The translations under genes were made by a program, and so were the position numbers. This document shows positions 1 to 64,000 of a DNA stretch of 64,000 nucleotides, piece by piece. The DNA is taken from NCBI GenBank assembly GCA_947038405.1, contig CAMQVY010000001.1, positions 1-64,000 of the forward strand. Reading direction: 5' to 3'. This DNA is from an uncultured Rikenellaceae bacterium (lineage in GTDB: Bacteria; Bacteroidota; Bacteroidia; Bacteroidales; Rikenellaceae). Positions within the stretch are counted from its first letter, which is position 1. Every line of letters begins with the position of its first letter. A model generated the notes under the pieces. The model was given only the letters and a program-made list of their open reading frames with translations. It searched no databases and had not been told where the DNA came from.

Positions 1-13
1 ATAAACTAGGCTT

Positions 14-56
14 GGAACTGCCCTGCGCGGGCAGCGCTGCGTGGTCGCAGGGAACG
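14..56 (-). repeat. GC-rich double-hairpin intergenic repeat, copy 1
   Basis: Read on the minus strand this copy has hairpin CTGCG-ACCA-CGCAG, then hairpin GCCC-GCGCA-GGGC, then AGTTCC. The same order of elements recurs near 14.7 kb and 27.9-28.0 kb. It stands out by its high GC in AT-rich DNA. It lies just downstream of the MFS gene stop codon. No protein is encoded. Function is unknown. Confidence 0.75.
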
Positions 57-60
57 AAAT

Positions 61-1308
61 TTAAGATATAGCACGTCTATGTAATTCATAATAAACAGCA
101 AAGACTGATATAAACAGCCCTACACACACCAATACATGAGGTAGCGAGAACTGTTCAACAAAAGGAGCATACACTAATCCTCCTAACGGACACATACCTG
201 ACAATGCCATCGTAAAGAAACTCATCACTCTCCCACGCTTTGAGTCATCGACAACTGTTTGAATTAGAATATTACTTGTAGCCAAAGATCCTATCATTGC
301 AAAACCCAAAGGGAAAGCGGCCACACACACCAATACGGAGTTGGTAGTAGTAGCCATGGCAATAATAGAGATACCCATAGTTACAGCCATCACAGTCAAC
401 AGCTTTTCAAGCTTACCTGTATTCTTCATTGATGCCAAATACAATGCAGCTGTTACAGAACCAGCACCAACGGCAGAGTTCACATATCCAAACATAGCGC
501 CATCACCACCATATACATCTTTAATCAATACGGGGAGTACACTCATTATAGGTAACACAACAAAACTTACAACTGCAGTAAATATCAATACAGCTCTAAT
601 AGTAGTAGTCTCCTTAATGTATATGTAACCCTCCTTCATCGTCTGTAATATTGGAAGTCTGTAAATTGACGGCTTGAATGGTCTCAACTTTAGGCTCATC
701 AATGACCATAAAACGGCAATGTAACTTAAACCATTGATTAAAAAGCAATATCCCTCACCTACATGTACAGCAAGAAGTCCTCCAATAGTTGGTCCGACGA
801 ATCTAGCTGTATTAATAGTAACTGAATTAAGAGCGATAGCATTAGACATATACCGCTTAGGTACAAGTGTAGAGTAGAATGATTGTCTAAATGGAGCATC
901 TATTGCACTAATGATTCCGCTGAACCCACTTAAACAGATTAATATCCACGCATCAGAGGTCTCCGCTATACGCCCACTTAAAACGAGAAACGAAAGCACT
1001 AATGCCTGAATCATAAATAATGCTTGAGTCGAAAATATAACCTTATATCTATCAACCCGATCACTGTAAGCTCCTGCAAACGGTGTGATAATAAGTGTTG
1101 GGAGTTGATTGACCAATACAACAACAACCAATAACATCACAGAGTCCGTGATCTCATATGTCAACCAACTAAGTGCAACGTGCTGTATCCACGTCCCACA
1201 TAACGAAACTATCTGTCCAAAAAAATACAATTTAAAATTTCGAGACGACAATGATGTAAAGATATTTAATAGCCTATTTACTCCTGAATGGCTTGAGAAT
1301 CTACGCAT
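61..1308 (-). CDS. MFS transporter (EntS/MFS_3-like exporter)
   Basis: This is a 415-residue polytopic inner-membrane protein with about 12 hydrophobic segments. The loop between the second and third segments carries GAYSDRVDRY, the major facilitator motif A (GxxxDRxxRR type). The region IDAPFRQSF near residue 140 and the long central loop near residues 215-230 resemble the MFS_3 group, which includes siderophore and drug exporters such as EntS. The substrate cannot be read from sequence. It is transcribed alone: a strong hairpin at 1353-1397 separates it from the S41 protease gene upstream. No transport partner gene is adjacent. Family assignment is firm; direction and substrate are inference. 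Confidence 0.85.
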   Translation of the reverse strand: MRRFSSHSGVNRLLNIFTSLSSRNFKLYFFGQIVSLCGTWIQHVALSWLTYEITDSVMLLVVVVLVNQLPTLIITPFAGAYSDRVDRYKVIFSTQALFMIQALVLSFLVLSGRIAETSDAWILICLSGFSGIISAIDAPFRQSFYSTLVPKRYMSNAIALNSVTINTARFVGPTIGGLLAVHVGEGYCFLINGLSYIAVLWSLMSLKLRPFKPSIYRLPILQTMKEGYIYIKETTTIRAVLIFTAVVSFVVLPIMSVLPVLIKDVYGGDGAMFGYVNSAVGAGSVTAALYLASMKNTGKLEKLLTVMAVTMGISIIAMATTTNSVLVCVAAFPLGFAMIGSLATSNILIQTVVDDSKRGRVMSFFTMALSGMCPLGGLVYAPFVEQFSLPHVLVCVGLFISVFAVYYELHRRAIS

Positions 1309-1352
1309 AGCAACTTAATATATACACATATTACAAAAATGGTTAAAATAGC

Positions 1353-1397
1353 AACAACCCCAATGGAGAGAACGACCTCTTCTTCATTGGGGTTGTT
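1353..1397 (-). terminator. Intrinsic terminator after the DUF3078-S41 operon
   Basis: A 13-base perfect stem (AACAACCCCAATG pairing with CATTGGGGTTGTT) with a 19-base loop lies between the S41 protease stop and the MFS start. In the minus direction it is followed by the weak T-rich stretch GCTATTTTAA. Confidence 0.65.
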
Positions 1398-1426
1398 AAA
1401 TTCATTATGACAACTATATCTACTTC

Positions 1427-3076
1427 TTAATTAGTTGACTCTTCTGTCACAGATAGCTCTTCAATAGCTCTGTTCATTGCATCATCAATTATGTATATAT
1501 TAGAGTAGAAACCTGCATCTTCAATTTTACTATTGCGACCAATATATGCTCGAATGTAAATCTCAAGGAGGTTGCGTGATATAGCAATTTGTTTATAATC
1601 TGGAGTAACTCCACTCTTTGCTGCAAATGAAACAAAGTTATCAAATAGTTCTGTATCTGCATCTAGCAACTCTTTCAACTCATTAACACTTGCAACCTTA
1701 TTTAGGGCATCTCGATGTCTATCAGAGTAATCAATCGTGTACCTGTATAATATGTTACGACCAGTCACCTCTCTGAAATACTTTGTAACTTCAGTTGTTG
1801 TTGTATCCAACGGAATAAAAATGTCAGGCATGATACCTCCTCCTCCATAAACAACCTTACCTTTAGGGGTAACGAATTTCAAACTATCATCAAATTTAAT
1901 GCTATCTGAAACAAAAAGCTCCGAATGGTTGTATCGACTTAAAATATCTCTGTTATACGAATCACTATCTCCTCTATCATATGCTTTTTGAATAGATCTA
2001 CCTGTTGGAGTAAAATACTTTGCAACAGTTAACCTCACTGCTGATCCATCATTGTAAGGAATCTGCTGCTGAACCAATCCTTTACCAAAGCTTCTTCGAC
2101 CAATAATAGCTCCTCTATCATTATCTTGTATTGCACCCGCAAGAATTTCACTTGAAGAGGCACTTGATTCATCAATAAGGATAACCAACCCTATATCAGA
2201 GTACTTTCCATCTCCATCGCTATACTCTTTCGCCACTATGTTCTGTTTATTCTTAGTATAAACGATAAGTCTATCCTTAGGTAAGAACTCATTAGCAATA
2301 CTGATCGCTTGCCCTAAGAATCCTCCACCATTACCTCGTAAGTCAAATATAAGAGACTCCATTCCAGACTCTTTCAATACTGTAAGTGCCTCTATAAGCT
2401 CAGTATAAGAGTTACGTGAAAATGCAGTGAGCTTAACAACACCAACTTTAGGTGCAATCATAAATGCAGCATCTAAGCTCTTTATTGGAATAACTCCACG
2501 CTCAACACTAATAGTAACGAGTTCATCCACCCCATATCTCTCTAATCCTAGATTAACTACTGTTCCCCTTTTCCCGCGTAACATTTTAACCACATCATTC
2601 TGATTAATCTTTTTCCCCGCGATTGTAGAGTCATTAATTGTAATTATTCTATCTCCATTATTAAGCCCAGCCCTCTCGCTCGGCCCATCCGATATAACCT
2701 GAGTAACAACAATTGTATCTGTTGTCATATTAAATATCACACCAATACCATCAAACTCTCCATCAAGTGTCTCATTTGCCTGCTGCATATTATTCGCAGG
2801 TATATATATAGAGTGAGGATCTAACTCATTTAGAAGTATCGGCAATATTTTATCCGCAATAGAGTCTAGATCTACATCATCAACATATAACCTATCAATC
2901 AGAGACATTGTGGAACTCACCTTATCCCTAAGTTCAACCGTAGGCGCTGGTGACAACAAATTACTAACTCCTGCACTATTTTTACTTCCAATCAAAACTC
3001 CAAGGAGCACTCCCATTGACACAACGACTGACCTTATTAAAGGGAGTAAGACTTTTTTAAAACTATTTCTATACAT
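1427..3076 (-). CDS. S41 family C-terminal processing peptidase (CtpA/Prc-like)
   Basis: This 549-residue protease has an N-terminal membrane anchor (about residues 11-30), a PDZ domain (about 105-193, with DGIGVIF and GDRIITIN) and an S41 catalytic core. The family's SASxSEI motif appears as SASSSEI, giving Ser307 as likely nucleophile, and Lys332 in FGKGLVQQ lies 25 residues later, the same spacing as the Ser/Lys dyad of E. coli Prc. It is expected to act in the periplasm, cleaving envelope proteins near their C-termini. The C-terminal 150 residues form a mostly helical extension common in Bacteroidota members. It lies 36 bases after the DUF3078 gene and is probably co-transcribed with it. 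The natural substrate is unknown. Confidence 0.92.
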   Translation of the reverse strand: MYRNSFKKVLLPLIRSVVVSMGVLLGVLIGSKNSAGVSNLLSPAPTVELRDKVSSTMSLIDRLYVDDVDLDSIADKILPILLNELDPHSIYIPANNMQQANETLDGEFDGIGVIFNMTTDTIVVTQVISDGPSERAGLNNGDRIITINDSTIAGKKINQNDVVKMLRGKRGTVVNLGLERYGVDELVTISVERGVIPIKSLDAAFMIAPKVGVVKLTAFSRNSYTELIEALTVLKESGMESLIFDLRGNGGGFLGQAISIANEFLPKDRLIVYTKNKQNIVAKEYSDGDGKYSDIGLVILIDESSASSSEILAGAIQDNDRGAIIGRRSFGKGLVQQQIPYNDGSAVRLTVAKYFTPTGRSIQKAYDRGDSDSYNRDILSRYNHSELFVSDSIKFDDSLKFVTPKGKVVYGGGGIMPDIFIPLDTTTTEVTKYFREVTGRNILYRYTIDYSDRHRDALNKVASVNELKELLDADTELFDNFVSFAAKSGVTPDYKQIAISRNLLEIYIRAYIGRNSKIEDAGFYSNIYIIDDAMNRAIEELSVTEESTN

Positions 3077-3112
3077 ATTTAATATCCATTAATATCATCA
3101 ATGAGTTGAGTT

Positions 3113-4096
3113 TTATTTATTAGTAAACTTATAAGACAACGCTATCGTTAGCGAGGTATAGTAGGCGACGAGAGTTTTTTGCGGTGTTTCAGCTAAATCA
3201 TCGTAATACATCTCAAGATATAATGATGTCGATAGAAACTTTGTAATATCTAAATCGAGTGTATTCTTCCATCTAGCAGTATATATCTCATCCCAATTAG
3301 TGAAGGAATATAACTCAGATCTAAATCTCAATTTATTTTTTGCAAATTTTCGATCAAAATTTAGACTCAAAGAGCTACCCAAGCTAGTCTTTGTATGCTT
3401 ACCCTTCTCTACACCGTGATAACCTTGATTCGAGAGGGTGTCACTTGACACTACAACAATTCGACCTGCAATAGGAGATAATATAACTGCAAGAGATGTT
3501 CCTGGGAGTTTTCCATACTTCAAACCTCCTGCAACATCAACAATCCCTGGCGACATAAAGTTTGAGACCATCCTATCATCCGTTCTTGATGCTTCTCCCT
3601 TTGAAAATTGACTTATAAAATTAGAACTAATCGCATAAGACCAATGCCCCTTAATGACCCAAGTAGCTTGTGCATTTAAATTTAAAACGTCCAAATTTTT
3701 AAATACATCCCCATCAATAGAGTTTAGTCCATACTTTGAATCAAATTTATACTCAAAAGAGAATGGGTTATTAGTATATATGTGTTTAAAATAGAGATGA
3801 ACATAACCTGTAAATGAATTAACATCACCCTCCTTCCAATACTCAGCTTGTATTGGATTGAAACTCAACTTAGGAATAAACTCTATATAATTTCTATCTT
3901 TTCTTTGCTGGCGCTTTTCAGCAGCCCTCTTCGCAGGACTAAAATAATCATTAGTTATCTCTATTCTGTTTACCGAATCTATCCCCTTAGGTCTAAACTC
4001 CTTCGATTTATCTTTCGCTATTGTAAATTGTGAAAATGATTCTGTTGTAAAACAGATCATAAAGATTAACAATAATATAGTTTTCAAAACATTCAT
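3113..4096 (-). CDS. DUF3078 family outer-membrane beta-barrel-like protein
   Basis: This Bacteroidota-specific protein starts with a clear signal peptide (MNVLKTILLLIFMICF, cleavage probable after ESFSQ). The mature part alternates hydrophobic and polar residues as in an outer-membrane barrel and ends in an aromatic-containing strand (SYKFTNK). Similarity to DUF3078 is judged from overall pattern and motifs such as RFRSELYSFTNWDEIY and YYDD; the function of this family is unknown. I chose the ATG at 4096 over an in-frame ATG at 4144. The upstream one would add 16 residues in front of the signal peptide and would overlap a candidate -7 promoter box at 4142-4149. It heads an apparent two-gene operon with the S41 protease. 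Confidence 0.75.
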   Translation of the reverse strand: MNVLKTILLLIFMICFTTESFSQFTIAKDKSKEFRPKGIDSVNRIEITNDYFSPAKRAAEKRQQRKDRNYIEFIPKLSFNPIQAEYWKEGDVNSFTGYVHLYFKHIYTNNPFSFEYKFDSKYGLNSIDGDVFKNLDVLNLNAQATWVIKGHWSYAISSNFISQFSKGEASRTDDRMVSNFMSPGIVDVAGGLKYGKLPGTSLAVILSPIAGRIVVVSSDTLSNQGYHGVEKGKHTKTSLGSSLSLNFDRKFAKNKLRFRSELYSFTNWDEIYTARWKNTLDLDITKFLSTSLYLEMYYDDLAETPQKTLVAYYTSLTIALSYKFTNK

Positions 4097-4141
4097 AATA
4101 TTTAACACATTATAGGTTTTAATTAACACTAATGGTGCATA

Positions 4142-4149
4142 CAAATATA
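4142..4149 (-). promoter_or_regulatory. Candidate -7 box for the DUF3078-S41 operon
   Basis: On the minus strand the sequence is TATATTTG, matching the Bacteroidota -7 consensus TAnnTTTG. It lies about 45 bases before the chosen start at 4096. No good TTTG -33 box is visible. Confidence 0.45.
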
Positions 4150-4274
4150 GTGCAAAAAAGTTATTCTAAGAAACAGTTTATATTTTATTATCATCTCCAG
4201 ACGAACTCATACAAGAAAACGTCGTTTTACTCCAACTTTATAGTAAGTTAAAGTAGAAGATTAGATAAATTTCA

Positions 4275-4282
4275 TATTTTTG
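4275..4282 (+). promoter_or_regulatory. Candidate -7 box for nfo
   Basis: TATTTTTG matches TAnnTTTG, 31 bases upstream of the nfo start codon. The -33 region is degenerate. Confidence 0.45.
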
Positions 4283-4313
4283 CATTTATATATAAATTAA
4301 TCGAATTTTACAT

Positions 4314-5156
4314 ATGAAATATTTTGGAGCACACGTAAGTGCATCAGGCGGTGTGGAGAACGCACCCATAAATGCACATAACATAGGAGCTAGATCATTT
4401 GCACTATTTACTAAAAATCAACGTCAATGGGCAGCATCTCCATTAACGCAAAAATCAATTGAACTATTTAAGAGTAGATGTGAGGAGTATGGCTACACTC
4501 CAAAACAGATATTACCACACGACAGCTACCTAATAAACTTAGGTCACCACGACATGGAGGCTTTAACGAAATCTCGTACTGCATTTTTCGATGAAATGTC
4601 AAGGTGTGAGCAATTAGGGTTAGATAGACTAAACTTCCATCCAGGAAGTCATCTTAATAAAATTTCAATTGAGGCCTCTCTTGATTTAATTGCAGAATCT
4701 ATCAACATGGCGCATAATAAAACCACAAGTGTAAATGCTGTTATCGAAAACACAGCGGGACAAGGAACTAATCTTGGTTATAAATTTGAGCACCTAGCGT
4801 ACATTATAGATAAAGTAGAGGATAAAAGTCGTGTAGGAATTTGCATTGACACTTGCCACACATTTGCAGCTGGATATGATTTAACAACAACCCAAGCATG
4901 TGAAGCAACATTTAAAGAGCTTGATAATGTTGTTGGATTAAAATATCTTATGGGTATGCACTTAAATGATGCGATGAAACCGATAGCGAGTAGAGTCGAC
5001 AGACATCAAACACTTGGAGATGGTGAAATAGGACTTGAAGTTTTTAAATATATTGCGACAGATAGTCGATTTGACGATATGCCTCTAATTTTAGAGACAC
5101 CGAATGATGAAATATGGCCTGAAGAGATAAAAAAATTATATTCATTCACAAAATAA
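4314..5156 (+). CDS. nfo: Endonuclease IV (AP endonuclease)
   Basis: This 280-residue AP endonuclease cleaves DNA 5' of abasic sites in base excision repair. All the zinc-ligand motifs of the TIM-barrel family are visible in order: [56 protein letters not shown] and LILETPND. Length equals the bacterial norm. It is transcribed alone from a candidate promoter at 4275 and ends at a bidirectional terminator shared with the convergent PFOR gene. Other base-excision or repair genes in the window (nth, polA, pcrA) are unlinked. Confidence 0.97.
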
Positions 5157-5232
5157 AAAATATCAAACAAATTTATTTGATAGAATCTCCCTTCGTGGAC
5201 AACAACGAATAATTCTAAAATAATATATTTAT

Positions 5233-5275
5233 AAAAAAAAATAGAACTCTCCTCTCGGAAAGTTCTATTTTTTTT
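5233..5275. terminator. Bidirectional terminator between nfo and nifJ
   Basis: AGAACT pairs with AGTTCT with an inner TCC/GGA extension. An A-run flanks one side and a T-run of at least eight the other, so it can terminate both convergent genes. Confidence 0.85.
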
Positions 5276-5289
5276 AGTTATAATGAAAC

Positions 5290-8200
5290 TTACTCTTTTT
5301 CGTAAGTCATTGCAGCAAAACGCTTATAAGTATTGTAACGCCATTTAGCATTATCTTCAGAAGCTATAAATAACTCTTTCGCCTCATTAGGGAATGCTTT
5401 AATTAGAGATGTGTAACGTACCTCTCTATTAATGAACGCTTGGAACTTACTCCAATCTGGAGCTTTAGAGTCTAAAGTAAATGGATTTTTACCTTGCTCC
5501 TCTAAAGTTGGATTAAATCTCCATAAATGCCAGTATCCACAAGCAACAGCATCTTTACCGATAGTTTGAGTACGACTCATTCCACCTTTGATACCGTGAC
5601 TAATACATGGAGCATACGCAATAATGATAGATGGTCCAGGATATGCCTCCGCCTCTTTAAGAGCATTAAAGAATTGAGCTTGGCTTCCACCAATTGACAC
5701 TTGAGCAACATATACATAACCATAAGTCATTGCAATTGCACCTAAATCCTTCTTACGAACTCTTTTTCCAGATGAAGCAAACTTAGCAACTGCTCCAATT
5801 GGAGTAGATTTAGAAGATTGACCACCAGTATTAGAGTATATCTCTGTATCAACGATAAGAATATTAACATCTTCACCACTTGCGATAACATGGTCAAGAC
5901 CACCGTAACCGATATCATAACCCCATCCGTCACCACCAATAATCCATTGTGATTTCTTAATGAAGTTAGCTTTCATACCAAGAAGTTCTTGACAAGCATC
6001 ACAACCACAAGCCTCAAGCATTGGAACAAGTTTCTCAGTAGCAGCAACACTAGCAGCAGCATTATGGCGACCTTCAATCCATTCAGCCATTGCAGCTTTA
6101 AGCTCCTCAGAACACTCAGAACAATTTTCGATTGCATTTTTCATCTTAAACTCAACAGTATCACGAAGTTTTTCGACACCAACGTGCATTCCAAGACCAA
6201 ATTCTGCATTATCTTCAAAAAGAGAGTTAGCCCAAGCTGGACCGTGTCCTTTTTCGTTAGTACAGTATGGAGTTGATGGAGCAGATCCACTATAAATAGA
6301 TGTACAACCTGTTGCATTCGCAACCATCATTCTATCACCAAATAGTTGAGAGATAGTTTTGATATATGGAGTTTCACCACAACCAGCACAAGCTCCAGAG
6401 AACTCAAATAGTGGTTTAGCGAATTGACTACCTTTAACAGTTTTAGTTTTATCGATTACATTATCTTTGTAACCAACTATTTCAACCATCTTAGTCCAAT
6501 TCTCTTGCTCAGGCATAACCTGCTCAAGAGGCTTCATAATAAGTGATTTTGTTGGAGAAGGACAAACGTCTACACAGTTACTACAACCAGTACAGTCTAA
6601 TGGAGATACTTGAATACGGAATTTGTACTCTTTAGTAGCACCTAATCCTTGTTTGCAATCTACACCAGTGCTCTTAGCCTCTTCTTCAGTTAGAAGGAAT
6701 GGACGAATAGCAGCGTGAGGACAAACATAAGAACATTGGTTACATTGAATACAGTTATCAACATCCCAGATAGGAACACTTGATGCGATACCACGCTTCT
6801 CAAAAGAAGCAGTAGAATTCTCCCAAGTACCGTCTTCTCTACCATTGAATGCACTTACAGGAAGATCATCTCCTTTAAGAGCATTGATAGGAGCAACTAC
6901 GTTATTGATAAAATCAGTTGCGTTAGCATCAACCACAATACTCATTGGTTCAGCCTCAATAGTAGCCCACTCAGTAGGAACTTCAACTTTAATAAAATCC
7001 TGTCCGCCTTTATCTACTGCGGCATAGTTCATCTTAATTATATCTTCACCTTTACTTCCGTAACTTTTAAGGATAGCGTTCTTCATCTCCTTAACCGCAT
7101 TCTCGAAAGGAATAACATCTGCGATTTTAAAGAATGCAGACTGCATGATAGTATTAGTTCTACTACCTAATCCTAATTCAGAAGCAATTTTTGTTGCATT
7201 GATTATATAGAAATTGATTTTATTCTCAGCAAGATATCTCTTCATATGGTTAGGTAGAGATGCTCTTGTTGTCTCAGCATCATGTACACTATTCAATAAG
7301 AAAGAACCACCAGCTTTAAGACCTTTCAATACATCATATTTATCAACGTATGAAGGAACGTGACAAGCTACAAAGTTTGGAGTTGTCACTAAATATGGAG
7401 AAGTTATAGGGTTGTCACCAAAACGAAGGTGAGAAGATGTATAACCACCTGATTTTTTAGAGTCATAAGCGAAGTATGCTTGACAATATTTATCAGTAGA
7501 TCCACCAATAATTTTGATAGAGTTTTTATTTGCACCAACAGTACCATCAGCACCAAGACCGAAGAAAAGACCCTCAAAAGTACCTGGTTTAGCTAAAGAA
7601 ACTTCAGCACCTACTTTAAGAGATAGGTTTGTAACGTCATCATTAATACCTACAGTGAAACCATTAAGAGGCTCTTCAGCACGAAGATTCTCGTATACAG
7701 CAAGTATTTGAGCTGGCGTTGTATCTTTAGAAGATAATCCGTAACGACCACCAACAACAACTGGAGCATTAGGTTTACCGTAGAACATATCTCTAACATC
7801 AAGATAAAGTGGCTCACCACTAGCACCTGGCTCTTTTGTTCTATCAAGAACACAAACTTTCTTCACTGAAGCAGGAACTACATCAAAGAAGTATTTAGAA
7901 GAGAATGGTCTGTAAAGATGTACAATAATAAGACCTACTTTATCACCCTTAGCATTAAGGTAATCGATAGTCTCTTTAATTGTATCGTTAACAGAACCCA
8001 TAGCTACGATGATATTCTCAGCATCCTGAGCACCATAGTAAGTAAATGGTTTGTATTCTCTTCCAGTGATAGTTGTAATCTCCTTCATCATATCAGCTAC
8101 CATATCTGGTACAGCGTCATAGAATTTGTTACAAGCCTCACGAGTTTGGAAATATATATCTGGATTTTGAGCAGTTCCTCTAGTAACCGGAGCTTCAGGA

Positions 8201-8829
8201 TTTAAAGCACGGCTACGGAATTGAGCTAAAGCCTCTTTATCAAGAAGTGGCATTAATTGCTCTTGCTCCATAACTTCAATTTTTTGAATTTCGTGTGAAG
8301 TACGGAATCCGTCAAAGAAGTGTAGGAATGGAATTCTAGATTTAAGAGATACTAAGTGAGCTACACCAGCAAGGTCCATAACCTCCTGAACAGAGCTTGT
8401 AGCTAACATTGCGAATCCAGTTTGGCGAGTAGCCATAACATCTTGGTGGTCACCAAAGATTGAAAGAGCTTGTGCAGCTAAAGCACGAGCAGTAACGTGG
8501 AATACACTAGGAAGTAACTCTCCTGAGATTTTGTACATATTCGGGATCATCAAAAGCAGACCCTGAGAAGCTGTAAATGTTGTACTTAAAGCACCAGCTT
8601 GTAGAGATCCGTGAAGAGCACCAGCAGCACCAGCTTCAGATTGCATCTCAACGACTCTAACAGTCTCTCCGAACATGTTCTTACGACCACCTGCCGACCA
8701 TTCGTCTACATATTCAGCCATCGTAGTCGATGGAGTGATAGGGTATATCGCAGCCACTTCACTAAACATATATGCAATATGTGCAGCGGCATAATTACCA
8801 TCACAAGTAATAAATTTTTTCTTAGCCAT
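5290..8829 (-). CDS. nifJ: Pyruvate:ferredoxin (flavodoxin) oxidoreductase, single-chain
   Basis: This 1179-residue enzyme oxidises pyruvate and CoA to acetyl-CoA and CO2, passing electrons to ferredoxin. It is the main anaerobic route out of pyruvate. Domain order fits the homodimeric single-chain form: N-terminal pyrimidine-binding domain (YPITPSTTMAEY), transketolase-like domain II, gamma domain, and a two-cluster ferredoxin domain near residues 680-760 (CIQCNQCSYVCPH and CTGCSNCVDVCPSP). The TPP-binding domain carries CAGCGETPY, WIIGGDGWGYDIGYGG and a later conserved Cys, providing ligands for the third cluster. Length matches full-size PFOR. It is monocistronic, with a consensus -7 box at 8912. 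Such enzymes are oxygen-sensitive, which supports an anaerobic lifestyle. Confidence 0.97.
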   Translation of the reverse strand: MAKKKFITCDGNYAAAHIAYMFSEVAAIYPITPSTTMAEYVDEWSAGGRKNMFGETVRVVEMQSEAGAAGALHGSLQAGALSTTFTASQGLLLMIPNMYKISGELLPSVFHVTARALAAQALSIFGDHQDVMATRQTGFAMLATSSVQEVMDLAGVAHLVSLKSRIPFLHFFDGFRTSHEIQKIEVMEQEQLMPLLDKEALAQFRSRALNPEAPVTRGTAQNPDIYFQTREACNKFYDAVPDMVADMMKEITTITGREYKPFTYYGAQDAENIIVAMGSVNDTIKETIDYLNAKGDKVGLIIVHLYRPFSSKYFFDVVPASVKKVCVLDRTKEPGASGEPLYLDVRDMFYGKPNAPVVVGGRYGLSSKDTTPAQILAVYENLRAEEPLNGFTVGINDDVTNLSLKVGAEVSLAKPGTFEGLFFGLGADGTVGANKNSIKIIGGSTDKYCQAYFAYDSKKSGGYTSSHLRFGDNPITSPYLVTTPNFVACHVPSYVDKYDVLKGLKAGGSFLLNSVHDAETTRASLPNHMKRYLAENKINFYIINATKIASELGLGSRTNTIMQSAFFKIADVIPFENAVKEMKNAILKSYGSKGEDIIKMNYAAVDKGGQDFIKVEVPTEWATIEAEPMSIVVDANATDFINNVVAPINALKGDDLPVSAFNGREDGTWENSTASFEKRGIASSVPIWDVDNCIQCNQCSYVCPHAAIRPFLLTEEEAKSTGVDCKQGLGATKEYKFRIQVSPLDCTGCSNCVDVCPSPTKSLIMKPLEQVMPEQENWTKMVEIVGYKDNVIDKTKTVKGSQFAKPLFEFSGACAGCGETPYIKTISQLFGDRMMVANATGCTSIYSGSAPSTPYCTNEKGHGPAWANSLFEDNAEFGLGMHVGVEKLRDTVEFKMKNAIENCSECSEELKAAMAEWIEGRHNAAASVAATEKLVPMLEACGCDACQELLGMKANFIKKSQWIIGGDGWGYDIGYGGLDHVIASGEDVNILIVDTEIYSNTGGQSSKSTPIGAVAKFASSGKRVRKKDLGAIAMTYGYVYVAQVSIGGSQAQFFNALKEAEAYPGPSIIIAYAPCISHGIKGGMSRTQTIGKDAVACGYWHLWRFNPTLEEQGKNPFTLDSKAPDWSKFQAFINREVRYTSLIKAFPNEAKELFIASEDNAKWRYNTYKRFAAMTYEKE

Positions 8830-8911
8830 CTTGTATTATATAAGGTTATCCAATATTAATAAATATTCATCAATCGTAGTTAATTTACGATATTGATTAT
8901 ACATAATTATA

Positions 8912-8919
8912 CAAAGGTA
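8912..8919 (-). promoter_or_regulatory. Candidate -7 box for nifJ
   Basis: The minus strand reads TACCTTTG, an exact TAnnTTTG match, 83 bases before the start codon. The -33 region is A/T-rich without a clear TTTG. Confidence 0.5.
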
Positions 8920-9057
8920 AGTTATTTTTTTTTAATATAATACACCTTTTTGGTGTTAGTTTTTTCACAATTGCAGTTCTTTTCAAACATAAATTAAGAA
9001 AACAACCTTTTCTACTATTAGTTTATTTGAAATTAGTGAATTTTAATTTTTTAGCAC

Positions 9058-9065
9058 TATTTTTG
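9058..9065 (+). promoter_or_regulatory. Candidate -7 box for mtgA
   Basis: TATTTTTG matches TAnnTTTG. It lies 16 bases before the ATG at 9081 and inside any longer reading from 9027, so it supports the downstream start. Confidence 0.4.
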
Positions 9066-9080
9066 CATTACGTTATTTAT

Positions 9081-9803
9081 ATGAGCCCTATGTTGAAAAT
9101 TATAAAGCAATTAATAATATACTGTTTCATCTTTTTTCTCACTTTTTCTATAAGCTACACGCTTATTTTAAAGTGGGTCCCTATCACTATAACCCCGTTA
9201 AAGATTATCTGTTTTTTTGAAAATTTAACAACAGATAACAAGTTAATATACTCATCATGGAGTAGTTTTGACGAAATCAACACCTCAATGATAGAATCTG
9301 TGATAGCTTCAGAAGATAATAATTTCCTATATCACAATGGGTTTGACTGGGACGCAATTGAAAAAGCATTCGAACTGAATAAAATTAATGGACACAAGCG
9401 TATCTTAGGCGCGAGTACAATCTCACAACAAACAGCAAAAAATGTATTTTGCATTCATGATAGAACATGGATAAGAAAAGGGTTTGAGACATATTTTACT
9501 TTTTTAACAGAGCTTATGTGGTCAAAAGAGCGAATAATGGAGGTCTACCTAAACATCATTGAGACTAGACCTAATGTATATGGAGTAGAGGCAACGGCAC
9601 ATAAATATTATAAAAAATCTGCTATTGATCTGAACCCACATGAATCATCTATGATTGCCGCTGCGCTACCATCTCCGAGACGTATGAATATTGTAAACCC
9701 ATCTACATACCATGTAAATAGAGCATCAAAGATACGTCGACTAGTTAGAGGTCTGCCTGAACTTGATTTTGAGTCACCAGATATCACTTTAGATGAAAAG
9801 TAG
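9081..9803 (+). CDS. mtgA: Monofunctional peptidoglycan glycosyltransferase (GT51)
   Basis: This enzyme polymerises lipid II glycan strands on the periplasmic face of the inner membrane. A single membrane anchor follows the start (IIYCFIFFLTFSISYTLIL). The GT51 signature ASEDNNFLYHNGFD contains the catalytic Glu (residue 78 from the chosen start), followed by GASTISQQTAKN, the second hallmark motif. There is no transpeptidase domain, so it is the monofunctional type of about 240 residues. I chose ATG 9081 over an in-frame ATG at 9027 because the earlier one precedes a candidate promoter -7 box and adds 18 residues before the anchor. The gene is not in an operon. Confidence 0.92.
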   Translation: MSPMLKIIKQLIIYCFIFFLTFSISYTLILKWVPITITPLKIICFFENLTTDNKLIYSSWSSFDEINTSMIESVIASEDNNFLYHNGFDWDAIEKAFELNKINGHKRILGASTISQQTAKNVFCIHDRTWIRKGFETYFTFLTELMWSKERIMEVYLNIIETRPNVYGVEATAHKYYKKSAIDLNPHESSMIAAALPSPRRMNIVNPSTYHVNRASKIRRLVRGLPELDFESPDITLDEK

Positions 9804-9826
9804 ATATATTTTTCAATAAATTATAA

Positions 9827-9897
9827 ACTGTCTATGACAGTAACCCTTAAAATGCGTCATCAAGCTTCTATAAAAAATTGTTTTATTAGTGAGCTTG
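9827..9897. other. Structured intergenic segment after mtgA
   Basis: Two hairpins lie here. ACTGTC-TAT-GACAGT is at 9827-9841. A longer imperfect stem at 9861-9897 pairs CAAGCT with AGCTTG and CTA/AAAA with TTTT/TAG. Neither has a clear T-run, so terminator activity is uncertain. Confidence 0.35.
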
Positions 9898-9931
9898 TTG
9901 AATCTTCTCCAATAATAACAATAATAAAAAA

Positions 9932-11170
9932 ATGATAGATTATAAAATTAAGACTCTTGGCAACGGACTAACTGTTGTAGTTCACCAAGAGAAGAGCTCC
10001 CAAATGGCAGCAGTTAATATGCTATACAGAGTAGGTGCACGTAACGAGAATCCTGAACATACAGGGTTTGCTCATCTATTTGAGCATCTGATGTTCAAAG
10101 GGACAGCACAAATACCCAACTTCGACACACCAGTTCAGATGGCAAGTGGAGAGAACAATGCCTTCACAAATAACGACTATACTGACTACTATATAACACT
10201 ACCAAAGGAGAATATCGAGACTGCTCTATGGTTAGAATCAGACCGTATGACTGGACTAAACATCACTCCAGAGGGTCTAGAGATGGAGAAACGTGTGGTA
10301 ATCGAGGAGTATAACCAACGATATATAAACCAACCATACGGGGAACAATGGTTATGCCTTAGAGATATGGCATACAAAGTACACCCATACAGGTGGGCGA
10401 CTATTGGGCTCTCGACAGATCACATATCAAATGCAACGATGGATCAAGTGGATGAGTTCTATAAAAAGTTTTACACCCCAAACAATGCGATCTTGTCGAT
10501 TGCTGCTGCATATGAACCAGAGTATATGTTTGAATTAGCAGAGAAATGGTTTGGAGATATTCCTTCAATGGAGAGTGAAAAACAAAATATCCCTGAAGAG
10601 CCAGAGCAAACAGAGTCAAGGCGCATGGAGTTAACGCAAAAAGTTCCTGCAAACTCAGTTACCATTGCATTTAAAATGGCAGGTAGGGATTCAATCAACT
10701 ACTACGTTAGTGATATGATAAGTGATCTATTATCTAGTGGTAGTTCTGCAAGATTATATCAGAGTTTAGTTAAAGAGCAGAAGGTATTATCCGCAGTCAA
10801 TGCCTATATAACTGGTGATGTTGATCCAGGACTATTTGTTGTTACAGGTCAAGTCAACCCAGGCTTCACAATTGAAGAGGCGGAGCAAGCTTTATGGAGA
10901 GAGATCACAAGACTACAAACAGAGGAGGTTGGAGAGTACGAGTTAGAGAAAGTTAAAAATAAATTTGAAGCCAATGTAATTTTCGGCGAATTGAATGTAA
11001 TGAATAAAGCTATGAATCTGGGATTCTATACTATGCTTAACGATCTACCTTTAATAAATAAAGAGGTTGACATCTACCGCTCTATAACTAAGGAGCAAAT
11101 TACACTCTGCGCACAAGATCTATTCCGCAAAGAGATAAGCTCTACACTTATATATAATATAGAGAAATAA
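9932..11170 (+). CDS. M16 family zinc metalloprotease, catalytic member
   Basis: This 412-residue pitrilysin-family protease has the inverted zinc motif HLFEH (His48, Glu51, His52) and the third ligand Glu in VVIEEY near residues 125-126, with the usual spacing of about 75 residues. The N-terminal M16 domain is followed by an M16_C domain (from about 165, DEFYKKFYTPNNAILSI). No signal peptide is visible, so the protein looks cytoplasmic. It lies 27 bases upstream of a non-catalytic M16 partner. Together they match the known two-subunit arrangement of bacterial M16B proteases, where one chain supplies zinc and the other supplies an Arg/Tyr substrate-binding pair. Confidence 0.93.
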   Translation: MIDYKIKTLGNGLTVVVHQEKSSQMAAVNMLYRVGARNENPEHTGFAHLFEHLMFKGTAQIPNFDTPVQMASGENNAFTNNDYTDYYITLPKENIETALWLESDRMTGLNITPEGLEMEKRVVIEEYNQRYINQPYGEQWLCLRDMAYKVHPYRWATIGLSTDHISNATMDQVDEFYKKFYTPNNAILSIAAAYEPEYMFELAEKWFGDIPSMESEKQNIPEEPEQTESRRMELTQKVPANSVTIAFKMAGRDSINYYVSDMISDLLSSGSSARLYQSLVKEQKVLSAVNAYITGDVDPGLFVVTGQVNPGFTIEEAEQALWREITRLQTEEVGEYELEKVKNKFEANVIFGELNVMNKAMNLGFYTMLNDLPLINKEVDIYRSITKEQITLCAQDLFRKEISSTLIYNIEK

Positions 11171-11197
11171 TCCACGTACCACTTACTTTAGAGTCGC

Positions 11198-12472
11198 ATG
11201 ATAAAGCAACAACCAAAAATAACAGCACCAAGAGAGATAAATGTAAACTGTGCGGATACATTGACTGCACAAAATGGTGTAAAGCTCCACAAGATAGATT
11301 GTACCGAAGATGAAGTCATGCGAATGAGTTTTGTGTTCAAAGCTGGCACAAGAATGCAGACAAAAGCGTTCACGGCATCTACAACAGCAAACTTACTTAG
11401 TGAGGGAACTAAAGATTTCACAGCACATGAGCTTGCTGAGAAGTTAGATTTCTACGGTTCATACTTTGATGTATCACTAGATAGAGACTATGTTGTAATT
11501 ACATTTTGCTCTCTAACAAAATTTTTCTCACAAACTTTAGAAGTTGCACGACAAATGTTGCTCTACCCTACTTTCCCACAAGGCGAGCTTGAGACATATT
11601 GTAGCAAGCGTCAACAAAGGTTACTTGTAGAGCAGAGTAAAACTTCTTTTCAAGCTAGAACACTATTTTCGGAGGCACTATTTGGAAAAGAACATCCATA
11701 TGGAATCTCTTTCGATGCTTCTGAATATTTAAATATAACTAGAGATGATATCACAACAATATATGATACATTATATATCGCTGAAAATTGTTTTGCCGTA
11801 TGCAGTGGAAACATTTCAGACGAGATAGAGTCCAATATTCTAAACCTATGTGGAGATATTCCGAATGGTAAGACAAAAGTACATATCGAGTTCCCTACTC
11901 CACATACGACACCTACTGTTTTTAAGCAGCATGATGGTGCGGTACAATCTGCGATACGCATCGGCACTCTACTATTTCCACGTTCACACCCCGATTTTAT
12001 CGCAATGCAGATGTTGTCAACTATACTAGGTGGATATTTTGGTTCACGTCTAGTTCATAATCTTCGCGAAGAGCGTGGATACACCTACGGTATTTTCTCA
12101 GGAGTCGTTAATCTTGACTATGATGGATACCTTGCGATTGCAACCGAGGTTAGTTCTGAATCTACAAAAGATGCTATCACACAAATCTACCATGAGATGA
12201 ATCGCCTTATTGTTGAGAAAGTTTCAGAAGAGGAGCTTGAGATGGTAAAAAACATCTTAGTCGGTGAGGTTATGAGAATACTAGACGCATCATTTGGAAT
12301 TGCAGATGTCACAATAGAGAATATTCAGAATGGTAGTGACAACAACTATTTAAATAAGATGCTAGATGAGGTCTTCACGATCACACCTGAGCGCATACAA
12401 GAAGTTGCAGTAAAACACTTAGATCCGAACAAATTCACAACAACAGTTGTCGGCTCAGTAAATCCATTCTAA
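11198..12472 (+). CDS. M16 family non-catalytic partner subunit
   Basis: This 424-residue M16 protein lacks the HxxEH zinc motif: the equivalent N-terminal region reads TASTTANLLSEGT. It keeps the R/Y signature in the C-terminal domain, LREERGYTYGIFSG, which in characterised heterodimeric M16B enzymes contacts the substrate carboxylate opposite the zinc site. It directly follows the zinc-binding member and is surely co-transcribed. The expected product is a heterodimeric cytoplasmic peptidase. The pairing is family knowledge; the substrate is unknown. Confidence 0.9.
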   Translation: MIKQQPKITAPREINVNCADTLTAQNGVKLHKIDCTEDEVMRMSFVFKAGTRMQTKAFTASTTANLLSEGTKDFTAHELAEKLDFYGSYFDVSLDRDYVVITFCSLTKFFSQTLEVARQMLLYPTFPQGELETYCSKRQQRLLVEQSKTSFQARTLFSEALFGKEHPYGISFDASEYLNITRDDITTIYDTLYIAENCFAVCSGNISDEIESNILNLCGDIPNGKTKVHIEFPTPHTTPTVFKQHDGAVQSAIRIGTLLFPRSHPDFIAMQMLSTILGGYFGSRLVHNLREERGYTYGIFSGVVNLDYDGYLAIATEVSSESTKDAITQIYHEMNRLIVEKVSEEELEMVKNILVGEVMRILDASFGIADVTIENIQNGSDNNYLNKMLDEVFTITPERIQEVAVKHLDPNKFTTTVVGSVNPF

Positions 12473-12513
12473 AAAAGTTCAGTACGATCAGGTCAGTTTA
12501 ATTAAACTCAGAT

Positions 12514-12867
12514 ATGAATATCGAAGATGTAAGAGAGTACTGTCTCTCAAAAAAATATAGTTTAGAGACTACACCCTTTGACGAAGATACAATTGTATAT
12601 AAGGTTGGCACATCAGATCTCTATAAAATGTTTTCTCTTATCTCTCTATCTCGTAATAATTATTTGATTTTAAAGTGTGATCCAGAGCGAGCAATTGAGC
12701 TAAGAGATAAACACTCTGAAATTGAGGGGGCATTTCATATGAATAAACGCCATTGGAATGGAGTCTTTATAGATGGTGGTTTATCGGATAAGTTTATCTG
12801 CTCCATGATTGATGACTCATATAACCTTGTTTGCGCAACATTTCCTAAGCGCATAAAATTAGATTAA
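12514..12867 (+). CDS. MmcQ/YjbR family protein
   Basis: This small 117-residue protein matches the MmcQ/YjbR (CyaY-like fold) family. Characteristic features are the N-terminal VREYCLSKKY, the central VYKVGTSDLYKMFSLI, a middle strand with LKCDPERAIELRD, and the conserved HMNKRHWNGVFIDG followed by LSDKFICSMIDDSYNLV near the C-terminus. These proteins are annotated as putative DNA-binding, but their biochemical role is not established. It follows the M16 pair by 41 bases and may share their transcript. A strong bidirectional terminator closes it. Confidence 0.9.
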   Translation: MNIEDVREYCLSKKYSLETTPFDEDTIVYKVGTSDLYKMFSLISLSRNNYLILKCDPERAIELRDKHSEIEGAFHMNKRHWNGVFIDGGLSDKFICSMIDDSYNLVCATFPKRIKLD

Positions 12868-12905
12868 AAAAAAGTCCCTTGGCTAATTACCAAGGGACTT
12901 TTTTT
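12868..12905. terminator. Bidirectional terminator
   Basis: AAGTCCCTTGG pairs perfectly with CCAAGGGACTT around a 7-base loop. It is flanked by an A-run and a T-run, so it can serve both the YjbR gene (plus) and the convergent serine hydrolase (minus). Confidence 0.9.
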
Positions 12906-12908
12906 ACT

Positions 12909-14555
12909 TTATAACTCCCGTTGCATTTCAAAATCCATTCCTCCCTGTTTTAGAATCATTACTCCCTTCTCTGGATTAAAGACTAAAACAATATTTACAG
13001 CAGCAAATTCAAAAGTATGTTCATCAGTTGGAACAAGATCAAACGATGGCTGACCACTTCCCTGCGCCACTAAAACATTACCTTTTTTTGTTACCGTAAT
13101 TTTAATTGGTAATTTACTTGTTGCATATACCCCCAAATACTTCTCTAACTCCTCTTCAGAAATCTGCATAGGTCTCTTTAAAATTTCAGCAGCATACTTC
13201 TCACTATCTATATTCAGATATTCATGTGTTAATCCCATTGTTTTTGAGGTTATTACCCCTTTACTGACATTAAAAATTAGCTCATTTTTCATACCTAAAT
13301 AACTATATTCAAAGGTGTCTTTGGCTATTGAAGTAAATCTATAAGATAATCCACTACTTCCCTTGGTTAGTACCAGAATACTCTTTTGATTACTGATCGT
13401 TATTGTATCATCTGCTGACAAACACCTATAAACACCTCTATATTTCGCCACATCCTCTTCAGAAAGAGTTACAGACTTAAACTCAGGTATATCAAAAGGT
13501 ATATCATAGATAGCACTATACAATACTTTCATAATTTCATTATATTGATAATTCATTCCGTTTGAGGTTATGGTTATAGCTGTTTCATCTGCAGGATAGT
13601 ATACCGAAATAGAAACATATCCATTTATACCTCCAGTGTGTCCATAGCAAACTCTCTTTCCATTAGGCATATACAACAACTTAGACATATCCAACAACCC
13701 CATACCCAAAGGTAACCTTGAGCTCTTGTCAATTATTGTCATATCATCCAAACTCTCTTCTGAAATTAACTCCCCACTAAACAGAGCGCTATAAAATATA
13801 TTAAGATCAGTAGGCGTTGAAACAATACCACCTGCACCCAATATTGCAGAAGGGTGTGTCTCTATCTCAACATCCCATCTATCTCCTGCATACATATATG
13901 AGTAACACCCCTCTTGCTCTTCAGGCATTAATGTATTTTTAAGACCTAAAGGTTTTACAATATTAGCATCTAATATCTCTACAAATTTTTTCTCATAAAC
14001 ATCTTCTAGAATATAGGTCAATAATACGTAGTTTGAGTTACTATACGATGATACACTATCAGTAGCAATTATAACATTTTTCTTATATCGTCCAAGAATT
14101 GTATCGACCATTACATTACGTGACTTATACTCCGCAAGTTTTGTCATATTACTTACGTCAAAATATTCCGGAATCCCACTACGGTGACGCAACATATGTT
14201 CTATTGTTATCTTATTACTGTTTGGAATTGATGGAAAATAGTTATCCAGCGTCGTATTCAGAGTCAATAAACCCTTTTCAAGTGCCTGCATAACTAATAC
14301 AGCCGTAAAGCTCTTCGATATAGATCCGATTTTATACCTTGAATCGATTGTCGCTTTCTCATCAGCCTCTACATTACTGTAACCAATGACATTTGAATAT
14401 ATTACTGTATCTCTTCTTGAAATAGATACACTCCCCATAAATTTATTATCATCATCAAGTACTTTGAAGTATTGATCTAATTTAGGATACTTACTCTGTG
14501 CAGAGCAAGAAGTAGCAATTATCATAATTGCTATAAAAAATAAAACACCTTTCAT
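12909..14555 (-). CDS. Serine hydrolase, beta-lactamase/AmpC-like, exported
   Basis: This 548-residue protein has a secretion signal with a cysteine at residue 17 (IIATSCSAQ), so it is either a lipoprotein or cleaved after SAQ. The class C beta-lactamase/PBP-like domain (about 25-350) shows the three active-site motifs: SISK (Ser78, Lys81), YSN (Tyr171, Asn173) and GHTGG replacing KTG. After it come two similar C-terminal modules, each opening with a Y-x-GVY pattern (KYRGVY near 368 and KYLGVY near 470) and resembling DUF3471/lipocalin-like folds. It is probably a periplasmic esterase or peptidase; beta-lactam hydrolysis cannot be inferred from these motifs alone. Confidence 0.87.
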   Translation of the reverse strand: MKGVLFFIAIMIIATSCSAQSKYPKLDQYFKVLDDDNKFMGSVSISRRDTVIYSNVIGYSNVEADEKATIDSRYKIGSISKSFTAVLVMQALEKGLLTLNTTLDNYFPSIPNSNKITIEHMLRHRSGIPEYFDVSNMTKLAEYKSRNVMVDTILGRYKKNVIIATDSVSSYSNSNYVLLTYILEDVYEKKFVEILDANIVKPLGLKNTLMPEEQEGCYSYMYAGDRWDVEIETHPSAILGAGGIVSTPTDLNIFYSALFSGELISEESLDDMTIIDKSSRLPLGMGLLDMSKLLYMPNGKRVCYGHTGGINGYVSISVYYPADETAITITSNGMNYQYNEIMKVLYSAIYDIPFDIPEFKSVTLSEEDVAKYRGVYRCLSADDTITISNQKSILVLTKGSSGLSYRFTSIAKDTFEYSYLGMKNELIFNVSKGVITSKTMGLTHEYLNIDSEKYAAEILKRPMQISEEELEKYLGVYATSKLPIKITVTKKGNVLVAQGSGQPSFDLVPTDEHTFEFAAVNIVLVFNPEKGVMILKQGGMDFEMQREL

Positions 14556-14625
14556 AAATATCTATTTTAGGTTAATATTCCCTCAATATACAATATTTAT
14601 TTAAAAGACCAATTTAATTCTATGA

Positions 14626-14665
14626 AACCGCCCTACACAGGTAGTTGTGCGTGTTCGCACTGAAC
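14626..14665 (-). repeat. GC-rich double-hairpin intergenic repeat, copy 2 (divergent)
   Basis: On the minus strand it reads GTTCAGTGCGAACACGCAC and ends in GTAGGGCGGTT. The first hairpin GTGCG-loop-CGCAC is intact; the second is degenerate. It lies head-to-head with copy 3: TCGCACTGAAC (14655-14665) is the exact complement of GTTCAGTGCGA (14696-14706). Confidence 0.7.
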
Positions 14666-14695
14666 TTTAATTATAGTCTGTAAAACTATTTATTT

Positions 14696-14736
14696 GTTCA
14701 GTGCGACCACGCACCACCGCCCGCGCAGGGCAGTTC
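14696..14736 (+). repeat. GC-rich double-hairpin intergenic repeat, copy 3
   Basis: The copy has hairpin GTGCG-ACCA-CGCAC (14701-14714), hairpin GCCC-GCGCA-GGGC (14719-14731), then AGTTC. Compared with copies at 27.9 kb, the outer base pair of the first stem is swapped from C-G to G-C, keeping the stem paired. Confidence 0.75.
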
Positions 14737-14744
14737 TAATAAAC

Positions 14745-14777
14745 AAAAAAAGCCCTCCAAAAAATTGGAGGACTTTT
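14745..14777 (-). terminator. Intrinsic terminator of pckA
   Basis: CCTCCAA and TTGGAGG pair around a 4-base loop. In the minus direction the stem is followed by GCTTTTTTTG, a strong T-run. Confidence 0.85.
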
Positions 14778-14800
14778 CTATTATGAAACAGGTTTCAAAA

Positions 14801-16393
14801 TTACAATTGAGGACCTGCAGAAATAAGAGCTTTAGCAGCATCGTTATCACAGTATTGCTCAAAGTTTTTGATATACTTAGCAGCAAGACTTTTCGCTTTA
14901 GTTTCCCACTCAGCAACGTCAGAGTAAGTCTCACGTGGATCAAGGATACCCTCAGATACATTGTTAAGAGCTACAGGAACAGTTAAGTTAAGAATAGGAA
15001 GAGTTCTTTGCTCAGCACTGTTGATAGAACCGTCAATGATAGCGTCAATGATTGCACGAGTATCTTTGATAGAAATACGCTTACCAGTACCATTCCAACC
15101 AGTGTTTACTAAGTATGCAGTAGCACCATTCTCATTCATTTTCTTAACAAGAGTAGAAGCATACATAGTTGGGTGTAGAGTCAAGAACGCCTCACCAAAT
15201 GCAGGAGAGAATGATGGAACTGGCTCAGTAATACCACGCTCAGTACCAGCTAACTTCGATGTGTAACCACAAAGGAAGTGATATTGTGCTTGAGCATCAT
15301 CAAGAACTGAAACTGGAGGTAATACTCCAAACGCGTCAGCAGAAAGATAAATAATCTTGCTAGCGTGTCCAGCCTTAGAAGGAAGAACGATTTTACTTAT
15401 GTGGAAGATAGGGTAAGAAACACGAGTGTTCTCAGTTTTCGAACCATCAGCGAAATCGATTGTACCGTCAGCATTAACAGTAACGTTCTCAAGAAGAGCG
15501 TCACGCTTGATTGCTTTCCAGATATCAGGCTCATTCGCTTGAGAAAGGTTGATAGTCTTAGCATAGCAACCACCTTCGTAGTTAAATACACCGTGATCAT
15601 CCCAACCGTGCTCGTCATCACCAATAAGGAAACGCTTAGGGTCAGCAGAAAGAGTTGTTTTACCAGTACCAGAAAGACCAAAGAATACAGCAACATCACC
15701 TTCAGGTCCTACGTTAGCAGAACAATGCATAGAAGCCATACCTTTCAAAGGAAGGTAGTAGTTCATCATAGCGAACATACCTTTTTTCATCTCACCACCG
15801 TACCAAGTACCACCGATGATTTGAACTTTTTCAGTAAGGTTGAAAAGAACAAACACTTCTGAATTAAGACCTTGCTCTTTCCAGTTAGGGTTTGTAGTTT
15901 TAGATCCGTTGAAAACAACGAAATCAGGCTCACCATAGTTCTCTAACTCATGGTCAGAAGGACGGATGAACATATTTTTCACGAAGTGAGCTTGCCAAGC
16001 AACCTCTACGATGAAACGTACTTTCATACGAGTATCTTCGTTAGTTCCACAGAAAGTATCTACTACATAAAGTTTCTTTGCAGTAGAAAGTTGCTTAATA
16101 ACAAGACCTTTAAGGTCAGTCCAGATCTCAGTTGAAACTGGTTTGTTAATAGTACCGTCCCACCAGATAGTGTTCTCAGAAGTTGCATCTTTAACGATGT
16201 AACGATCTTTAGGAGAACGACCAGTGAAAACACCTGTATCAACTGCAACAGCACCTGTAACAGTTTCAACACCTTTCTCATAACCACTAAGGTTTGAGTC
16301 AGTCTCAGCTACGAATAGCTCTTGGTAAGATGGGTTGCAAACAACTTCAACATCTCCGCAAATACCATATTTGCTTAAATCTACTTTTGACAT
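14801..16393 (-). CDS. pckA: Phosphoenolpyruvate carboxykinase (ATP)
   Basis: This 530-residue enzyme interconverts oxaloacetate and PEP with ATP/ADP. In fermenting Bacteroidales it commonly runs in the PEP-carboxylating direction toward succinate. Visible motifs are the phosphate-binding P-loop [11 protein letters not shown] near residue 245, the following [13 protein letters not shown] with metal-binding Asp, and the substrate-binding TGRSPKDRY near residue 58. Length is typical of the ATP-dependent family. It is monocistronic, with a textbook Bacteroidota promoter (TTTG, 19 bases, TATATTTG) at 16440-16470 and a strong terminator, so it is probably well expressed. Confidence 0.97.
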
Positions 16394-16439
16394 AATGTTT
16401 TTTATTTAAAATTAATACCTCTACCTAGTTTATTGTTTA

Positions 16440-16470
16440 CAAATATAGTAAAACTTTTAATTGTTACAAA
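16440..16470 (-). promoter_or_regulatory. pckA promoter (Bacteroidota type)
   Basis: On the minus strand TTTG (-33) is followed after exactly 19 bases by TATATTTG (-7). The -7 box is 47 bases before the pckA start codon. This is one of the cleanest promoters in the window. Confidence 0.75.
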
Positions 16471-16675
16471 AATAACAGTAAAATTTTAAGTTTTCTTAAC
16501 ATTGTAGTTAATTACTTAGTATGCAATTTATTAAGAAACGGTTTAAATTCAATTTATTATGTTTTATTAAACCAATTGAAAAAAATAATATTTTACATAG
16601 AGTTTAATATAAAAAATCGTAAATTGCGTATAATTCACTATTGAAACCCCATTTAAACACTATATAATATATTTT

Positions 16676-17797
16676 ATGGCAGGTATATACATTCACACTC
16701 CATTCTGTACTCAGATGTGCTACTACTGTGATTTTTTCAGTTCAGCATCTATCACCCAAAAGAGAGAAATTTTAAGCGCAATTATAGACGAACTAGAGAT
16801 ACGACAAGATTATTTAGAGGACAGATCCATAGATACTATATATATAGGAGGAGGCACTCCATCCGTATTCTGTGTAGATGAACTACAAAGTATAATAAAT
16901 AAGGTACAATCTTTGTGGGATACCACCTCAGTTAAAGAGATAACAATGGAGGCTAATCCAGATGATCTAACCCAAGAGTACCTTCTAAAGCTAAAAGATA
17001 GCTCTATAAATAGATTAAGTATCGGGATTCAATCTTTTGAAGACAAGTTACTCAAATTTATGAATAGACGCCACAATGCAATAGAGGCTATTAATGTAGT
17101 TAAAAATGCACAGCGTATTGGTTTTGACAATATCACTATCGATTTAATGTACGGCATACATGGACTCAGTAATCAAATGTGGATAGATACAATCAAACAA
17201 GCATTAGATTTAGGTGTACAACACATTTCAGCATACCATCTAACAATTGAACCTAAAACTGTTTTTGGAATTAGGGAGAAGAGAGGTGAATTAACACCTG
17301 TAGATGAGAGTGTAGGCGCAGAACAATATGACATACTACATAATATGCTAGAGTCTGCGGGCTTTGAACACTATGAGGTCTCCAACTTCGCAAAGAGCGG
17401 CTTTAGAGCCAAACATAATAGTTCATACTGGAGAGGCGATAAATATCTGGGAGTTGGTCCATCAGCCCACTCCTTTAATGGAGAGAGTCGAGATTGGAAC
17501 ATCTCCTCTTTAAATGGATATTTAAAAGGATATAAAGATGGAAGCTCTTTAGAGCAAGAGGTTTTAACAGATAGAGATATACAGAACGAATACATAATGA
17601 CAAGATTTAGGACAAAAGAGGGTATATCTCTAAAAGATTTTGAAACTAAATTTGGACATGACAATTTTAATATAATAAAAATAGTTGCAGATAAAGAGAT
17701 TGCAAATGGAAGGTTAATCGAAAATAATGGTTTTTACAAAATTCCTCCAGTAAAATTTCTTGTAAGTGATGCAGTGATATGTAATTTTTTTGTGTAA
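16676..17797 (+). CDS. hemW: Radical SAM heme chaperone HemW
   Basis: This 373-residue radical SAM protein has the 4Fe-4S/SAM motif at its N-terminus (Cys11-xxx-Cys15-xx-Cys18, then DF), the GGGTPS motif near residue 62, and later SIGIQSFEDKLLKFMNRRH and GVGPSAHSF, diagnostic of the HemN/HemW group. It lacks the N-terminal extension and fourth Cys of true coproporphyrinogen oxidase HemN (motif CxxxCxxCDF, not CxFCxC), so HemW, a heme-trafficking protein, is the better call. It sits alone between divergent pckA and the glycogen fusion gene. Confidence 0.9.
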   Translation: MAGIYIHTPFCTQMCYYCDFFSSASITQKREILSAIIDELEIRQDYLEDRSIDTIYIGGGTPSVFCVDELQSIINKVQSLWDTTSVKEITMEANPDDLTQEYLLKLKDSSINRLSIGIQSFEDKLLKFMNRRHNAIEAINVVKNAQRIGFDNITIDLMYGIHGLSNQMWIDTIKQALDLGVQHISAYHLTIEPKTVFGIREKRGELTPVDESVGAEQYDILHNMLESAGFEHYEVSNFAKSGFRAKHNSSYWRGDKYLGVGPSAHSFNGESRDWNISSLNGYLKGYKDGSSLEQEVLTDRDIQNEYIMTRFRTKEGISLKDFETKFGHDNFNIIKIVADKEIANGRLIENNGFYKIPPVKFLVSDAVICNFFV

Positions 17798-17930
17798 AGG
17801 CAGTATAATCTAACAAAAAAACACTATCTTTATTAAAATTAAAACTAACAAAATATAACATTTTAAAAATTAAAGTAACGATCATAAAATAATTTCATAT
17901 AATATAACACTTATCTAAACTAAATTAACG

Positions 17931-20900
17931 ATGGTAAACATTAAAATTAAAGCACCTCAAACTCTATTTGAAGTGAGTTGGGAGATTTGTAATAAAGTTG
18001 GAGGTATACATACAGTAATAGCAACTAAGGCTAAAAATACGATACAGGAGTATGATAGCAATTATATATTAATAGGTCCAGACATCACAACAGGCTCTGT
18101 TAATAATGAATTTATTGAAGATAGTTCACTACTTCAAGATTGGCGCAAAGAGTTATATTCTCGAGGTATTAGAGTTAAGATCGGACGTTGGCAAATTGAA
18201 GGAGAACCAATCGTTGTTTTGGTAGATTTTAGCTATATGTTTGCAAAAAAGGACGAAACTCTTAAATTTTTATGGGATAATTACAAAGTTGACTCTCTAA
18301 ATGGTCATTGGGACTATATTGAACCTGTATTATTTGGTTACGCAGCAGGACAAGTAATTGAGAGCTACACCAAAATGCACCGCCCTCAAGGTTCCGTTAT
18401 CGCACACTTTCACGAGTGGATGACATCAAGTGGTGGTTTATATTTAAGGAGTGCAGCTCCATCTATCGCAACAGTATTTACAACTCATGCAACAGTACTA
18501 GGTCGCTGTATCGCAGGTAATAGTCTTCCACTATATAGCAATCTACCATCATTTAATCCAGATGAGTGTGCACATCAATTTGGGGTAACATCAAAACACT
18601 CACTAGAGAGAAGTGCCGCAAATAATTCTGATGCTTTTTTAACCGTTAGTGACATCACAGCAAATGAGTGTAAATACCTCTTAGGTCGTGAAGTTAGCAT
18701 GGTAACACCAAATGGTTTTGAAGATAAATTTGTATGGGAAGAGGAACAATTCAATGAAATAAGACAGACGTCAAAAAACTTGATGATTCAAGTTGCAGAG
18801 GCGTGTTTAGATTATAAATTCAAGACCGCTCCACTAATCGTAGGAACAAGTGGTCGATATGAGTTCAAAAACAAAGGTATTGATCTATTCTTAGATGCCC
18901 TAAAATTAATTGCAGAAGAGAATAATAGCGGACGCGAGATACTTGCTTACATCACAGTACCTGCGGGAAATGAGGGAGCAAGAGTGGATCTTCAAGCCCA
19001 TCTTGCAGATAGTTCAAAAGCTATCGACTCAAATGTATATCCTCATACTACTCACTATCTAACAGCTCCAGATTGGGATCCAGTTGTTAACAGTCTGAAT
19101 GGCAGCAAACTACTAGATAAAGACTCAAATGTTAAGATTATTTTTGTTCCTAGCTATTTAAATGGTGACGATGGAATTTTCAACAAACATTACTATGAGT
19201 TATTGGCAGGTATGGATATTACAGTTTTTGCATCATACTATGAGCCATGGGGTTATACTCCACTTGAGAGCGTTGCCTTCTCTGTGCCGACAATCACTAC
19301 AACATTAGCTGGTTTTGGAGCATGGGTGGATCAACATTCAGGCAAACATCGTGGTGTAGAGGTTATCGAGCGTACAGACAGTAATGATGACTACGTTATC
19401 AATAAGATTGCAGAATCAATCCTACTATATAGCAAGATGAAAAATGCAGACTATTTAATGTGTAGAGATAGCGCACTTTTCATCTCAAAAACCGCACTAT
19501 GGGATAGTCTATTCACATATTATAAAGAAGCATATGCGTTAGCAACAACTAATGCTTCTCAGAGAGTTTTAAATAATCGTTCTGAATCAATTAAGGATCA
19601 AGGAGAGCAGATGAATTTTGTTAGACAACAGTTAAGTAGTAACAAGCCAACATGGACAAGATTAATGGCAGAGAAGCATCTTTCAGAGCGACTTCAGCCA
19701 TTAGAGATATTATCAAACAACCTTTGGTGGTCATGGACTCTTGGAGCACATGAGTTATTTAAATCAATTGATTCTGCGTTATGGGTAAGTTGCCATAACA
19801 ACCCAATAGCACTACTTGATTCAGTAAGCTCAAAGAGATTTAAAGAGCTTGAAAATGATTCTAAGTTTTTAGCATTAATGGACTCTGTATATTCAGACTT
19901 TAAGGCTTATATGGCAGAAAAGAGTGAAGCTAAGGGACCAACAGTTGCCTACTTTAGTATGGAGTATGGCTTACATAGCTCTTTAAAAATATACTCAGGA
20001 GGTCTAGGTATCCTAGCAGGAGATTATCTAAAAGAGGCAAGTGATAAAAACGTACCAATGGTTGCTGTTGGGTTACTATACCGTTACGGCTACTTTACTC
20101 AACGACTATCGTCACATGGAGATCAAGAAGCTGGTTATGAAGCTCAAAACTTCTACAAATTACCGATTAGTCCTGTTAGAGATGAGAATGGCAATTGGGC
20201 TACATCTGTAGTCACTCTACCTGGAAGAACTGTTACAGCAAGAGTTTGGAAATGTGAAGTAGGAAGAACGGAATTATACCTACTAGATACCGACCATGAA
20301 CAAAACTTAGATGAAGATAGAACTATCACTCATCACCTATACGGAGGTGATTGGGAGAATAGGATGAAGCAGGAGATAATTCTAGGTATTGGTGGAATTA
20401 GAGCTCTAAACCAAATGAATATTTCACAAGATGTTTACCATTGCAATGAGGGACATGCAGCATTTATTGGACTTGAAAGAGTTAAGAATCTAATAAGTTC
20501 TAATAAACTATCATTCAGCGAAGCACTTGAAGTTGTTCGTTCATCATCACTGTTCACCACACATACTCCAGTTCCAGCAGGTCACGATGCGTTCCCAGAG
20601 TCAATGATGCGCCAGTATATGGCAAAATTCCCAGATAAATTGGGCATTACATGGGAGCAATTTATGAATTTAGGAAAGACTAATCCAAATGACTACAACG
20701 AGAAATTTTCAATGAGTTTCTTAGCTTGTAATCTATCACAAGAAATTAATGGAGTTAGTTGGCTACATGGAGAGGTTAGTAAAGATATTCTTGGCGGAAT
20801 GTGGCCAGGCTATCTTGCAAATGAGCTACATATAAGCTATGTTACAAATGGGGTTCACTTCCCAACATGGACAGCATCAAATATGCGTAAGCTGTATAGC

Positions 20901-22184
20901 AAATATTTCCCAGAAGGATTCACAAATCATCAGTACGACATCCCTGCATGGCAGAAAGTCAAGCAGATAGATAATAAAGAGCTATGGGATGCTAGACTAC
21001 ATTTGAAGCAAAAATTAATTAGTCATATCGGAAAACGAGCACTAGATCCAAGTGAATTTATGTTTGGGTCTCCAGCAACTTTGGTTAAAATAATAGACTC
21101 ATTTAAACCAGAAGTCCTAACTATTGGTTTTGCCCGTCGTTTTGCGACATACAAAAGAGCACACCTATTATTTACAAATTTAGAGCGATTAGAGCGAATT
21201 GTAAATAATAAAGAGCGTCCTGTTCAATTTGTTTTTGCAGGAAAAGCACATCCAAATGATATTCCAGGACAACACCTAATCAAACGTATCGTTGAAGTAT
21301 CTGCAATGCCACAATTTATGGGTAAGATTATCTTCTTGCAAAATTATGATATGGATCTCGCTCGTAAAATGGTTCAAGGGGTTGATGTTTGGTTAAATAC
21401 ACCAACTCGTCCATTAGAGGCATCAGGAACAAGTGGAGAGAAGTGTGTAATGAATGGAGTTCTACAATTCAGCGTACTTGATGGCTGGTGGGTAGAGGGC
21501 TACAAAGAGAGTGCAGGTTGGATGTTACCACAAGAGAGAACATATGACGACCAACACTTCCAAGATGAGTTAGATGCTGAGATGATCTACGCAACAATTG
21601 AAGATACTATCGCTCCTAAATACTATCACAGAGACGGAGAGAACACTCCAACTGACTGGCTTAAAATGATAAAGAGCTGTATTGCAGATGTTGCATCTAA
21701 CTTCACAACAAATAGAATGCTTACTGATTACGAAGAACGCTTCTATAAGAAACTACACGAACGTCATGTAAGAGTTGTTGCTGATAACTACCAAGAGGCA
21801 AAAGAGGTTGCATCATGGAAACGCAGAGTTAGCAACGCATGGGACAAGGTTCGCATTATTGATGTTAAACAGATGGACTTAATAAGATCTGCCATGTCAA
21901 TCGGCGATGGTTTTAATGTCAGTGCAACTGTAGATTTAAATGGTCTATTACCGAGTGATATTGGTGTTGAGATTGTTGTTGCGAAACAAATTCATGAAAA
22001 TAAAGCTATTGAGATTCTTGATAAATTAGAATTAAGTATTGAGAGTCAAGATGGAAATGTAGTACATTATGTTTTAAATACAGAGACTCAATTCTCAGGG
22101 ACATTTGATGTTGCACTACGTTTATATGCAAAAAATGATAAGTTACCACATAGAACTGATTTCGCCTTAGTTAAATGGGCATAA
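17931..22184 (+). CDS. Glycogen synthase (GT3) fused to alpha-glucan phosphorylase (GT35)
   Basis: This 1417-residue two-enzyme polypeptide has an N-terminal half (about 1-560) resembling the eukaryotic-type GT3 glycogen synthase: opening [18 protein letters not shown], acceptor-side region [14 protein letters not shown], and the conserved [10 protein letters not shown] near residue 440. From about residue 590 ([19 protein letters not shown]) it becomes a GlgP-type phosphorylase, with [28 protein letters not shown]-type start motifs (split here for length), HCNEGHAAF, and the PLP-lysine region [14 protein letters not shown] near residue 1165. About 190 residues follow the PLP region and family core. 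Synthesis and phosphorolysis of the same polymer in one chain is known in Bacteroidota. It is transcribed alone, with a strong terminator. No branching or debranching enzyme is adjacent. Confidence 0.93.
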   Translation: [1417 protein letters not shown]

Positions 22185-22210
22185 ATTATTTTATTAGTTA
22201 ACACCTTTTC

Positions 22211-22251
22211 AAAAAAAACCAGCTAACTGAATTCGAGTTAGCTGGTTTTTT
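22211..22251 (+). terminator. Intrinsic terminator of the glycogen fusion gene
   Basis: CCAGCTAACT pairs perfectly with AGTTAGCTGG around a 7-base loop and is followed by at least six T. Confidence 0.9.
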
Positions 22252-22293
22252 CATTACCCTATGAATAATCTTATCCACACAAAAATACACATA

Positions 22294-22331
22294 CAAAAAA
22301 AGAGCTTCCCACAATGGCAAGCTCTATTTTT
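22294..22331 (-). terminator. Intrinsic terminator of rpmI-rplT
   Basis: AGAGCTT pairs with AAGCTCT. In the minus direction the stem is followed by TTTTTTTGT. Confidence 0.8.
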
Positions 22332-22355
22332 GTACGTATTCAAAAAAATGAATAC

Positions 22356-22700
22356 CTATTTAACTGTTTTAACGATTTGTTCGAATGCAATCGGGTGGTT
22401 CATTGCTAAGTCAGCCAAAACCTTACGGTTAAGAGCGATTCCTTTAACATTTAATTTCCCAATAAATTCTGAATATGTCATTCCGTGCATACGAGCAGCC
22501 GCGTTAATACGCTGAATCCACAAACTACGGAATGTTCTCTTTTTGTACTTACGGTCGCGATACGCGTAAGTAAGACCTTTTTCAACGGTGTTTTTAGCTA
22601 CCGTCCATACGTTACCCCTTGATCCAAAGTTACCTTTGGCAAGTTTTAAAACTTTTTTTCTTTTGGCTCTTGATGCAACCGCATTTACTGACCTTGGCAT
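22356..22700 (-). CDS. rplT: 50S ribosomal protein L20
   Basis: This 114-residue protein matches L20 throughout: [19 protein letters not shown] at the start, [25 protein letters not shown] in the middle (conserved RNA-binding basic patch), and a hydrophobic C-terminal helix region [16 protein letters not shown]. It binds 23S rRNA early in assembly. It follows rpmI by 92 bases in the conserved L35-L20 order. The intervening gap can fold into a hairpin (22721-22758), which may be relevant because L20 represses its own operon in other bacteria. Confidence 0.98.
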
Positions 22701-22720
22701 AATTGTAAGTTTTACGAATG

Positions 22721-22758
22721 ATTAGCGGAAAGTTTCTCTCTCACTCTTTGGGGCTAAT
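22721..22758 (-). promoter_or_regulatory. Hairpin in the rpmI-rplT spacer
   Basis: TTAGC and GCTAA pair at the outside, with an inner CTTT/AAAG pairing. It is just upstream of the rplT start on the transcript. Regulation by L20 is inference only. Confidence 0.3.
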
Positions 22759-22792
22759 TCACTCTTGATTAAACATGTAAGTTTCTAGTTAA

Positions 22793-22987
22793 TTACTTAA
22801 CTAGTAATAATTTGATTCTTGAAACATCTGGTGCAGCAACTAAACCTGAATAAGTTAGGTTACGCTTTTGTTTCGTTGTTTTCTTTGTCAAGATATGGCT
22901 TTTAAAAGCGTGTTTTCTCTTGATTTTCCCTGTGCCAGTGAAGCAAAAACGCTTCTTAGCCGCAGAGTTTGTTTTAATTTTTGGCAT
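22793..22987 (-). CDS. rpmI: 50S ribosomal protein L35
   Basis: This 64-residue basic protein has the L35 pattern [20 protein letters not shown], then [24 protein letters not shown], ending in a C-terminal strand with VSRIKLLL. It is the first gene of the L35-L20 pair, directly behind a good promoter at 23020-23051. The infC-thrS genes that precede rpmI in many bacteria are absent here. Confidence 0.98.
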
Positions 22988-23019
22988 TTCGATTTTTAAT
23001 TAAAAAGTTAAACAGTCCA

Positions 23020-23051
23020 CAAAGGTAAACATTATATGCTTAATTAACAAA
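23020..23051 (-). promoter_or_regulatory. rpmI-rplT promoter (Bacteroidota type)
   Basis: On the minus strand TTTG is followed after 20 bases by TACCTTTG. The -7 box is 33 bases before the rpmI start. Confidence 0.7.
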
Positions 23052-23065
23052 GAACTCCTTTAAAC

Positions 23066-23128
23066 TTTTAAAGATAGCTCCGAGTTAACGATAAATTTAC
23101 ATTCGTTAACTCGGAGCTATCTTTAAAA
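23066..23128 (-). terminator. 26-bp perfect hairpin after nrdJ
   Basis: Two 26-base arms (23066-23091 and 23103-23128) are perfect complements around an 11-base loop. The stem contains GATAGCTCCGAGTTAACGA. On the nrdJ transcript it is followed only by GTTTAAAGG, so the T-run is weak. It probably insulates nrdJ from the rpmI promoter. Confidence 0.6.
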
Positions 23129-23181
23129 ATCTATTGAGATTCCAGAGCTACCATTCAGCTATCTCTGATAGTAAAATTTAT

Positions 23182-25755
23182 TTAGCTACCACATTTAGAG
23201 TAACCACAACTCATACAAACTGGACATCCACTCTGATACACAAGAGATTCTTGTCCACAATTAGTACACTTCTCTTTAACCTTCTGACCATCTCGTACAT
23301 ACTGTTTAAGAGCTCTAGCAACTCCATTTTTCCAAGTATTTATTGATTCACTATCTAAACTTAGCGACTCAATAAGAGTTACAACATCTAAAATAGGCAT
23401 TCCATTACGTAATACTCCAGATATTAATTTAGCATAATTCCAGAACATATCATCAAAAAGTCTTGAAATACCACCAACAGTGTTAGTATAGCCATACTTA
23501 TCTTTGTATTGGAAATCATAACGTTTATTTCCCTTATCATCAATAACCTTTAGAATGACACCCTTTCTGATCTTTTTAGGGATAAACATTGCATCCTCTT
23601 CTACTTTACCAGTAAATATCTCATAAGGTCTATCATTATATATTCCAACGAATGAGATCCAATCTTCAGAACCATTCTTAAATCTAACGATATCCGCAGC
23701 CAATTCGATTGGTCGATGTAGTGGAGGTCTGTATTCGCTACTATTCTCCATCGTTACATTACCTTTCTTTTTCTTCTTCTTGTTATCAACAAGTACACCT
23801 GCACGAGAACCGTCACGATAAACCGTAACTCCTTTACAACCACACTCCCAAGCTCTTTTATATACATCAGCAACAACGCTCTCAACAACATCATTCGGTA
23901 AATTTACTGTCACCGATATAGAGTGGTCAACCCATTTTTGAATCTCACCCTGCATCTGCACCTTATTAACCCAGTTAATATCATTAGCAGTTGCATTACT
24001 ATATGGAGACTTTGCAATTAACTCATCCATCTGAGCATCATCCATCACTTCTATCTGGCTAATAGTATAGCCATTAACTTCAGCCCAAATTACAAATTTA
24101 TGATGGAATACGTTATACTCTTCCCAAGAATCACCAACTTCATCAATAAAAGTAACATTTATACTCTTATCATTAGGGTTAACTTTCCTACGACGCTTAT
24201 ATACAGGTCTAAACACAGGTTCAATACCAGATGTAGTTTGAGACATTAAACTTGTTGTTCCCGTAGGAGCAATAGTCAACATACCAATATTTCTACGACC
24301 AACCTTAGTCATTTCTACATACAACTCAGGATCAGCCTCTTTAATTCTATTTATAATAGGATTATTCTCCTCTAGTACAGTATCATAAATTTCAAATGCC
24401 CCTCTCTCTTTAGCCATCTCAACTGAAGCTCTATAAGCCTCAATTGCCAAAGTCTTCTGTACCTCTACAGCAAACTTAGTAGCCTCATCAGTACCATATT
24501 GCAAACCAAGAGCCGCAAGCATGTCACCTTCAGCAGTTATCCCTAATCCAGTCCTACGACCTTGAGTTGCTTTAGTTCTAATCTTACTCCAAAGCTCAAA
24601 CTCAACACGTCTAATATCCTCCTCCTCAGGGTCTGCATTAATTTTTTCAAGTATAGCATCAATTTTCTCAAGTTCAAGGTCAATAATATCATCCATGATG
24701 TGCATAGATTTATTTACATGAACTTTAAACTTATCTGTATTGAATTTAGCCTCTTTAGTAAATGGATTATCCACATATCCATATAGGTTCAAAGCCAAAA
24801 GTCTACAACTATCATATGGGCACAATGGAATCTCACCACATGGATTTGTTGATACTGTTTTGAATCCAAAATCTGCATAACAATCAGGAACCGATTCCTT
24901 TATAATAGTATCCCAAAATAAAACGCCAGGTTCTGCCGATTTCCAAGCATTATGAATAATTTTATTCCAAAGAGCCTTAGCATCTATATCTTTTTCATAC
25001 AATGGAGTATCTGAGTCAATAGGGAATTTTTGATGGTATTTCGACTCATTATTAACAGCCTCCATAAACTCATCATCAATTTTTATTGAGACATTAGCAC
25101 CTGTAACTTTCCCAGTTTCAACCTTAGCATCAATAAAATTTTCCGCATCAGGATGTTTCACAGATAGAGACAACATCAAAGCACCTCTTCTACCATCTTG
25201 AGCAACCTCTCTAGTAGAGTTTGAGTATCTCTCCATAAACGGAACAATACCCGTAGATGTCAATGCACTATTGAAAACAGGACTTCCAGTAGGACGGATA
25301 TGTGACAAATCGTGACCAACACCACCACGTCTCTTCATTAATTGAACCTGCTCCTCATCAATACGAATGATTCCACCATATGAGTCAGCAGGAGTACGAT
25401 GCCCAATAACAAAGCAGTTAGATAGCGATGTAATTTGCATATTATTACCTACTCCCGTCATAGGACCACCCTGAGGAATAACATATTTGAAGTGATCAAA
25501 TAGGTTAAAAATCTCCTCTGCATCCATAGCATTTGGGTACTTACTCTCTATACGTGCAATTTCACCAGCAATTCGTTGATGCATCTGAACAGGTGAAGAT
25601 TCATAAATGCGTCCATAAGAGTCCTTTAAGGCATATTTACTTAACCAGACAGTTGTCGCAAGCTCATCACCTCCGAAATATTCTCTTGTGAGGTTCATGA
25701 CATCGTCATAAGCATACCCCTCTACTTGTACATTTACTTCCTTTATTTCAGACAT
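23182..25755 (-). CDS. nrdJ: Adenosylcobalamin-dependent (class II) ribonucleotide reductase
   Basis: This 857-residue reductase makes deoxynucleotides without oxygen or a separate radical subunit, using coenzyme B12. The ten-stranded barrel carries the catalytic STNPCGEIPLCPYDSCRL region (active-site Cys and Glu) and GIEPVFRPVYKRRR. A C-terminal module (from about residue 700, with SSEYRPPLHRPIELAADIVRF) resembles the TSCPD extension of class II enzymes. The tail has a zinc-ribbon-like cysteine cluster, CTNCG then CPVCMSCGYSKCG, which supplies the redox-active cysteines. Monocistronic. The leader of about 100 bases is too short for a cobalamin riboswitch. Its presence implies B12 uptake or synthesis. 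Confidence 0.95.
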   Translation of the reverse strand: MSEIKEVNVQVEGYAYDDVMNLTREYFGGDELATTVWLSKYALKDSYGRIYESSPVQMHQRIAGEIARIESKYPNAMDAEEIFNLFDHFKYVIPQGGPMTGVGNNMQITSLSNCFVIGHRTPADSYGGIIRIDEEQVQLMKRRGGVGHDLSHIRPTGSPVFNSALTSTGIVPFMERYSNSTREVAQDGRRGALMLSLSVKHPDAENFIDAKVETGKVTGANVSIKIDDEFMEAVNNESKYHQKFPIDSDTPLYEKDIDAKALWNKIIHNAWKSAEPGVLFWDTIIKESVPDCYADFGFKTVSTNPCGEIPLCPYDSCRLLALNLYGYVDNPFTKEAKFNTDKFKVHVNKSMHIMDDIIDLELEKIDAILEKINADPEEEDIRRVEFELWSKIRTKATQGRRTGLGITAEGDMLAALGLQYGTDEATKFAVEVQKTLAIEAYRASVEMAKERGAFEIYDTVLEENNPIINRIKEADPELYVEMTKVGRRNIGMLTIAPTGTTSLMSQTTSGIEPVFRPVYKRRRKVNPNDKSINVTFIDEVGDSWEEYNVFHHKFVIWAEVNGYTISQIEVMDDAQMDELIAKSPYSNATANDINWVNKVQMQGEIQKWVDHSISVTVNLPNDVVESVVADVYKRAWECGCKGVTVYRDGSRAGVLVDNKKKKKKGNVTMENSSEYRPPLHRPIELAADIVRFKNGSEDWISFVGIYNDRPYEIFTGKVEEDAMFIPKKIRKGVILKVIDDKGNKRYDFQYKDKYGYTNTVGGISRLFDDMFWNYAKLISGVLRNGMPILDVVTLIESLSLDSESINTWKNGVARALKQYVRDGQKVKEKCTNCGQESLVYQSGCPVCMSCGYSKCGS

Positions 25756-25788
25756 AATTATATTTGTATATTAAGTTTTTTTCTGGCA

Positions 25789-25796
25789 CAAATTTA
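25789..25796 (-). promoter_or_regulatory. Candidate -7 box for nrdJ
   Basis: The minus strand reads TAAATTTG, matching TAnnTTTG, 34 bases before the start. The -33 box is weak. Confidence 0.45.
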
Positions 25797-25862
25797 TCCA
25801 ACTTTCGTTAAAATATAGAGCCTCTCAAAACTATTTTATTAAAAGTTATTAACATTCTGAAT

Positions 25863-26222
25863 TTACCTAGCTTTAGAGATGACTACACACACTTTTTCAG
25901 CTTTTCCACCTAATGGCGGAGATAGTTTACAGATTCTAACCTTAGCCTCTAGCACTTGATCGAATTGCTTCAGTATCTCCTCTACAACTCTGAGACCAAC
26001 ATTTTCAATTGTATTAGAAATAATTTTCATTTGTGCTTCAACTAAGTCATACAGTAGCAGGTAATTAACTCCAGCGGTCACATCATCACTCTGTGCCGCA
26101 TCACCAATATCAGCTACCACAGACAGATCAACCCTAAAATTATTACCAACTTTATTCTCTAAATCATAACAACCATGATAGGCTCTAAATGAGATGTTAT
26201 CTAGTTCAATTGTAACAACCAT
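25863..26222 (-). CDS. folB: Dihydroneopterin aldolase
   Basis: This 119-residue enzyme of folate synthesis converts dihydroneopterin to hydroxymethyl-dihydropterin and glycolaldehyde. It shows the family start IELDNISFRAYHGCYDLE (with the conserved Tyr and Gly before the Glu), the NYLLLYDLVEAQM region aligned to the substrate pocket, a Glu-Asn-Val segment (TIENVGLRVVEEIL), and the catalytic Lys late in KLSPPLGG. Length fits. It lies between pgk and nrdJ on the same strand, but the pgk terminator at 26251-26342 suggests it is separately transcribed; no clear promoter is visible. Confidence 0.93.
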   Translation of the reverse strand: MVVTIELDNISFRAYHGCYDLENKVGNNFRVDLSVVADIGDAAQSDDVTAGVNYLLLYDLVEAQMKIISNTIENVGLRVVEEILKQFDQVLEAKVRICKLSPPLGGKAEKVCVVISKAR

Positions 26223-26250
26223 AACTTAATGATATTATAACAAAACGAGT

Positions 26251-26342
26251 AAAAAAAAGCGAAGTTTTCCAAGAAGTTTGATGAAAGTGCTAACCCTTAG
26301 GCTAATAATTTACAGCTTCATCAAACGTCTTGAAAAACTTCG
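26251..26342 (-). terminator. Long-stem terminator of pgk
   Basis: Two 26-base arms (26260-26285 and 26317-26342) pair with only two mismatches around a 31-base loop. In the minus direction the stem is followed by eight T. The arm sequence belongs to the AT-rich repeat family described under findings. Confidence 0.8.
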
Positions 26343-26378
26343 TTATTTCAACTAAGTTTTATCTTAATTTAATACTAT

Positions 26379-27638
26379 TTATTTACGAATAGCTGCGATT
26401 CCAGGAAGTTCAATACCTTCCATGTATTCAAGAAGAGCACCACCACCAGTAGATACATAACTAACTTTATCTGCAAGACCAAATTTATTGACACAAGCAA
26501 CAGAGTCACCACCACCAATAAGAGAGAATGCACCATTTGAAGTAGAGTCAGCAATTGCAATTGCAATCGACTTAGATCCAGTTTCAAACTTCTCCATCTC
26601 AAAAACTCCAACAGGACCATTCCAAAGAATAGTTTTACAAGCTAAGATATGGTTACGGAAACTTGCGTCAGCTTTTGGGCCCACGTCAAGTCCTTGCCAT
26701 CCGTCAGGAATCTCATTAGAAAGACAAGTTACGCTATTAGCATTCTCAGAGAATGAGTCTGCAGCAATAGTATCTTCAGCAAATAATATTTCGATACCTT
26801 TCTCTTTTGCTTTCGCAAGAACAGATCTTGCAACATCAAATTGCTCAGGCTCACAAAGGCTATTACCAATCTTACCACCTTCAGCAGCGATAAATGTATA
26901 TGTCATAGCACCACCAATGATTAAGCTATCTACACGCTCCATTAGCTTCTCAATGATAGTAATTTTAGAAGATACTTTTGCACCACCGATAATTGCAACG
27001 AAAGGTCTTTGAGGCTCTTTCATTAGGGCATCAACAGCTTTAAGTTCTCCGTTAATTACATAACCAAACATCTTATCATTTGGGAAATATTCTGCGATAA
27101 GAGCAGTTGAAGAGTGAGCACGGTGAGCAGTTCCAAACGCGTCATTTATATAGCAACTTGCATAAGAAGCCAATTTCTTAACGAACTCTTTTTGGCTAGC
27201 TTTAACAAGTTTTTTAGCCTCAGCTTTCTCCTCAGCAGAAGCATCCTTAGCTAAACCACGAGGTTTTCCATCCTCTTCAGCATAAAAACGAAGATTTTCA
27301 AGAAGAAGAACTTGTCCTGGTTGCAAAGCAGCGCATTTATCTACAGCTTGCTCTCCCATACAGTCATCAGCAAAATCAATTGTCATTCCAAGACGACCTT
27401 CAAGTGTTGGGATAATATGCTTTAATGAGAATTTATCTTCAGCACCAGCCTTAGGTCTACCTAAGTGAGACATAAGAATTACAGAACCACCATTTTCTAC
27501 AACTTTTTTAATTGTTGGAATAGCAGCACGGATACGAGTATCATCAGTAACCTCTAGTTTTGCATTTAATGGAACATTAAAATCTACACGGATAATAACT
27601 TTCTTGTCCTTAAAATTGTAATTTTCGATTGATAACAT
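26379..27638 (-). CDS. pgk: Phosphoglycerate kinase
   Basis: This 419-residue glycolytic enzyme transfers phosphate between 1,3-bisphosphoglycerate and ADP. N-domain substrate motifs are RVDFNVPLN and SHLGRPK; the hinge/nucleotide region shows GGAKVSSKI; the C-domain has NGPVGVFE and GGGDSVACV. An insertion with [22 protein letters not shown] near residues 118-140 matches the longer bacterial versions. Monocistronic, with a -7 box at 27709 and a long-stem terminator. Confidence 0.98.
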
Positions 27639-27708
27639 AATATTATACTTATAATTAAAGTTTATTTATTTTATACAAAGCACTTACTCTATCAGAGCAA
27701 ATAGATTC

Positions 27709-27740
27709 CAAAGTTACAAAAAAAATTATTATACACTAAA
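27709..27740 (-). promoter_or_regulatory. Candidate pgk promoter
   Basis: On the minus strand TTTAG is followed after about 19 bases by TAACTTTG, an exact -7 match, 71 bases before the start codon. Confidence 0.55.
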
Positions 27741-27818
27741 TATCTGTTTAAATTTTACAATTATAATTTTCAATATAGCTCTTATATCGTTGTCTGTAAT
27801 CTACAAACGAGAGAGTGA

Positions 27819-27832
27819 ACTGTCTGCGACGC
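27819..27832 (+). repeat. GTCTGCGACGC repeat, half-site
   Basis: ACTGTCTGCGACGC is shared exactly with the right arm of the palindrome at 62867-62914. In both places it adjoins AAAC and an AT-rich stretch. Confidence 0.6.
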
Positions 27833-27903
27833 AAAACTTTGAAAAGTTTTATCAAACTTCTTTGAAAACTTTGTTTTCTTAATTTTGTTTTACACATATT
27901 ATA

Positions 27904-27946
27904 GTTCTCTGCGACCACGCAGCGCAGCCCGCGAAGGGCAGTTCCC
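27904..27946 (+). repeat. GC-rich double-hairpin intergenic repeat, copy 4
   Basis: Hairpin CTGCG-ACCA-CGCAG (27909-27922), then hairpin GCCC-GCGAA-GGGC (27927-27939), then AGTTCCC. About 43 bases upstream are also shared with copy 5, including TTTACACATATTATAG. Confidence 0.8.
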
Positions 27947-28005
27947 TCCATACCGTAACCTCCTCGAAAACTTCACTTCCCTAATTTTAGTTTACACATA
28001 TTATA

Positions 28006-28048
28006 GTTCTCTGCGACCACGCAGCGCAGCCCGCGAAGGGCAGCTCCC
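28006..28048 (+). repeat. GC-rich double-hairpin intergenic repeat, copy 5
   Basis: Nearly identical to copy 4 with an offset of exactly 102 bases: CTGCG-ACCA-CGCAG (28011-28024), GCCC-GCGAA-GGGC (28029-28041), then AGCTCCC. The repeated unit spans about 86 bases (27861-27946 and 27963-28048). Confidence 0.8.
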
Positions 28049-28121
28049 CCAAACTAAAACCAAAATCCAATTAAATTAAACATTTTTTAGGTTTTGTCGT
28101 GTTTTTTTCATATATAAGAAG

Positions 28122-28129
28122 TAACTTTG
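28122..28129 (+). promoter_or_regulatory. Candidate -7 box for kbl
   Basis: TAACTTTG matches TAnnTTTG, 48 bases upstream of the kbl start. The nearest TTTG upstream (28093-28096) is 25 bases away, longer than usual. Confidence 0.45.
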
Positions 28130-28177
28130 CTAACATTTTATAATAAAAAACGTTGTTTATATTAAATAATTATAGTT

Positions 28178-29365
28178 ATGTACGGAAAAATCAAAGAGTT
28201 TTTACAAGAAGAATTAGTTCAGATCAAAGATGCTGGACTATACAAAAATGAGCGCATTATCGAATCTGCACAACAGGCAGCGATTCAAGTAAATGGTAAG
28301 AGCGTAATCAACTTTTGTGCTAACAACTACCTAGGCCTATCAAACAATCCTAGACTTATTGAGGCAGCAAAAGAGTCAATGGATTCAAGAGGTTTCGGTC
28401 TATCTTCAGTTCGTTTTATTTGTGGAACTCAGGATATTCACAAGCAACTAGAGGCATCTATATCAAAATATTTTGGTACAGAGGACACTATTCTATATGC
28501 AGCATGTTTTGATGCAAATGGAGGAGTATTTGAGCCGTTATTTTCAAGCGAAGATGCGATCATCTCTGACGCACTAAACCACGCGTCAATTATCGACGGA
28601 GTAAGACTATGTAAGGCTGTTAGATACAGATATGCTAACGCTGACATGGTAGAACTTGAGAACTGTCTAAAACTAGCTCAAGCTCAACGTTTTAGAATAA
28701 TTGTTACAGATGGAGTTTTCTCTATGGACGGAAATGTTCCTCCTATGGACGAAATTTGCAGACTTGCAGAGAAGTATGATGCTTTAGTAATGGTTGACGA
28801 GTGTCACTCAGCTGGAGTTGTAGGACAAACAGGTCGTGGAGTAACAGAGCAATACAACATAAGAGGTGAAGTAGATATTATCACAGGAACACTAGGTAAA
28901 GCCTTTGGTGGCGGTGTTGGTGGATTCACAACAGGTCGTAAAGAGATCATTGACCTACTTCGTCAACGTTCAAGACCATATTTATTTTCAAACTCAATTC
29001 CACCAGCAATTGTTGGAGCGTCAATTGAGATGTTTAAAATACTTGAGGAATCAAATGAGATTCACGATAAATTGAGCAGCAATGTAGAGCATTTCCTTAA
29101 AGGTATGGTCGAAGCTGGATTTGACATCAAACCAACACAATCTGCAATCTGTGCAGTAATGTTATATGATGCGAAACTATCTCAAGAGTTTGCAACAAAA
29201 CTTATTGATGAGGGTATCTACGTTACTGGATTCTACTTCCCAGTAGTACCAAAAGATCAAGCTAGAATCAGGGTTCAAGTATCTGCTGGTCACTCAACAG
29301 AGCAACTTGACCAATGTATTACAGCATTTACAAAAATAGGTAAAGAGTTAGGTCTTTTAAAATAA
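28178..29365 (+). CDS. kbl: 2-amino-3-ketobutyrate CoA ligase (glycine C-acetyltransferase)
   Basis: This 395-residue PLP enzyme of the alpha-oxoamine synthase family cleaves 2-amino-3-ketobutyrate with CoA to glycine and acetyl-CoA in threonine breakdown. Visible are NFCANNYLGLS, the substrate/PLP region VDECHSAGVVGQTGRG and the PLP lysine Lys241 in GTLGKAFGG. Length and motif set match Kbl rather than BioF. Threonine dehydrogenase is not adjacent. An Lrp/AsnC regulator gene follows after a terminator-like hairpin and may control it. Confidence 0.93.
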   Translation: MYGKIKEFLQEELVQIKDAGLYKNERIIESAQQAAIQVNGKSVINFCANNYLGLSNNPRLIEAAKESMDSRGFGLSSVRFICGTQDIHKQLEASISKYFGTEDTILYAACFDANGGVFEPLFSSEDAIISDALNHASIIDGVRLCKAVRYRYANADMVELENCLKLAQAQRFRIIVTDGVFSMDGNVPPMDEICRLAEKYDALVMVDECHSAGVVGQTGRGVTEQYNIRGEVDIITGTLGKAFGGGVGGFTTGRKEIIDLLRQRSRPYLFSNSIPPAIVGASIEMFKILEESNEIHDKLSSNVEHFLKGMVEAGFDIKPTQSAICAVMLYDAKLSQEFATKLIDEGIYVTGFYFPVVPKDQARIRVQVSAGHSTEQLDQCITAFTKIGKELGLLK

Positions 29366-29420
29366 GTGTCAGTAAAGCATATAGTCCCTATTATCTAGGG
29401 ACTATATGTGACACTCTATT
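29366..29420 (+). terminator. Terminator of kbl
   Basis: CATATAGTCCCTA pairs perfectly with TAGGGACTATATG around a 5-base loop, with an outer GTGTCA/TGACAC pairing. TCTATTTTTC follows. Confidence 0.75.
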
Positions 29421-29517
29421 TTTCAACTATTTATTTAAATCTCCTCAGCATACATTTTTCCATGATCGTGGAGAATAATGTATTATTTATAGTAATCCCC
29501 CGATAAAAAATGATATT

Positions 29518-30003
29518 ATGACAAAAGTTGCTATTGACGCAATAGATAGAAAAATCTTGCAATACCTTGTAGATAATGCAAGGATGCCATTTCTTGAGAT
29601 AGCTAGAGAGTGCGGAATATCTGGAGCAGCCATCCATCAACGTGTAAAAAAGTTGGATGATGCTGGTATTATTATTGGGTCAAGACTAGAGGTTGATCCT
29701 TTAGCATTAGGGTTTGGTGTCTGCGCATTTATAGGCATTAGGGTTTCAGATCCATTAAAGAATATTGATGCGGTGGAGGCGATAAAACAGATCCCTGAAG
29801 TTGTTGAGTGTCATTTTATAACTGGACAATTTGGCATCTTAATAAAACTATACTGCCGAGATAATAACCATCTAATGAAAACCTTGTTTAGCAATATACT
29901 TACAGTTACAAGCATATCATACACAGAGACATTTATGTCTTTAAGTCAGGCATTCAGCCGTCAAGTACATGTTCAATGTATCCCTCCAGAGACTAATATA
30001 TAG
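29518..30003 (+). CDS. Lrp/AsnC family transcriptional regulator
   Basis: This 161-residue protein has an N-terminal winged helix-turn-helix (AIDRKILQYLVDNARMPF through SGAAIHQRVKKLDDAGII) and a C-terminal RAM/ligand-binding domain starting near residue 70 (FIGIRVSDP). Members bind DNA as dimers or octamers and sense amino acids. Its position behind kbl suggests control of threonine/glycine metabolism, but no operator was identified. It is 29 bases from queD, so the two may be co-transcribed. Confidence 0.92.
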   Translation: MTKVAIDAIDRKILQYLVDNARMPFLEIARECGISGAAIHQRVKKLDDAGIIIGSRLEVDPLALGFGVCAFIGIRVSDPLKNIDAVEAIKQIPEVVECHFITGQFGILIKLYCRDNNHLMKTLFSNILTVTSISYTETFMSLSQAFSRQVHVQCIPPETNI

Positions 30004-30032
30004 GATCTGGGATACATTTTTAATAAAAAATT

Positions 30033-30485
30033 ATGGCAAAAATAAGATTAACAAAGGAGTTTTCATTTGAAATGGCGCATGCACTATTCGGCTATGACGG
30101 AGCGTGTAGTCAGATACATGGACACTCATATAGACTATTTGTGACTATAATTGGCGAACCATTAGACAACGACAATGACCCAAAAAATGGGATGGTAATG
30201 GATTTTGGAGTTATCAAAGGTATTGTAAATAAAAATCTCATAGACAAATATGACCATTCATTGGTTCTTCGCAGAACGGATGATAATGACCAATTACTAA
30301 ACACTCTTAAACTAAGTTTTAAGAGAATTGAAATTGTTGATTACCAGCCTACGTGCGAGAATATGATTTCACGATTTGCTGCGACACTTCAAAAAGAGCT
30401 CCCTAGTAGAGTAAAATTACACTCATTAAAGATGCACGAAACAGCAACCTCATATGCAGAGTGGTTTGCTGAAGATAATATATAA
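30033..30485 (+). CDS. queD: 6-carboxytetrahydropterin synthase (QueD/PTPS family)
   Basis: This 150-residue enzyme converts 7,8-dihydroneopterin triphosphate to 6-carboxytetrahydropterin for queuosine. The QueD motif C-SQI-HGH is present (catalytic Cys with two zinc His), a further zinc His precedes it in FEMAHAL, and the late Glu lies in MHETATSYAEW. Cys spacing favours QueD over eukaryotic-type PTPS. QueA, acting later in queuosine synthesis, is encoded at the far end of this window. A terminator built on a GC-rich repeat-like element follows. Confidence 0.9.
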   Translation: MAKIRLTKEFSFEMAHALFGYDGACSQIHGHSYRLFVTIIGEPLDNDNDPKNGMVMDFGVIKGIVNKNLIDKYDHSLVLRRTDDNDQLLNTLKLSFKRIEIVDYQPTCENMISRFAATLQKELPSRVKLHSLKMHETATSYAEWFAEDNI

Positions 30486-30521
30486 AATCTATTTTAAGAC
30501 AAATTTTAGATTAATACAAAC

Positions 30522-30564
30522 TGCCCTACGCAAGCACGCAATACCGCTCACGTAGGGCATTTTT
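30522..30564 (+). terminator. Terminator of queD, related to the GC-rich repeat
   Basis: TGCCCTACG pairs perfectly with CGTAGGGCA across a 20-base loop and is followed by five T. On the minus strand its end (GCGTAGGGCAGTT) resembles the end of the GC-rich double-hairpin repeat, so it may be a divergent copy used as a terminator. Confidence 0.65.
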
Positions 30565-30605
30565 ACTAAACATACCACCAAAGCACCTCATAAAAAAAAC
30601 AAAAA

Positions 30606-33491
30606 ATGAATAAACTTTTCTTAGTTGATGCCTACGCACTAATTTACAGGAGTTATTACGCTTTTTTAGGGCGTAAGATGAGTAATGGAGATGGAGTAAA
30701 TACAGCAGCAATATTTGGTTTTGTAAAATTTCTTAAAGATTTAATAAAGAGAGAGAGACCAAAGTATCTAGGAGTTGCATTTGACCCTAAGGGAGGGACG
30801 TTTCGCCACGTTATGTACCCTCTATACAAAGCAAATAGGTCGGCGACACCAGAAGATATACACATATCAGTCCCCTATATTAAAGAGATATTAAATGCTA
30901 TGCGTATTCCGATACTTGAGGTTGCGGGCTACGAAGCAGATGATGTTATCGGTACATTATCTGCGAAGGCTGCATCTGAAGGATTTGAGGTATATATGGT
31001 GACTCCAGATAAAGACTATGGACAACTAATACAAGATAATGTATATATATATAAGAACAAAAAAGGTGGAGAAGGTATTGATCTTGTATGTAAAAGTGAT
31101 ATAAAAGAGCACTATGGATTGGATGATCCAAAGTTAATAATTGACATTCTTGCCCTTTGGGGTGACGCATCTGACAATATCCCAGGAGTAATGGGAGTTG
31201 GAGAGAAAGGTGCAATAAAGTTGGTTAATCAATATGGTACTGTAGAGAATGTTCTACTAAATGTTGACAAATTAAAGGGTAAGCAGAAGGAGAATGTAGA
31301 GGCCGCAAGACAACAGTTACCTCTATCGAAAGTTCTAGCGACAATAGATTTAAATGTTCCTATTAAGTTTGAGCCAGATCAGCTACTTATGGAGAATTGT
31401 GATTGCAACACTCTTCGAGAGATATACAAAGAGTTAGGATTTTTCTCTTTTATAAAAGAGATGGATGCAGATAATAGCAATCCATTTTCTGCAACATTCC
31501 ACTCTTCAGAGAAGTATTGCGCCCCAACGCAACAACCTATTACGGAGATTAACGATCATGGAAATATTAGTAAAGCAAAGAGCTCCCCTGATGGTCAAGG
31601 CTCTCTATTTAATGATGACATGAGTGTAAACATACCAAACCAAGCAATTCAATTAGAGTTAAATATGGATGAGGGAAGTAGCTATACAACAGCAGAGACA
31701 ACACCACATATATATAAAGTTATTGACAATGAAAGTTCTCTAAAAGAGCTTGTAAATATATTTTCAAAATGCAATGAGTTCTGTTTTGACACTGAGACTA
31801 CAGGATTAGATCAATTTAATGATAGAGTTGTTGGAATATCTTTGTCTATAAATAAAAATGAGGCCTATTACATACCGTTCAATGCAGACAACAAGGATAG
31901 CTTTAGCTCAATATTAAAGCCTCTTTTTGAGAATGAGAATATATCTAAGATTGGACAAAATATAAAGTTCGACATTATGATGCTTAAAGGTCTAGGATTG
32001 AATGTTCTGGGTCTAAAGTATGATACTATGCTGATGCACTACCTTCTCAATCCAGAATCTAGGCACAACATGAACTACTTATCACGCACGTACCTAAACT
32101 ATAGTCCTATTGAGATAGAGAGTTTAATAGGTAAAGGAGCAAAGCAATTAACAATGGACATGATTCCTATAGATAGAGTTGCGGAGTACGCTTGTGAAGA
32201 TGCTGATATTACATTGAAATTAAAAAAGATATTATGGCCAATGGTTGAAGAGGCTGGTTTTACAAACCTATACCTTACAATTGAGGAGCCATTAATTGAT
32301 ATTTTAGTAGAGATTGAGATGGAGGGTGCAAAGATTGACACGGACTCACTAATGAAATTAGGGAGTAGATTGAGCGTCAAATTATCAGCTTTAGAGTCTA
32401 CTATTCGAGAGATGACAGAGGAGCCAACACTCAATGTAAACTCTGCTAAACAGTTAGGTGAAGCATTATTTGGGAAACTAGCGATAGATAAAAAACCAAA
32501 GGTGACAAAAACTAAGCAATATCGTACAGATGAAGAGTATCTTCAATCTCTTTCTGATAAGCACCCAATTATTGAGTATATTTTAGAGTATAGGGGAATA
32601 AAGAAGTTATTATCAACCTATATCGAAGCACTACCTGCGCTAGTAAACAAGGAGACAGGTAGAATACACACTTCCTTCAACCAAGCCGTCACAGCAACGG
32701 GAAGACTTAGTTCATCTCAACCCAATCTTCAAAACATTCCAATTAGAGATGATTTGGGGAAAGAGATTAGAAAATGTTTTATTGCAAGTGATGCCGACCA
32801 CACTCTATTATCTGTGGACTACTCTCAAGTGGAGCTACGTTTAATGGCTCATCTTAGTGAAGACAAGGCACTTTTAGAGGCATTCAATAATGGAGAAGAC
32901 ATCCACACAGCAACAGCAGCAAGGTTATTTTCAGTTGCACTTAACGATGTCACATCAGACCAAAGACGTAAAGCAAAGACAGCAAATTTTGGAATTATTT
33001 ACGGAATTTCAGCTTTTGGTCTAGCTCAAAGACTTAACATTCCTAGAGGCGAGGCGAAAGAGATCATTGAGGGATATTTTGCATCTTACCAAGGTGTTAA
33101 AACATACATGGAACAAGTAGTTATAGATGCACGAGAGAATGGATATGTAACAACAATATTTGGCAGAAAACGCTTTCTTGAGGATATAAATTCTGGAAAT
33201 TCAGTTGTACGAAGTTTAGCGGAACGAAACGCAATTAATGCTCCAATACAAGGATCTGCTGCTGACATAATGAAAATTGCAATGATTAAGGTTTCAAATG
33301 CGCTTAAAGAGAATAACCTAAAATCAAAAGTTATAATTCAAGTACATGACGAACTTTTAGTTGACATGTTGAATAGTGAAAAAGAGCAAGTTGTAATGCT
33401 TGTACAGCACTGCATGGAGGAGGCAGCATCACTACAAGTAAAATTAATAACAGATTATGGAGTTGCAGATAATTGGCTAGATGCACATTAG
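30606..33491 (+). CDS. polA: DNA polymerase I
   Basis: This 961-residue polymerase fills gaps in repair and removes RNA primers. It has the three standard domains. The N-terminal 5'-3' exonuclease (1-290) shows AYEADDVIGTL-type acidic motifs and LWGDASDNIPGV. A linker of about 80 residues follows. The 3'-5' exonuclease (about 385-560) keeps its DxE (FDTETTG) and YACEDAD, so proofreading looks intact. The polymerase domain has VDYSQVELRLMAHLS, the O-helix RRKAKTANFGIIYG and VHDELL. The coding sequence begins 120 bases after queD. No separate consensus promoter is clear. Confidence 0.97.
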   Translation: MNKLFLVDAYALIYRSYYAFLGRKMSNGDGVNTAAIFGFVKFLKDLIKRERPKYLGVAFDPKGGTFRHVMYPLYKANRSATPEDIHISVPYIKEILNAMRIPILEVAGYEADDVIGTLSAKAASEGFEVYMVTPDKDYGQLIQDNVYIYKNKKGGEGIDLVCKSDIKEHYGLDDPKLIIDILALWGDASDNIPGVMGVGEKGAIKLVNQYGTVENVLLNVDKLKGKQKENVEAARQQLPLSKVLATIDLNVPIKFEPDQLLMENCDCNTLREIYKELGFFSFIKEMDADNSNPFSATFHSSEKYCAPTQQPITEINDHGNISKAKSSPDGQGSLFNDDMSVNIPNQAIQLELNMDEGSSYTTAETTPHIYKVIDNESSLKELVNIFSKCNEFCFDTETTGLDQFNDRVVGISLSINKNEAYYIPFNADNKDSFSSILKPLFENENISKIGQNIKFDIMMLKGLGLNVLGLKYDTMLMHYLLNPESRHNMNYLSRTYLNYSPIEIESLIGKGAKQLTMDMIPIDRVAEYACEDADITLKLKKILWPMVEEAGFTNLYLTIEEPLIDILVEIEMEGAKIDTDSLMKLGSRLSVKLSALESTIREMTEEPTLNVNSAKQLGEALFGKLAIDKKPKVTKTKQYRTDEEYLQSLSDKHPIIEYILEYRGIKKLLSTYIEALPALVNKETGRIHTSFNQAVTATGRLSSSQPNLQNIPIRDDLGKEIRKCFIASDADHTLLSVDYSQVELRLMAHLSEDKALLEAFNNGEDIHTATAARLFSVALNDVTSDQRRKAKTANFGIIYGISAFGLAQRLNIPRGEAKEIIEGYFASYQGVKTYMEQVVIDARENGYVTTIFGRKRFLEDINSGNSVVRSLAERNAINAPIQGSAADIMKIAMIKVSNALKENNLKSKVIIQVHDELLVDMLNSEKEQVVMLVQHCMEEAASLQVKLITDYGVADNWLDAH

Positions 33492-33530
33492 GCAACTAGC
33501 TATAACTAAACACATGAAATATAATACCTC

Positions 33531-33548
33531 CAAAAGAGTACTCTTTTG
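33531..33548 (+). terminator. Possible terminator after polA
   Basis: CAAAAGAGTACTCTTTTG is a perfect 18-base palindrome 39 bases after the polA stop. The downstream sequence (AAGAGTTATTTT) is only moderately T-rich. Confidence 0.4.
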
Positions 33549-33585
33549 AAGAGTTATTTTAATATAATTATAAATTATTTATAGC

Positions 33586-35316
33586 ATGAAAAAAATATTT
33601 GTTCTATTATTTATTCTATCATCTACATTTTGCGGGGCACAAACACGTTGGTACAACCCCAAAACAGAGGGAGCAATTTTACATGGGCAAGCGATGCAAG
33701 ATGAAGCACGCTCAAACTACTACCATCGACTACCAGATACTGTAAAAAATAGTGTCAGAGATGCTGTTTGGAATTTATCTCGCAACACAGCAGGTGTAAG
33801 TATAAAATTCAATACTAACTCAAAACAAATAGTTGTCAAATATGTTGTATCAGAGGGACACTCAATGCAACATATGCCTACGACAGGTAAGAGTGGACTT
33901 GATCTATACGCTACTAATAACAATGGAACTAGAGAGTGGTGTGCTGCAAGACATAGCTTTGGCGACACCATAACATATAGCTATGCTCCATTATATTACA
34001 ATGGAAGTGACTTCAAGTATGAACTAGATCTACCACCATACAATACGGTCACATATCTAAAAATTGGTGTTGATGAGGGTTCTAATTTTAAATTCGTGAA
34101 TCCAAGTGCAGAGCTTCCAATAATCACTTATGGAACATCTATCACACAAGGAGCTTGTGCGTCTCGTCCAGGAATGATATGGACATCAATTATTCGCAGA
34201 GAACTTGAAACGCCTCTTATTAACTTAGGATTTTCAGGTAATGGGTTATTGGAGAGCGGGATACTAAATGTCATAAAGAGTACTCCAGCCAAATTGATAA
34301 TCTTAGACTGTCTACCTAATGTGTATAGATATGATAATCCTAAAATCATTGAACTTACAATTAATGCCGTAAAAGAGATTAGAGAAGCACAACCAAATGT
34401 TCCGATTATATTGACAGACCACCTTGGCTACCCTCACTCAACAATGGTTAGAGCTCTAGCAAACAGAGCAGAACTAAGTAACAAAGCTAATTTAGAGGCT
34501 TATAAGGAGTTACTAGATATGGGCTATTTAAATCTATATCACCTTACTTATGATGATATTGCGATGCCTAATGACGGAACAGTAGAGGGAATACACCCTT
34601 CTGATTACGGGATGAGAGCCTATGCAGATGCTTATATATCTCTTATTAGAGAAGTATTAAATATGTCTAAAGGTGAGTTATCAACGCAACAAGCAGTAAC
34701 CCAACAACGAGATTCATATAATTGGCTGGAACGTCATGCTGAAATTCTATCTACGATAAAACAGACTCCTCCGAAAACCGTAGTGATAGGCAACTCAATT
34801 ATGCACCAATGGGGCGGAGTTAAGAGTAACAACTACCCATGTATGACTGGTCTTGACAGCTGGAATAAAGAGAACAATGGAGATGCTGTTGTAAATATGG
34901 GAGCAGGTTGGGACAAGATTGAGAATGTTCTATGGAGAGTTCAACATGGAATATTAGATGGCTACAACGCGGATAAAATCATTGTTGCAATTGGAGTTAA
35001 CAATCTTAATAACTCAGATACTCCGAATGAAATTTCGGAGGGTATCAGAACTCTAATCCAAGCAATAAAGTATCGTCAACCAAAGGCTGAATTAAAAATT
35101 TGTGGTATCTTCCCAATGCGCTCAGCTGAGAAAACAGTTAAGGATATTAATAAATTAATAAAAAAAGTAGCAAAAGAGGAGAGAGTAACATTTGAGGACC
35201 CTGGTAAGTTACTACTAACAAATAAAAATAAGATCGATATAACTCTATTTAAGGGTGATGGCTTACATCTCAACGAAAGTGGATATAATCGTATCGCAAA
35301 AGAGTTTTTCAAATAA
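33586..35316 (+). CDS. Exported protein with two SGNH/GDSL hydrolase domains
   Basis: This 576-residue secreted protein has a signal peptide ending near CGAQ (residues 1-19). A beta-sandwich-like domain comes first (about 20-170). The first SGNH domain has the nucleophile in TYGTSITQG (Ser185), GFSGNG, and the catalytic His337 in EGIHPSDYG; the residue three before the His, normally Asp, is Glu334. The second SGNH domain begins near 395 with IGNSIMHQWGG (Ser404) and ends with GDGLHLNESGY, the canonical Asp-x-x-His. Such proteins are typically carbohydrate esterases acting on polysaccharides. It is monocistronic. Substrate is unknown. Confidence 0.85.
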   Translation: MKKIFVLLFILSSTFCGAQTRWYNPKTEGAILHGQAMQDEARSNYYHRLPDTVKNSVRDAVWNLSRNTAGVSIKFNTNSKQIVVKYVVSEGHSMQHMPTTGKSGLDLYATNNNGTREWCAARHSFGDTITYSYAPLYYNGSDFKYELDLPPYNTVTYLKIGVDEGSNFKFVNPSAELPIITYGTSITQGACASRPGMIWTSIIRRELETPLINLGFSGNGLLESGILNVIKSTPAKLIILDCLPNVYRYDNPKIIELTINAVKEIREAQPNVPIILTDHLGYPHSTMVRALANRAELSNKANLEAYKELLDMGYLNLYHLTYDDIAMPNDGTVEGIHPSDYGMRAYADAYISLIREVLNMSKGELSTQQAVTQQRDSYNWLERHAEILSTIKQTPPKTVVIGNSIMHQWGGVKSNNYPCMTGLDSWNKENNGDAVVNMGAGWDKIENVLWRVQHGILDGYNADKIIVAIGVNNLNNSDTPNEISEGIRTLIQAIKYRQPKAELKICGIFPMRSAEKTVKDINKLIKKVAKEERVTFEDPGKLLLTNKNKIDITLFKGDGLHLNESGYNRIAKEFFK

Positions 35317-35321
35317 CAAAA

Positions 35322-35366
35322 AACAGCCTCAATTAACAAAACAATATTTTGTTAATTGAGGCTGTT
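35322..35366. terminator. Bidirectional terminator between SGNH hydrolase and batA
   Basis: Two perfect 20-base arms (35322-35341, 35347-35366) with a 5-base loop. The convergent genes on both sides end within about 25 bases of it. Confidence 0.85.
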
Positions 35367-35387
35367 AAATTTATATAAAATATCTAA

Positions 35388-36383
35388 TTATGGGATACTT
35401 CTAAATACTAAGTAGTTTAAAAGTTGCTCAATAATCAATAGAGCTAATCCAATCAATACAAAAGTAACATATAACTCAATGTAATTTACAAAGTCATTCG
35501 TCTCAATTTCGGTACGTTCCAACTGATTAATAGTCTCATATACATCAATTAACGCATCTTTATCCGTAGCTCTAAAGTACTCCCCACCCGTATCTTTTGC
35601 TATCTTACGAAGCATATCTTCATCAATCTCAACCTTCATCTGAACATAAGATATATTTCCCCACATATCCTGAGCAGGGTATGGAGCTGTTCCCTCACTT
35701 CCAACACCAATTGTATAAACTTTAATTCCAAAACTTTTTGCAATATCAGCCGCGGTTGGAGGCATAACTGTACCACTATTATTCACTCCATCTGTCAATA
35801 GAATTATAATTTTACTCTTTGCAGCACTCTCTTTCAGCCTATTTATAGATGTTGCTAGTCCATTACCTATTGCTGTTCCATCATCCAAAACACCACACTG
35901 TATCTGAGCCATCAAATTCTGAAGCGACCCCTTGTCGGTAGTTAATGGACTCTGTGTAAAACTCTCTGATGCAAATATAACAAGCCCCATTCGATCACTC
36001 TTTCTATCTACAATGAACCTTGATGCTACATCTTTTGCAGCACTAAGCCTATCGGGCTCAAAGTCCCTAGCAAGCATACTTGTAGAGACATCAATAGCCA
36101 TAACTATATCAATACCCTCTGTTGTCGAACTACTTCCAGACTCTCTACTTTGAGGTCTTGCAATAGCGATAATCAACAGTGTAATTGCACATATACGAAT
36201 AATAAATGGTAAGTGTCTTAGATAGTATTTATATGTATGGCTAATTTCACTAACACCTTTTATTGATGATATTTGAATTGTTGCCCCTCCTTGAATTGTA
36301 CGATAAATATAGTATGCAATCATTGGCACAACTATAAATATCAACCACAATAAATTTGGATTTGCAAAATGTATCTCATTCAT
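35388..36383 (-). CDS. batA: BatA-like von Willebrand factor A membrane protein
   Basis: This 331-residue inner-membrane protein has two N-terminal membrane segments (about 10-28 and 56-73), a VWA domain (about 90-290) with an intact MIDAS (DVSTSM, then LLTDGVNNSG), and a C-terminal membrane segment (YIELYVTFVLIGLALLIIEQLL). The role of Bat proteins was proposed from aerotolerance work in Bacteroides fragilis and is not mechanistically settled. It is the last gene of the MoxR-DUF58-Bat cluster. Only one VWA gene is present here, whereas most Bacteroidales clusters carry both batA and batB. The 112-base gap before it contains a degenerate GC-rich repeat. Confidence 0.87.
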   Translation of the reverse strand: MNEIHFANPNLLWLIFIVVPMIAYYIYRTIQGGATIQISSIKGVSEISHTYKYYLRHLPFIIRICAITLLIIAIARPQSRESGSSSTTEGIDIVMAIDVSTSMLARDFEPDRLSAAKDVASRFIVDRKSDRMGLVIFASESFTQSPLTTDKGSLQNLMAQIQCGVLDDGTAIGNGLATSINRLKESAAKSKIIILLTDGVNNSGTVMPPTAADIAKSFGIKVYTIGVGSEGTAPYPAQDMWGNISYVQMKVEIDEDMLRKIAKDTGGEYFRATDKDALIDVYETINQLERTEIETNDFVNYIELYVTFVLIGLALLIIEQLLNYLVFRSIP

Positions 36384-36416
36384 AACACTATGATATATTA
36401 AAATTTTATTTATTCC

Positions 36417-36440
36417 CTGCGATCACACACCGCAGCGCAC
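36417..36440 (+). repeat. GC-rich intergenic repeat, degenerate copy
   Basis: CTGCG and CGCAG pair across a 9-base loop, preceded by TTCC and followed by CGCAC. The second hairpin is missing. Assigned to the double-hairpin family with low certainty. Confidence 0.4.
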
Positions 36441-36495
36441 ACATATCCGTTTTCAGCTTAGCTAAAACTACAATCAATAATAAACTTCAATAAAA

Positions 36496-37260
36496 CTACC
36501 AGTTCTTACCCGATTTACCTACCGTTTTAACCTTTTTAGCATCCTGTTTCTCTCGAGTCTTGTCCTCTTCCATCTGCACAGCATTTAGCATCTGTTCAGC
36601 ATCCTGCTTACTAATATTACCTCTATTTTGCTCCCCTTCTCCCTCTTTATCCTCAGGTTTTTGTTGATCATCTTTTTTATCCTGATCTTTATCACCCTCT
36701 TTATCATCCTGATCCTTTTGATCATCTTTATTCTGATTCTCCTTATCCTGCTGATCGTCTTTTTTATCCTGATCATCTTTATTTTGATCTTCCTGCTCTT
36801 GTTTTTTCTTATCTTCTTCAAGCAGTTTTTGAGTATATGCAAGGTTAAATTTAGCCTCCATATCATTTGGGTTTATCCTTAAAGATGACTTATATGCCTC
36901 TAGTGCCTTCTCCAACTCTCGTTGTTTGAATAGAGAATTACCACTATTATATAACACCTGAGAAGAGACCTCATTCTCAATGGTAGAGTCTGCTATAATT
37001 GACTCATACATCTGTGCAGCCTCCTTGAATTGCTCCTGCTTATATAATGAAGCAGCTAGGTTATAATTAGCCTCTAAAGACCCTGCAGCCTCTTCAATTG
37101 CACGTCTATAACTAACTTCACTCTCGACATAATCACCCTTTTCATAGAGTTCATTTCCAGATCTAATAAAACGTCTCTCTTTGTATTTTTGTGCATGAGC
37201 ATCGGCACTCCCTAAAAGAGTAAAAACACCCAACAATAGTATATATACTCTATTTTTCAT
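36496..37260 (-). CDS. batC: BatC-like TPR protein with acidic/lysine-rich tail
   Basis: This protein has a signal peptide (ILLLGVFTLLGSADAHAQ), then TPR repeats (about residues 28-150, e.g. EANYNLAASLYKQEQFKEAAQMYE and the next unit EKALEAYKSSLRINP). A low-complexity stretch of Asp, Lys, Gln and Glu (about 155-215) follows, and the end is KSGKNW. The closing NW is typical of BatC. The ATG at 37260 is chosen. A GTG one codon earlier would overlap the previous stop codon by one base, and translational coupling is likely. It probably forms a periplasmic complex with the VWA proteins; this is inferred from gene neighbourhood. Confidence 0.82.
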   Translation of the reverse strand: MKNRVYILLLGVFTLLGSADAHAQKYKERRFIRSGNELYEKGDYVESEVSYRRAIEEAAGSLEANYNLAASLYKQEQFKEAAQMYESIIADSTIENEVSSQVLYNSGNSLFKQRELEKALEAYKSSLRINPNDMEAKFNLAYTQKLLEEDKKKQEQEDQNKDDQDKKDDQQDKENQNKDDQKDQDDKEGDKDQDKKDDQQKPEDKEGEGEQNRGNISKQDAEQMLNAVQMEEDKTREKQDAKKVKTVGKSGKNW

Positions 37261-37262
37261 CA

Positions 37263-38234
37263 CTAAATCTCCCCTTTTTCTTTATTATCCACGTCAATCT
37301 CTACGTACTTTGTCTCCTCTACAAAGTAGTAAACTTTATCATAATTAATCTCATTTTGATCTGCGTCAGGTAAAACTTTAGCAAACTTAACAAGATCAGA
37401 TATTGAAAGAAGATCTCTCAATTCATCAATATTTTTAGCCGTTAGATCTTTATCCTTCAATGCAACGATAATCTCCTCAGATGTCATCTCCATAGCGTGT
37501 ACACCATATCGTCCTTCAACATACTCTCTAAGAATATCAATAAGGGACGTATAGTACAATTTATGTTTACTACTCTGCCAAATTTTCTTACATTTAAGCT
37601 CTTCCAGAGCTTTTATTGCGATGACGTGTGGAGGTAAAACCTCTTTTCTCTTGCCAATCAAAGGTCTATTTGCACGACGCCTTATGATATAGAATATAAT
37701 AAATCCAATTATCAGAGCGACCAAACAACCACATAAAATATACCCACTAACTTCACCAAATTTCATCGGAGCTTTCATCGGTAATTTAATATCGTGTATC
37801 TTCTGTTTTGTTGTATCAATCTCAAATGTCGACACTTTCAAAAACATATCCTCTTTAGACCAAATTGTATCTATAATATTTTTATCAGCAAACATCATTG
37901 GGAATCTACCTAGAGAGTAGTGTCCCGCATCAAAAGCAGTAAGTAAATATCTCTTTTGAATTTTAATATCTTTCCCTTCCTTTGATATGGTATCAATCTG
38001 CCCTTCAGATAGTATCTCAATAACACCACCAAGTTTATTATCTTCAAACAGCGGAAACTCCACCACTTGAACTAAACTCTTATCTATCGTCACCTTTAAC
38101 TCAAATTGATCTCCGATAGTTATTGAGTCTGGGATTATCTTCGCAGATATAACAGGGGTATCACCCTGCGCATAACCACTAAAAATAGAGGTTGCAAATA
38201 TAATTGCAAGTGAATAGTAAACTTTTTTAAACAT
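37263..38234 (-). CDS. Bat-cluster single-pass membrane protein (BatD/DUF4381-like)
   Basis: This 323-residue protein has a signal peptide (residues 1-22), a periplasmic beta-rich domain reminiscent of BatD (TPVISAKIIPDSITIGDQFELKV), one membrane segment (about 165-187) with a basic RRRANR following, and a cytoplasmic helical domain (about 210-323). It lies between DUF58 and batC with one-base contact to batC. Comparable proteins occur in this position in other Bacteroidales Bat clusters. No enzymatic motif is visible. The full-length BatD (about 600 residues) is not found in this cluster. Confidence 0.7.
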   Translation of the reverse strand: MFKKVYYSLAIIFATSIFSGYAQGDTPVISAKIIPDSITIGDQFELKVTIDKSLVQVVEFPLFEDNKLGGVIEILSEGQIDTISKEGKDIKIQKRYLLTAFDAGHYSLGRFPMMFADKNIIDTIWSKEDMFLKVSTFEIDTTKQKIHDIKLPMKAPMKFGEVSGYILCGCLVALIIGFIIFYIIRRRANRPLIGKRKEVLPPHVIAIKALEELKCKKIWQSSKHKLYYTSLIDILREYVEGRYGVHAMEMTSEEIIVALKDKDLTAKNIDELRDLLSISDLVKFAKVLPDADQNEINYDKVYYFVEETKYVEIDVDNKEKGEI

Positions 38235-38255
38235 TTTTTATTTTGGTAAATAGTT

Positions 38256-39137
38256 TTATCTAATCTTGAATAGTTTCATAAGGCTCTTCACATAATCCTC
38301 CCCAGTGGCAATTAGAGCGCTATCAACTCTGGACTTCTTTAGTGCACTATCAATAATGCTATTTAGCTTTATCCAATTATTGCTATACATCTCTCTAACC
38401 TTAGCAGAAGAGGTATCAATCCAAACTTTCTCTTCACTCTCTGCATCTTTTAATGTGATTATACCTACATCAGGAAGCGCAGTTTCACGCCTATCATAGA
38501 TCCTTATCGCCACCATATCATGCTTTCCAGATGCAATTTTCAGTGGATCTTCAAAGTTTGCAGAGTCATCATCGATATCCATGAAGTCAGATAACACAAA
38601 CGTTGTACACCGCTTTTTAATAGCATTTGTCAGATATTTCAAAGCTACTGCAATATCAGTTCTATTACTCTGAGGTTTAAACTCAATAAGTTCACGTATA
38701 ATCATTAGTATGTGTGATTTTCCTTTTTTAGGAGGAATAAATTTCTCAACCTTATCACTAAAGAACATACATCCAACTTTATCATTATTTTGTGCCGCGG
38801 AGAATGCTAATACAGCAGCAATCTCTGTCACCATATTTTTTTTGAGTTTTGTAGTAGAGCCAAACATCCTTGAACCACTAACATCTACAAGTAGCATCAT
38901 TGTAAGTTCTCTCTCCTCTTCGTAAGTTTTGATATGTGGCATACTACTTCTAGCGGTAACATTCCAATCTATATCTCGAACATCATCACCAATTTGATAC
39001 TCCCTTACTTCACTAAATGACATTCCTCTCCCCTTAAATGCGCTATGATACCTTCCCGCAAAAATATCGTTGCTTAGTCCACGGGTTTTAATCTCAATTT
39101 TGCGAACTTGTTTGAGTATATCGCTACTGTTTTCCAT
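38256..39137 (-). CDS. DUF58 domain protein of the MoxR/Bat cluster
   Basis: This protein matches DUF58 by its signature FKGRGMSFSEVREYQIGDDVRDIDWNVTAR-type block (quoted here only in name) near residues 40-70, followed by a VWA-like segment LLVDVSGSRMFG with an intact DxSxS. No membrane segment is seen, so it is likely cytoplasmic. I chose ATG 39137 (MENSSDILKQ) because it matches the usual family start. An in-frame ATG at 39176 would add 13 residues. It begins the downstream part of the Bat operon behind its own candidate promoter. Confidence 0.88.
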   Translation of the reverse strand: MENSSDILKQVRKIEIKTRGLSNDIFAGRYHSAFKGRGMSFSEVREYQIGDDVRDIDWNVTARSSMPHIKTYEEERELTMMLLVDVSGSRMFGSTTKLKKNMVTEIAAVLAFSAAQNNDKVGCMFFSDKVEKFIPPKKGKSHILMIIRELIEFKPQSNRTDIAVALKYLTNAIKKRCTTFVLSDFMDIDDDSANFEDPLKIASGKHDMVAIRIYDRRETALPDVGIITLKDAESEEKVWIDTSSAKVREMYSNNWIKLNSIIDSALKKSRVDSALIATGEDYVKSLMKLFKIR

Positions 39138-39225
39138 ATACTTAAGAGTCTGTTTTAAATTTTTATCATTAATCAATCTGACACTCCTTTAAGCCTATCT
39201 CTCGCTTTTATTATGTGGAATCAAT

Positions 39226-39259
39226 CAAAGGTATAAGATAGCATAAAAAATGGTCTAAA
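39226..39259 (-). promoter_or_regulatory. Candidate promoter for DUF58-batA genes
   Basis: On the minus strand TTTAG precedes TACCTTTG by about 21 bases, in the 132-base (or longer) gap between the moxR and DUF58 genes. It would allow Bat genes to be expressed independently of moxR. Confidence 0.45.
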
Positions 39260-39308
39260 TAGATAACGAAAGAGTTAAAATAAAATATCTATATAAAACA
39301 AATAGACT

Positions 39309-40307
39309 CTAAGGCACCTCTACTTTGTTAAGGATATCGGTTATAATCTCCTCTGTTGTGATATTCTCCGCCTCTGCTTCATAGGTAATACCTATTCTAT
39401 GGCGTAAAACGTCGTGACACACCGCACGTACATCTTCAGGGATAACATAACCTCTACGCTTAATAAATGCGTATGCTTTTGCAGCTTTTGCAAGAGATAT
39501 ACTAGCACGAGGAGATCCTCCATAACTAATCAACGGAACAAGATTAGCAAGATTATACTCCATAGGTTCACGAGTTGCAAATATTATATCTATAATATAC
39601 TTTTCGATCTTCTCATCCATATATACGTCATTCACCACAGCTCTAGCCTTTGCAATATCCTCTGGAGTGATAACTTTATTTGTCGGCGGCATCCCTGCCC
39701 CACTCAGATTAAGTCTCACAATCTCTCTCTCCTCTTGACGCTTTGGATATGATATCTTAGCTTTTAGCATAAAACGGTCAACTTGCGCCTCAGGGAGAGG
39801 ATATGTACCCTCTTGCTCCAATGGATTCTGAGTAGCCAATACCAAAAACGGTTCAGGGAGTTTATATGTAGTATCACCAATAGTAACTTGTTTCTCCTGC
39901 ATAGCCTCAAGTAGAGCACTCTGCACCTTTGCAGGCGAACGATTGATCTCATCTGCTAATACAAAGTTAGCGAATACGGGACCTTTCTTCACTGAAAACT
40001 CTTCAGTTTTCTGCGAATACATAAGTGTACCTATAAGGTCAGCTGGTAAAAGGTCTGGAGTAAATTGGATTCTACTAAATTTTGCATCTACAGCTTTAGC
40101 AAGCGTTGTTATAGCAAGGGTTTTCGCCAAACCTGGGACACCTTCAAGAAGTATATGTCCTCCAGACAACAAACCAATCAAAAGAGTATCAACCAGATGT
40201 TTTTGACCGATGATTGTTTTGCCTATCTCCATGCTCAGTGCATCAACAAATACACTTTCACGCTCAATTCGCTCATTAAGCTCTTTAATATTTATTACTT
40301 CGTTCAT
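39309..40307 (-). CDS. MoxR family AAA+ ATPase
   Basis: This 332-residue AAA+ protein has the Walker A GVPGLAKT (residues near 58-65), Walker B in FVLADEINR, sensor LVLATQNPLEQEG and the arginine-finger region QVDRFMLK. MoxR ATPases act as chaperones for VWA-containing complexes. It heads the cluster with DUF58, the BatD-like protein, BatC and BatA, all on the same strand. A candidate -7 box lies 64 bases upstream. Confidence 0.95.
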   Translation of the reverse strand: MNEVINIKELNERIERESVFVDALSMEIGKTIIGQKHLVDTLLIGLLSGGHILLEGVPGLAKTLAITTLAKAVDAKFSRIQFTPDLLPADLIGTLMYSQKTEEFSVKKGPVFANFVLADEINRSPAKVQSALLEAMQEKQVTIGDTTYKLPEPFLVLATQNPLEQEGTYPLPEAQVDRFMLKAKISYPKRQEEREIVRLNLSGAGMPPTNKVITPEDIAKARAVVNDVYMDEKIEKYIIDIIFATREPMEYNLANLVPLISYGGSPRASISLAKAAKAYAFIKRRGYVIPEDVRAVCHDVLRHRIGITYEAEAENITTEEIITDILNKVEVP

Positions 40308-40370
40308 AATTTAGCTATATGTATTAAATCTTAATTATTATCTAGTAACGTAGTTTTAACGTGTACATTG

Positions 40371-40378
40371 CAAAGTTA
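40371..40378 (-). promoter_or_regulatory. Candidate -7 box for moxR
   Basis: The minus strand reads TAACTTTG, an exact TAnnTTTG match, in the divergent region shared with the pcrA promoter. The -33 region is T-rich without a clean TTTG. Confidence 0.45.
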
Positions 40379-40492
40379 TCATAAAAAATGAATTTAGGAA
40401 AAAAATTGCCATCAAACTGAGTGAAGAAAATGAAGTTTTCAATAAAGTTTAACCAAAATTTTAGTGATTGAGTTTAATTAGAATTTAATCCA

Positions 40493-40500
40493 TATATTTG
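40493..40500 (+). promoter_or_regulatory. Candidate -7 box for pcrA
   Basis: TATATTTG matches TAnnTTTG, 33 bases before the GTG start. A TTG lies 22 bases upstream of it. Confidence 0.5.
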
Positions 40501-40533
40501 TAGTTCGTATTATATATTTTAAGAATTATTATT

Positions 40534-42975
40534 GTGTCAGGACTATTAGATGGATTAAATGAGGCGCAAAAAGCTGCCGTAATAAATTTCGATACCCCTT
40601 CTTTAATTATTGCAGGAGCAGGATCTGGAAAAACTAGAGTTTTAACCTCTCGTATTGCATATATGCTAGCTCAAGGTGTTGAGCCTCATCGCATATTAGC
40701 ATTAACGTTTACGAACAAGGCTGCTCGTGAAATGCGTGAGCGTATTGGGACAATGGTATCTAGTCGTGATAGTTACCGTCTATGGATGGGAACTTTTCAC
40801 TCTATATTTCTAAAGATTCTACGCACAGAGGCTGAGTACCTTGGCTATCCATCATCTTTTACAATATACGACACATCGAATAGTAAGAATCTAATAAAAA
40901 CGATCATTAAGGATTTGAAACTTAGTGATGAACACTACAAGCCAAACCCAATATACTCTCGAATATCACTATCTAAAAACAACCTTGTAACCGCTGGAGC
41001 ATATGAAGCAAATAGCGCATACATTGCAGATGATAGAGAGAAGCGTATTCCTGAATTTGTTGAGATATACAAAGCATATGCAAAGAGATGCAAGGAGAAT
41101 GGTGCTATGGATTTTGATGATATGCTTCTGAATATCAACATTCTATTTCGTGACTTTCCGCAAGTTTTGGCTAAGTATCAAAATATGTTCTCTCATATTT
41201 TGGTAGATGAGTATCAAGATACTAATTATGCTCAATACATTATAGTTAGAAGATTGGCACAACTTCACTCTCGCGTTTGCGTTGTTGGAGATGATGCACA
41301 AAGTATATACTCTTTTCGTGGAGCCAAGATTGAAAATATCTTACGCTTTAGAAATGACTTCCCTACGGCTCAAACATTTAAGCTAGAGCAGAACTACCGC
41401 TCTACACAAAACATCGTAAATGCAGCGAATAGTGTCATCGAAAAGAATAAAAATAGATTAAAAAAAGTATCTTTTTCGGCTGAAAGCACAGGAGAACTTA
41501 TCAAGGTATACAAAACATACACTGACAGAGAAGAGGCTTCAGTGGTGTCCGATGCCATTAAACAACGAATTAGAGATAATGCAGAGTGGAAAGATGTAGC
41601 TATTTTGTATAGAACAAATATGCAATTTAGAGCCTTTGAGGATGCTTTCCGCAAAACAGCTATTCCATATAAAATATACGGAGGAACTTCATTCTACCAA
41701 CGTAAAGAAGTTAAGGATCTTTTAGCCTACTTTCAGTTGATTGTCAACAAGAAAGATGACGAAGCATTTAAACGTATCATTAACTTTCCAGCCAGAGGTA
41801 TTGGAAATGTAACCCTTGGTCGCATTTTTGAGGTTGCACACGCAAAAAACTTGAGCTACATAGAGGCTATTGAGACTTTAGACCCTACGGAGTTAGGTCT
41901 AAAAGGAGCGACTGCCATCAAGGTAAAAGATTTTGCAAAGATGATAAGCGACTTCTCTCTACAAAGAGGAGAGTTAGATCTATTTCAATTTGGACTCGAG
42001 GTTGCAACACGAAGTGGAATCATCGGTAGTCTAAAACTTATTCAATCTCCAGAGAACCAGAGTGCCCTAGACAACATTGAGGAGTTACTGAATACTCTTC
42101 AACTTTTTGAAGAGCAATTTGCAGAGGAGTCTAAATATGACACTCAAACTGGAGAGCATATCGAGGGTGGAGAGCTAAAAGCATCAATTGAAGAGTGGCT
42201 TCAAAGTGCGATGTTAATCACAGATATGGATCAGGGCACAGAAGAGGATAACAACAAAGTTACTTTAATGACTATTCACGCCTCTAAAGGTCTGGAATAT
42301 GATCATGTTTATATTGTTGGACTAGAGGAGAATTTGTTTCCTAGCATGATGAGTCTTGATGGTAAGGATGGACTCGAAGAGGAGCGAAGACTATTTTATG
42401 TGGCACTGACTAGAGCAAAAAAGAGTGCTACACTATCCTTTGCTCAAACACGTTTTAAATGGGGTAAAACTGAATTTTGTAATCCGAGTAGATTTATAGC
42501 TGAAATTGAACCTAAATATCTCGACATTGATTTTTCATTAGACGATGGATCTGCGGATGAAGACCCAATGGCAAAGATGAAACGTAAATGGGGTGAGTCT
42601 GATGGTTCATATGCGAACAATACAGTTAGAGGAGATGCTGCAAACAAATGGCAATCTCCAAACCCTGCATATAAAAGTACTTTACAACAGAAAAAAGTCA
42701 ACACAACACCAAGTATCGAACTTGGTCAACGCTTTAAGAGTGTTGAAAAGCGAGTAGTTGATCTTGATACTACTTCAAGTTCATCACCAAGCGCACCAAA
42801 CATTCAAAGTTCTGGAGGATACTCTGTTGGCATGAGAGTTGAGCATAGTAAATTTGGACAAGGTGAAATCATAGAGATAGAGCAAACCTCATCTGACCTA
42901 AAAATCAAAGTTAATTTTGATACTTTTGGAGCACGAGCACTACTAAGTAAGTTTGCAAAGCTGAGAGTTATATAG
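40534..42975 (+). CDS. pcrA: UvrD/PcrA family 3'-5' DNA helicase
   Basis: This 813-residue superfamily 1A helicase unwinds DNA in repair and clears replication/transcription conflicts. Motifs in order are Q-motif LNEAQKAAV, Walker A GAGSGKT, Ia LTFTNKAAREMRERI, II DEYQDTN, III GDDAQSIYSFRGA, IV QNYRST, V TIHASKGLEYDHVYIVG and VI VALTRAK. The C-terminus has a Tudor-like module (VGMRVEHSKFGQGEI) typical of PcrA. Translation begins at a GTG; no in-frame ATG gives the complete Q-motif. Endonuclease III follows 41 bases later and is probably co-transcribed. Confidence 0.95.
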   Translation: MSGLLDGLNEAQKAAVINFDTPSLIIAGAGSGKTRVLTSRIAYMLAQGVEPHRILALTFTNKAAREMRERIGTMVSSRDSYRLWMGTFHSIFLKILRTEAEYLGYPSSFTIYDTSNSKNLIKTIIKDLKLSDEHYKPNPIYSRISLSKNNLVTAGAYEANSAYIADDREKRIPEFVEIYKAYAKRCKENGAMDFDDMLLNINILFRDFPQVLAKYQNMFSHILVDEYQDTNYAQYIIVRRLAQLHSRVCVVGDDAQSIYSFRGAKIENILRFRNDFPTAQTFKLEQNYRSTQNIVNAANSVIEKNKNRLKKVSFSAESTGELIKVYKTYTDREEASVVSDAIKQRIRDNAEWKDVAILYRTNMQFRAFEDAFRKTAIPYKIYGGTSFYQRKEVKDLLAYFQLIVNKKDDEAFKRIINFPARGIGNVTLGRIFEVAHAKNLSYIEAIETLDPTELGLKGATAIKVKDFAKMISDFSLQRGELDLFQFGLEVATRSGIIGSLKLIQSPENQSALDNIEELLNTLQLFEEQFAEESKYDTQTGEHIEGGELKASIEEWLQSAMLITDMDQGTEEDNNKVTLMTIHASKGLEYDHVYIVGLEENLFPSMMSLDGKDGLEEERRLFYVALTRAKKSATLSFAQTRFKWGKTEFCNPSRFIAEIEPKYLDIDFSLDDGSADEDPMAKMKRKWGESDGSYANNTVRGDAANKWQSPNPAYKSTLQQKKVNTTPSIELGQRFKSVEKRVVDLDTTSSSSPSAPNIQSSGGYSVGMRVEHSKFGQGEIIEIEQTSSDLKIKVNFDTFGARALLSKFAKLRVI

Positions 42976-42981
42976 AGCAAC

Positions 42982-42997
42982 ACTGCGTAATCGCAGT
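42982..42997 (+). repeat. Small ACTGCG hairpin between pcrA and nth
   Basis: ACTGCG-TAAT-CGCAGT is a perfect 6-bp hairpin. It resembles the first hairpin of the GC-rich repeat family but lacks the rest. It lies inside a likely operon, so it is not a strong terminator. Confidence 0.4.
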
Positions 42998-43016
42998 TAA
43001 CTAATAGATATATCAT

Positions 43017-43667
43017 ATGAAAGTAGATGAGAGGTATAAAGGCACAATAGATTGGTTTTCAGAGCACATGCCTGTTGCTGAATCGGAGTTGAATTACACG
43101 ACTCCATACGAATTATTGGTTGCTGTTATTCTCTCGGCACAATGCACTGATAAGAGGGTAAATATTGTTACACCCCCACTTTTTGAGAGATACCCTGATG
43201 CCGAAGCACTCTCTAAATCTACAATTGAAGATGTATTTCGCTTTATAAGAAGCATCTCCTACCCAAATAATAAAGCAAAAAACATTGCAGCTATGGGGAG
43301 AATGCTTTGGGAAGATTTTAATGGGATTGTTCCAGACAATGTAGATACTCTACAGAAACTTCCTGGAGTTGGTCGCAAGACAGCTAATGTCATAGCCTCT
43401 GTCATATATAATAAGGAGGTTATGCCAGTAGATACTCATGTTTTTAGGGTATCTGAGAGAATTGGCTTAACTACACGTTCAAAAACTCCACTACAAACAG
43501 AACTCAAACTAACAAAACATATCCCATCTCATCTACTCCCGATTGCACACCACTGGCTCATCCTACATGGACGATATGTCTGTATGGCACGCAAGCCAAA
43601 GTGTGAGGATTGTGGCATCTTAGAGTGGTGCAGAGCTTACAGTCGCAAGTCAAAACTCACAAAATAG
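43017..43667 (+). CDS. nth: Endonuclease III
   Basis: This 216-residue DNA glycosylase/AP lyase removes oxidised pyrimidines. The helix-hairpin-helix LPGVGRKTANV contains the catalytic Lys and is followed by the catalytic Asp in PVDTHVFRV. The C-terminal 4Fe-4S loop has the exact spacing C-x6-C-x2-C-x5-C (CMARKPKCEDCGILEWC). It is 41 bases downstream of the pcrA-type helicase gene, forming a repair operon. Confidence 0.97.
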   Translation: MKVDERYKGTIDWFSEHMPVAESELNYTTPYELLVAVILSAQCTDKRVNIVTPPLFERYPDAEALSKSTIEDVFRFIRSISYPNNKAKNIAAMGRMLWEDFNGIVPDNVDTLQKLPGVGRKTANVIASVIYNKEVMPVDTHVFRVSERIGLTTRSKTPLQTELKLTKHIPSHLLPIAHHWLILHGRYVCMARKPKCEDCGILEWCRAYSRKSKLTK

Positions 43668-43826
43668 ATATATAAGTTTCCAATCAACAAACTAATATAC
43701 AAACTATTTACTGTATAAAAGTTAAAAAAGTTTTATCAAAAATCCTCCTAAAATTTACGTTTTAGTCTGTTACTTTGCTTTAATAATAATATTTTCGTAT
43801 ATTCGTGGTATTAATGTTATTGAAAG

Positions 43827-44849
43827 ATGAAGATTGAAAATCATAAAATAGAGCAGCTAAGAGAGTTGCTAGAGATAAAACCTCAAAATATAGTTATTGT
43901 TGGACATGCAAATCCTGATGGGGATGCGATTGGTTCATCAATGGCATGGGGTGGCATACTCGAAAGTAAAGGTCATAATGTTACCTACGTTGTTCCAAAT
44001 AAATTTCCATACTTTCTAAGTTGGATTCATGGAGCAGATAAAATACACATCTATAAAGATAAAACGAGTAATAAAATCGATACACTTATCGCAGATGCAG
44101 ATCTAATTTTCTGTATGGATTTTAACTCAATCGCAAGAATTGAGGCTTTGGGAGAGGCTATCAATAGTAATAGTAGTGCAAAGCGTATCTTAATTGACCA
44201 CCACTTAAATCCAGCTAGCGACTATACATTGATGTTCTCATATCCAGAATCATCATCTACTTCCTTCTTAGTATATACTATTATATCCAAATTATATGAC
44301 ACGGATATTATCTCGACAGAGATAGCAGAGGCTATATACGTTGGGATTATGACCGATACTGGAAATTTTTCATTCAGCAACCTCACACCTGAGTTATTCA
44401 AAAGTGTTGCAAAACTTGTCGAACTAGGTATAAATATTCCGAAAATCAACACACTAGTATATAATGGCTACTCAGCCGATAGAGTAAAACTACTGGGTTA
44501 TGCACTAGGTACAAAGATGCAGTTAATACAAGTTGGAGATTTTGAAGCAGCATACATCAGCCTATCAGAAGAGGAGATGCGCAACCATAATTTCCAAGTT
44601 GGAGATAGCGAGGGATTTGTAAACTACCCTCTCTCAATTAAAGGAGTATCACTATCAGCAATGTTCTCACAGACACGCCAATTTATACGAATTTCACTAC
44701 GTTCAAGAGGAGATGTTGACGTCAATCTTTTTGCTAAAAAATATTTTGAAGGTGGCGGTCACAAAAATGCAGCAGGAGGAAAGTCAATGAAAGGACTTGA
44801 CGAAACTATTGCCTACTTCAAAGATGCCATAAAAGAGTATTTCAAATAA
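43827..44849 (+). CDS. DHH/DHHA1 phosphoesterase (NrnA-like)
   Basis: This 340-residue protein matches bifunctional oligoribonuclease/PAP phosphatase NrnA-type enzymes. The DHH domain shows GHANPDGDAIGSS (metal-binding), DFNSIAR, and the family-naming LIDHHLNP. Later, MTDTGNFSF gives another metal-ligand Asp. The C-terminal DHHA1 domain has the conserved GGGHKNAAG. Such enzymes degrade short RNAs or dinucleotides, including products of cyclic dinucleotide breakdown, and pAp. Which of these it prefers is not visible. Monocistronic, with a 30-base palindromic terminator. Confidence 0.9.
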   Translation: MKIENHKIEQLRELLEIKPQNIVIVGHANPDGDAIGSSMAWGGILESKGHNVTYVVPNKFPYFLSWIHGADKIHIYKDKTSNKIDTLIADADLIFCMDFNSIARIEALGEAINSNSSAKRILIDHHLNPASDYTLMFSYPESSSTSFLVYTIISKLYDTDIISTEIAEAIYVGIMTDTGNFSFSNLTPELFKSVAKLVELGINIPKINTLVYNGYSADRVKLLGYALGTKMQLIQVGDFEAAYISLSEEEMRNHNFQVGDSEGFVNYPLSIKGVSLSAMFSQTRQFIRISLRSRGDVDVNLFAKKYFEGGGHKNAAGGKSMKGLDETIAYFKDAIKEYFK

Positions 44850-44860
44850 GGGTACATACT

Positions 44861-44890
44861 CTTTACGAGAACATTAATGTTCTCGTAAAG
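44861..44890 (+). terminator. Palindromic terminator after the DHH gene
   Basis: This 30-base region is a perfect palindrome (arm CTTTACGAGAACATT). It is followed by TAGTTTTATC, which opens a copy of the AT-rich repeat family. Confidence 0.7.
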
Positions 44891-45002
44891 TAGTTTTATC
44901 AAACATTTTTTCCAACTTTGTATAATCTCTATATAATGATACAATTTTTGGAATAGTTTTTGCGTTAGTTTAGGCATATACAAAACTTTAGGTTTAGCAT
45001 CT

Positions 45003-45917
45003 ATGATTACAGAATTCATTCAATATATAGAGGTAGAACGACGCTACTCTTCTTTAACGATAAAAAAATATCGTAGAGATGTTGAGTTCTTTGCTATACA
45101 CCTAAATACCACTACTACTTTTGACCCAACACTTGTTGATTCAGATGATATTAAAGGATGGATTATGGCTCAACGAGCAGCCAATCTTAGTCCAACATCA
45201 ATCAATAGTCGACTGTGTTCACTACGCAGTTATTACAAATGGCTTCATAGGGGTGGTCATATTACCAACGACCCAACTACAAATATTAAGCAACTCAAAA
45301 CCGAGAAGAAGCTACCAAGCTTTATCACAGAGAGTCAAATGCACAAATTGCTTAATGACTTACAGGTCTTACTAAATGGAGCACCATCAGAGAAACGTTA
45401 TGATATTTTTAGGGATATTGTACTCATTTTATTCATATATACAACAGGACTCAGGCGTGCCGAGGTATCAAATGTCAAGATAAACGACTTTGAAGAGGAG
45501 TTCACAAAACTACGAGTTTTAGGCAAAGGGGATAAAATAAGAATTATTCCAATCCTCAATGCTATGCAAGATAATATCAAACGTCTCGTTCGGGTATTAT
45601 ACTCAAAAAATATTTGTAATTCTCATAAAAATTTCCTATTTTTAACCCAAGGAGGAGAGAAGTTATCCGACTGTGATATTTACACAATAGTTCACAGCAG
45701 ATTACAAAGTGTCGGAATTCAAGGAAAGAGTAGTCCACATGTATTGAGACATACATTTGCAACCCACATGATGAATGGCGGAGCAGATATGAGATCAATC
45801 CAAGAGTTATTAGGACACAGTTCATTGCAAACGACACAAATTTACACCCATAATTCAATTTCAGAACTAAAGAAAGTATATAATAGTGCTCATCCAAGAG
45901 CACGTAAGTTAAATTAA
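45003..45917 (+). CDS. xerC: Tyrosine recombinase XerC/XerD-type
   Basis: This 304-residue site-specific recombinase has an N-terminal SAM-like core-binding domain (1-100) and a catalytic domain with the full active-site set: Arg151 (TTGLRRAE), Lys175, His246 and Arg249 (HVLRHTFATHM), His272 (GHSSLQTTQ) and Tyr281 (IYTHNS). Size and the immediate downstream hpf gene match the chromosomal Xer of Bacteroidota rather than a mobile integrase. It likely acts in chromosome dimer resolution. XerC versus XerD cannot be separated here. Confidence 0.9.
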   Translation: MITEFIQYIEVERRYSSLTIKKYRRDVEFFAIHLNTTTTFDPTLVDSDDIKGWIMAQRAANLSPTSINSRLCSLRSYYKWLHRGGHITNDPTTNIKQLKTEKKLPSFITESQMHKLLNDLQVLLNGAPSEKRYDIFRDIVLILFIYTTGLRRAEVSNVKINDFEEEFTKLRVLGKGDKIRIIPILNAMQDNIKRLVRVLYSKNICNSHKNFLFLTQGGEKLSDCDIYTIVHSRLQSVGIQGKSSPHVLRHTFATHMMNGGADMRSIQELLGHSSLQTTQIYTHNSISELKKVYNSAHPRARKLN

Positions 45918-45920
45918 AAA

Positions 45921-45926
45921 AGGAGG
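45921..45926 (+). promoter_or_regulatory. Strong Shine-Dalgarno before hpf
   Basis: AGGAGG lies seven bases before the hpf ATG. Such an extensive match to the anti-SD is unusual in Bacteroidota, where most genes here lack any SD. It lies in the 16-base gap after xerC. Confidence 0.7.
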
Positions 45927-45933
45927 ACTTGAT

Positions 45934-46227
45934 ATGAACGTAAAGATTCAATCGGTAAAATTCGATGCAGACATTAAACTTATCGAATTTGTGGAGAATA
46001 AGATGGAAAAGCTAGGTAGATTTGCAGAAAATGCAATATCTGTAGAGGTAATTCTTAAATTGGAAAAAGATAATGAACGAGGAAATAAAGTCTCAACGAT
46101 CAAACTAGAGCTCCCAGGAAGTGAGCTTTTTGCAGAACACAAGAGTAAATCATTTGAGGAGTCTGTAGATGAGTGTATTGGTGCGTTGAAAAAACAACTT
46201 GAAAAATACAAAGAGAAGCATAAATAA
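45934..46227 (+). CDS. hpf: Ribosome hibernation-promoting factor, short form
   Basis: This 97-residue protein has the HPF/RaiA ribosome-binding fold: opening MNVKIQSVKFDAD, helix LIEFVENKMEKLGRF, strand VEVILKLEKDN, then KVSTIKLELPGSELFAEHKSKSFEESVD and a second helix ending KKQLEKYKEKHK. It lacks the C-terminal dimerisation domain of long HPF. It binds the 30S decoding region and inactivates ribosomes in stationary phase. It is directly behind xerC with an unusually good SD and ends at a strong terminator. Confidence 0.93.
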   Translation: MNVKIQSVKFDADIKLIEFVENKMEKLGRFAENAISVEVILKLEKDNERGNKVSTIKLELPGSELFAEHKSKSFEESVDECIGALKKQLEKYKEKHK

Positions 46228-46253
46228 TATTCAATAGAAGTGCTATTAAACAC

Positions 46254-46300
46254 AAAAGATCCACTAAAAAAGATTAATATACTTTTTTAGTGGATCTTTT
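46254..46300 (+). terminator. Intrinsic terminator of xerC-hpf
   Basis: Two perfect 19-base arms (46254-46272 and 46282-46300) with a 9-base loop, ending in TTTT. Confidence 0.85.
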
Positions 46301-46432
46301 AATATTACGTTTAAACAGGGGTATATTTATGTATTTTTAAACTTTTTCTAAATTACCGCGTTAAATTGAGATTTATTTGACCCTTTTTTAAATAATATTT
46401 ACAGTGAATATTTTTTTTTAATATATTCTTCA

Positions 46433-46440
46433 TATATTTG
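46433..46440 (+). promoter_or_regulatory. Candidate -7 box for tonB
   Basis: TATATTTG matches TAnnTTTG, 57 bases before the start codon. A run of nine T occupies the -33 region. Confidence 0.5.
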
Positions 46441-46497
46441 TAAGTAGAAATACTACGCATTGCCTAACCAGCTTAGAACTTAAAAAAAACTTAAAAT

Positions 46498-47193
46498 ATG
46501 GAACTTAAAAAATCACCAAAAGCAGATCTTGAAAAAAAGAAAGGTCTATTCCTAGAGATTGGCCTAATAATCTCAATTTTACTAGTAATTGGTGTCTTCT
46601 CGTATAGTCAAACTGAGAAAAACATTGAGATACTAGAACCCGAAGTACCCGTTGTTGAGACAGAAATTGTTGAAGTAACTCGCCAAGAAGAGAGACCTCC
46701 AATTGCAGTTACAACGAAACCAGTACAAGTTGTATCAAACCTAATGAACATCGTTAAGGATGATACAGAGATTACAACAGAGATGACTTTTGCAGACTTT
46801 GAAGACGAAGCAGTCTTTGCATCAGACGTTAGCCAATACGGTATTGGTGGAGGTGTTGACAATGCTGTTGATGACACTCCATGGATTGTTGTAGAGGACA
46901 TGCCTAAATTTATGGGTGGAGACCTATTGAAATTTAGAAATTGGGTGCAAAAAAGAGTGGAGTATCCAGGAATTGCAACAGATAATGGAATCCAAGGTCG
47001 TGTTGTAATTGCATTTGTAATTGAAACTGACGGAAGACTTACGAATATAGAAGTTATTCAAACTCCAGATAAATCTCTTTCTGAAGAGACTATTCGTATT
47101 TTGAAAACATCACCTAAATGGACTCCTGGAAAGCAAAGTGGAAAGTCTGTTCGTGTAAAATATACGCTACCTGTACAATTTAAGCTTTCGTAA
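46498..47193 (+). CDS. TonB family energy-transducing protein
   Basis: This 231-residue protein has a short cytoplasmic N-terminus, one membrane segment (about 18-36), a periplasmic linker (about 50-140) rich in Glu, Val and Thr rather than the usual Pro, and a C-terminal TonB domain (about 145-231) with YPGIATDNGIQGRVVIAFVI and ILKTSPKWTPGKQSGKSVRVKYTLPVQF. It links ExbBD to outer-membrane transporters. No exbB/exbD or TonB-dependent receptor gene is adjacent. Monocistronic with its own promoter and terminator. Confidence 0.92.
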   Translation: MELKKSPKADLEKKKGLFLEIGLIISILLVIGVFSYSQTEKNIEILEPEVPVVETEIVEVTRQEERPPIAVTTKPVQVVSNLMNIVKDDTEITTEMTFADFEDEAVFASDVSQYGIGGGVDNAVDDTPWIVVEDMPKFMGGDLLKFRNWVQKRVEYPGIATDNGIQGRVVIAFVIETDGRLTNIEVIQTPDKSLSEETIRILKTSPKWTPGKQSGKSVRVKYTLPVQFKLS

Positions 47194-47231
47194 TAATTGC
47201 GTGCATTATTTTGTGAGAGTAACTTAATTTA

Positions 47232-47274
47232 AAATGCACCCCAAAAGCTGAATTAAAGCTTTTGGGGTGCATTT
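47232..47274 (+). terminator. Intrinsic terminator of tonB
   Basis: Two perfect 18-base arms (47232-47249, 47257-47274) with a 7-base loop, ending in ATTTATT. Confidence 0.85.
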
Positions 47275-47335
47275 ATTACAAACATCTTTATAATGAGATG
47301 TTCAATAGAACATAAATAAAAAAATTAATTTATAA

Positions 47336-48526
47336 ATGGGTGAATTAATAGATTACAACAAAGATAAAGCCGTTCTTGTAGCTGTAATAAGAGATCGTCA
47401 ACCAGAGAGTCAAGTAATGGAATATCTTGACGAACTAGAGTTCTTAGCAGAGACAGCAGGAGTTGAGACAGTTAAACGCTTTACACAACGTCTACCCTCT
47501 CCAAGTTCACGTATCTATGTTGGACCAGGAAAACTAGACGAAATAGCTCAATATACTGAATCAAATGCTATTGGCACAATAATTTTTGATGATGAGCTTT
47601 CGCCATCTCAGACACGAAATATAGAGAAGTTATTTGAAGGTCGCCAAATTCTTGATAGAACAAGACTAATTTTAGGTATATTTGTTCAACGAGCAACTAC
47701 TGCATACGCTAAGACACAGGTGCAATTAGCACAATATGAGTACCTTTTACCACGACTTACAGGTATGTGGACCCATCTTGAGCGTCAACGAGGAGGAACA
47801 GGTACTCGCGGCGGTGCAGGAGAGAGTGAAATCGAAACAGACAGACGTATTGCAAGAAATCGTATCAGCAAATTGAAAGAAGATCTGAAAAAGATTGATA
47901 GACAGATGGCTGTTCAGAGAGGCAATAGAGGTGGTTTAGTTCGAGTTGCCCTAGTAGGTTATACAAATGTTGGGAAATCAACAATAATGAACATCATTAG
48001 TAAAAGTGAGGTATTTGCGGAGAATAAACTCTTTGCGACACTAGATACAACAGTAAGGAAAGTTGTTTTAGAGAATATGCCACTTCTACTTTCAGACACT
48101 GTGGGATTTATTAGAAAACTTCCGCATCAACTAGTGGAGTCATTTAAATCTACCCTAGATGAGGTTCGCGAAGCAGATCTATTACTTCACGTTGTTGATA
48201 TTTCGCACCCAAACTTTGACGAACAAATAGATGTCGTTAACGAAACACTTAAAGAGATTAAAGCAGGGGATAAACCTGTCTTTTTGATATTCAATAAAGT
48301 TGATGCCTTCACCTATATAAAGAAAGATGATGATGATTTAACTCCTGCGATTAAAGAAAATAGATCATTAGAGGAGCTTAAAGAGACTTGGATGGCAAAA
48401 GATACACCTTGTATATTCATCTCAGCAAAGGATCGCATTGGAATAGATAAACTCAGAGCAGATCTATACAATATGGTTAGGGAGATACATGAAGGACACT
48501 ATCCGTTTAATAATTTCCTATACTAG
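47336..48526 (+). CDS. hflX: GTPase HflX
   Basis: This 396-residue ribosome-associated GTPase has the HflX N-domain (GPGKLDEIA, DDELSPSQTRNIEK), the coiled-coil linker with RGGTGTRGGAGESEIETDRR (hallmark of HflX), and a G domain with G1 GYTNVGKST, G2/G3 DTVGF and G4 NKVDA. It splits stalled ribosomes under stress in other bacteria. The start ATG at 47336 gives a normal length. A weak hairpin follows before upp. Confidence 0.96.
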   Translation: MGELIDYNKDKAVLVAVIRDRQPESQVMEYLDELEFLAETAGVETVKRFTQRLPSPSSRIYVGPGKLDEIAQYTESNAIGTIIFDDELSPSQTRNIEKLFEGRQILDRTRLILGIFVQRATTAYAKTQVQLAQYEYLLPRLTGMWTHLERQRGGTGTRGGAGESEIETDRRIARNRISKLKEDLKKIDRQMAVQRGNRGGLVRVALVGYTNVGKSTIMNIISKSEVFAENKLFATLDTTVRKVVLENMPLLLSDTVGFIRKLPHQLVESFKSTLDEVREADLLLHVVDISHPNFDEQIDVVNETLKEIKAGDKPVFLIFNKVDAFTYIKKDDDDLTPAIKENRSLEELKETWMAKDTPCIFISAKDRIGIDKLRADLYNMVREIHEGHYPFNNFLY

Positions 48527-48542
48527 GAGATTGCTAAATAGT

Positions 48543-48575
48543 TTCTTGAAGAGTTTAATGTAAACTTTTCAAGAA
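48543..48575 (+). terminator. Possible terminator after hflX
   Basis: TTCTTGAAGAGTTT pairs with AAACTTTTCAAGAA with a single mismatch around a 5-base loop. There is no T-run (ATTTACATC). The arms resemble the AT-rich repeat family. Confidence 0.4.
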
Positions 48576-48627
48576 TTTACATCACATATATTAAGAATAT
48601 TAAGTCGATACTAAAATTATATATACT

Positions 48628-49281
48628 ATGTTACATATATTAAATGAAACCAACACAGTTCTCAACAAATTCATCGCAGAACTACGAGATGTAAATATCC
48701 AACAAGATAGCATGCGCTTCAGACGCAATCTTGAGAGAACTGGGGAGATAATGGCATATGAGATCAGTAAGACATTTGAGTATGAATCACAAGATGTAGA
48801 GACGTCTCAAGGAGAGGCTATTGTTGCGCTACAAACAGATAAAGTAGTAATTGCAACAATACTACGAGCAGGCATTCCATTTCATCAAGGTTTTTTAAAC
48901 TACTTCGATGATGCTCAAAGCTCTTTTATATCATCATATCGCAAGTATAGCAAGGATAACTCTTTCAACATCAAGGTTGAATATATATCTTGTGGTGACA
49001 TTACAGATAAAATATTAATTCTAGTTGATCCAATGTTGGCCACAGGCTCATCTCTACTTCTTGCCTACAACGCACTCATAGAGAAAGGCGGAATTCCCAA
49101 ACATACACATATAGCTACATGTGTTGCAAGCGAAGAGGGCATTGAGTATGTAACAAAACACGTATCACCTGAAAATGTTACAGTTTGGAGCTGTGCTGTA
49201 GATTCGGAACTAACAGTAAAGTCATACATTGTTCCAGGCATTGGTGATGCTGGAGATCTAGCTTACGGAGATAAATTATAG
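48628..49281 (+). CDS. upp: Uracil phosphoribosyltransferase
   Basis: This 217-residue salvage enzyme makes UMP from uracil and PRPP. The PRPP-binding loop ILVDPMLATGSS is intact. The uracil-binding C-terminal segment YIVPGIGDAGDLAYG is present. Length is close to bacterial Upp. It ends at a strong bidirectional terminator, after which the phage-like segment begins on the opposite strand. Confidence 0.96.
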   Translation: MLHILNETNTVLNKFIAELRDVNIQQDSMRFRRNLERTGEIMAYEISKTFEYESQDVETSQGEAIVALQTDKVVIATILRAGIPFHQGFLNYFDDAQSSFISSYRKYSKDNSFNIKVEYISCGDITDKILILVDPMLATGSSLLLAYNALIEKGGIPKHTHIATCVASEEGIEYVTKHVSPENVTVWSCAVDSELTVKSYIVPGIGDAGDLAYGDKL

Positions 49282-49295
49282 AGTAGACTACATAT

Positions 49296-49348
49296 AAAAA
49301 AAGGATCAGATTACTCGCTTTTATACGTTATAATCTGATCCTTTTTTT
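49296..49348. terminator. Bidirectional terminator between upp and the terminase gene
   Basis: Two perfect 18-base arms (49296-49313, 49331-49348), including GGATCAGATTA, with flanking A- and T-runs, serve both convergent genes. Confidence 0.85.
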
Positions 49349-49370
49349 ATATATTATTTGATCTAGTCTA

Positions 49371-50810
49371 TTATCCTGAGAATCTTATTGCTTTGACTCT
49401 TTTACTAATTGAATCAACGACTTCCCTCTCAACTATTCCTGTCAACACATCAGGAGCATCGTGCCATCTATTGGCATGGTATTCTCGTTTATAGCTTGTA
49501 ATATGATTATATAAATCATTCCATCTCACTCTCCAATCCAGAGGCATCCGAATATATGTTGTAACGGTTGATGAGTTTGAGATAATTCTAGCCTCCTTAT
49601 TTCCACTTTGGTGAAACCACTCTATCTTCGCCATTGGAGTCAACCTTGCAACAGCTCTTGCAAATCCCCTTCCTCCATTATTACTCTCAACAGCAACAAC
49701 CCTTGTTTTAGAGGCGTTAATCATATTAGCCACCATTGGTTCGGTTTTTTCCATTGGCTCACGAGAGTAGACGATATCTGTTATATATACTATGCCGGCT
49801 CGATCTACTTGATATGATATTGAACATAAGTAGTCATCTCCCGTATCAGCCGTATCTGTATAGTTCGCCAGTTTTACAATATCCGATGGGAGTATTGTAT
49901 ATGTAATGAAATTATTTCCATATAATAATCCATGTGCTGAAGATGGTTTCCCTTGGTACATACAAGCGAATCTTATTGGATCGAGGTTTTGTTTCTCTTT
50001 TAGCAACTCTAAGTTATGCCTAGCACTCCATAATGGAGCTCCAATTTTTCGCGGATCTATTTGATATGGCTCACCCTCTTTTATCGCCTCAAAGTTTAGC
50101 AGATACCACCCTTTAAATCCTTTTTTAATCTGTTTCCAATTTGTCAATTGAATCATAGGTTCTATTGATGTTAACTTACCAATCAAATCCTCCTCATGCC
50201 ACCTCGTAAATACAATTAACTCCGAAGAGGTATTGTGCATTCTTGTCTTCACAACAGAGGTATACCACTCCCAACAGTTCTCTCTAATAGTTGGAGAATT
50301 TGCCTCCATTGCATCTTTATAAAGGTCATCTAATATAAATACATCGACTTGATTCCCCGTCAAAGATCCTTCACGTCCTACACTCATAAGTTCACCGTTG
50401 TAACCAATAATCTCGACTTGATCTGCCGTACGGATATAATTTACAGAGTTAGCGGATCTATTTTTAAGGCTTTTAATCGTAGTATTAGGAAATATCTCCG
50501 TGTACTCTTTAGAATCGATTAATCTTTGAACTCTACGATTAAATCTATTTGCCAAAGTCCCACTATATGATGCAATTGCAACTCTTAGTTCTGGGTTTAA
50601 TCCAAGCATATATGCAGGAAGAAGTACAGAGGCACCGAGCGATTTTCCGTGTTGTGGCGGAATCGACACGATTAATTTTTTTATTTTTCTAGTTGCAAAT
50701 GCTTCCAAAATTCTATAATAAGATTTATGAAATTTTGTTGATTGCAAATAAGGAGCGACCAGTTCAGTGTATTGCTGAAAGGCTATTTCCGCTCTATTAA
50801 TTTTAGGCAT
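49371..50810 (-). CDS. Phage terminase large subunit (TerL)
   Basis: This 479-residue DNA-packaging motor protein looks intact. The ATPase domain has Walker A PPQHGKS (Lys56), Walker B VDVFILDD (Asp161/Asp162) and the FTRWHEEDL coupling-type motif near 201-209. The RNase H-like nuclease domain shows acidic residues in YTDTADTGDD (Asp319), VVAVESNNGG (Glu375) and HDAPDVL near the C-terminus. No small terminase, portal, capsid or tail gene is present nearby: it stands between upp and rpmH, accompanied only by a small unknown gene and a repressor. It is either a prophage remnant or a retained gene; all motifs being intact argues against long neutral decay. Confidence 0.9.
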   Translation of the reverse strand: MPKINRAEIAFQQYTELVAPYLQSTKFHKSYYRILEAFATRKIKKLIVSIPPQHGKSLGASVLLPAYMLGLNPELRVAIASYSGTLANRFNRRVQRLIDSKEYTEIFPNTTIKSLKNRSANSVNYIRTADQVEIIGYNGELMSVGREGSLTGNQVDVFILDDLYKDAMEANSPTIRENCWEWYTSVVKTRMHNTSSELIVFTRWHEEDLIGKLTSIEPMIQLTNWKQIKKGFKGWYLLNFEAIKEGEPYQIDPRKIGAPLWSARHNLELLKEKQNLDPIRFACMYQGKPSSAHGLLYGNNFITYTILPSDIVKLANYTDTADTGDDYLCSISYQVDRAGIVYITDIVYSREPMEKTEPMVANMINASKTRVVAVESNNGGRGFARAVARLTPMAKIEWFHQSGNKEARIISNSSTVTTYIRMPLDWRVRWNDLYNHITSYKREYHANRWHDAPDVLTGIVEREVVDSISKRVKAIRFSG

Positions 50811-51154
50811 TTATTAGATTATTGAATAGGTTATGTTTGTGGTGGAGTGTTGTGGGCTTTATTGAGCGTCCCCAAAGATAGGATTTAAAGATACACCACA
50901 ATTAAGAAACTATTTAAACTCAACATCACGCATCTACGACTATTATCAATAATTGATAGTCCTCGGTATTCGAGGGCTCAATTGACCATAGTAATCGAGA
51001 TTTGATTAGTTACAATACGATTTAAAAAGTTATTAACTTGAATTCACAGGAGCGTCCTCAGATATGGGAATAATTCATTGCACTCCACCACTAACCTAGA
51101 TATGATTATATATGAAAGATCTATTGATCAATTATTAAACTTCTATAAAGTTTC
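50811..51154. other. 344-base gap with inverted repeats and a hairpin
   Basis: No coding gene is seen. GTGGTGGAGTG (50839-50849) and CACTCCACCAC (51081-51091) are exact complements in a longer imperfect inverted repeat of about 23 bases. Inside, GAGCGTCC occurs twice in direct orientation (50864-50871, 51050-51057). A compact hairpin region contains TATCAAT-A-ATTGATA (50944-50958) and CCTCG-GTATT-CGAGG (50961-50975). It could be a structured leader of the terminase transcript, a small RNA or a relic of a mobile element. Confidence 0.5.
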
Positions 51155-51457
51155 TTACTCTATCAAATTTATGGGTAAAAACTCTTTAAACTCCTGCCAT
51201 GAAAAGCTATTATATACTTCACCCTCTCTTTGGTATGTTTTAAACTCCCACCATACAGGGGTAACATCAATAATTATATCGTGTGCGCCCTCAGGCAATA
51301 CAATAGTTTTTTTATCTATTATGAGAGATGTAATAAGAGTTGAGTATAAATCCTCTGTATCATACTCAATTGATCCAGAGAAAAAGTACTTTTGATCTAT
51401 ATCTACAAGCAATTGCTCTGCAATATCTTTGTATATTTTATCAGTTATTATTAGCAT
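51155..51457 (-). CDS. Hypothetical 100-residue protein in phage-like segment
   Basis: I do not recognise the family. The protein is acidic, without signal peptide or membrane segments. It has an aromatic motif PVWWEFKTYQREG around residues 67-79 and a C-terminal SWQEFKEFLP. It lies upstream of the terminase on the same strand and divergent from the S24 repressor, so it would be the first gene under repressor-controlled transcription if the region works like a phage switch. A reading frame on the opposite strand overlaps it but has no recognisable feature. Confidence 0.55.
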   Translation of the reverse strand: MLIITDKIYKDIAEQLLVDIDQKYFFSGSIEYDTEDLYSTLITSLIIDKKTIVLPEGAHDIIIDVTPVWWEFKTYQREGEVYNSFSWQEFKEFLPINLIE

Positions 51458-51507
51458 GATTAAATTTTATATCATTATTTGAACATAGAGGAGTTTAGAC
51501 TGGCATA

Positions 51508-51527
51508 ATAAATGTTTATACATTTAT
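51508..51527. promoter_or_regulatory. Candidate operator of the XRE/S24 repressor
   Basis: ATAAATG and CATTTAT form a perfect 7-base inverted repeat with a 6-base spacer (TTTATA). It lies between the divergent unknown gene and the repressor gene, just upstream of the repressor promoter. Assignment as operator is inference. Confidence 0.35.
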
Positions 51528-51537
51528 GACGTTAATG

Positions 51538-51568
51538 TTGCTAATGTAAGTTAGAAATATTAACTTTG
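51538..51568 (+). promoter_or_regulatory. Candidate promoter of the XRE/S24 repressor gene
   Basis: TTG (51538-51540) is followed after 20 bases by TAACTTTG (51561-51568), an exact -7 match, 68 bases before the start codon. Confidence 0.5.
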
Positions 51569-51636
51569 CACTACAAAGATACATTCAATTATTGTATTTC
51601 CAAATAAAAAATTGGATTAATTTACAAATATAACTT

Positions 51637-52308
51637 ATGAAAACACGTATTAAGCTATTACGCAAAGAGTTAGGAATGACTCAAGAAGTCTTTGCAAAAC
51701 ACCTTGGGATAGGCAAAAGTGCCCTATCTATGATTGAAACAGGAAAAGCATCCTTATCTGAACGAAATAAAAATATATTAATTCAAGATTTGAACGTCAA
51801 TCCAGATTGGATCGAAGGTGGCATTGGCGAAATGCTTAATGCACCTAAAGATGTAGTAACATTCAAGAGAGGTCGAGAGAACACATTACCATTGCAGAGC
51901 GTACCACTATATAACATTGAGGGAACGGCTGGACTGATCCCCCTTTTTATGGACTCATCTAACGCAGAACCGATAGACTACATCCACATACCTAACTTAC
52001 CAAAATGCGATGGAGCGATCTATATTGTTGGAGACAGTATGTATCCACTTCTTAAGAGTGGAGATATAATTTTGTATAAAAAGATTAATAATATTGATGA
52101 TATTTTTTGGGGTGATATGTACCTACTCTCTGTTGATATAGATGGCGAGGAGTACGTTACGGTGAAATATATTCAGAAATCAGACAAAGAAGGTTTTGTT
52201 AAATTAGTTAGCCAAAATCAGTATCATGGAGATAAAGATGTTGAGATCTCACGCATTCGAGCACTAGCATTTATCAAGGCTAGTATCAGGATGAACTCCA
52301 TGGGTTAA
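51637..52308 (+). CDS. XRE-family repressor with S24 (LexA/CI-like) peptidase domain
   Basis: This 223-residue regulator has an N-terminal helix-turn-helix (about 10-50, MTQEVFAKHLGIGKSALSMIE) and a C-terminal S24 domain. The catalytic Ser134 is in VGDSMYP and Lys177 in VTVKYI. An Ala-Gly pair (residues 98-99, GTAGL) precedes the Ser by 35 residues, the spacing seen for the self-cleavage site of LexA and lambda CI. It therefore has the hallmarks of a DNA-damage-inducible autocleaving repressor. It is divergent from the unknown gene and terminase, consistent with a phage immunity switch. Confidence 0.88.
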   Translation: MKTRIKLLRKELGMTQEVFAKHLGIGKSALSMIETGKASLSERNKNILIQDLNVNPDWIEGGIGEMLNAPKDVVTFKRGRENTLPLQSVPLYNIEGTAGLIPLFMDSSNAEPIDYIHIPNLPKCDGAIYIVGDSMYPLLKSGDIILYKKINNIDDIFWGDMYLLSVDIDGEEYVTVKYIQKSDKEGFVKLVSQNQYHGDKDVEISRIRALAFIKASIRMNSMG

Positions 52309-52309
52309 A

Positions 52310-52342
52310 ACACTGTTATATTGGGCAATATCGTCAGTGGTT
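52310..52342 (+). terminator. Possible terminator of the S24 repressor gene
   Basis: ATATTG-GG-CAATAT forms the inner stem, with CACTG/CAGTG pairing outside. There is no T-run. Confidence 0.4.
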
Positions 52343-52425
52343 AAACAATATTTACATACTTAACTTTGAAATAGCAAGAATTTATCATAAAAAGCAAAGA
52401 ATTTACAAAAAATAAATAAATATAT

Positions 52426-52456
52426 TTTGCAAAGAAAAAATAATATCATACCTTTG
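52426..52456 (+). promoter_or_regulatory. rpmH promoter (Bacteroidota type)
   Basis: TTTG (52426-52429), 19 bases, then TACCTTTG (52449-52456) is a perfect consensus. It is 88 bases before the rpmH start. A further TAACTTTG at 52361-52368 could be a second, weaker promoter. Confidence 0.8.
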
Positions 52457-52543
52457 CCAACCGTAAGGAGATGCTAACATTTAGGTGATTAGCACCACCA
52501 AATAAGAGTAAATAATATAAATATATAGTAAAATATACAGAAA

Positions 52544-52699
52544 ATGAAAAGGACCTTTCAACCATCTCTAAAAAAGAGAATTAATAAGCACGGATTTCGC
52601 CATAGAATGTCAACTGCTAACGGACGTAAGGTTCTTGCGGCTAGAAGAGCAAAAGGCAGAAAGAAACTAACTGTTTCAGACGAATCTCTTGCTAAATAG
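52544..52699 (+). CDS. rpmH: 50S ribosomal protein L34
   Basis: This gene encodes a 51-residue, very basic protein with the L34 pattern: [20 protein letters not shown], then [22 protein letters not shown] and a short acidic tail. It has a consensus promoter 88 bases upstream and its own terminator, so it is a single-gene unit. The rnpA gene, which follows rpmH in many bacteria, is not adjacent. Confidence 0.97.
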
Positions 52700-52735
52700 T
52701 TTTTAGCATAGCAGCTTATTCTAGGATAAAAATAT

Positions 52736-52772
52736 GGAGCTAACCGTAGATTGTATGGTTTAGCTCCTTTTT
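52736..52772 (+). terminator. Intrinsic terminator of rpmH
   Basis: GGAGCTAACC pairs with GGTTTAGCTCC (one bulge), followed by five T. It overlaps a TTG that could otherwise extend mqnE upstream. Confidence 0.8.
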
Positions 52773-52794
52773 GTTGTATATATTAGGTTTCATT

Positions 52795-53898
52795 ATGAAG
52801 TTAGATGATTTTGATATTTGCGAGGATATTAAAAAGATTGGTTACAACGTACTAAACTTTAAACGCATAACTGATAGTGACGCTCTCCTTTTATGGGACA
52901 AAGCTCCATTACCATTTTTGGGTTTCCTTGCTAGCGCTGTAAAGCGTAGTAAAAGTGGAAATGAAGTCTACTATAATCGTAATTTTCACGTTGAACCAAC
53001 AAATGTATGTCTATTTAACTGTCGCTTTTGCTCATACAAGCGTGGAGCAGACTCTCCTGATGCATGGAATTACTCTCTTGAAGAGATTGAGACCATTGTA
53101 AAAGAGCGATCTAAGAGTTATATAACAGAGGTACATATCGTTGGAGGAGTACATCCACAACACACAATAGAGTACTACTGTGAGATGATTCACAGAGTAA
53201 AAGCAATCATGCCATGGGTTTCTATCAAAGCCTTTACTGCGATAGAACTAGCTTATATGATTGAGAAGGCAGGCATTAGCTATGAGGCTGGGCTTCTAAT
53301 GCTCAAAGAGTCTGGAATGTCAGCAATACCTGGAGGTGGAGCAGAAATTTTCAATGAAGATATAAGATCAAAAATATGTCCTGACAAAGGAGATAGTAAG
53401 CAGTGGTTAAAAATCCATGAAGTTGCTCACAAATTAGGCATTACAACAAATGCAACAATTCTATATGGTCATATTGAGAGTGTTGCAGATAGAATTGATC
53501 ACTTGAGAAGGATTCGTGAATTGCAAGATTTACATAGTGGATTCAACGCTTTCATACCATTAAAATATCGCAATTTTGGAAATAGTATGTCTGAAATAGG
53601 TGAAGTTAGTGTTATTGAGGATATGAAAATGATGGCACTAAGTCGCATATATTTGGACAATGTACCACACATCAAAGCCTACTGGCCTATGCTTGGAAAG
53701 AACACAACCGAACTATTACTCACTTTTGGTGCAGATGATATTGATGGAACGATCGATGACTCAACAAAGATATACTCAATGGCTGGAGCTGAAGATCAAA
53801 CACCAACGATGAGTGTTGATGAGTTAATAGGTCTAGTTTCTAAAGCAGGTTACGTGGCAGTAGAGCGAGATACTTTTTACAATAAAATTAATTTATAG
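52795..53898 (+). CDS. mqnE: Aminofutalosine synthase MqnE
   Basis: This 367-residue radical SAM enzyme adds to the enolpyruvyl group of the chorismate-derived intermediate and forms aminofutalosine, in the futalosine route to menaquinone. The cluster motif EPTNVCLFNCRFCSY places Cys72, Cys76 and Cys79. Later family motifs are GGGAEIF, KAYWPMLGKNTTELLL and FGADDIDGTIDD, which distinguish MqnE from MqnC and CofH. I start at ATG 52795. The upstream TTG at 52771 lies in the rpmH terminator. Other mqn genes are not in this window. Confidence 0.92.
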   Translation: MKLDDFDICEDIKKIGYNVLNFKRITDSDALLLWDKAPLPFLGFLASAVKRSKSGNEVYYNRNFHVEPTNVCLFNCRFCSYKRGADSPDAWNYSLEEIETIVKERSKSYITEVHIVGGVHPQHTIEYYCEMIHRVKAIMPWVSIKAFTAIELAYMIEKAGISYEAGLLMLKESGMSAIPGGGAEIFNEDIRSKICPDKGDSKQWLKIHEVAHKLGITTNATILYGHIESVADRIDHLRRIRELQDLHSGFNAFIPLKYRNFGNSMSEIGEVSVIEDMKMMALSRIYLDNVPHIKAYWPMLGKNTTELLLTFGADDIDGTIDDSTKIYSMAGAEDQTPTMSVDELIGLVSKAGYVAVERDTFYNKINL

Positions 53899-53956
53899 CT
53901 AAAACTACCTGTTATATAAAATGTTAAGAAGTTAGTTCTCTTTACTTATAAATAGG

Positions 53957-53986
53957 TTTGTTAACGGTAAAAAATTAATATATTTG
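53957..53986 (+). promoter_or_regulatory. Promoter for PASTA-rluD operon
   Basis: TTTG (53957-53960), 18 bases, then TATATTTG (53979-53986), 26 bases before the start codon. Confidence 0.65.
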
Positions 53987-54012
53987 CAAATAACACTATT
54001 ATATCAAATTTT

Positions 54013-54885
54013 ATGAAAAAACTTATTCAGAAAATAAATAAAAATGCAATTATTCGCAATTTGATTTTGGCAGTATGTCTATTTATCATCTTTGTGTTTA
54101 CCCTTTCATTTTTGCTTAATGTTTTCACACGTCATAATGAATATATAAAAGTACCTATATTTGAGGGGCTATCATTTAATAAAGCAAGTGCATTAGCTAC
54201 ATCAAAATCTTTGGTATTAGAGATTAATGACTCTGTCCATGTTAAAGGGATTGCTGGAGGTACTATTTTAGATCAATATCCAAAATCTGATAGAGAAGTT
54301 AAAGCAGGAAGACGCATTTTCCTTACTGTAAACTCTTACAATAAAACCATGGTAAAAGTACCATATATTACAGGATACTCACTTCGCCAAGCAAAAAACA
54401 ATTTAGAAATAGCAGGTCTAGGAATCGCTGAACTTATCTACAAAGAGGATTTAGCAACTAACAACATACTAGAACAGCAGTACAATGGGACGGTTATCAC
54501 TAAGGGGTCCGATCATATGGTCGAGCTAGGTGCAGAGATAACCTTAATTGTAGGTAAGAGTCAATCTGACAGTATATGTATAATACCTGATGTTCTAGGA
54601 CTAACTCTATCTGAAGCAAAGAGTCGCCTCTGGGAAGTTGGACTAAACGTTGGTGGAACCGAATTTGATTCAGATGTTGATCTAGGCTTCTTGAATACAG
54701 CAAAAGTATTCACTCAACATCCAATTGCAGGCATTAAAAAGAGACTTGGAGGAGTTATATCCTTAGAGTTAACATTGGATACAGACAAAGTTAATTCAGG
54801 TATAAAATCAGCAACAAGAGAGTTAAATGAAATTATTAAGAGAGAGAAAGAACAGCAAGAGCAGTTAGACTCCTTAAATCAATAA
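54013..54885 (+). CDS. Membrane-anchored protein with three PASTA domains
   Basis: This 290-residue protein has one N-terminal membrane segment (about 17-38) and three consecutive PASTA domains, each opening with a V-P-(hydrophobic) pattern: IKVPIFEGLSFNKA near 46, VKVPYITGYSLRQA near 115 and CIIPDVLGLTLSEA near 193. PASTA modules bind muropeptides or beta-lactams in penicillin-binding proteins and kinases, but no kinase or transpeptidase domain is fused here. A Gln/Glu-rich tail ends it. It lies 15 bases upstream of the pseudouridine synthase gene, an arrangement common in Bacteroidota. Role in wall growth is inferred. Confidence 0.88.
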   Translation: MKKLIQKINKNAIIRNLILAVCLFIIFVFTLSFLLNVFTRHNEYIKVPIFEGLSFNKASALATSKSLVLEINDSVHVKGIAGGTILDQYPKSDREVKAGRRIFLTVNSYNKTMVKVPYITGYSLRQAKNNLEIAGLGIAELIYKEDLATNNILEQQYNGTVITKGSDHMVELGAEITLIVGKSQSDSICIIPDVLGLTLSEAKSRLWEVGLNVGGTEFDSDVDLGFLNTAKVFTQHPIAGIKKRLGGVISLELTLDTDKVNSGIKSATRELNEIIKREKEQQEQLDSLNQ

Positions 54886-54900
54886 ATTAGAAAATATATA

Positions 54901-55971
54901 ATGATAACAAACAATATAGAAGATCAAGAGCCATTAGATAGTCAACAAGATGAGTTATACGAACACTCGAATTTAATTGTTGATAAGGGACAGAGTTTGA
55001 TGCGTCTTGACAAGTTCCTATCAAATAGAATGGAGGGAGCCTCTCGTAGCCGTATTCAAGCTGCAATTGAGAAGTTTACTATACAGGTAAATGGGGAGTC
55101 AGTTAAGGCAAGTTATAAGGTTAAACCACTTGATAGCATAACAGTAGTTCTACCATATCCAAAACAAGAGCATGAGATGTTAGCGGAGAATATTCCGATT
55201 AACATTCTGTATGAAGATGATGATTTGCTACTTGTAGACAAAGTCGCAGGTATGGTTGTACATCCAGGCTTTGGTAACTATTCAGGCACCCTTGTCAATG
55301 CACTAACATACCACCTTCAAACATTACCTCTTTTCCAAGAGGGGGATATGCGTGCAGGATTGGTACATAGGATTGATAAAAACACGTCGGGTATACTAGT
55401 TGTTGCAAAGAATATCCAATCTCACGTTGCCTTAGCTAAACAATTTTTCGACCACACTATTGAGCGTCGTTATATCGCTTTGGTTTGGGGAAACTTCACT
55501 GAAGATCAAGGTACAATTACGGGACATATTGGTCGCAGTTTAAAAGATAGATTAAAGATGGCTGTATTTCCTGATGGATCAGAGGGAAAACACGCTGTTA
55601 CGCACTATAAAGTATTGAAACGATATGGTTATGTAACACTTATTGAGTGTCAATTAGAGACAGGTCGTACTCATCAGATTAGAGTTCACATGGAGTCTGT
55701 TGGACACCCACTATTTAACGATGATCGTTATGGTGGCAATAAAATCCTAAAGGGCACAACATTCTCTAAGTATAAGCAATTTATAGATAACTGTTTTAAA
55801 GTTCTTCCACGTCATGCACTCCATGCAAGAAGTCTAGGTTTTACACATCCACAAACTGGAGAGTTTATCTATAGAGAGAGTAATATTCCGAGTGATTTTG
55901 AGGCTGTAATGGCTAAATGGGATATATATGTCTCTGCAAAAGTGCTAATTGAAGAGGACGACGACGAATAG
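54901..55971 (+). CDS. rluD: RluD-family 23S rRNA pseudouridine synthase
   Basis: This 356-residue enzyme has an N-terminal S4 RNA-binding domain (about 32-90, MRLDKFLSNRMEGASRSRIQAAI) and a RluA/RluD catalytic domain. The active-site motif LVHRIDKNTSG contains the nucleophilic Asp159, preceded by VVHPGFGNYSGTLVNAL and followed by ETGRTHQIRVH. The first 25 residues are an acidic extension. Family assignment is certain; identity as RluD (positions 1911/1915/1917) rather than RluC is likely but not proven. It ends at a perfect bidirectional terminator. Confidence 0.9.
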   Translation: MITNNIEDQEPLDSQQDELYEHSNLIVDKGQSLMRLDKFLSNRMEGASRSRIQAAIEKFTIQVNGESVKASYKVKPLDSITVVLPYPKQEHEMLAENIPINILYEDDDLLLVDKVAGMVVHPGFGNYSGTLVNALTYHLQTLPLFQEGDMRAGLVHRIDKNTSGILVVAKNIQSHVALAKQFFDHTIERRYIALVWGNFTEDQGTITGHIGRSLKDRLKMAVFPDGSEGKHAVTHYKVLKRYGYVTLIECQLETGRTHQIRVHMESVGHPLFNDDRYGGNKILKGTTFSKYKQFIDNCFKVLPRHALHARSLGFTHPQTGEFIYRESNIPSDFEAVMAKWDIYVSAKVLIEEDDDE

Positions 55972-55995
55972 ATATAAAATTAACTGCAATAAAAT

Positions 55996-56034
55996 AACAC
56001 CGCCCGTATAGAAGCTATCTATACGGGCGGTGTT
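55996..56034. terminator. Bidirectional terminator between rluD and topA
   Basis: Two perfect 17-base arms (55996-56012, 56018-56034; arm contains CACCGCCCGTATAGA) with a 5-base loop. The stem is GC-rich, unlike its surroundings. Confidence 0.8.
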
Positions 56035-56059
56035 GTATTATATATTACAAATTATTTAA

Positions 56060-58390
56060 TTATGCTTTCTTTGAGAATCTACCCTTTTTAGGAGCTGTTT
56101 TTGTATTTGCCATTATCTCCTTACACTGCTCGAGTGTCAACTCCGCAGCCTCAGTACCTTTAGGCAACTTGTAATTCTTGCCTTTACAAGCGATATAAGG
56201 ACCATATCTACCAGCAAGGACTTGCAATTCAGGCTCTTCATCAAAACTCTTCAAAATACTCTTAATAGCATTTTGCCTCTTCAACTCGACCAATTCATTT
56301 GCTCTTTCTAGTGTAATTGTATATGGATCATCACTCTTCTCAAGTGATGTGAATTTACCATCATATTTAACGTAAGGACCGAATCTCCCCAATCCAACAC
56401 TAACCTCTTTACCTTCGTGCTCACCAAGCATTCTAGGTAACGAGAATAGCTCTAATGCCTCTTCCAATGTTATTGTAGAGATTAGTTGTCCAGTCTGAAG
56501 TCCAGCATATTTCGCCTTTTCATCATCTGTATTCTCTCCAATTTGAACCATAGATCCATATCTACCAATACGAGCAATTACCTCTTTACCACTCTTTGGA
56601 TCAACTCCAAGTGCTCTCATTTGGTTTGCTCTTGGAGCTGTAGCCTCTACCGCCTCTTCCACTGTTTTATGAAAAGGGTGATAAAAGTTCTCTATCATTT
56701 TATTCCAAGCAATCTTTCCATCTGCAACATCATCAAACTCCTTCTCTACCTTTGCCGTAAAGTTATAGTCCATAATATCTTTAAATTGCCCTTCAAGATA
56801 GTCATTTACGACCATTCCAATATCCGTTGGGTTGAGTTTATTCTTCTCAGCTCCCGTCTTTTCAGTAGCACTTTTAGCTATAATCTCTCCATTACTATTA
56901 AGAGTTAAAACCTCATAATTTCTAGGCTCACCCTCTTTAGTCTGTTTAATAACATAACCTCTATTAATTACCGTCGTAATAGTTGGTGCATAAGTAGAAG
57001 GACGACCAATACCTAAATCTTCCAATCTTTTCACTAAAGAAGCCTCACTATATCTAGGTGGAGATTGAGTGAATCTCTGAATAGCAGTAATTTGATCGTA
57101 CGACAATACACTCCCAACTTTAACATCAGGAAGCAATCCTTGTTCTTCGTCATTAGTCTCATCTTCAACACTCTCAGAATACAACTTCAAGAAGCCATCA
57201 AAAATAACTACCTCACCTGTTGCATTAAAATACTCCTTCTCACCACTAACATCAATAGTAAGTATTCGTCTATCCAACTCTGCCGAAGCCATCTGAGAAG
57301 CAAGTGTACGCTTCCAAATAAGTTGGTATAATTTCTTTTCAGTTGGCGTTCCTTCAACTTCAGCATTATTAAAGTATGTAGGACGTATCGCCTCGTGAGC
57401 CTCTTGAGCACCTTTACTTTTAGTCTTAAACTGACGTGTTTTACTATATTTATCTCCGAATTTAGCAATAATCTCAGCTTTAGCAGCATCAACAGCTTGA
57501 GTAGATAGATTCACAGAGTCGGTACGCATATAAGTAATAAAACCTTGCTCATACAACTTCTGAGCAACTGACATAGTTTGAGATACAGACATTCCGAATT
57601 TACGACTCGCCTCTTGTTGTAGCGTTGACGTTGTAAATGGAGCTGCTGGTGATTTAGTAACAGGTTTACACTCATTATTTCGGATAGTAAACGTAGCTGC
57701 ACCACATGCTTTTAAGAAAGCATCGGCCTCATCTTTTGTTTTAAAACGACGATTCAACTCCGCCTTAAACAATCTTTTAACCGAGTCATCAGCCGAATAA
57801 AATTGAGCTGACACTCTATAAAATTGTTCTGAATTAAAATTTGTGATCTCACGCTCACGCTCCACTACAAGTCTAACAGTAACACTTTGCACACGTCCAG
57901 CAGACAATGACGGTTTCACTTTTTTCCATAAAACAGGAGAGAGTTCAAATCCCACTAATCTATCCAATACTCGTCTTGCTTGCTGAGCATTAACAATATT
58001 CATATCAACATTACGTGGATTATCTATTGCCGCCGTAATCGCAGATTTAGTAATTTCGTGAAAAACAATACGCTTAGTACCATCTATCGGTAAATCCAAT
58101 GCCTCAGCTAAGTGCCAAGCAATAGCCTCTCCCTCGCGGTCCTCATCGGAAGCCAACCATACAGTCTTTGCTTTCTTAGCTAACTTAGATAGTTCCGCAA
58201 CAACTTTCACTTTATCAGGAGAAATCTCGTATGTAGGAGCAAAATCATTTTTGACATCGATCCCTAAATCTTTTTTCGATAAATCACGTATGTGTCCATA
58301 ACTAGATTTAACAACATATTGATCACCAAGAAATTTTTCGATTGTTTTTGCTTTAGCAGGGGACTCGACAATAACTAAATTTTCGTGCAT
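56060..58390 (-). CDS. topA: DNA topoisomerase I
   Basis: This 776-residue type IA topoisomerase relaxes negative supercoils. It has an N-terminal Toprim domain (NLVIVESPAKAKTIEKFLG; acidic DED in ASDEDREGEA), the catalytic region FITYMRTDS with Tyr287 as nucleophile, and the RPSTYAPT motif near residue 470. The C-terminal third has topoisomerase repeats of the LGRFGPYVKY and GRYGPYIACKGKNYKLP type, then a lysine-rich end. It lacks the CxxC zinc fingers of E. coli TopA. It follows the convergent rluD gene; DUF4270 is immediately upstream on the same strand but separated by a terminator. Confidence 0.96.
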   Translation of the reverse strand: MHENLVIVESPAKAKTIEKFLGDQYVVKSSYGHIRDLSKKDLGIDVKNDFAPTYEISPDKVKVVAELSKLAKKAKTVWLASDEDREGEAIAWHLAEALDLPIDGTKRIVFHEITKSAITAAIDNPRNVDMNIVNAQQARRVLDRLVGFELSPVLWKKVKPSLSAGRVQSVTVRLVVEREREITNFNSEQFYRVSAQFYSADDSVKRLFKAELNRRFKTKDEADAFLKACGAATFTIRNNECKPVTKSPAAPFTTSTLQQEASRKFGMSVSQTMSVAQKLYEQGFITYMRTDSVNLSTQAVDAAKAEIIAKFGDKYSKTRQFKTKSKGAQEAHEAIRPTYFNNAEVEGTPTEKKLYQLIWKRTLASQMASAELDRRILTIDVSGEKEYFNATGEVVIFDGFLKLYSESVEDETNDEEQGLLPDVKVGSVLSYDQITAIQRFTQSPPRYSEASLVKRLEDLGIGRPSTYAPTITTVINRGYVIKQTKEGEPRNYEVLTLNSNGEIIAKSATEKTGAEKNKLNPTDIGMVVNDYLEGQFKDIMDYNFTAKVEKEFDDVADGKIAWNKMIENFYHPFHKTVEEAVEATAPRANQMRALGVDPKSGKEVIARIGRYGSMVQIGENTDDEKAKYAGLQTGQLISTITLEEALELFSLPRMLGEHEGKEVSVGLGRFGPYVKYDGKFTSLEKSDDPYTITLERANELVELKRQNAIKSILKSFDEEPELQVLAGRYGPYIACKGKNYKLPKGTEAAELTLEQCKEIMANTKTAPKKGRFSKKA

Positions 58391-58414
58391 ATTTTAGTAA
58401 TTTTATATATTATA

Positions 58415-58450
58415 AAAACAGACCTAAAGTCTCTGCTTTAGGTCTGTTTT
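58415..58450 (-). terminator. Terminator after the DUF4270 gene
   Basis: AACAGACCTAAAG pairs perfectly with CTTTAGGTCTGTT around a 6-base loop. T- and A-runs flank it. Confidence 0.8.
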
Positions 58451-58459
58451 ATTTTCGTT

Positions 58460-60004
58460 TTATTTAATCAATGTAAATGTTAACTCTAACTTAGGTACTA
58501 TACTATTTACGTCATCATCAGGTATTGGCGATGTAGAACCAATAATTTCGACTTGTGAATACCCTTGAAAAGCTGCATTAGATTTAACTTGCGTCTCCTT
58601 TTCAAACTCAGGATTAGAGTATATTGGGGCAAAAAACACCCCGCTAGGGATCCCTTTGAATAGTTCCGAATTTTCATTGTTAATAATCAACATCTGTATA
58701 TATGTTGTTATGTCCATTTCATATCGCCCTTTAAGTCTATTCAATGCACCACCATATGGCACTTGATTACCAGAGTTATACTCATACATATAGTCATAAT
58801 CTGGAGCAGGCATCGGTAGGTACCCTTTATAAGAGTAGTACATTCCAAGCCTATCTTCCGCACCATTCAGCACATATAATTCGCTAGCAGATTTAACTCC
58901 AAAAGACAAGATTGCACTATTGATAATAATTTTGTCATACTCAACTCCATCAACAACTTTAAAAGAGTTTATCTTCTTACTCAGCTCATCAGAGAATCTG
59001 ACAAAAGAGTTAACTCCAGCCATATTCTGAACAAATACTCTCTGTTGACCTGGAGTACCAGCAACTGTATCAGTAGGTTTTGCAATGAACTGCTCAACTT
59101 CACTCCCAGCATAATCATGTTTAACAACACCAAAAGCTAATTTACGATATTCAGGAGCGTCCGTCAAAGAAAAACTCTGCAATACAGTATCCTTAATATT
59201 CTTAGGGACAATCGGTTTATCTTTTTCGTAATTATGATAGTGAATATTAATAGTTGCAGCCGTAGTAGAGTAAGGATCTGTGCGAGTAGTACCATAATAT
59301 ATCACCGCATCCTCTTTACTTTGATCCATCGGAGTTATATATAATCCCTTATACTTCTTTAGGAATAAAGTATCAATATTATACTCATCAGCCGATGTCT
59401 TATTTATAATCTCATCCAAAAAGACTTCACCTTTAGGAGTGACCTTTAACGTTTCAAATAGTATACCCGTTGCAGTTCCACCATAATTAAAAGTAAACAG
59501 AGGTTCACTGTCAATAAATGTTTTCGGATCAATTGTAGAGTAATAAGTTGAATCTGGACTTAAATATTTGTTTGCTTGAAATATACCAAACTCTTGTTTA
59601 CTATTTTGAGGTCCAAACTCACCATCTTTTGTTGAAACTGAAGTTTTAAATATATTCATCAATATACTTACCGAATCAACAATTGGATTATATCCAAAGA
59701 ACTCATCTTCACTTTTAAAAGCGTCAGGAATAAAATATGAAAAAGAAGATGCTATAGTCTGGCCAAACTGCTGGTCATATCTCTTACCAAACATCAAGTA
59801 CCCTAAATTTTTAGAGGGAATTGAGTCTGTTTTAACGGTAAATGTCTCCATTCCACCATTAACAGTAGCAACCTTTAATTTCATGGTCTGATCAATAGGA
59901 ATTAAATCAGCACCAAGTTGGTTATCTACTTTTGTACAAGACATTACTGTTGCTATCGCAACAAAAAAAGCAGTTACTTTCAATCTATTAAAGCAATTCT
60001 TCAT
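58460..60004 (-). CDS. DUF4270 family lipoprotein
   Basis: This 514-residue Bacteroidota-specific protein has a signal sequence with a lipobox (ATVMSC, Cys23), so it is likely a lipoprotein. The following NQLGADLIPID is typical of DUF4270. Features along the chain include a DSIPSKNLGYLMFGKRYDQQFG region, aromatic and Asn-rich segments, and a C-terminal LTFTLIK. Function is unknown. Its start overlaps the end of the upstream GT5-like gene by 17 bases (59988-60004), so the two are co-transcribed and translationally linked. That pairing is conserved in other Bacteroidales. Confidence 0.85.
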   Translation of the reverse strand: MKNCFNRLKVTAFFVAIATVMSCTKVDNQLGADLIPIDQTMKLKVATVNGGMETFTVKTDSIPSKNLGYLMFGKRYDQQFGQTIASSFSYFIPDAFKSEDEFFGYNPIVDSVSILMNIFKTSVSTKDGEFGPQNSKQEFGIFQANKYLSPDSTYYSTIDPKTFIDSEPLFTFNYGGTATGILFETLKVTPKGEVFLDEIINKTSADEYNIDTLFLKKYKGLYITPMDQSKEDAVIYYGTTRTDPYSTTAATINIHYHNYEKDKPIVPKNIKDTVLQSFSLTDAPEYRKLAFGVVKHDYAGSEVEQFIAKPTDTVAGTPGQQRVFVQNMAGVNSFVRFSDELSKKINSFKVVDGVEYDKIIINSAILSFGVKSASELYVLNGAEDRLGMYYSYKGYLPMPAPDYDYMYEYNSGNQVPYGGALNRLKGRYEMDITTYIQMLIINNENSELFKGIPSGVFFAPIYSNPEFEKETQVKSNAAFQGYSQVEIIGSTSPIPDDDVNSIVPKLELTFTLIK

Positions 60005-60800
60005 AAAATATTTTGTATTTATCTACGTAATCAGTATTTGTTTTATCCTCATGGAAAGGGAGTACAGGCTTTCCACTAAGCTTCAAGTACTCTTCAATTT
60101 CTGGATCTAAGCTACCCGTCTCTAATATCACACCATCAGCATGGTTAATAACGAACTTCATTAGATTCTGGTATGTCGGCTTCTCTACTATTTTACTATT
60201 TTCTTCATCGATGCCTTCACTAATTATTTTTTTATAAAAATTAGCATCCCACTCACCATCAAATTTATCATCATAAATTGAGACAACAACTTTAGAGTCT
60301 TGAAAAAGTGGATCATCCGAGAATCTATTTTTAAGGTACATAGGCACAACAGAAGACATCCATCCATGACAATGAACTACATCAGGTTGCCAGCGTAATT
60401 TTTTAACCGTTTCGAGCACACCTCTAGCAAAGAATATTGCACGTTCGTCATTGTCTGCAAAAAAGGTTCCATCTGCATCTGCCAACGTTGCCTTACGAGA
60501 GAAATAGTCTTCATTATCAATGAAGTATACCTGCACTCTAGCCAAAGGAATTGAAGCTACTTTTATGATTAATTGGTGATCGTTATCATCAATAATAAGG
60601 TTCATTCCAGACAATCTAATCACTTCATGCAATTGATTACGTCTCTCGTTAATCAAACCATATCTAGGCATGAATGTCCTAATTTCATTCCCTCTCTCTT
60701 GCATTGCTTGCGACAATGTTCTACATATAGTAGAAATTTGAGTTTCAGGTAAATATGGAGTTATCTCTTGACTAACATATAAAATTTTACAACTACTCAT
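59988..60800 (-). CDS. Glycogen/starch synthase N-terminal (GT5) domain protein
   Basis: This 270-residue protein resembles only the first Rossmann half of GT5 glycogen synthases: ILYVSQEITPYLPET at the start, then FMPRYGLINERRNQLHEVIRLSG, YFIDNEDYFSR, NDERAIFFARGVLETVKKLRWQPDVVHCHGW-type block (VVHCHGWMSS). The usual KVGGLG donor-site motif is replaced by PETQISTICRTLS. Without the C-terminal GT1-like domain it probably cannot work alone as a GT-B synthase. The stand-alone half is a conserved Bacteroidota family. It overlaps the DUF4270 gene. Function in glycogen metabolism is uncertain; the large fusion enzyme at 17.9 kb is the better candidate. Confidence 0.82.
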   Translation of the reverse strand: MSSCKILYVSQEITPYLPETQISTICRTLSQAMQERGNEIRTFMPRYGLINERRNQLHEVIRLSGMNLIIDDNDHQLIIKVASIPLARVQVYFIDNEDYFSRKATLADADGTFFADNDERAIFFARGVLETVKKLRWQPDVVHCHGWMSSVVPMYLKNRFSDDPLFQDSKVVVSIYDDKFDGEWDANFYKKIISEGIDEENSKIVEKPTYQNLMKFVINHADGVILETGSLDPEIEEYLKLSGKPVLPFHEDKTNTDYVDKYKIFYEELL

Positions 60801-60930
60801 CTAAGCTATATAGTTAAAATTACATTATATTCCACATTCACATATTCTTTTTACACATTAACATAGAGTGTAATAAAAAACATATGTAATGAACAATTTC
60901 TACAAAGATACTAAAAAAACTACGAATTAT

Positions 60931-61980
60931 CTAAAGAATAAGTGTTGCATCACCATACGTACCAAATCGATACCCCTCTTCTTTTGCAATTTTATACGCT
61001 TCCATAATTAAATCATAGCCACCAAACGCAGCAGCCATCATTAGTTGCGTTGACTGAGGCAAGTGAAAATTAGTAATCATAGAATCAGCAACAACAAAAT
61101 CATATGGAGTAAATATAAATTTATTAGTCCAACCTTCGTATGGGTTTAACTTTTTACCTGTTGTCACAGAGCTCTCCATTGTTCTCATAACAGTAGTTCC
61201 AACCGCACAAATACGTTTAGAATCACCTTTCGCACCATTCACAATTTGCGTTGCTTCAGGAGAGATAAAAATCTGCTCTGAGTCCATTTTATGTTTAGTT
61301 AAATCTTCAACATCAACGGCTCTAAAGTTACCCAACCCCACGTGTAGTGTGACATTCGCACTTTTAATTCCTTTAATTTCCAATCTTTTCAACAAATGCT
61401 TACTGAAGTGCAATCCTGCAGTAGGTGCAACAACAGCACCTTCATTCTTCGCATATATAGTTTGATATCTTTCGCTATCAATAGGCTCAACTTTCTCTCT
61501 AATCCACTTAGGAAGAGGAGTTTCACCCATATTATGAAGTGCTTCTTTAAATGCATCATGATCTCCATCAAAAAGGAATCTCAAAGTTCTACCTCTTGAT
61601 GTTGTATTATCAATAACTTCAGCAACCAACAAATCGTCATCACCAAAGTACAATTTATTACCAATACGAATTTTTCGTGCTGGGTCTACTAAAACATCCC
61701 ACAATCTAAGCTCTCTGTTCAGCTCTCTAAGCAAAAATATTTCGATCTCTGCACCTGTTTTTTCTTTGTTACCATAGAGTCTAGCAGGGAATACTTTTGT
61801 ATCATTAAATACAAAAACATCGTCAGTATCGAAATAATCGATAACATCTTTAAATATTTTATGCTCAATTTTTCCTGAGTCACGGTGTATAACCATTAAA
61901 CGAGATTCATCTCTATTGTCAACTGGATATTTAGCTAACATATCGAGAGAAAAGGGGTACCCATATTGGGATAATTTCAT
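60931..61980 (-). CDS. queA: tRNA preQ1(34) S-adenosylmethionine ribosyltransferase-isomerase
   Basis: This 349-residue enzyme transfers the ribose of SAM to preQ1 in tRNA, forming epoxyqueuosine. Family signatures are [20 protein letters not shown] near the start, [24 protein letters not shown], the central [25 protein letters not shown] and the C-terminal YGDATLIL. Length is normal. It follows truB by 95 bases on the same strand, a pairing seen in other Bacteroidota. QueD, acting earlier in the same pathway, is encoded at 30.0 kb. Confidence 0.97.
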
Positions 61981-62075
61981 CTGACCAACTTTTATGTAAA
62001 TAAAAAAATAACATAATATCGCCTTAAGCTACACGAAATAACATAAGACACTTAAATATAATATACGTAATAATG

Positions 62076-62789
62076 TTAATTTTGTTTCACTTCTTTAAGG
62101 ATTTCTTCAACATCCGCCATTGAATAGCAGTCCTCGACACTATTACTTCCATTTTTTGTTCTTCTCAGAGAGCTCAAGTATGCTCCGTTATTAAGTTTTT
62201 CACCTAACTCCATTGCTATAGATCTTATGTAAGTTCCTTTACTACATCTGATTCTAACTCTAACACGTGGCATTTCAAACTCTTCAATCTCGATTGAATG
62301 TATTGTGATCAGAGCTTGTCTCATAACAACCTCACTACCCTCTCTTGCATGTTCGTAAGCTCTTTTTCCATCAATTTTCTTAGCCGAGTAAACTGGGGGG
62401 GTCTGAAGTCTCTCACCGCAAAGCTCTTTCAAAGCCTGTTCAACATCTTCACGAGTAATATGATCTATTGGAAATGTCTCACTAACGGGGTGCTCCATAT
62501 CAAAACTAGGAGTCACTGCACCAAGAACTATATCTGTCACATACTCTTTCTCTTCAGCTTGTAATGACTCAACTAACTTAGTAGCCTTACCAATACACAC
62601 TATCAATACACCAGTTGCTAAAGGGTCTAATGTACCAGCGTGTCCGACTTTAATTTTCTTGAAACCAAGTCTCATAATTGCAGACTTCACCTTCCTTACA
62701 ACATCAGTCGATGTCCATGTATATGGTTTATCGATATAAAGGACAAAGCCTTCAGGGAAATTTAATTTATTTGATAATACTTTCTCCAC
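62076..62789 (-). CDS. truB: tRNA pseudouridine(55) synthase TruB
   Basis: This 237-residue enzyme makes pseudouridine 55 in the T-loop of tRNA. The catalytic Asp55 is in the motif GHAGTLDPLATGVL. The thumb region and later RCSKGTYIRSIAMELGEKL and GAYLSSLRRT are characteristic. It lacks the C-terminal PUA domain of longer forms, which is common in Bacteroidota. The gene starts 78 bases from the palindromic repeat at 62867-62914, so transcription from near that element is possible. queA follows. Confidence 0.95.
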   Translation of the reverse strand: MEKVLSNKLNFPEGFVLYIDKPYTWTSTDVVRKVKSAIMRLGFKKIKVGHAGTLDPLATGVLIVCIGKATKLVESLQAEEKEYVTDIVLGAVTPSFDMEHPVSETFPIDHITREDVEQALKELCGERLQTPPVYSAKKIDGKRAYEHAREGSEVVMRQALITIHSIEIEEFEMPRVRVRIRCSKGTYIRSIAMELGEKLNNGAYLSSLRRTKNGSNSVEDCYSMADVEEILKEVKQN

Positions 62790-62866
62790 AATTAATTTTA
62801 ATTTGTAATGAATACTCTAAAAACTAGATTAATAAAACAGAGTTTTGCTAAACTTTTTAAAATTCA

Positions 62867-62914
62867 GCGTCGCAGACAATTTTGTCAAATTATACGACAA
62901 ACTGTCTGCGACGC
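62867..62914. repeat. GTCTGCGACGC palindrome between truB and ilvE
   Basis: Left arm 62867-62886 and right arm 62896-62914 pair almost completely (GCGTCGCAGACA with TGTCTGCGACGC, then TTTGTC with GACAAA, one bulge) around a 9-base loop. The right arm is shared with 27819-27832. About 50 bases of AT-rich flank on the left also resemble the sequence beside that copy. It may terminate ilvE transcription, but no T-run is obvious. Confidence 0.7.
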
Positions 62915-62954
62915 GAAACTATATAAAGCTTCATCCACTCTTCGTGACGGAACT

Positions 62955-63968
62955 CTATTTTACTATAGTTACCCAATTATGTGTATCTTCAACCTCACCG
63001 TATTGAATACCACACAATCTATTGTATAACTCTGTTGTAACTTTTCCAACGCTATCTCCAAATGAGTATGTAATATCCTCTTTCGGGTCATAAACACTTC
63101 CAATAGGAGATATAACTGCTGCTGTTCCACAAGAACCAGCCTCTTCAAATGTAGCCAACTCTGCCAAATCAACCTCACGTCTTTCAACTGTTAATCCTAA
63201 ATCTTCAGCTAATTGAGTCAAGCTGAGATTAGTTATAGATGGTAGTACAGAGTGTGATTTAGGAGTAACATATGTTCCATTCTTTATTCCAAAGAAATTA
63301 GCAGCTCCACACTCATCTATATATCGTTTCTCTTTCGCATCTAAATAGATAACACTAGAATATCCCATATCATGTCCCCAACTAGCAGAAAGTAAACTTG
63401 CAACATAATTACCACCAGTTTTAACATGACCAGTTCCAAGCGGAGCAGCCCTATCATGGTCTCTATCTACAATAACCTTCATAGGGTTAAATCCACTCTT
63501 GTAATAAGGCCCAACAGGTGTAACAAATATCACAAATAGATATTCATCAGAAGGACTAACACCCACTTGTGCACCCGTACCAATCAACAGCGGTCTAATA
63601 TAAAGAGATGCGCCCGTACCATAAGGAGGAATAAATCTCTCATTTGCTTTAACAACTTTCGTCACTGCATCTACAAACATATCTACAGATGGGGCTTGCA
63701 TCATCAAATAATCAGCAGATGATTTTAGACGCTTAGCATTTTCATCGGCTCTAAAAAGGCGAATTTCGCCATCTACACCTCTGTATGCTTTCAACCCTTC
63801 AAAAGCCTCTTGTCCATAATGAAGGCAAGTTGCAGCTATGTGCATCGGAATATGCTCATCTTGCGATAGAGTCATCTCTTCCCATTTGCCATCCCTATAA
63901 TAACATCTTAAATTGTAGTCAGCCTTCATATAACTGAACCCTAAATTACCCCAATCAATATTTTCCAT
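62955..63968 (-). CDS. ilvE: Branched-chain amino acid aminotransferase
   Basis: This 337-residue PLP fold-type IV enzyme transfers the amino group between glutamate and branched-chain 2-oxoacids. The PLP lysine is Lys183 in GHVKTGGNYVASL. Other motifs are LHYGQEAFEGLKAYRG near 49-64, substrate-binding RPLLIGTG, and FEEAGSCGTAAVISPIG near the end. Length and motif set match the group II (long) form. It is complete within the window, starting 32 bases before the end, and its promoter is outside the window or in the last few bases. Confidence 0.96.
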   Translation of the reverse strand: MENIDWGNLGFSYMKADYNLRCYYRDGKWEEMTLSQDEHIPMHIAATCLHYGQEAFEGLKAYRGVDGEIRLFRADENAKRLKSSADYLMMQAPSVDMFVDAVTKVVKANERFIPPYGTGASLYIRPLLIGTGAQVGVSPSDEYLFVIFVTPVGPYYKSGFNPMKVIVDRDHDRAAPLGTGHVKTGGNYVASLLSASWGHDMGYSSVIYLDAKEKRYIDECGAANFFGIKNGTYVTPKSHSVLPSITNLSLTQLAEDLGLTVERREVDLAELATFEEAGSCGTAAVISPIGSVYDPKEDITYSFGDSVGKVTTELYNRLCGIQYGEVEDTHNWVTIVK

Positions 63969-64000
63969 TATAATAAATATTAAAAAACTGTTTACACTCT

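Follow-up and report, generated by a model that had tools for sequence, protein, structure and literature searches.

The three genes between upp and rpmH in the 64,000-nucleotide stretch of DNA analysed here (the window), which comes from a 2.38-Mb Rikenellaceae draft genome of 86 contigs, probably constitute the packaging-and-control locus of a domesticated, vertically inherited capsid system of phage origin, for which a gene transfer agent (GTA) is the most likely identity. As judged from gene content, most genomes of the family carry one terminase large subunit (TerL), one portal, one HK97-type capsid and one head protease, which are co-inherited and, in most genera, unlinked. The loci are phage-derived, vertically inherited, constrained, dispersed and free of integrase and replication genes, and these are the features of the genomic definition of a GTA (PMC9662315) that are testable here. 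The safer statement would be that of a domesticated capsid system with its motor under its own repressor. Packaging of host DNA and its transfer, the two functional hallmarks of a GTA, are predictions from the genes here, and a VLP long-read study of 2026 reported no GTA-like packaging for Rikenellaceae, though they were abundant in the total DNA of its three donors (PMC12946183); for these reasons we speak of a 'putative' GTA.

The terL locus between upp and rpmH

The interval from 49371 to 52308 contains exactly three genes, all with open reading frames, and no further phage gene was found between upp and rpmH. The upp gene, whose end is at 49281, has a perfect 22-bp hairpin with a T-run behind it (49292–49352), and rpmH comes after the repressor gene. 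The first gene, terL (49371–50810, minus strand), encodes a terminase large subunit of 479 amino acids which matches PHROG 38 (E 2e-84), Terminase_6N (3.5e-9) and, in the nuclease domain, TIGR01630 (6.5e-19); a PF03354 search of the same genome gave no match, the TerL fitting other models. Walker A (PPQHGKS, residues 51–57) and Walker B (ILDD, residues 159–162) are both intact, as are the RNase-H residues D319, D322, E375, D451 and D454. Among 107 distinct TerLs of the family, the lysine of Walker A, both Walker B aspartates (D161 and D162) and the RNase-H aspartates and glutamate are invariant.

Co-directional with terL is orf100 (51155–51457, minus strand), which encodes a small alpha/beta protein of 100 amino acids. 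Profile searches with orf100 returned no family match, and its confident predicted model (pLDDT 94) had no significant fold match in the PDB or in a viral library. We regard orf100 as a candidate terminase partner or regulator. The third gene (51637–52308, plus strand) encodes an XRE/S24 repressor with HTH_3 and Peptidase_S24 domains, and its self-cleavage residues A98-G99, S134 and K177 are each retained in 73–77 of about 77 relatives. A preliminary description of this DNA had listed only a TerL, a 100-residue protein and a divergent XRE/S24 repressor at this site, with intact ATPase and nuclease motifs in the first and a LexA-like Ala-Gly, Ser, Lys set in the last, and each of these points was confirmed. 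It saw no portal or capsid, which holds for the interval; elsewhere in the genome, portal, capsid and protease genes are found on another contig. Two further features of the interval, to which it did not refer, are a structured gap before terL and a promoter region with a palindrome.

The 344-nt gap between orf100 and terL (50811–51154, minus strand) has a strong predicted fold and contains an 18-nt inverted repeat (arms at 50832–50849 and 51081–51098) and direct repeats of GAGCGTCC at 50864 and 51050. This element is single-copy in its own genome and has no match in Rfam. Both arms are conserved in the sister species (G001) while the core between them has diverged, and the element is absent from the cassette loci searched in other genera and so is genus-specific, being represented by only two distinct sequences. 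We asked whether the gap could be a packaging site or a conserved RNA and rejected this: it is structured and its arms are kept within the genus, but it is absent elsewhere.

Between orf100 and the repressor gene lies a divergent promoter/operator region (51458–51636) with a palindrome-like sequence and -7 boxes. The palindrome-like TTCAATTATTGTA (51584–51596) adjoins the Bacteroidota -7 box TATCTTTG (minus strand, 51574–51581), which faces orf100-terL, and TAACTTTG (51561–51568) faces the repressor. A TTCA-N5-TGAA dyad directly upstream of TAnnTTTG, the Bacteroidota -7 box, is present at 45 of 77 family loci and at none in shuffled sequences; the copy in the window is imperfect. The dyad is probably an operator that acts on the orf100-terL promoter.

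Conservation of the trio and an unlinked head operon

The sister species carries the same trio between the same flanking host genes, with ~81% nucleotide identity over the window. Its TerL is 92% identical to that of the window at a dS of about 1.35, where synonymous sites are near saturation. By the Nei-Gojobori method, for which dS values of such height are rough, dN/dS between the two species is 0.034 for TerL and 0.015 for the repressor, and 0.045 and 0.047 for the host genes upp and hflX. A TerL relative occurs in 227 of 250 family genomes and in 106 of the 110 near-complete ones, mostly in single copy and at about 50–67% identity, with orthology of the 227 assigned by similarity and the context of the cassette looked at in about 80 loci. 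These 80 loci were fetched by name (Alistipes, Tidjanibacter and unnamed Rikenellaceae), and nearly all have the order repressor, orf100, TerL, the repressor being divergent from the other two. Their host flanks vary, no other phage genes adjoin the cassette in the loci fetched, and orf100 is about 28–44% identical in nearly all of those outside the genus. Internal stops were found in 3 of 133 TerL matches. By these sequence comparisons, the trio is of ancient origin, has been passed on vertically and evolves under strong purifying selection.

A head operon of about 8.2 kb is present on contig C2 of the same genome, between an ABC-transporter gene and infC-thrS. Its genes are, in order, orf135, orf349, orf798, a ClpP-like head protease, an HK97-type capsid, orf169, the portal and a DUF6712-like connector, and this order recurs in relatives. 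Profile matches identify the head maturation protease (PHROG 94, 5e-44), the capsid (PHROG 1623, 4e-10) and the portal (PHROG 11226, 4e-22); additionally, the Phage_portal model gives a weak match, usually one per genome, in 57 of 60 near-complete family genomes. The terL and head loci lie on different contigs, and their distances to the contig ends put a minimum of about 69 kb between them. No integrase or replication genes were found in the neighbourhood of either locus. The preliminary description had offered a domesticated packaging module as one reading and had proposed a test for phage genes elsewhere that this TerL could serve. Comparison of the interval in relatives finds the trio conserved family-wide with no other phage genes at the site, in agreement with such a module, and the operon on C2 provides candidates for the genes to be served.

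Relative to the sister species, the portal is 93% and the capsid 89% identical (dN/dS 0.031 and 0.058), and orf349, orf798, the protease, orf169 and the connector evolve faster (dN/dS 0.12–0.24, with 0.12 for both orf349 and orf798). While orf135, orf349 and orf798 are kept in the main clade, orf798 is missing in genera g8 and g14, and its predicted model is too poor for use (pLDDT 47). In some relatives a holin gene (PF05105, 5.8e-11) and a lytic-enzyme-like gene stand at the end of the operon; the latter was detected in 8 of 24 genomes and was not found in the window's own genome. In two Alistipes-group sequences (L127:1775-3253 and, from G119, L224:6554-7756) the DNA-uptake gene comEC follows the lysis genes, which is suggestive for a system of DNA transfer, though with two sequences only we took comEC for a chance neighbour. 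At two other loci (L266:6998-7264 and L124:7503-7601) the protease domain is apparently lost, and the capsid gene is preceded just by the C-terminal, scaffold-like portion of the protein.

The clusters yielded neither a tape measure nor a tail tube. Matches to the tape-measure model TIGR01760 occur in 10 of 24 genomes and were rejected as part of the system, as they sit in separate phage-like or contractile-tail-like loci. One such match is on contig C18 of the window's own genome (L234/L235), whose 43.5 kb, with nearly all genes on one strand, resemble an entire phage or prophage of this bacterium, distinct from the capsid system. Others, in G014, G058, G020 and G119 (L239, L242, L243 and L238), have conserved neighbours and resemble a contractile tail or injection system.

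The two loci are inherited together. A single-copy portal is present in 30 of 30 TerL-positive genomes and absent from 8 of 10 TerL-negative ones (Fisher p 6e-7, a value that ignores phylogeny). The TerL-negative genomes come from genera g2, g10, g12 and g21, and the two exceptions that bear a portal are drafts of 93–94% completeness. Across 29 shared genomes, trees of TerL, the portal and the host marker ThrS are correlated (Mantel r 0.71–0.81, against a null maximum of 0.45) and have 15–16 of 26 splits in common, against a null maximum of 3–4. Genera are mostly grouped in all three trees, with G052 and G048 as exceptions.

The distance between TerL and the head genes varies from genus to genus. 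TerL, protease, capsid and portal are close together, with the connector alongside, in G014, G008 and G027, which belong to the deep-branching genera g8 and g14. In G014 the repressor is followed by orf78, the TerS-like orf88, TerL, orf91, protease, capsid, portal and connector; orf88 is shorter than the 141-aa TerS candidate of a phage fragment in the sister species (L006, described below). No TerS gene was seen beside the window's TerL, TerS being hard to recognise by sequence. TerL and the head genes are separated by 11–13 kb in three g19 genomes, by about 215 kb in G009, by about 755 kb in G048 and by more than 1 Mb in G100. The simplest history would be that of one contiguous ancestor which broke up yet stayed functional.

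No convincing copy of the terL-type palindrome was found ahead of the head operon, so that control of both loci in common is unproven. An operator common to the terL and head promoters was rejected: a copy is suggestive in G036 alone, and none was matched in the window's own genome. The head promoter instead carries a TTGAC/TAnnTTTG pair in several genomes. Given this difference between the promoters, the packaging motor may be the regulated step.

Viral relatives and alternative readings

In a quickly built, midpoint-rooted tree with a sampled set of 86 viral TerLs, those of the family group in a single clade that is separated from the viral ones with a support of 98. A single origin of the family TerLs is favoured by this tree, not proven. 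The nearest viral sequence is contig L296, whose TerL is 54% identical to that of the window and about 60% to Alistipes-group copies; downstream of its TerL, this contig carries tail genes in a similar order. Bacteroides phage B40-8 and its group are also among the closest viral TerLs (about 47% identical to the window TerL). Both belong to phages or viral contigs, and their TerLs fall outside the family clade.

For the head genes, no phage record was found to have the family portal or capsid within a complete phage. Portal relatives in 50,697 phage records were limited to two short unannotated gut-virome contigs with the same cluster, and IMG/VR yielded only a few 4–13-kb fragments with the portal; both scans used short exact peptide patterns, which can miss relatives. 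One of the IMG/VR fragments, of 12.9 kb, has rnhB and a NUDIX gene at its borders and is host chromosome. Portal matches occur in 12 of 339 genomes of other Bacteroidales families, the full-length ones being at most 37% identical. Among these are small capsid-portal clusters with distant portal relatives in G513 (L280) and G544 (L278); in G513, the only case checked, the cluster has an unrelated Terminase_3-type TerL and a beta-roll (ice-binding-like) protein. The sister species additionally contains a genuine phage fragment (L006, contig C84) with a ParB/methyltransferase gene, a TerS candidate, a TerL (57% identical), a capsid and a portal that belongs to an unrelated family (PHROG 7376).

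The same loci could encode domesticated DNA-packaging capsids with a benefit other than transfer, such as killing by a PBSX-like particle, the disposal of DNA or the altruistic lysis of cells that are damaged. PBSX-like defective prophages are domesticated and their capsids hold host DNA, though PBSX is one contiguous prophage that kills, in contrast to the unlinked motor and head of Rikenellaceae. The genomic evidence for such a benefit equals that for a GTA, the faster change of orf349 and orf798 is as expected of receptor-binding or killing parts, and the tail, to the extent that it was recognised, is incomplete. However, the constraint on portal, capsid and the nuclease-bearing TerL is about that on housekeeping genes, and in a pure tail-type killing particle they would be superfluous. 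We consider a benefit other than transfer unlikely. A tailocin, a tail without head, portal or terminase, was rejected since capsid, portal and TerL are all present.

It is much less probable that the loci represent a phage satellite that forms capsids, or a prophage lineage that disperses slowly and is still mobilised by a helper. In favour of this, the gene set is compact and divergent capsid-portal clusters exist in other Bacteroidales families, with the unrelated TerL in G513. Against this, no integrase stands beside either locus, the loci are unlinked, their trees follow the species marker, and the sister species has the same site with the same host genes. The satellite origin raised by the preliminary description is disfavoured by these findings together with the age, vertical inheritance and strong purifying selection of the trio.

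We give equally little credence to TerL acting alone as a nuclease in a defence or DNA-damage module, with the head operon as an independent domesticated element. TerL, a cleavable repressor and orf100 do make up a stand-alone cassette. PADLOC, however, had no match for TerL or orf100 and only generic HTH matches for the repressor, which leaves the defence role proposed earlier without support, though a new system would be compatible with that result. The head genes argue against it: in three genomes, from two genera that branch deeply, TerL, protease, capsid and portal are neighbours, and TerL and portal tend to occur or to be missing together. Lastly, the recent deletion remnant also proposed earlier is scarcely credible, for although the site holds three genes only, the trio is ancient, vertical and kept in most of the family, the low dN/dS of TerL reflects strong purifying selection, catalytic residues are invariant and internal stops are rare.

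Comparison with known transfer agents and proposed mode of action

The closest functional precedent for the putative GTA is FpGTA of Faecalibacterium, a probably podovirus-like agent with two operons about 125 kb apart (PMC12946183). Similar to the Rikenellaceae system, FpGTA belongs to a gut bacterium and has a head operon of about 10 kb, with parts split between distant loci. FpGTA also has holin and endolysin genes, of which the Rikenellaceae show counterparts in some genomes, and a small terminase with no obvious DNA-binding domain (PMC12946183). Unlike it, FpGTA is found in another phylum and has its TerL inside the head operon, FpGTA particles and packaged host DNA were shown whereas the Rikenellaceae system is known from genes, and no S24 repressor-terminase locus was found described for FpGTA (PMC12946183).

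RcGTA and the Rhodogtaviriformidae likewise are vertically inherited in a bacterial order, have a TerL clade apart from viruses and have dispersed genes (PMC9662315, PMC6854486). The RcGTA TerS has no DNA-binding domain, which is paralleled by the absence of a recognisable full-length TerS beside the Rikenellaceae TerL (PMC6854486). In RcGTA, TerL is part of the core cluster and control is exerted by host regulators such as GafA (PMC9662315, PMC6854486), whereas the Rikenellaceae TerL is apart from the head genes and under its own phage-type repressor. No GTA was found described for Bacteroidota in the open-access literature searched.

In the mechanism we propose, DNA damage or another signal would cause the S24 repressor to cleave itself, opening the orf100-terL promoter. 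TerL would then engage the portal of capsids whose proteins come from the unlinked head operon. Lacking a recognisable site-specific small terminase next to its gene, it would package short chromosomal headfuls indiscriminately. Particles would exit by lysis, for which several relatives have the holin and lytic-enzyme genes at the operon end, and the DNA would be delivered to kin via a short tail of orf135, orf349 and orf798. The chances are about even that this is a Bacteroidota GTA with a single origin near the base of the Rikenellaceae, in which the detached motor under a DNA-damage-type repressor acts as a capsid-filling switch.

A lone terminase beside a repressor is not necessarily a dying prophage. 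If the GTA reading is true, the Rikenellaceae system would represent an independent phage domestication in which motor and repressor were split from the capsid genes, and this split would make it possible to test directly what controls such systems and for what reason they are retained. Rikenellaceae (Alistipes and its kin) are abundant in the gut, and a functional GTA would give them an unrecognised, family-wide route of gene exchange.
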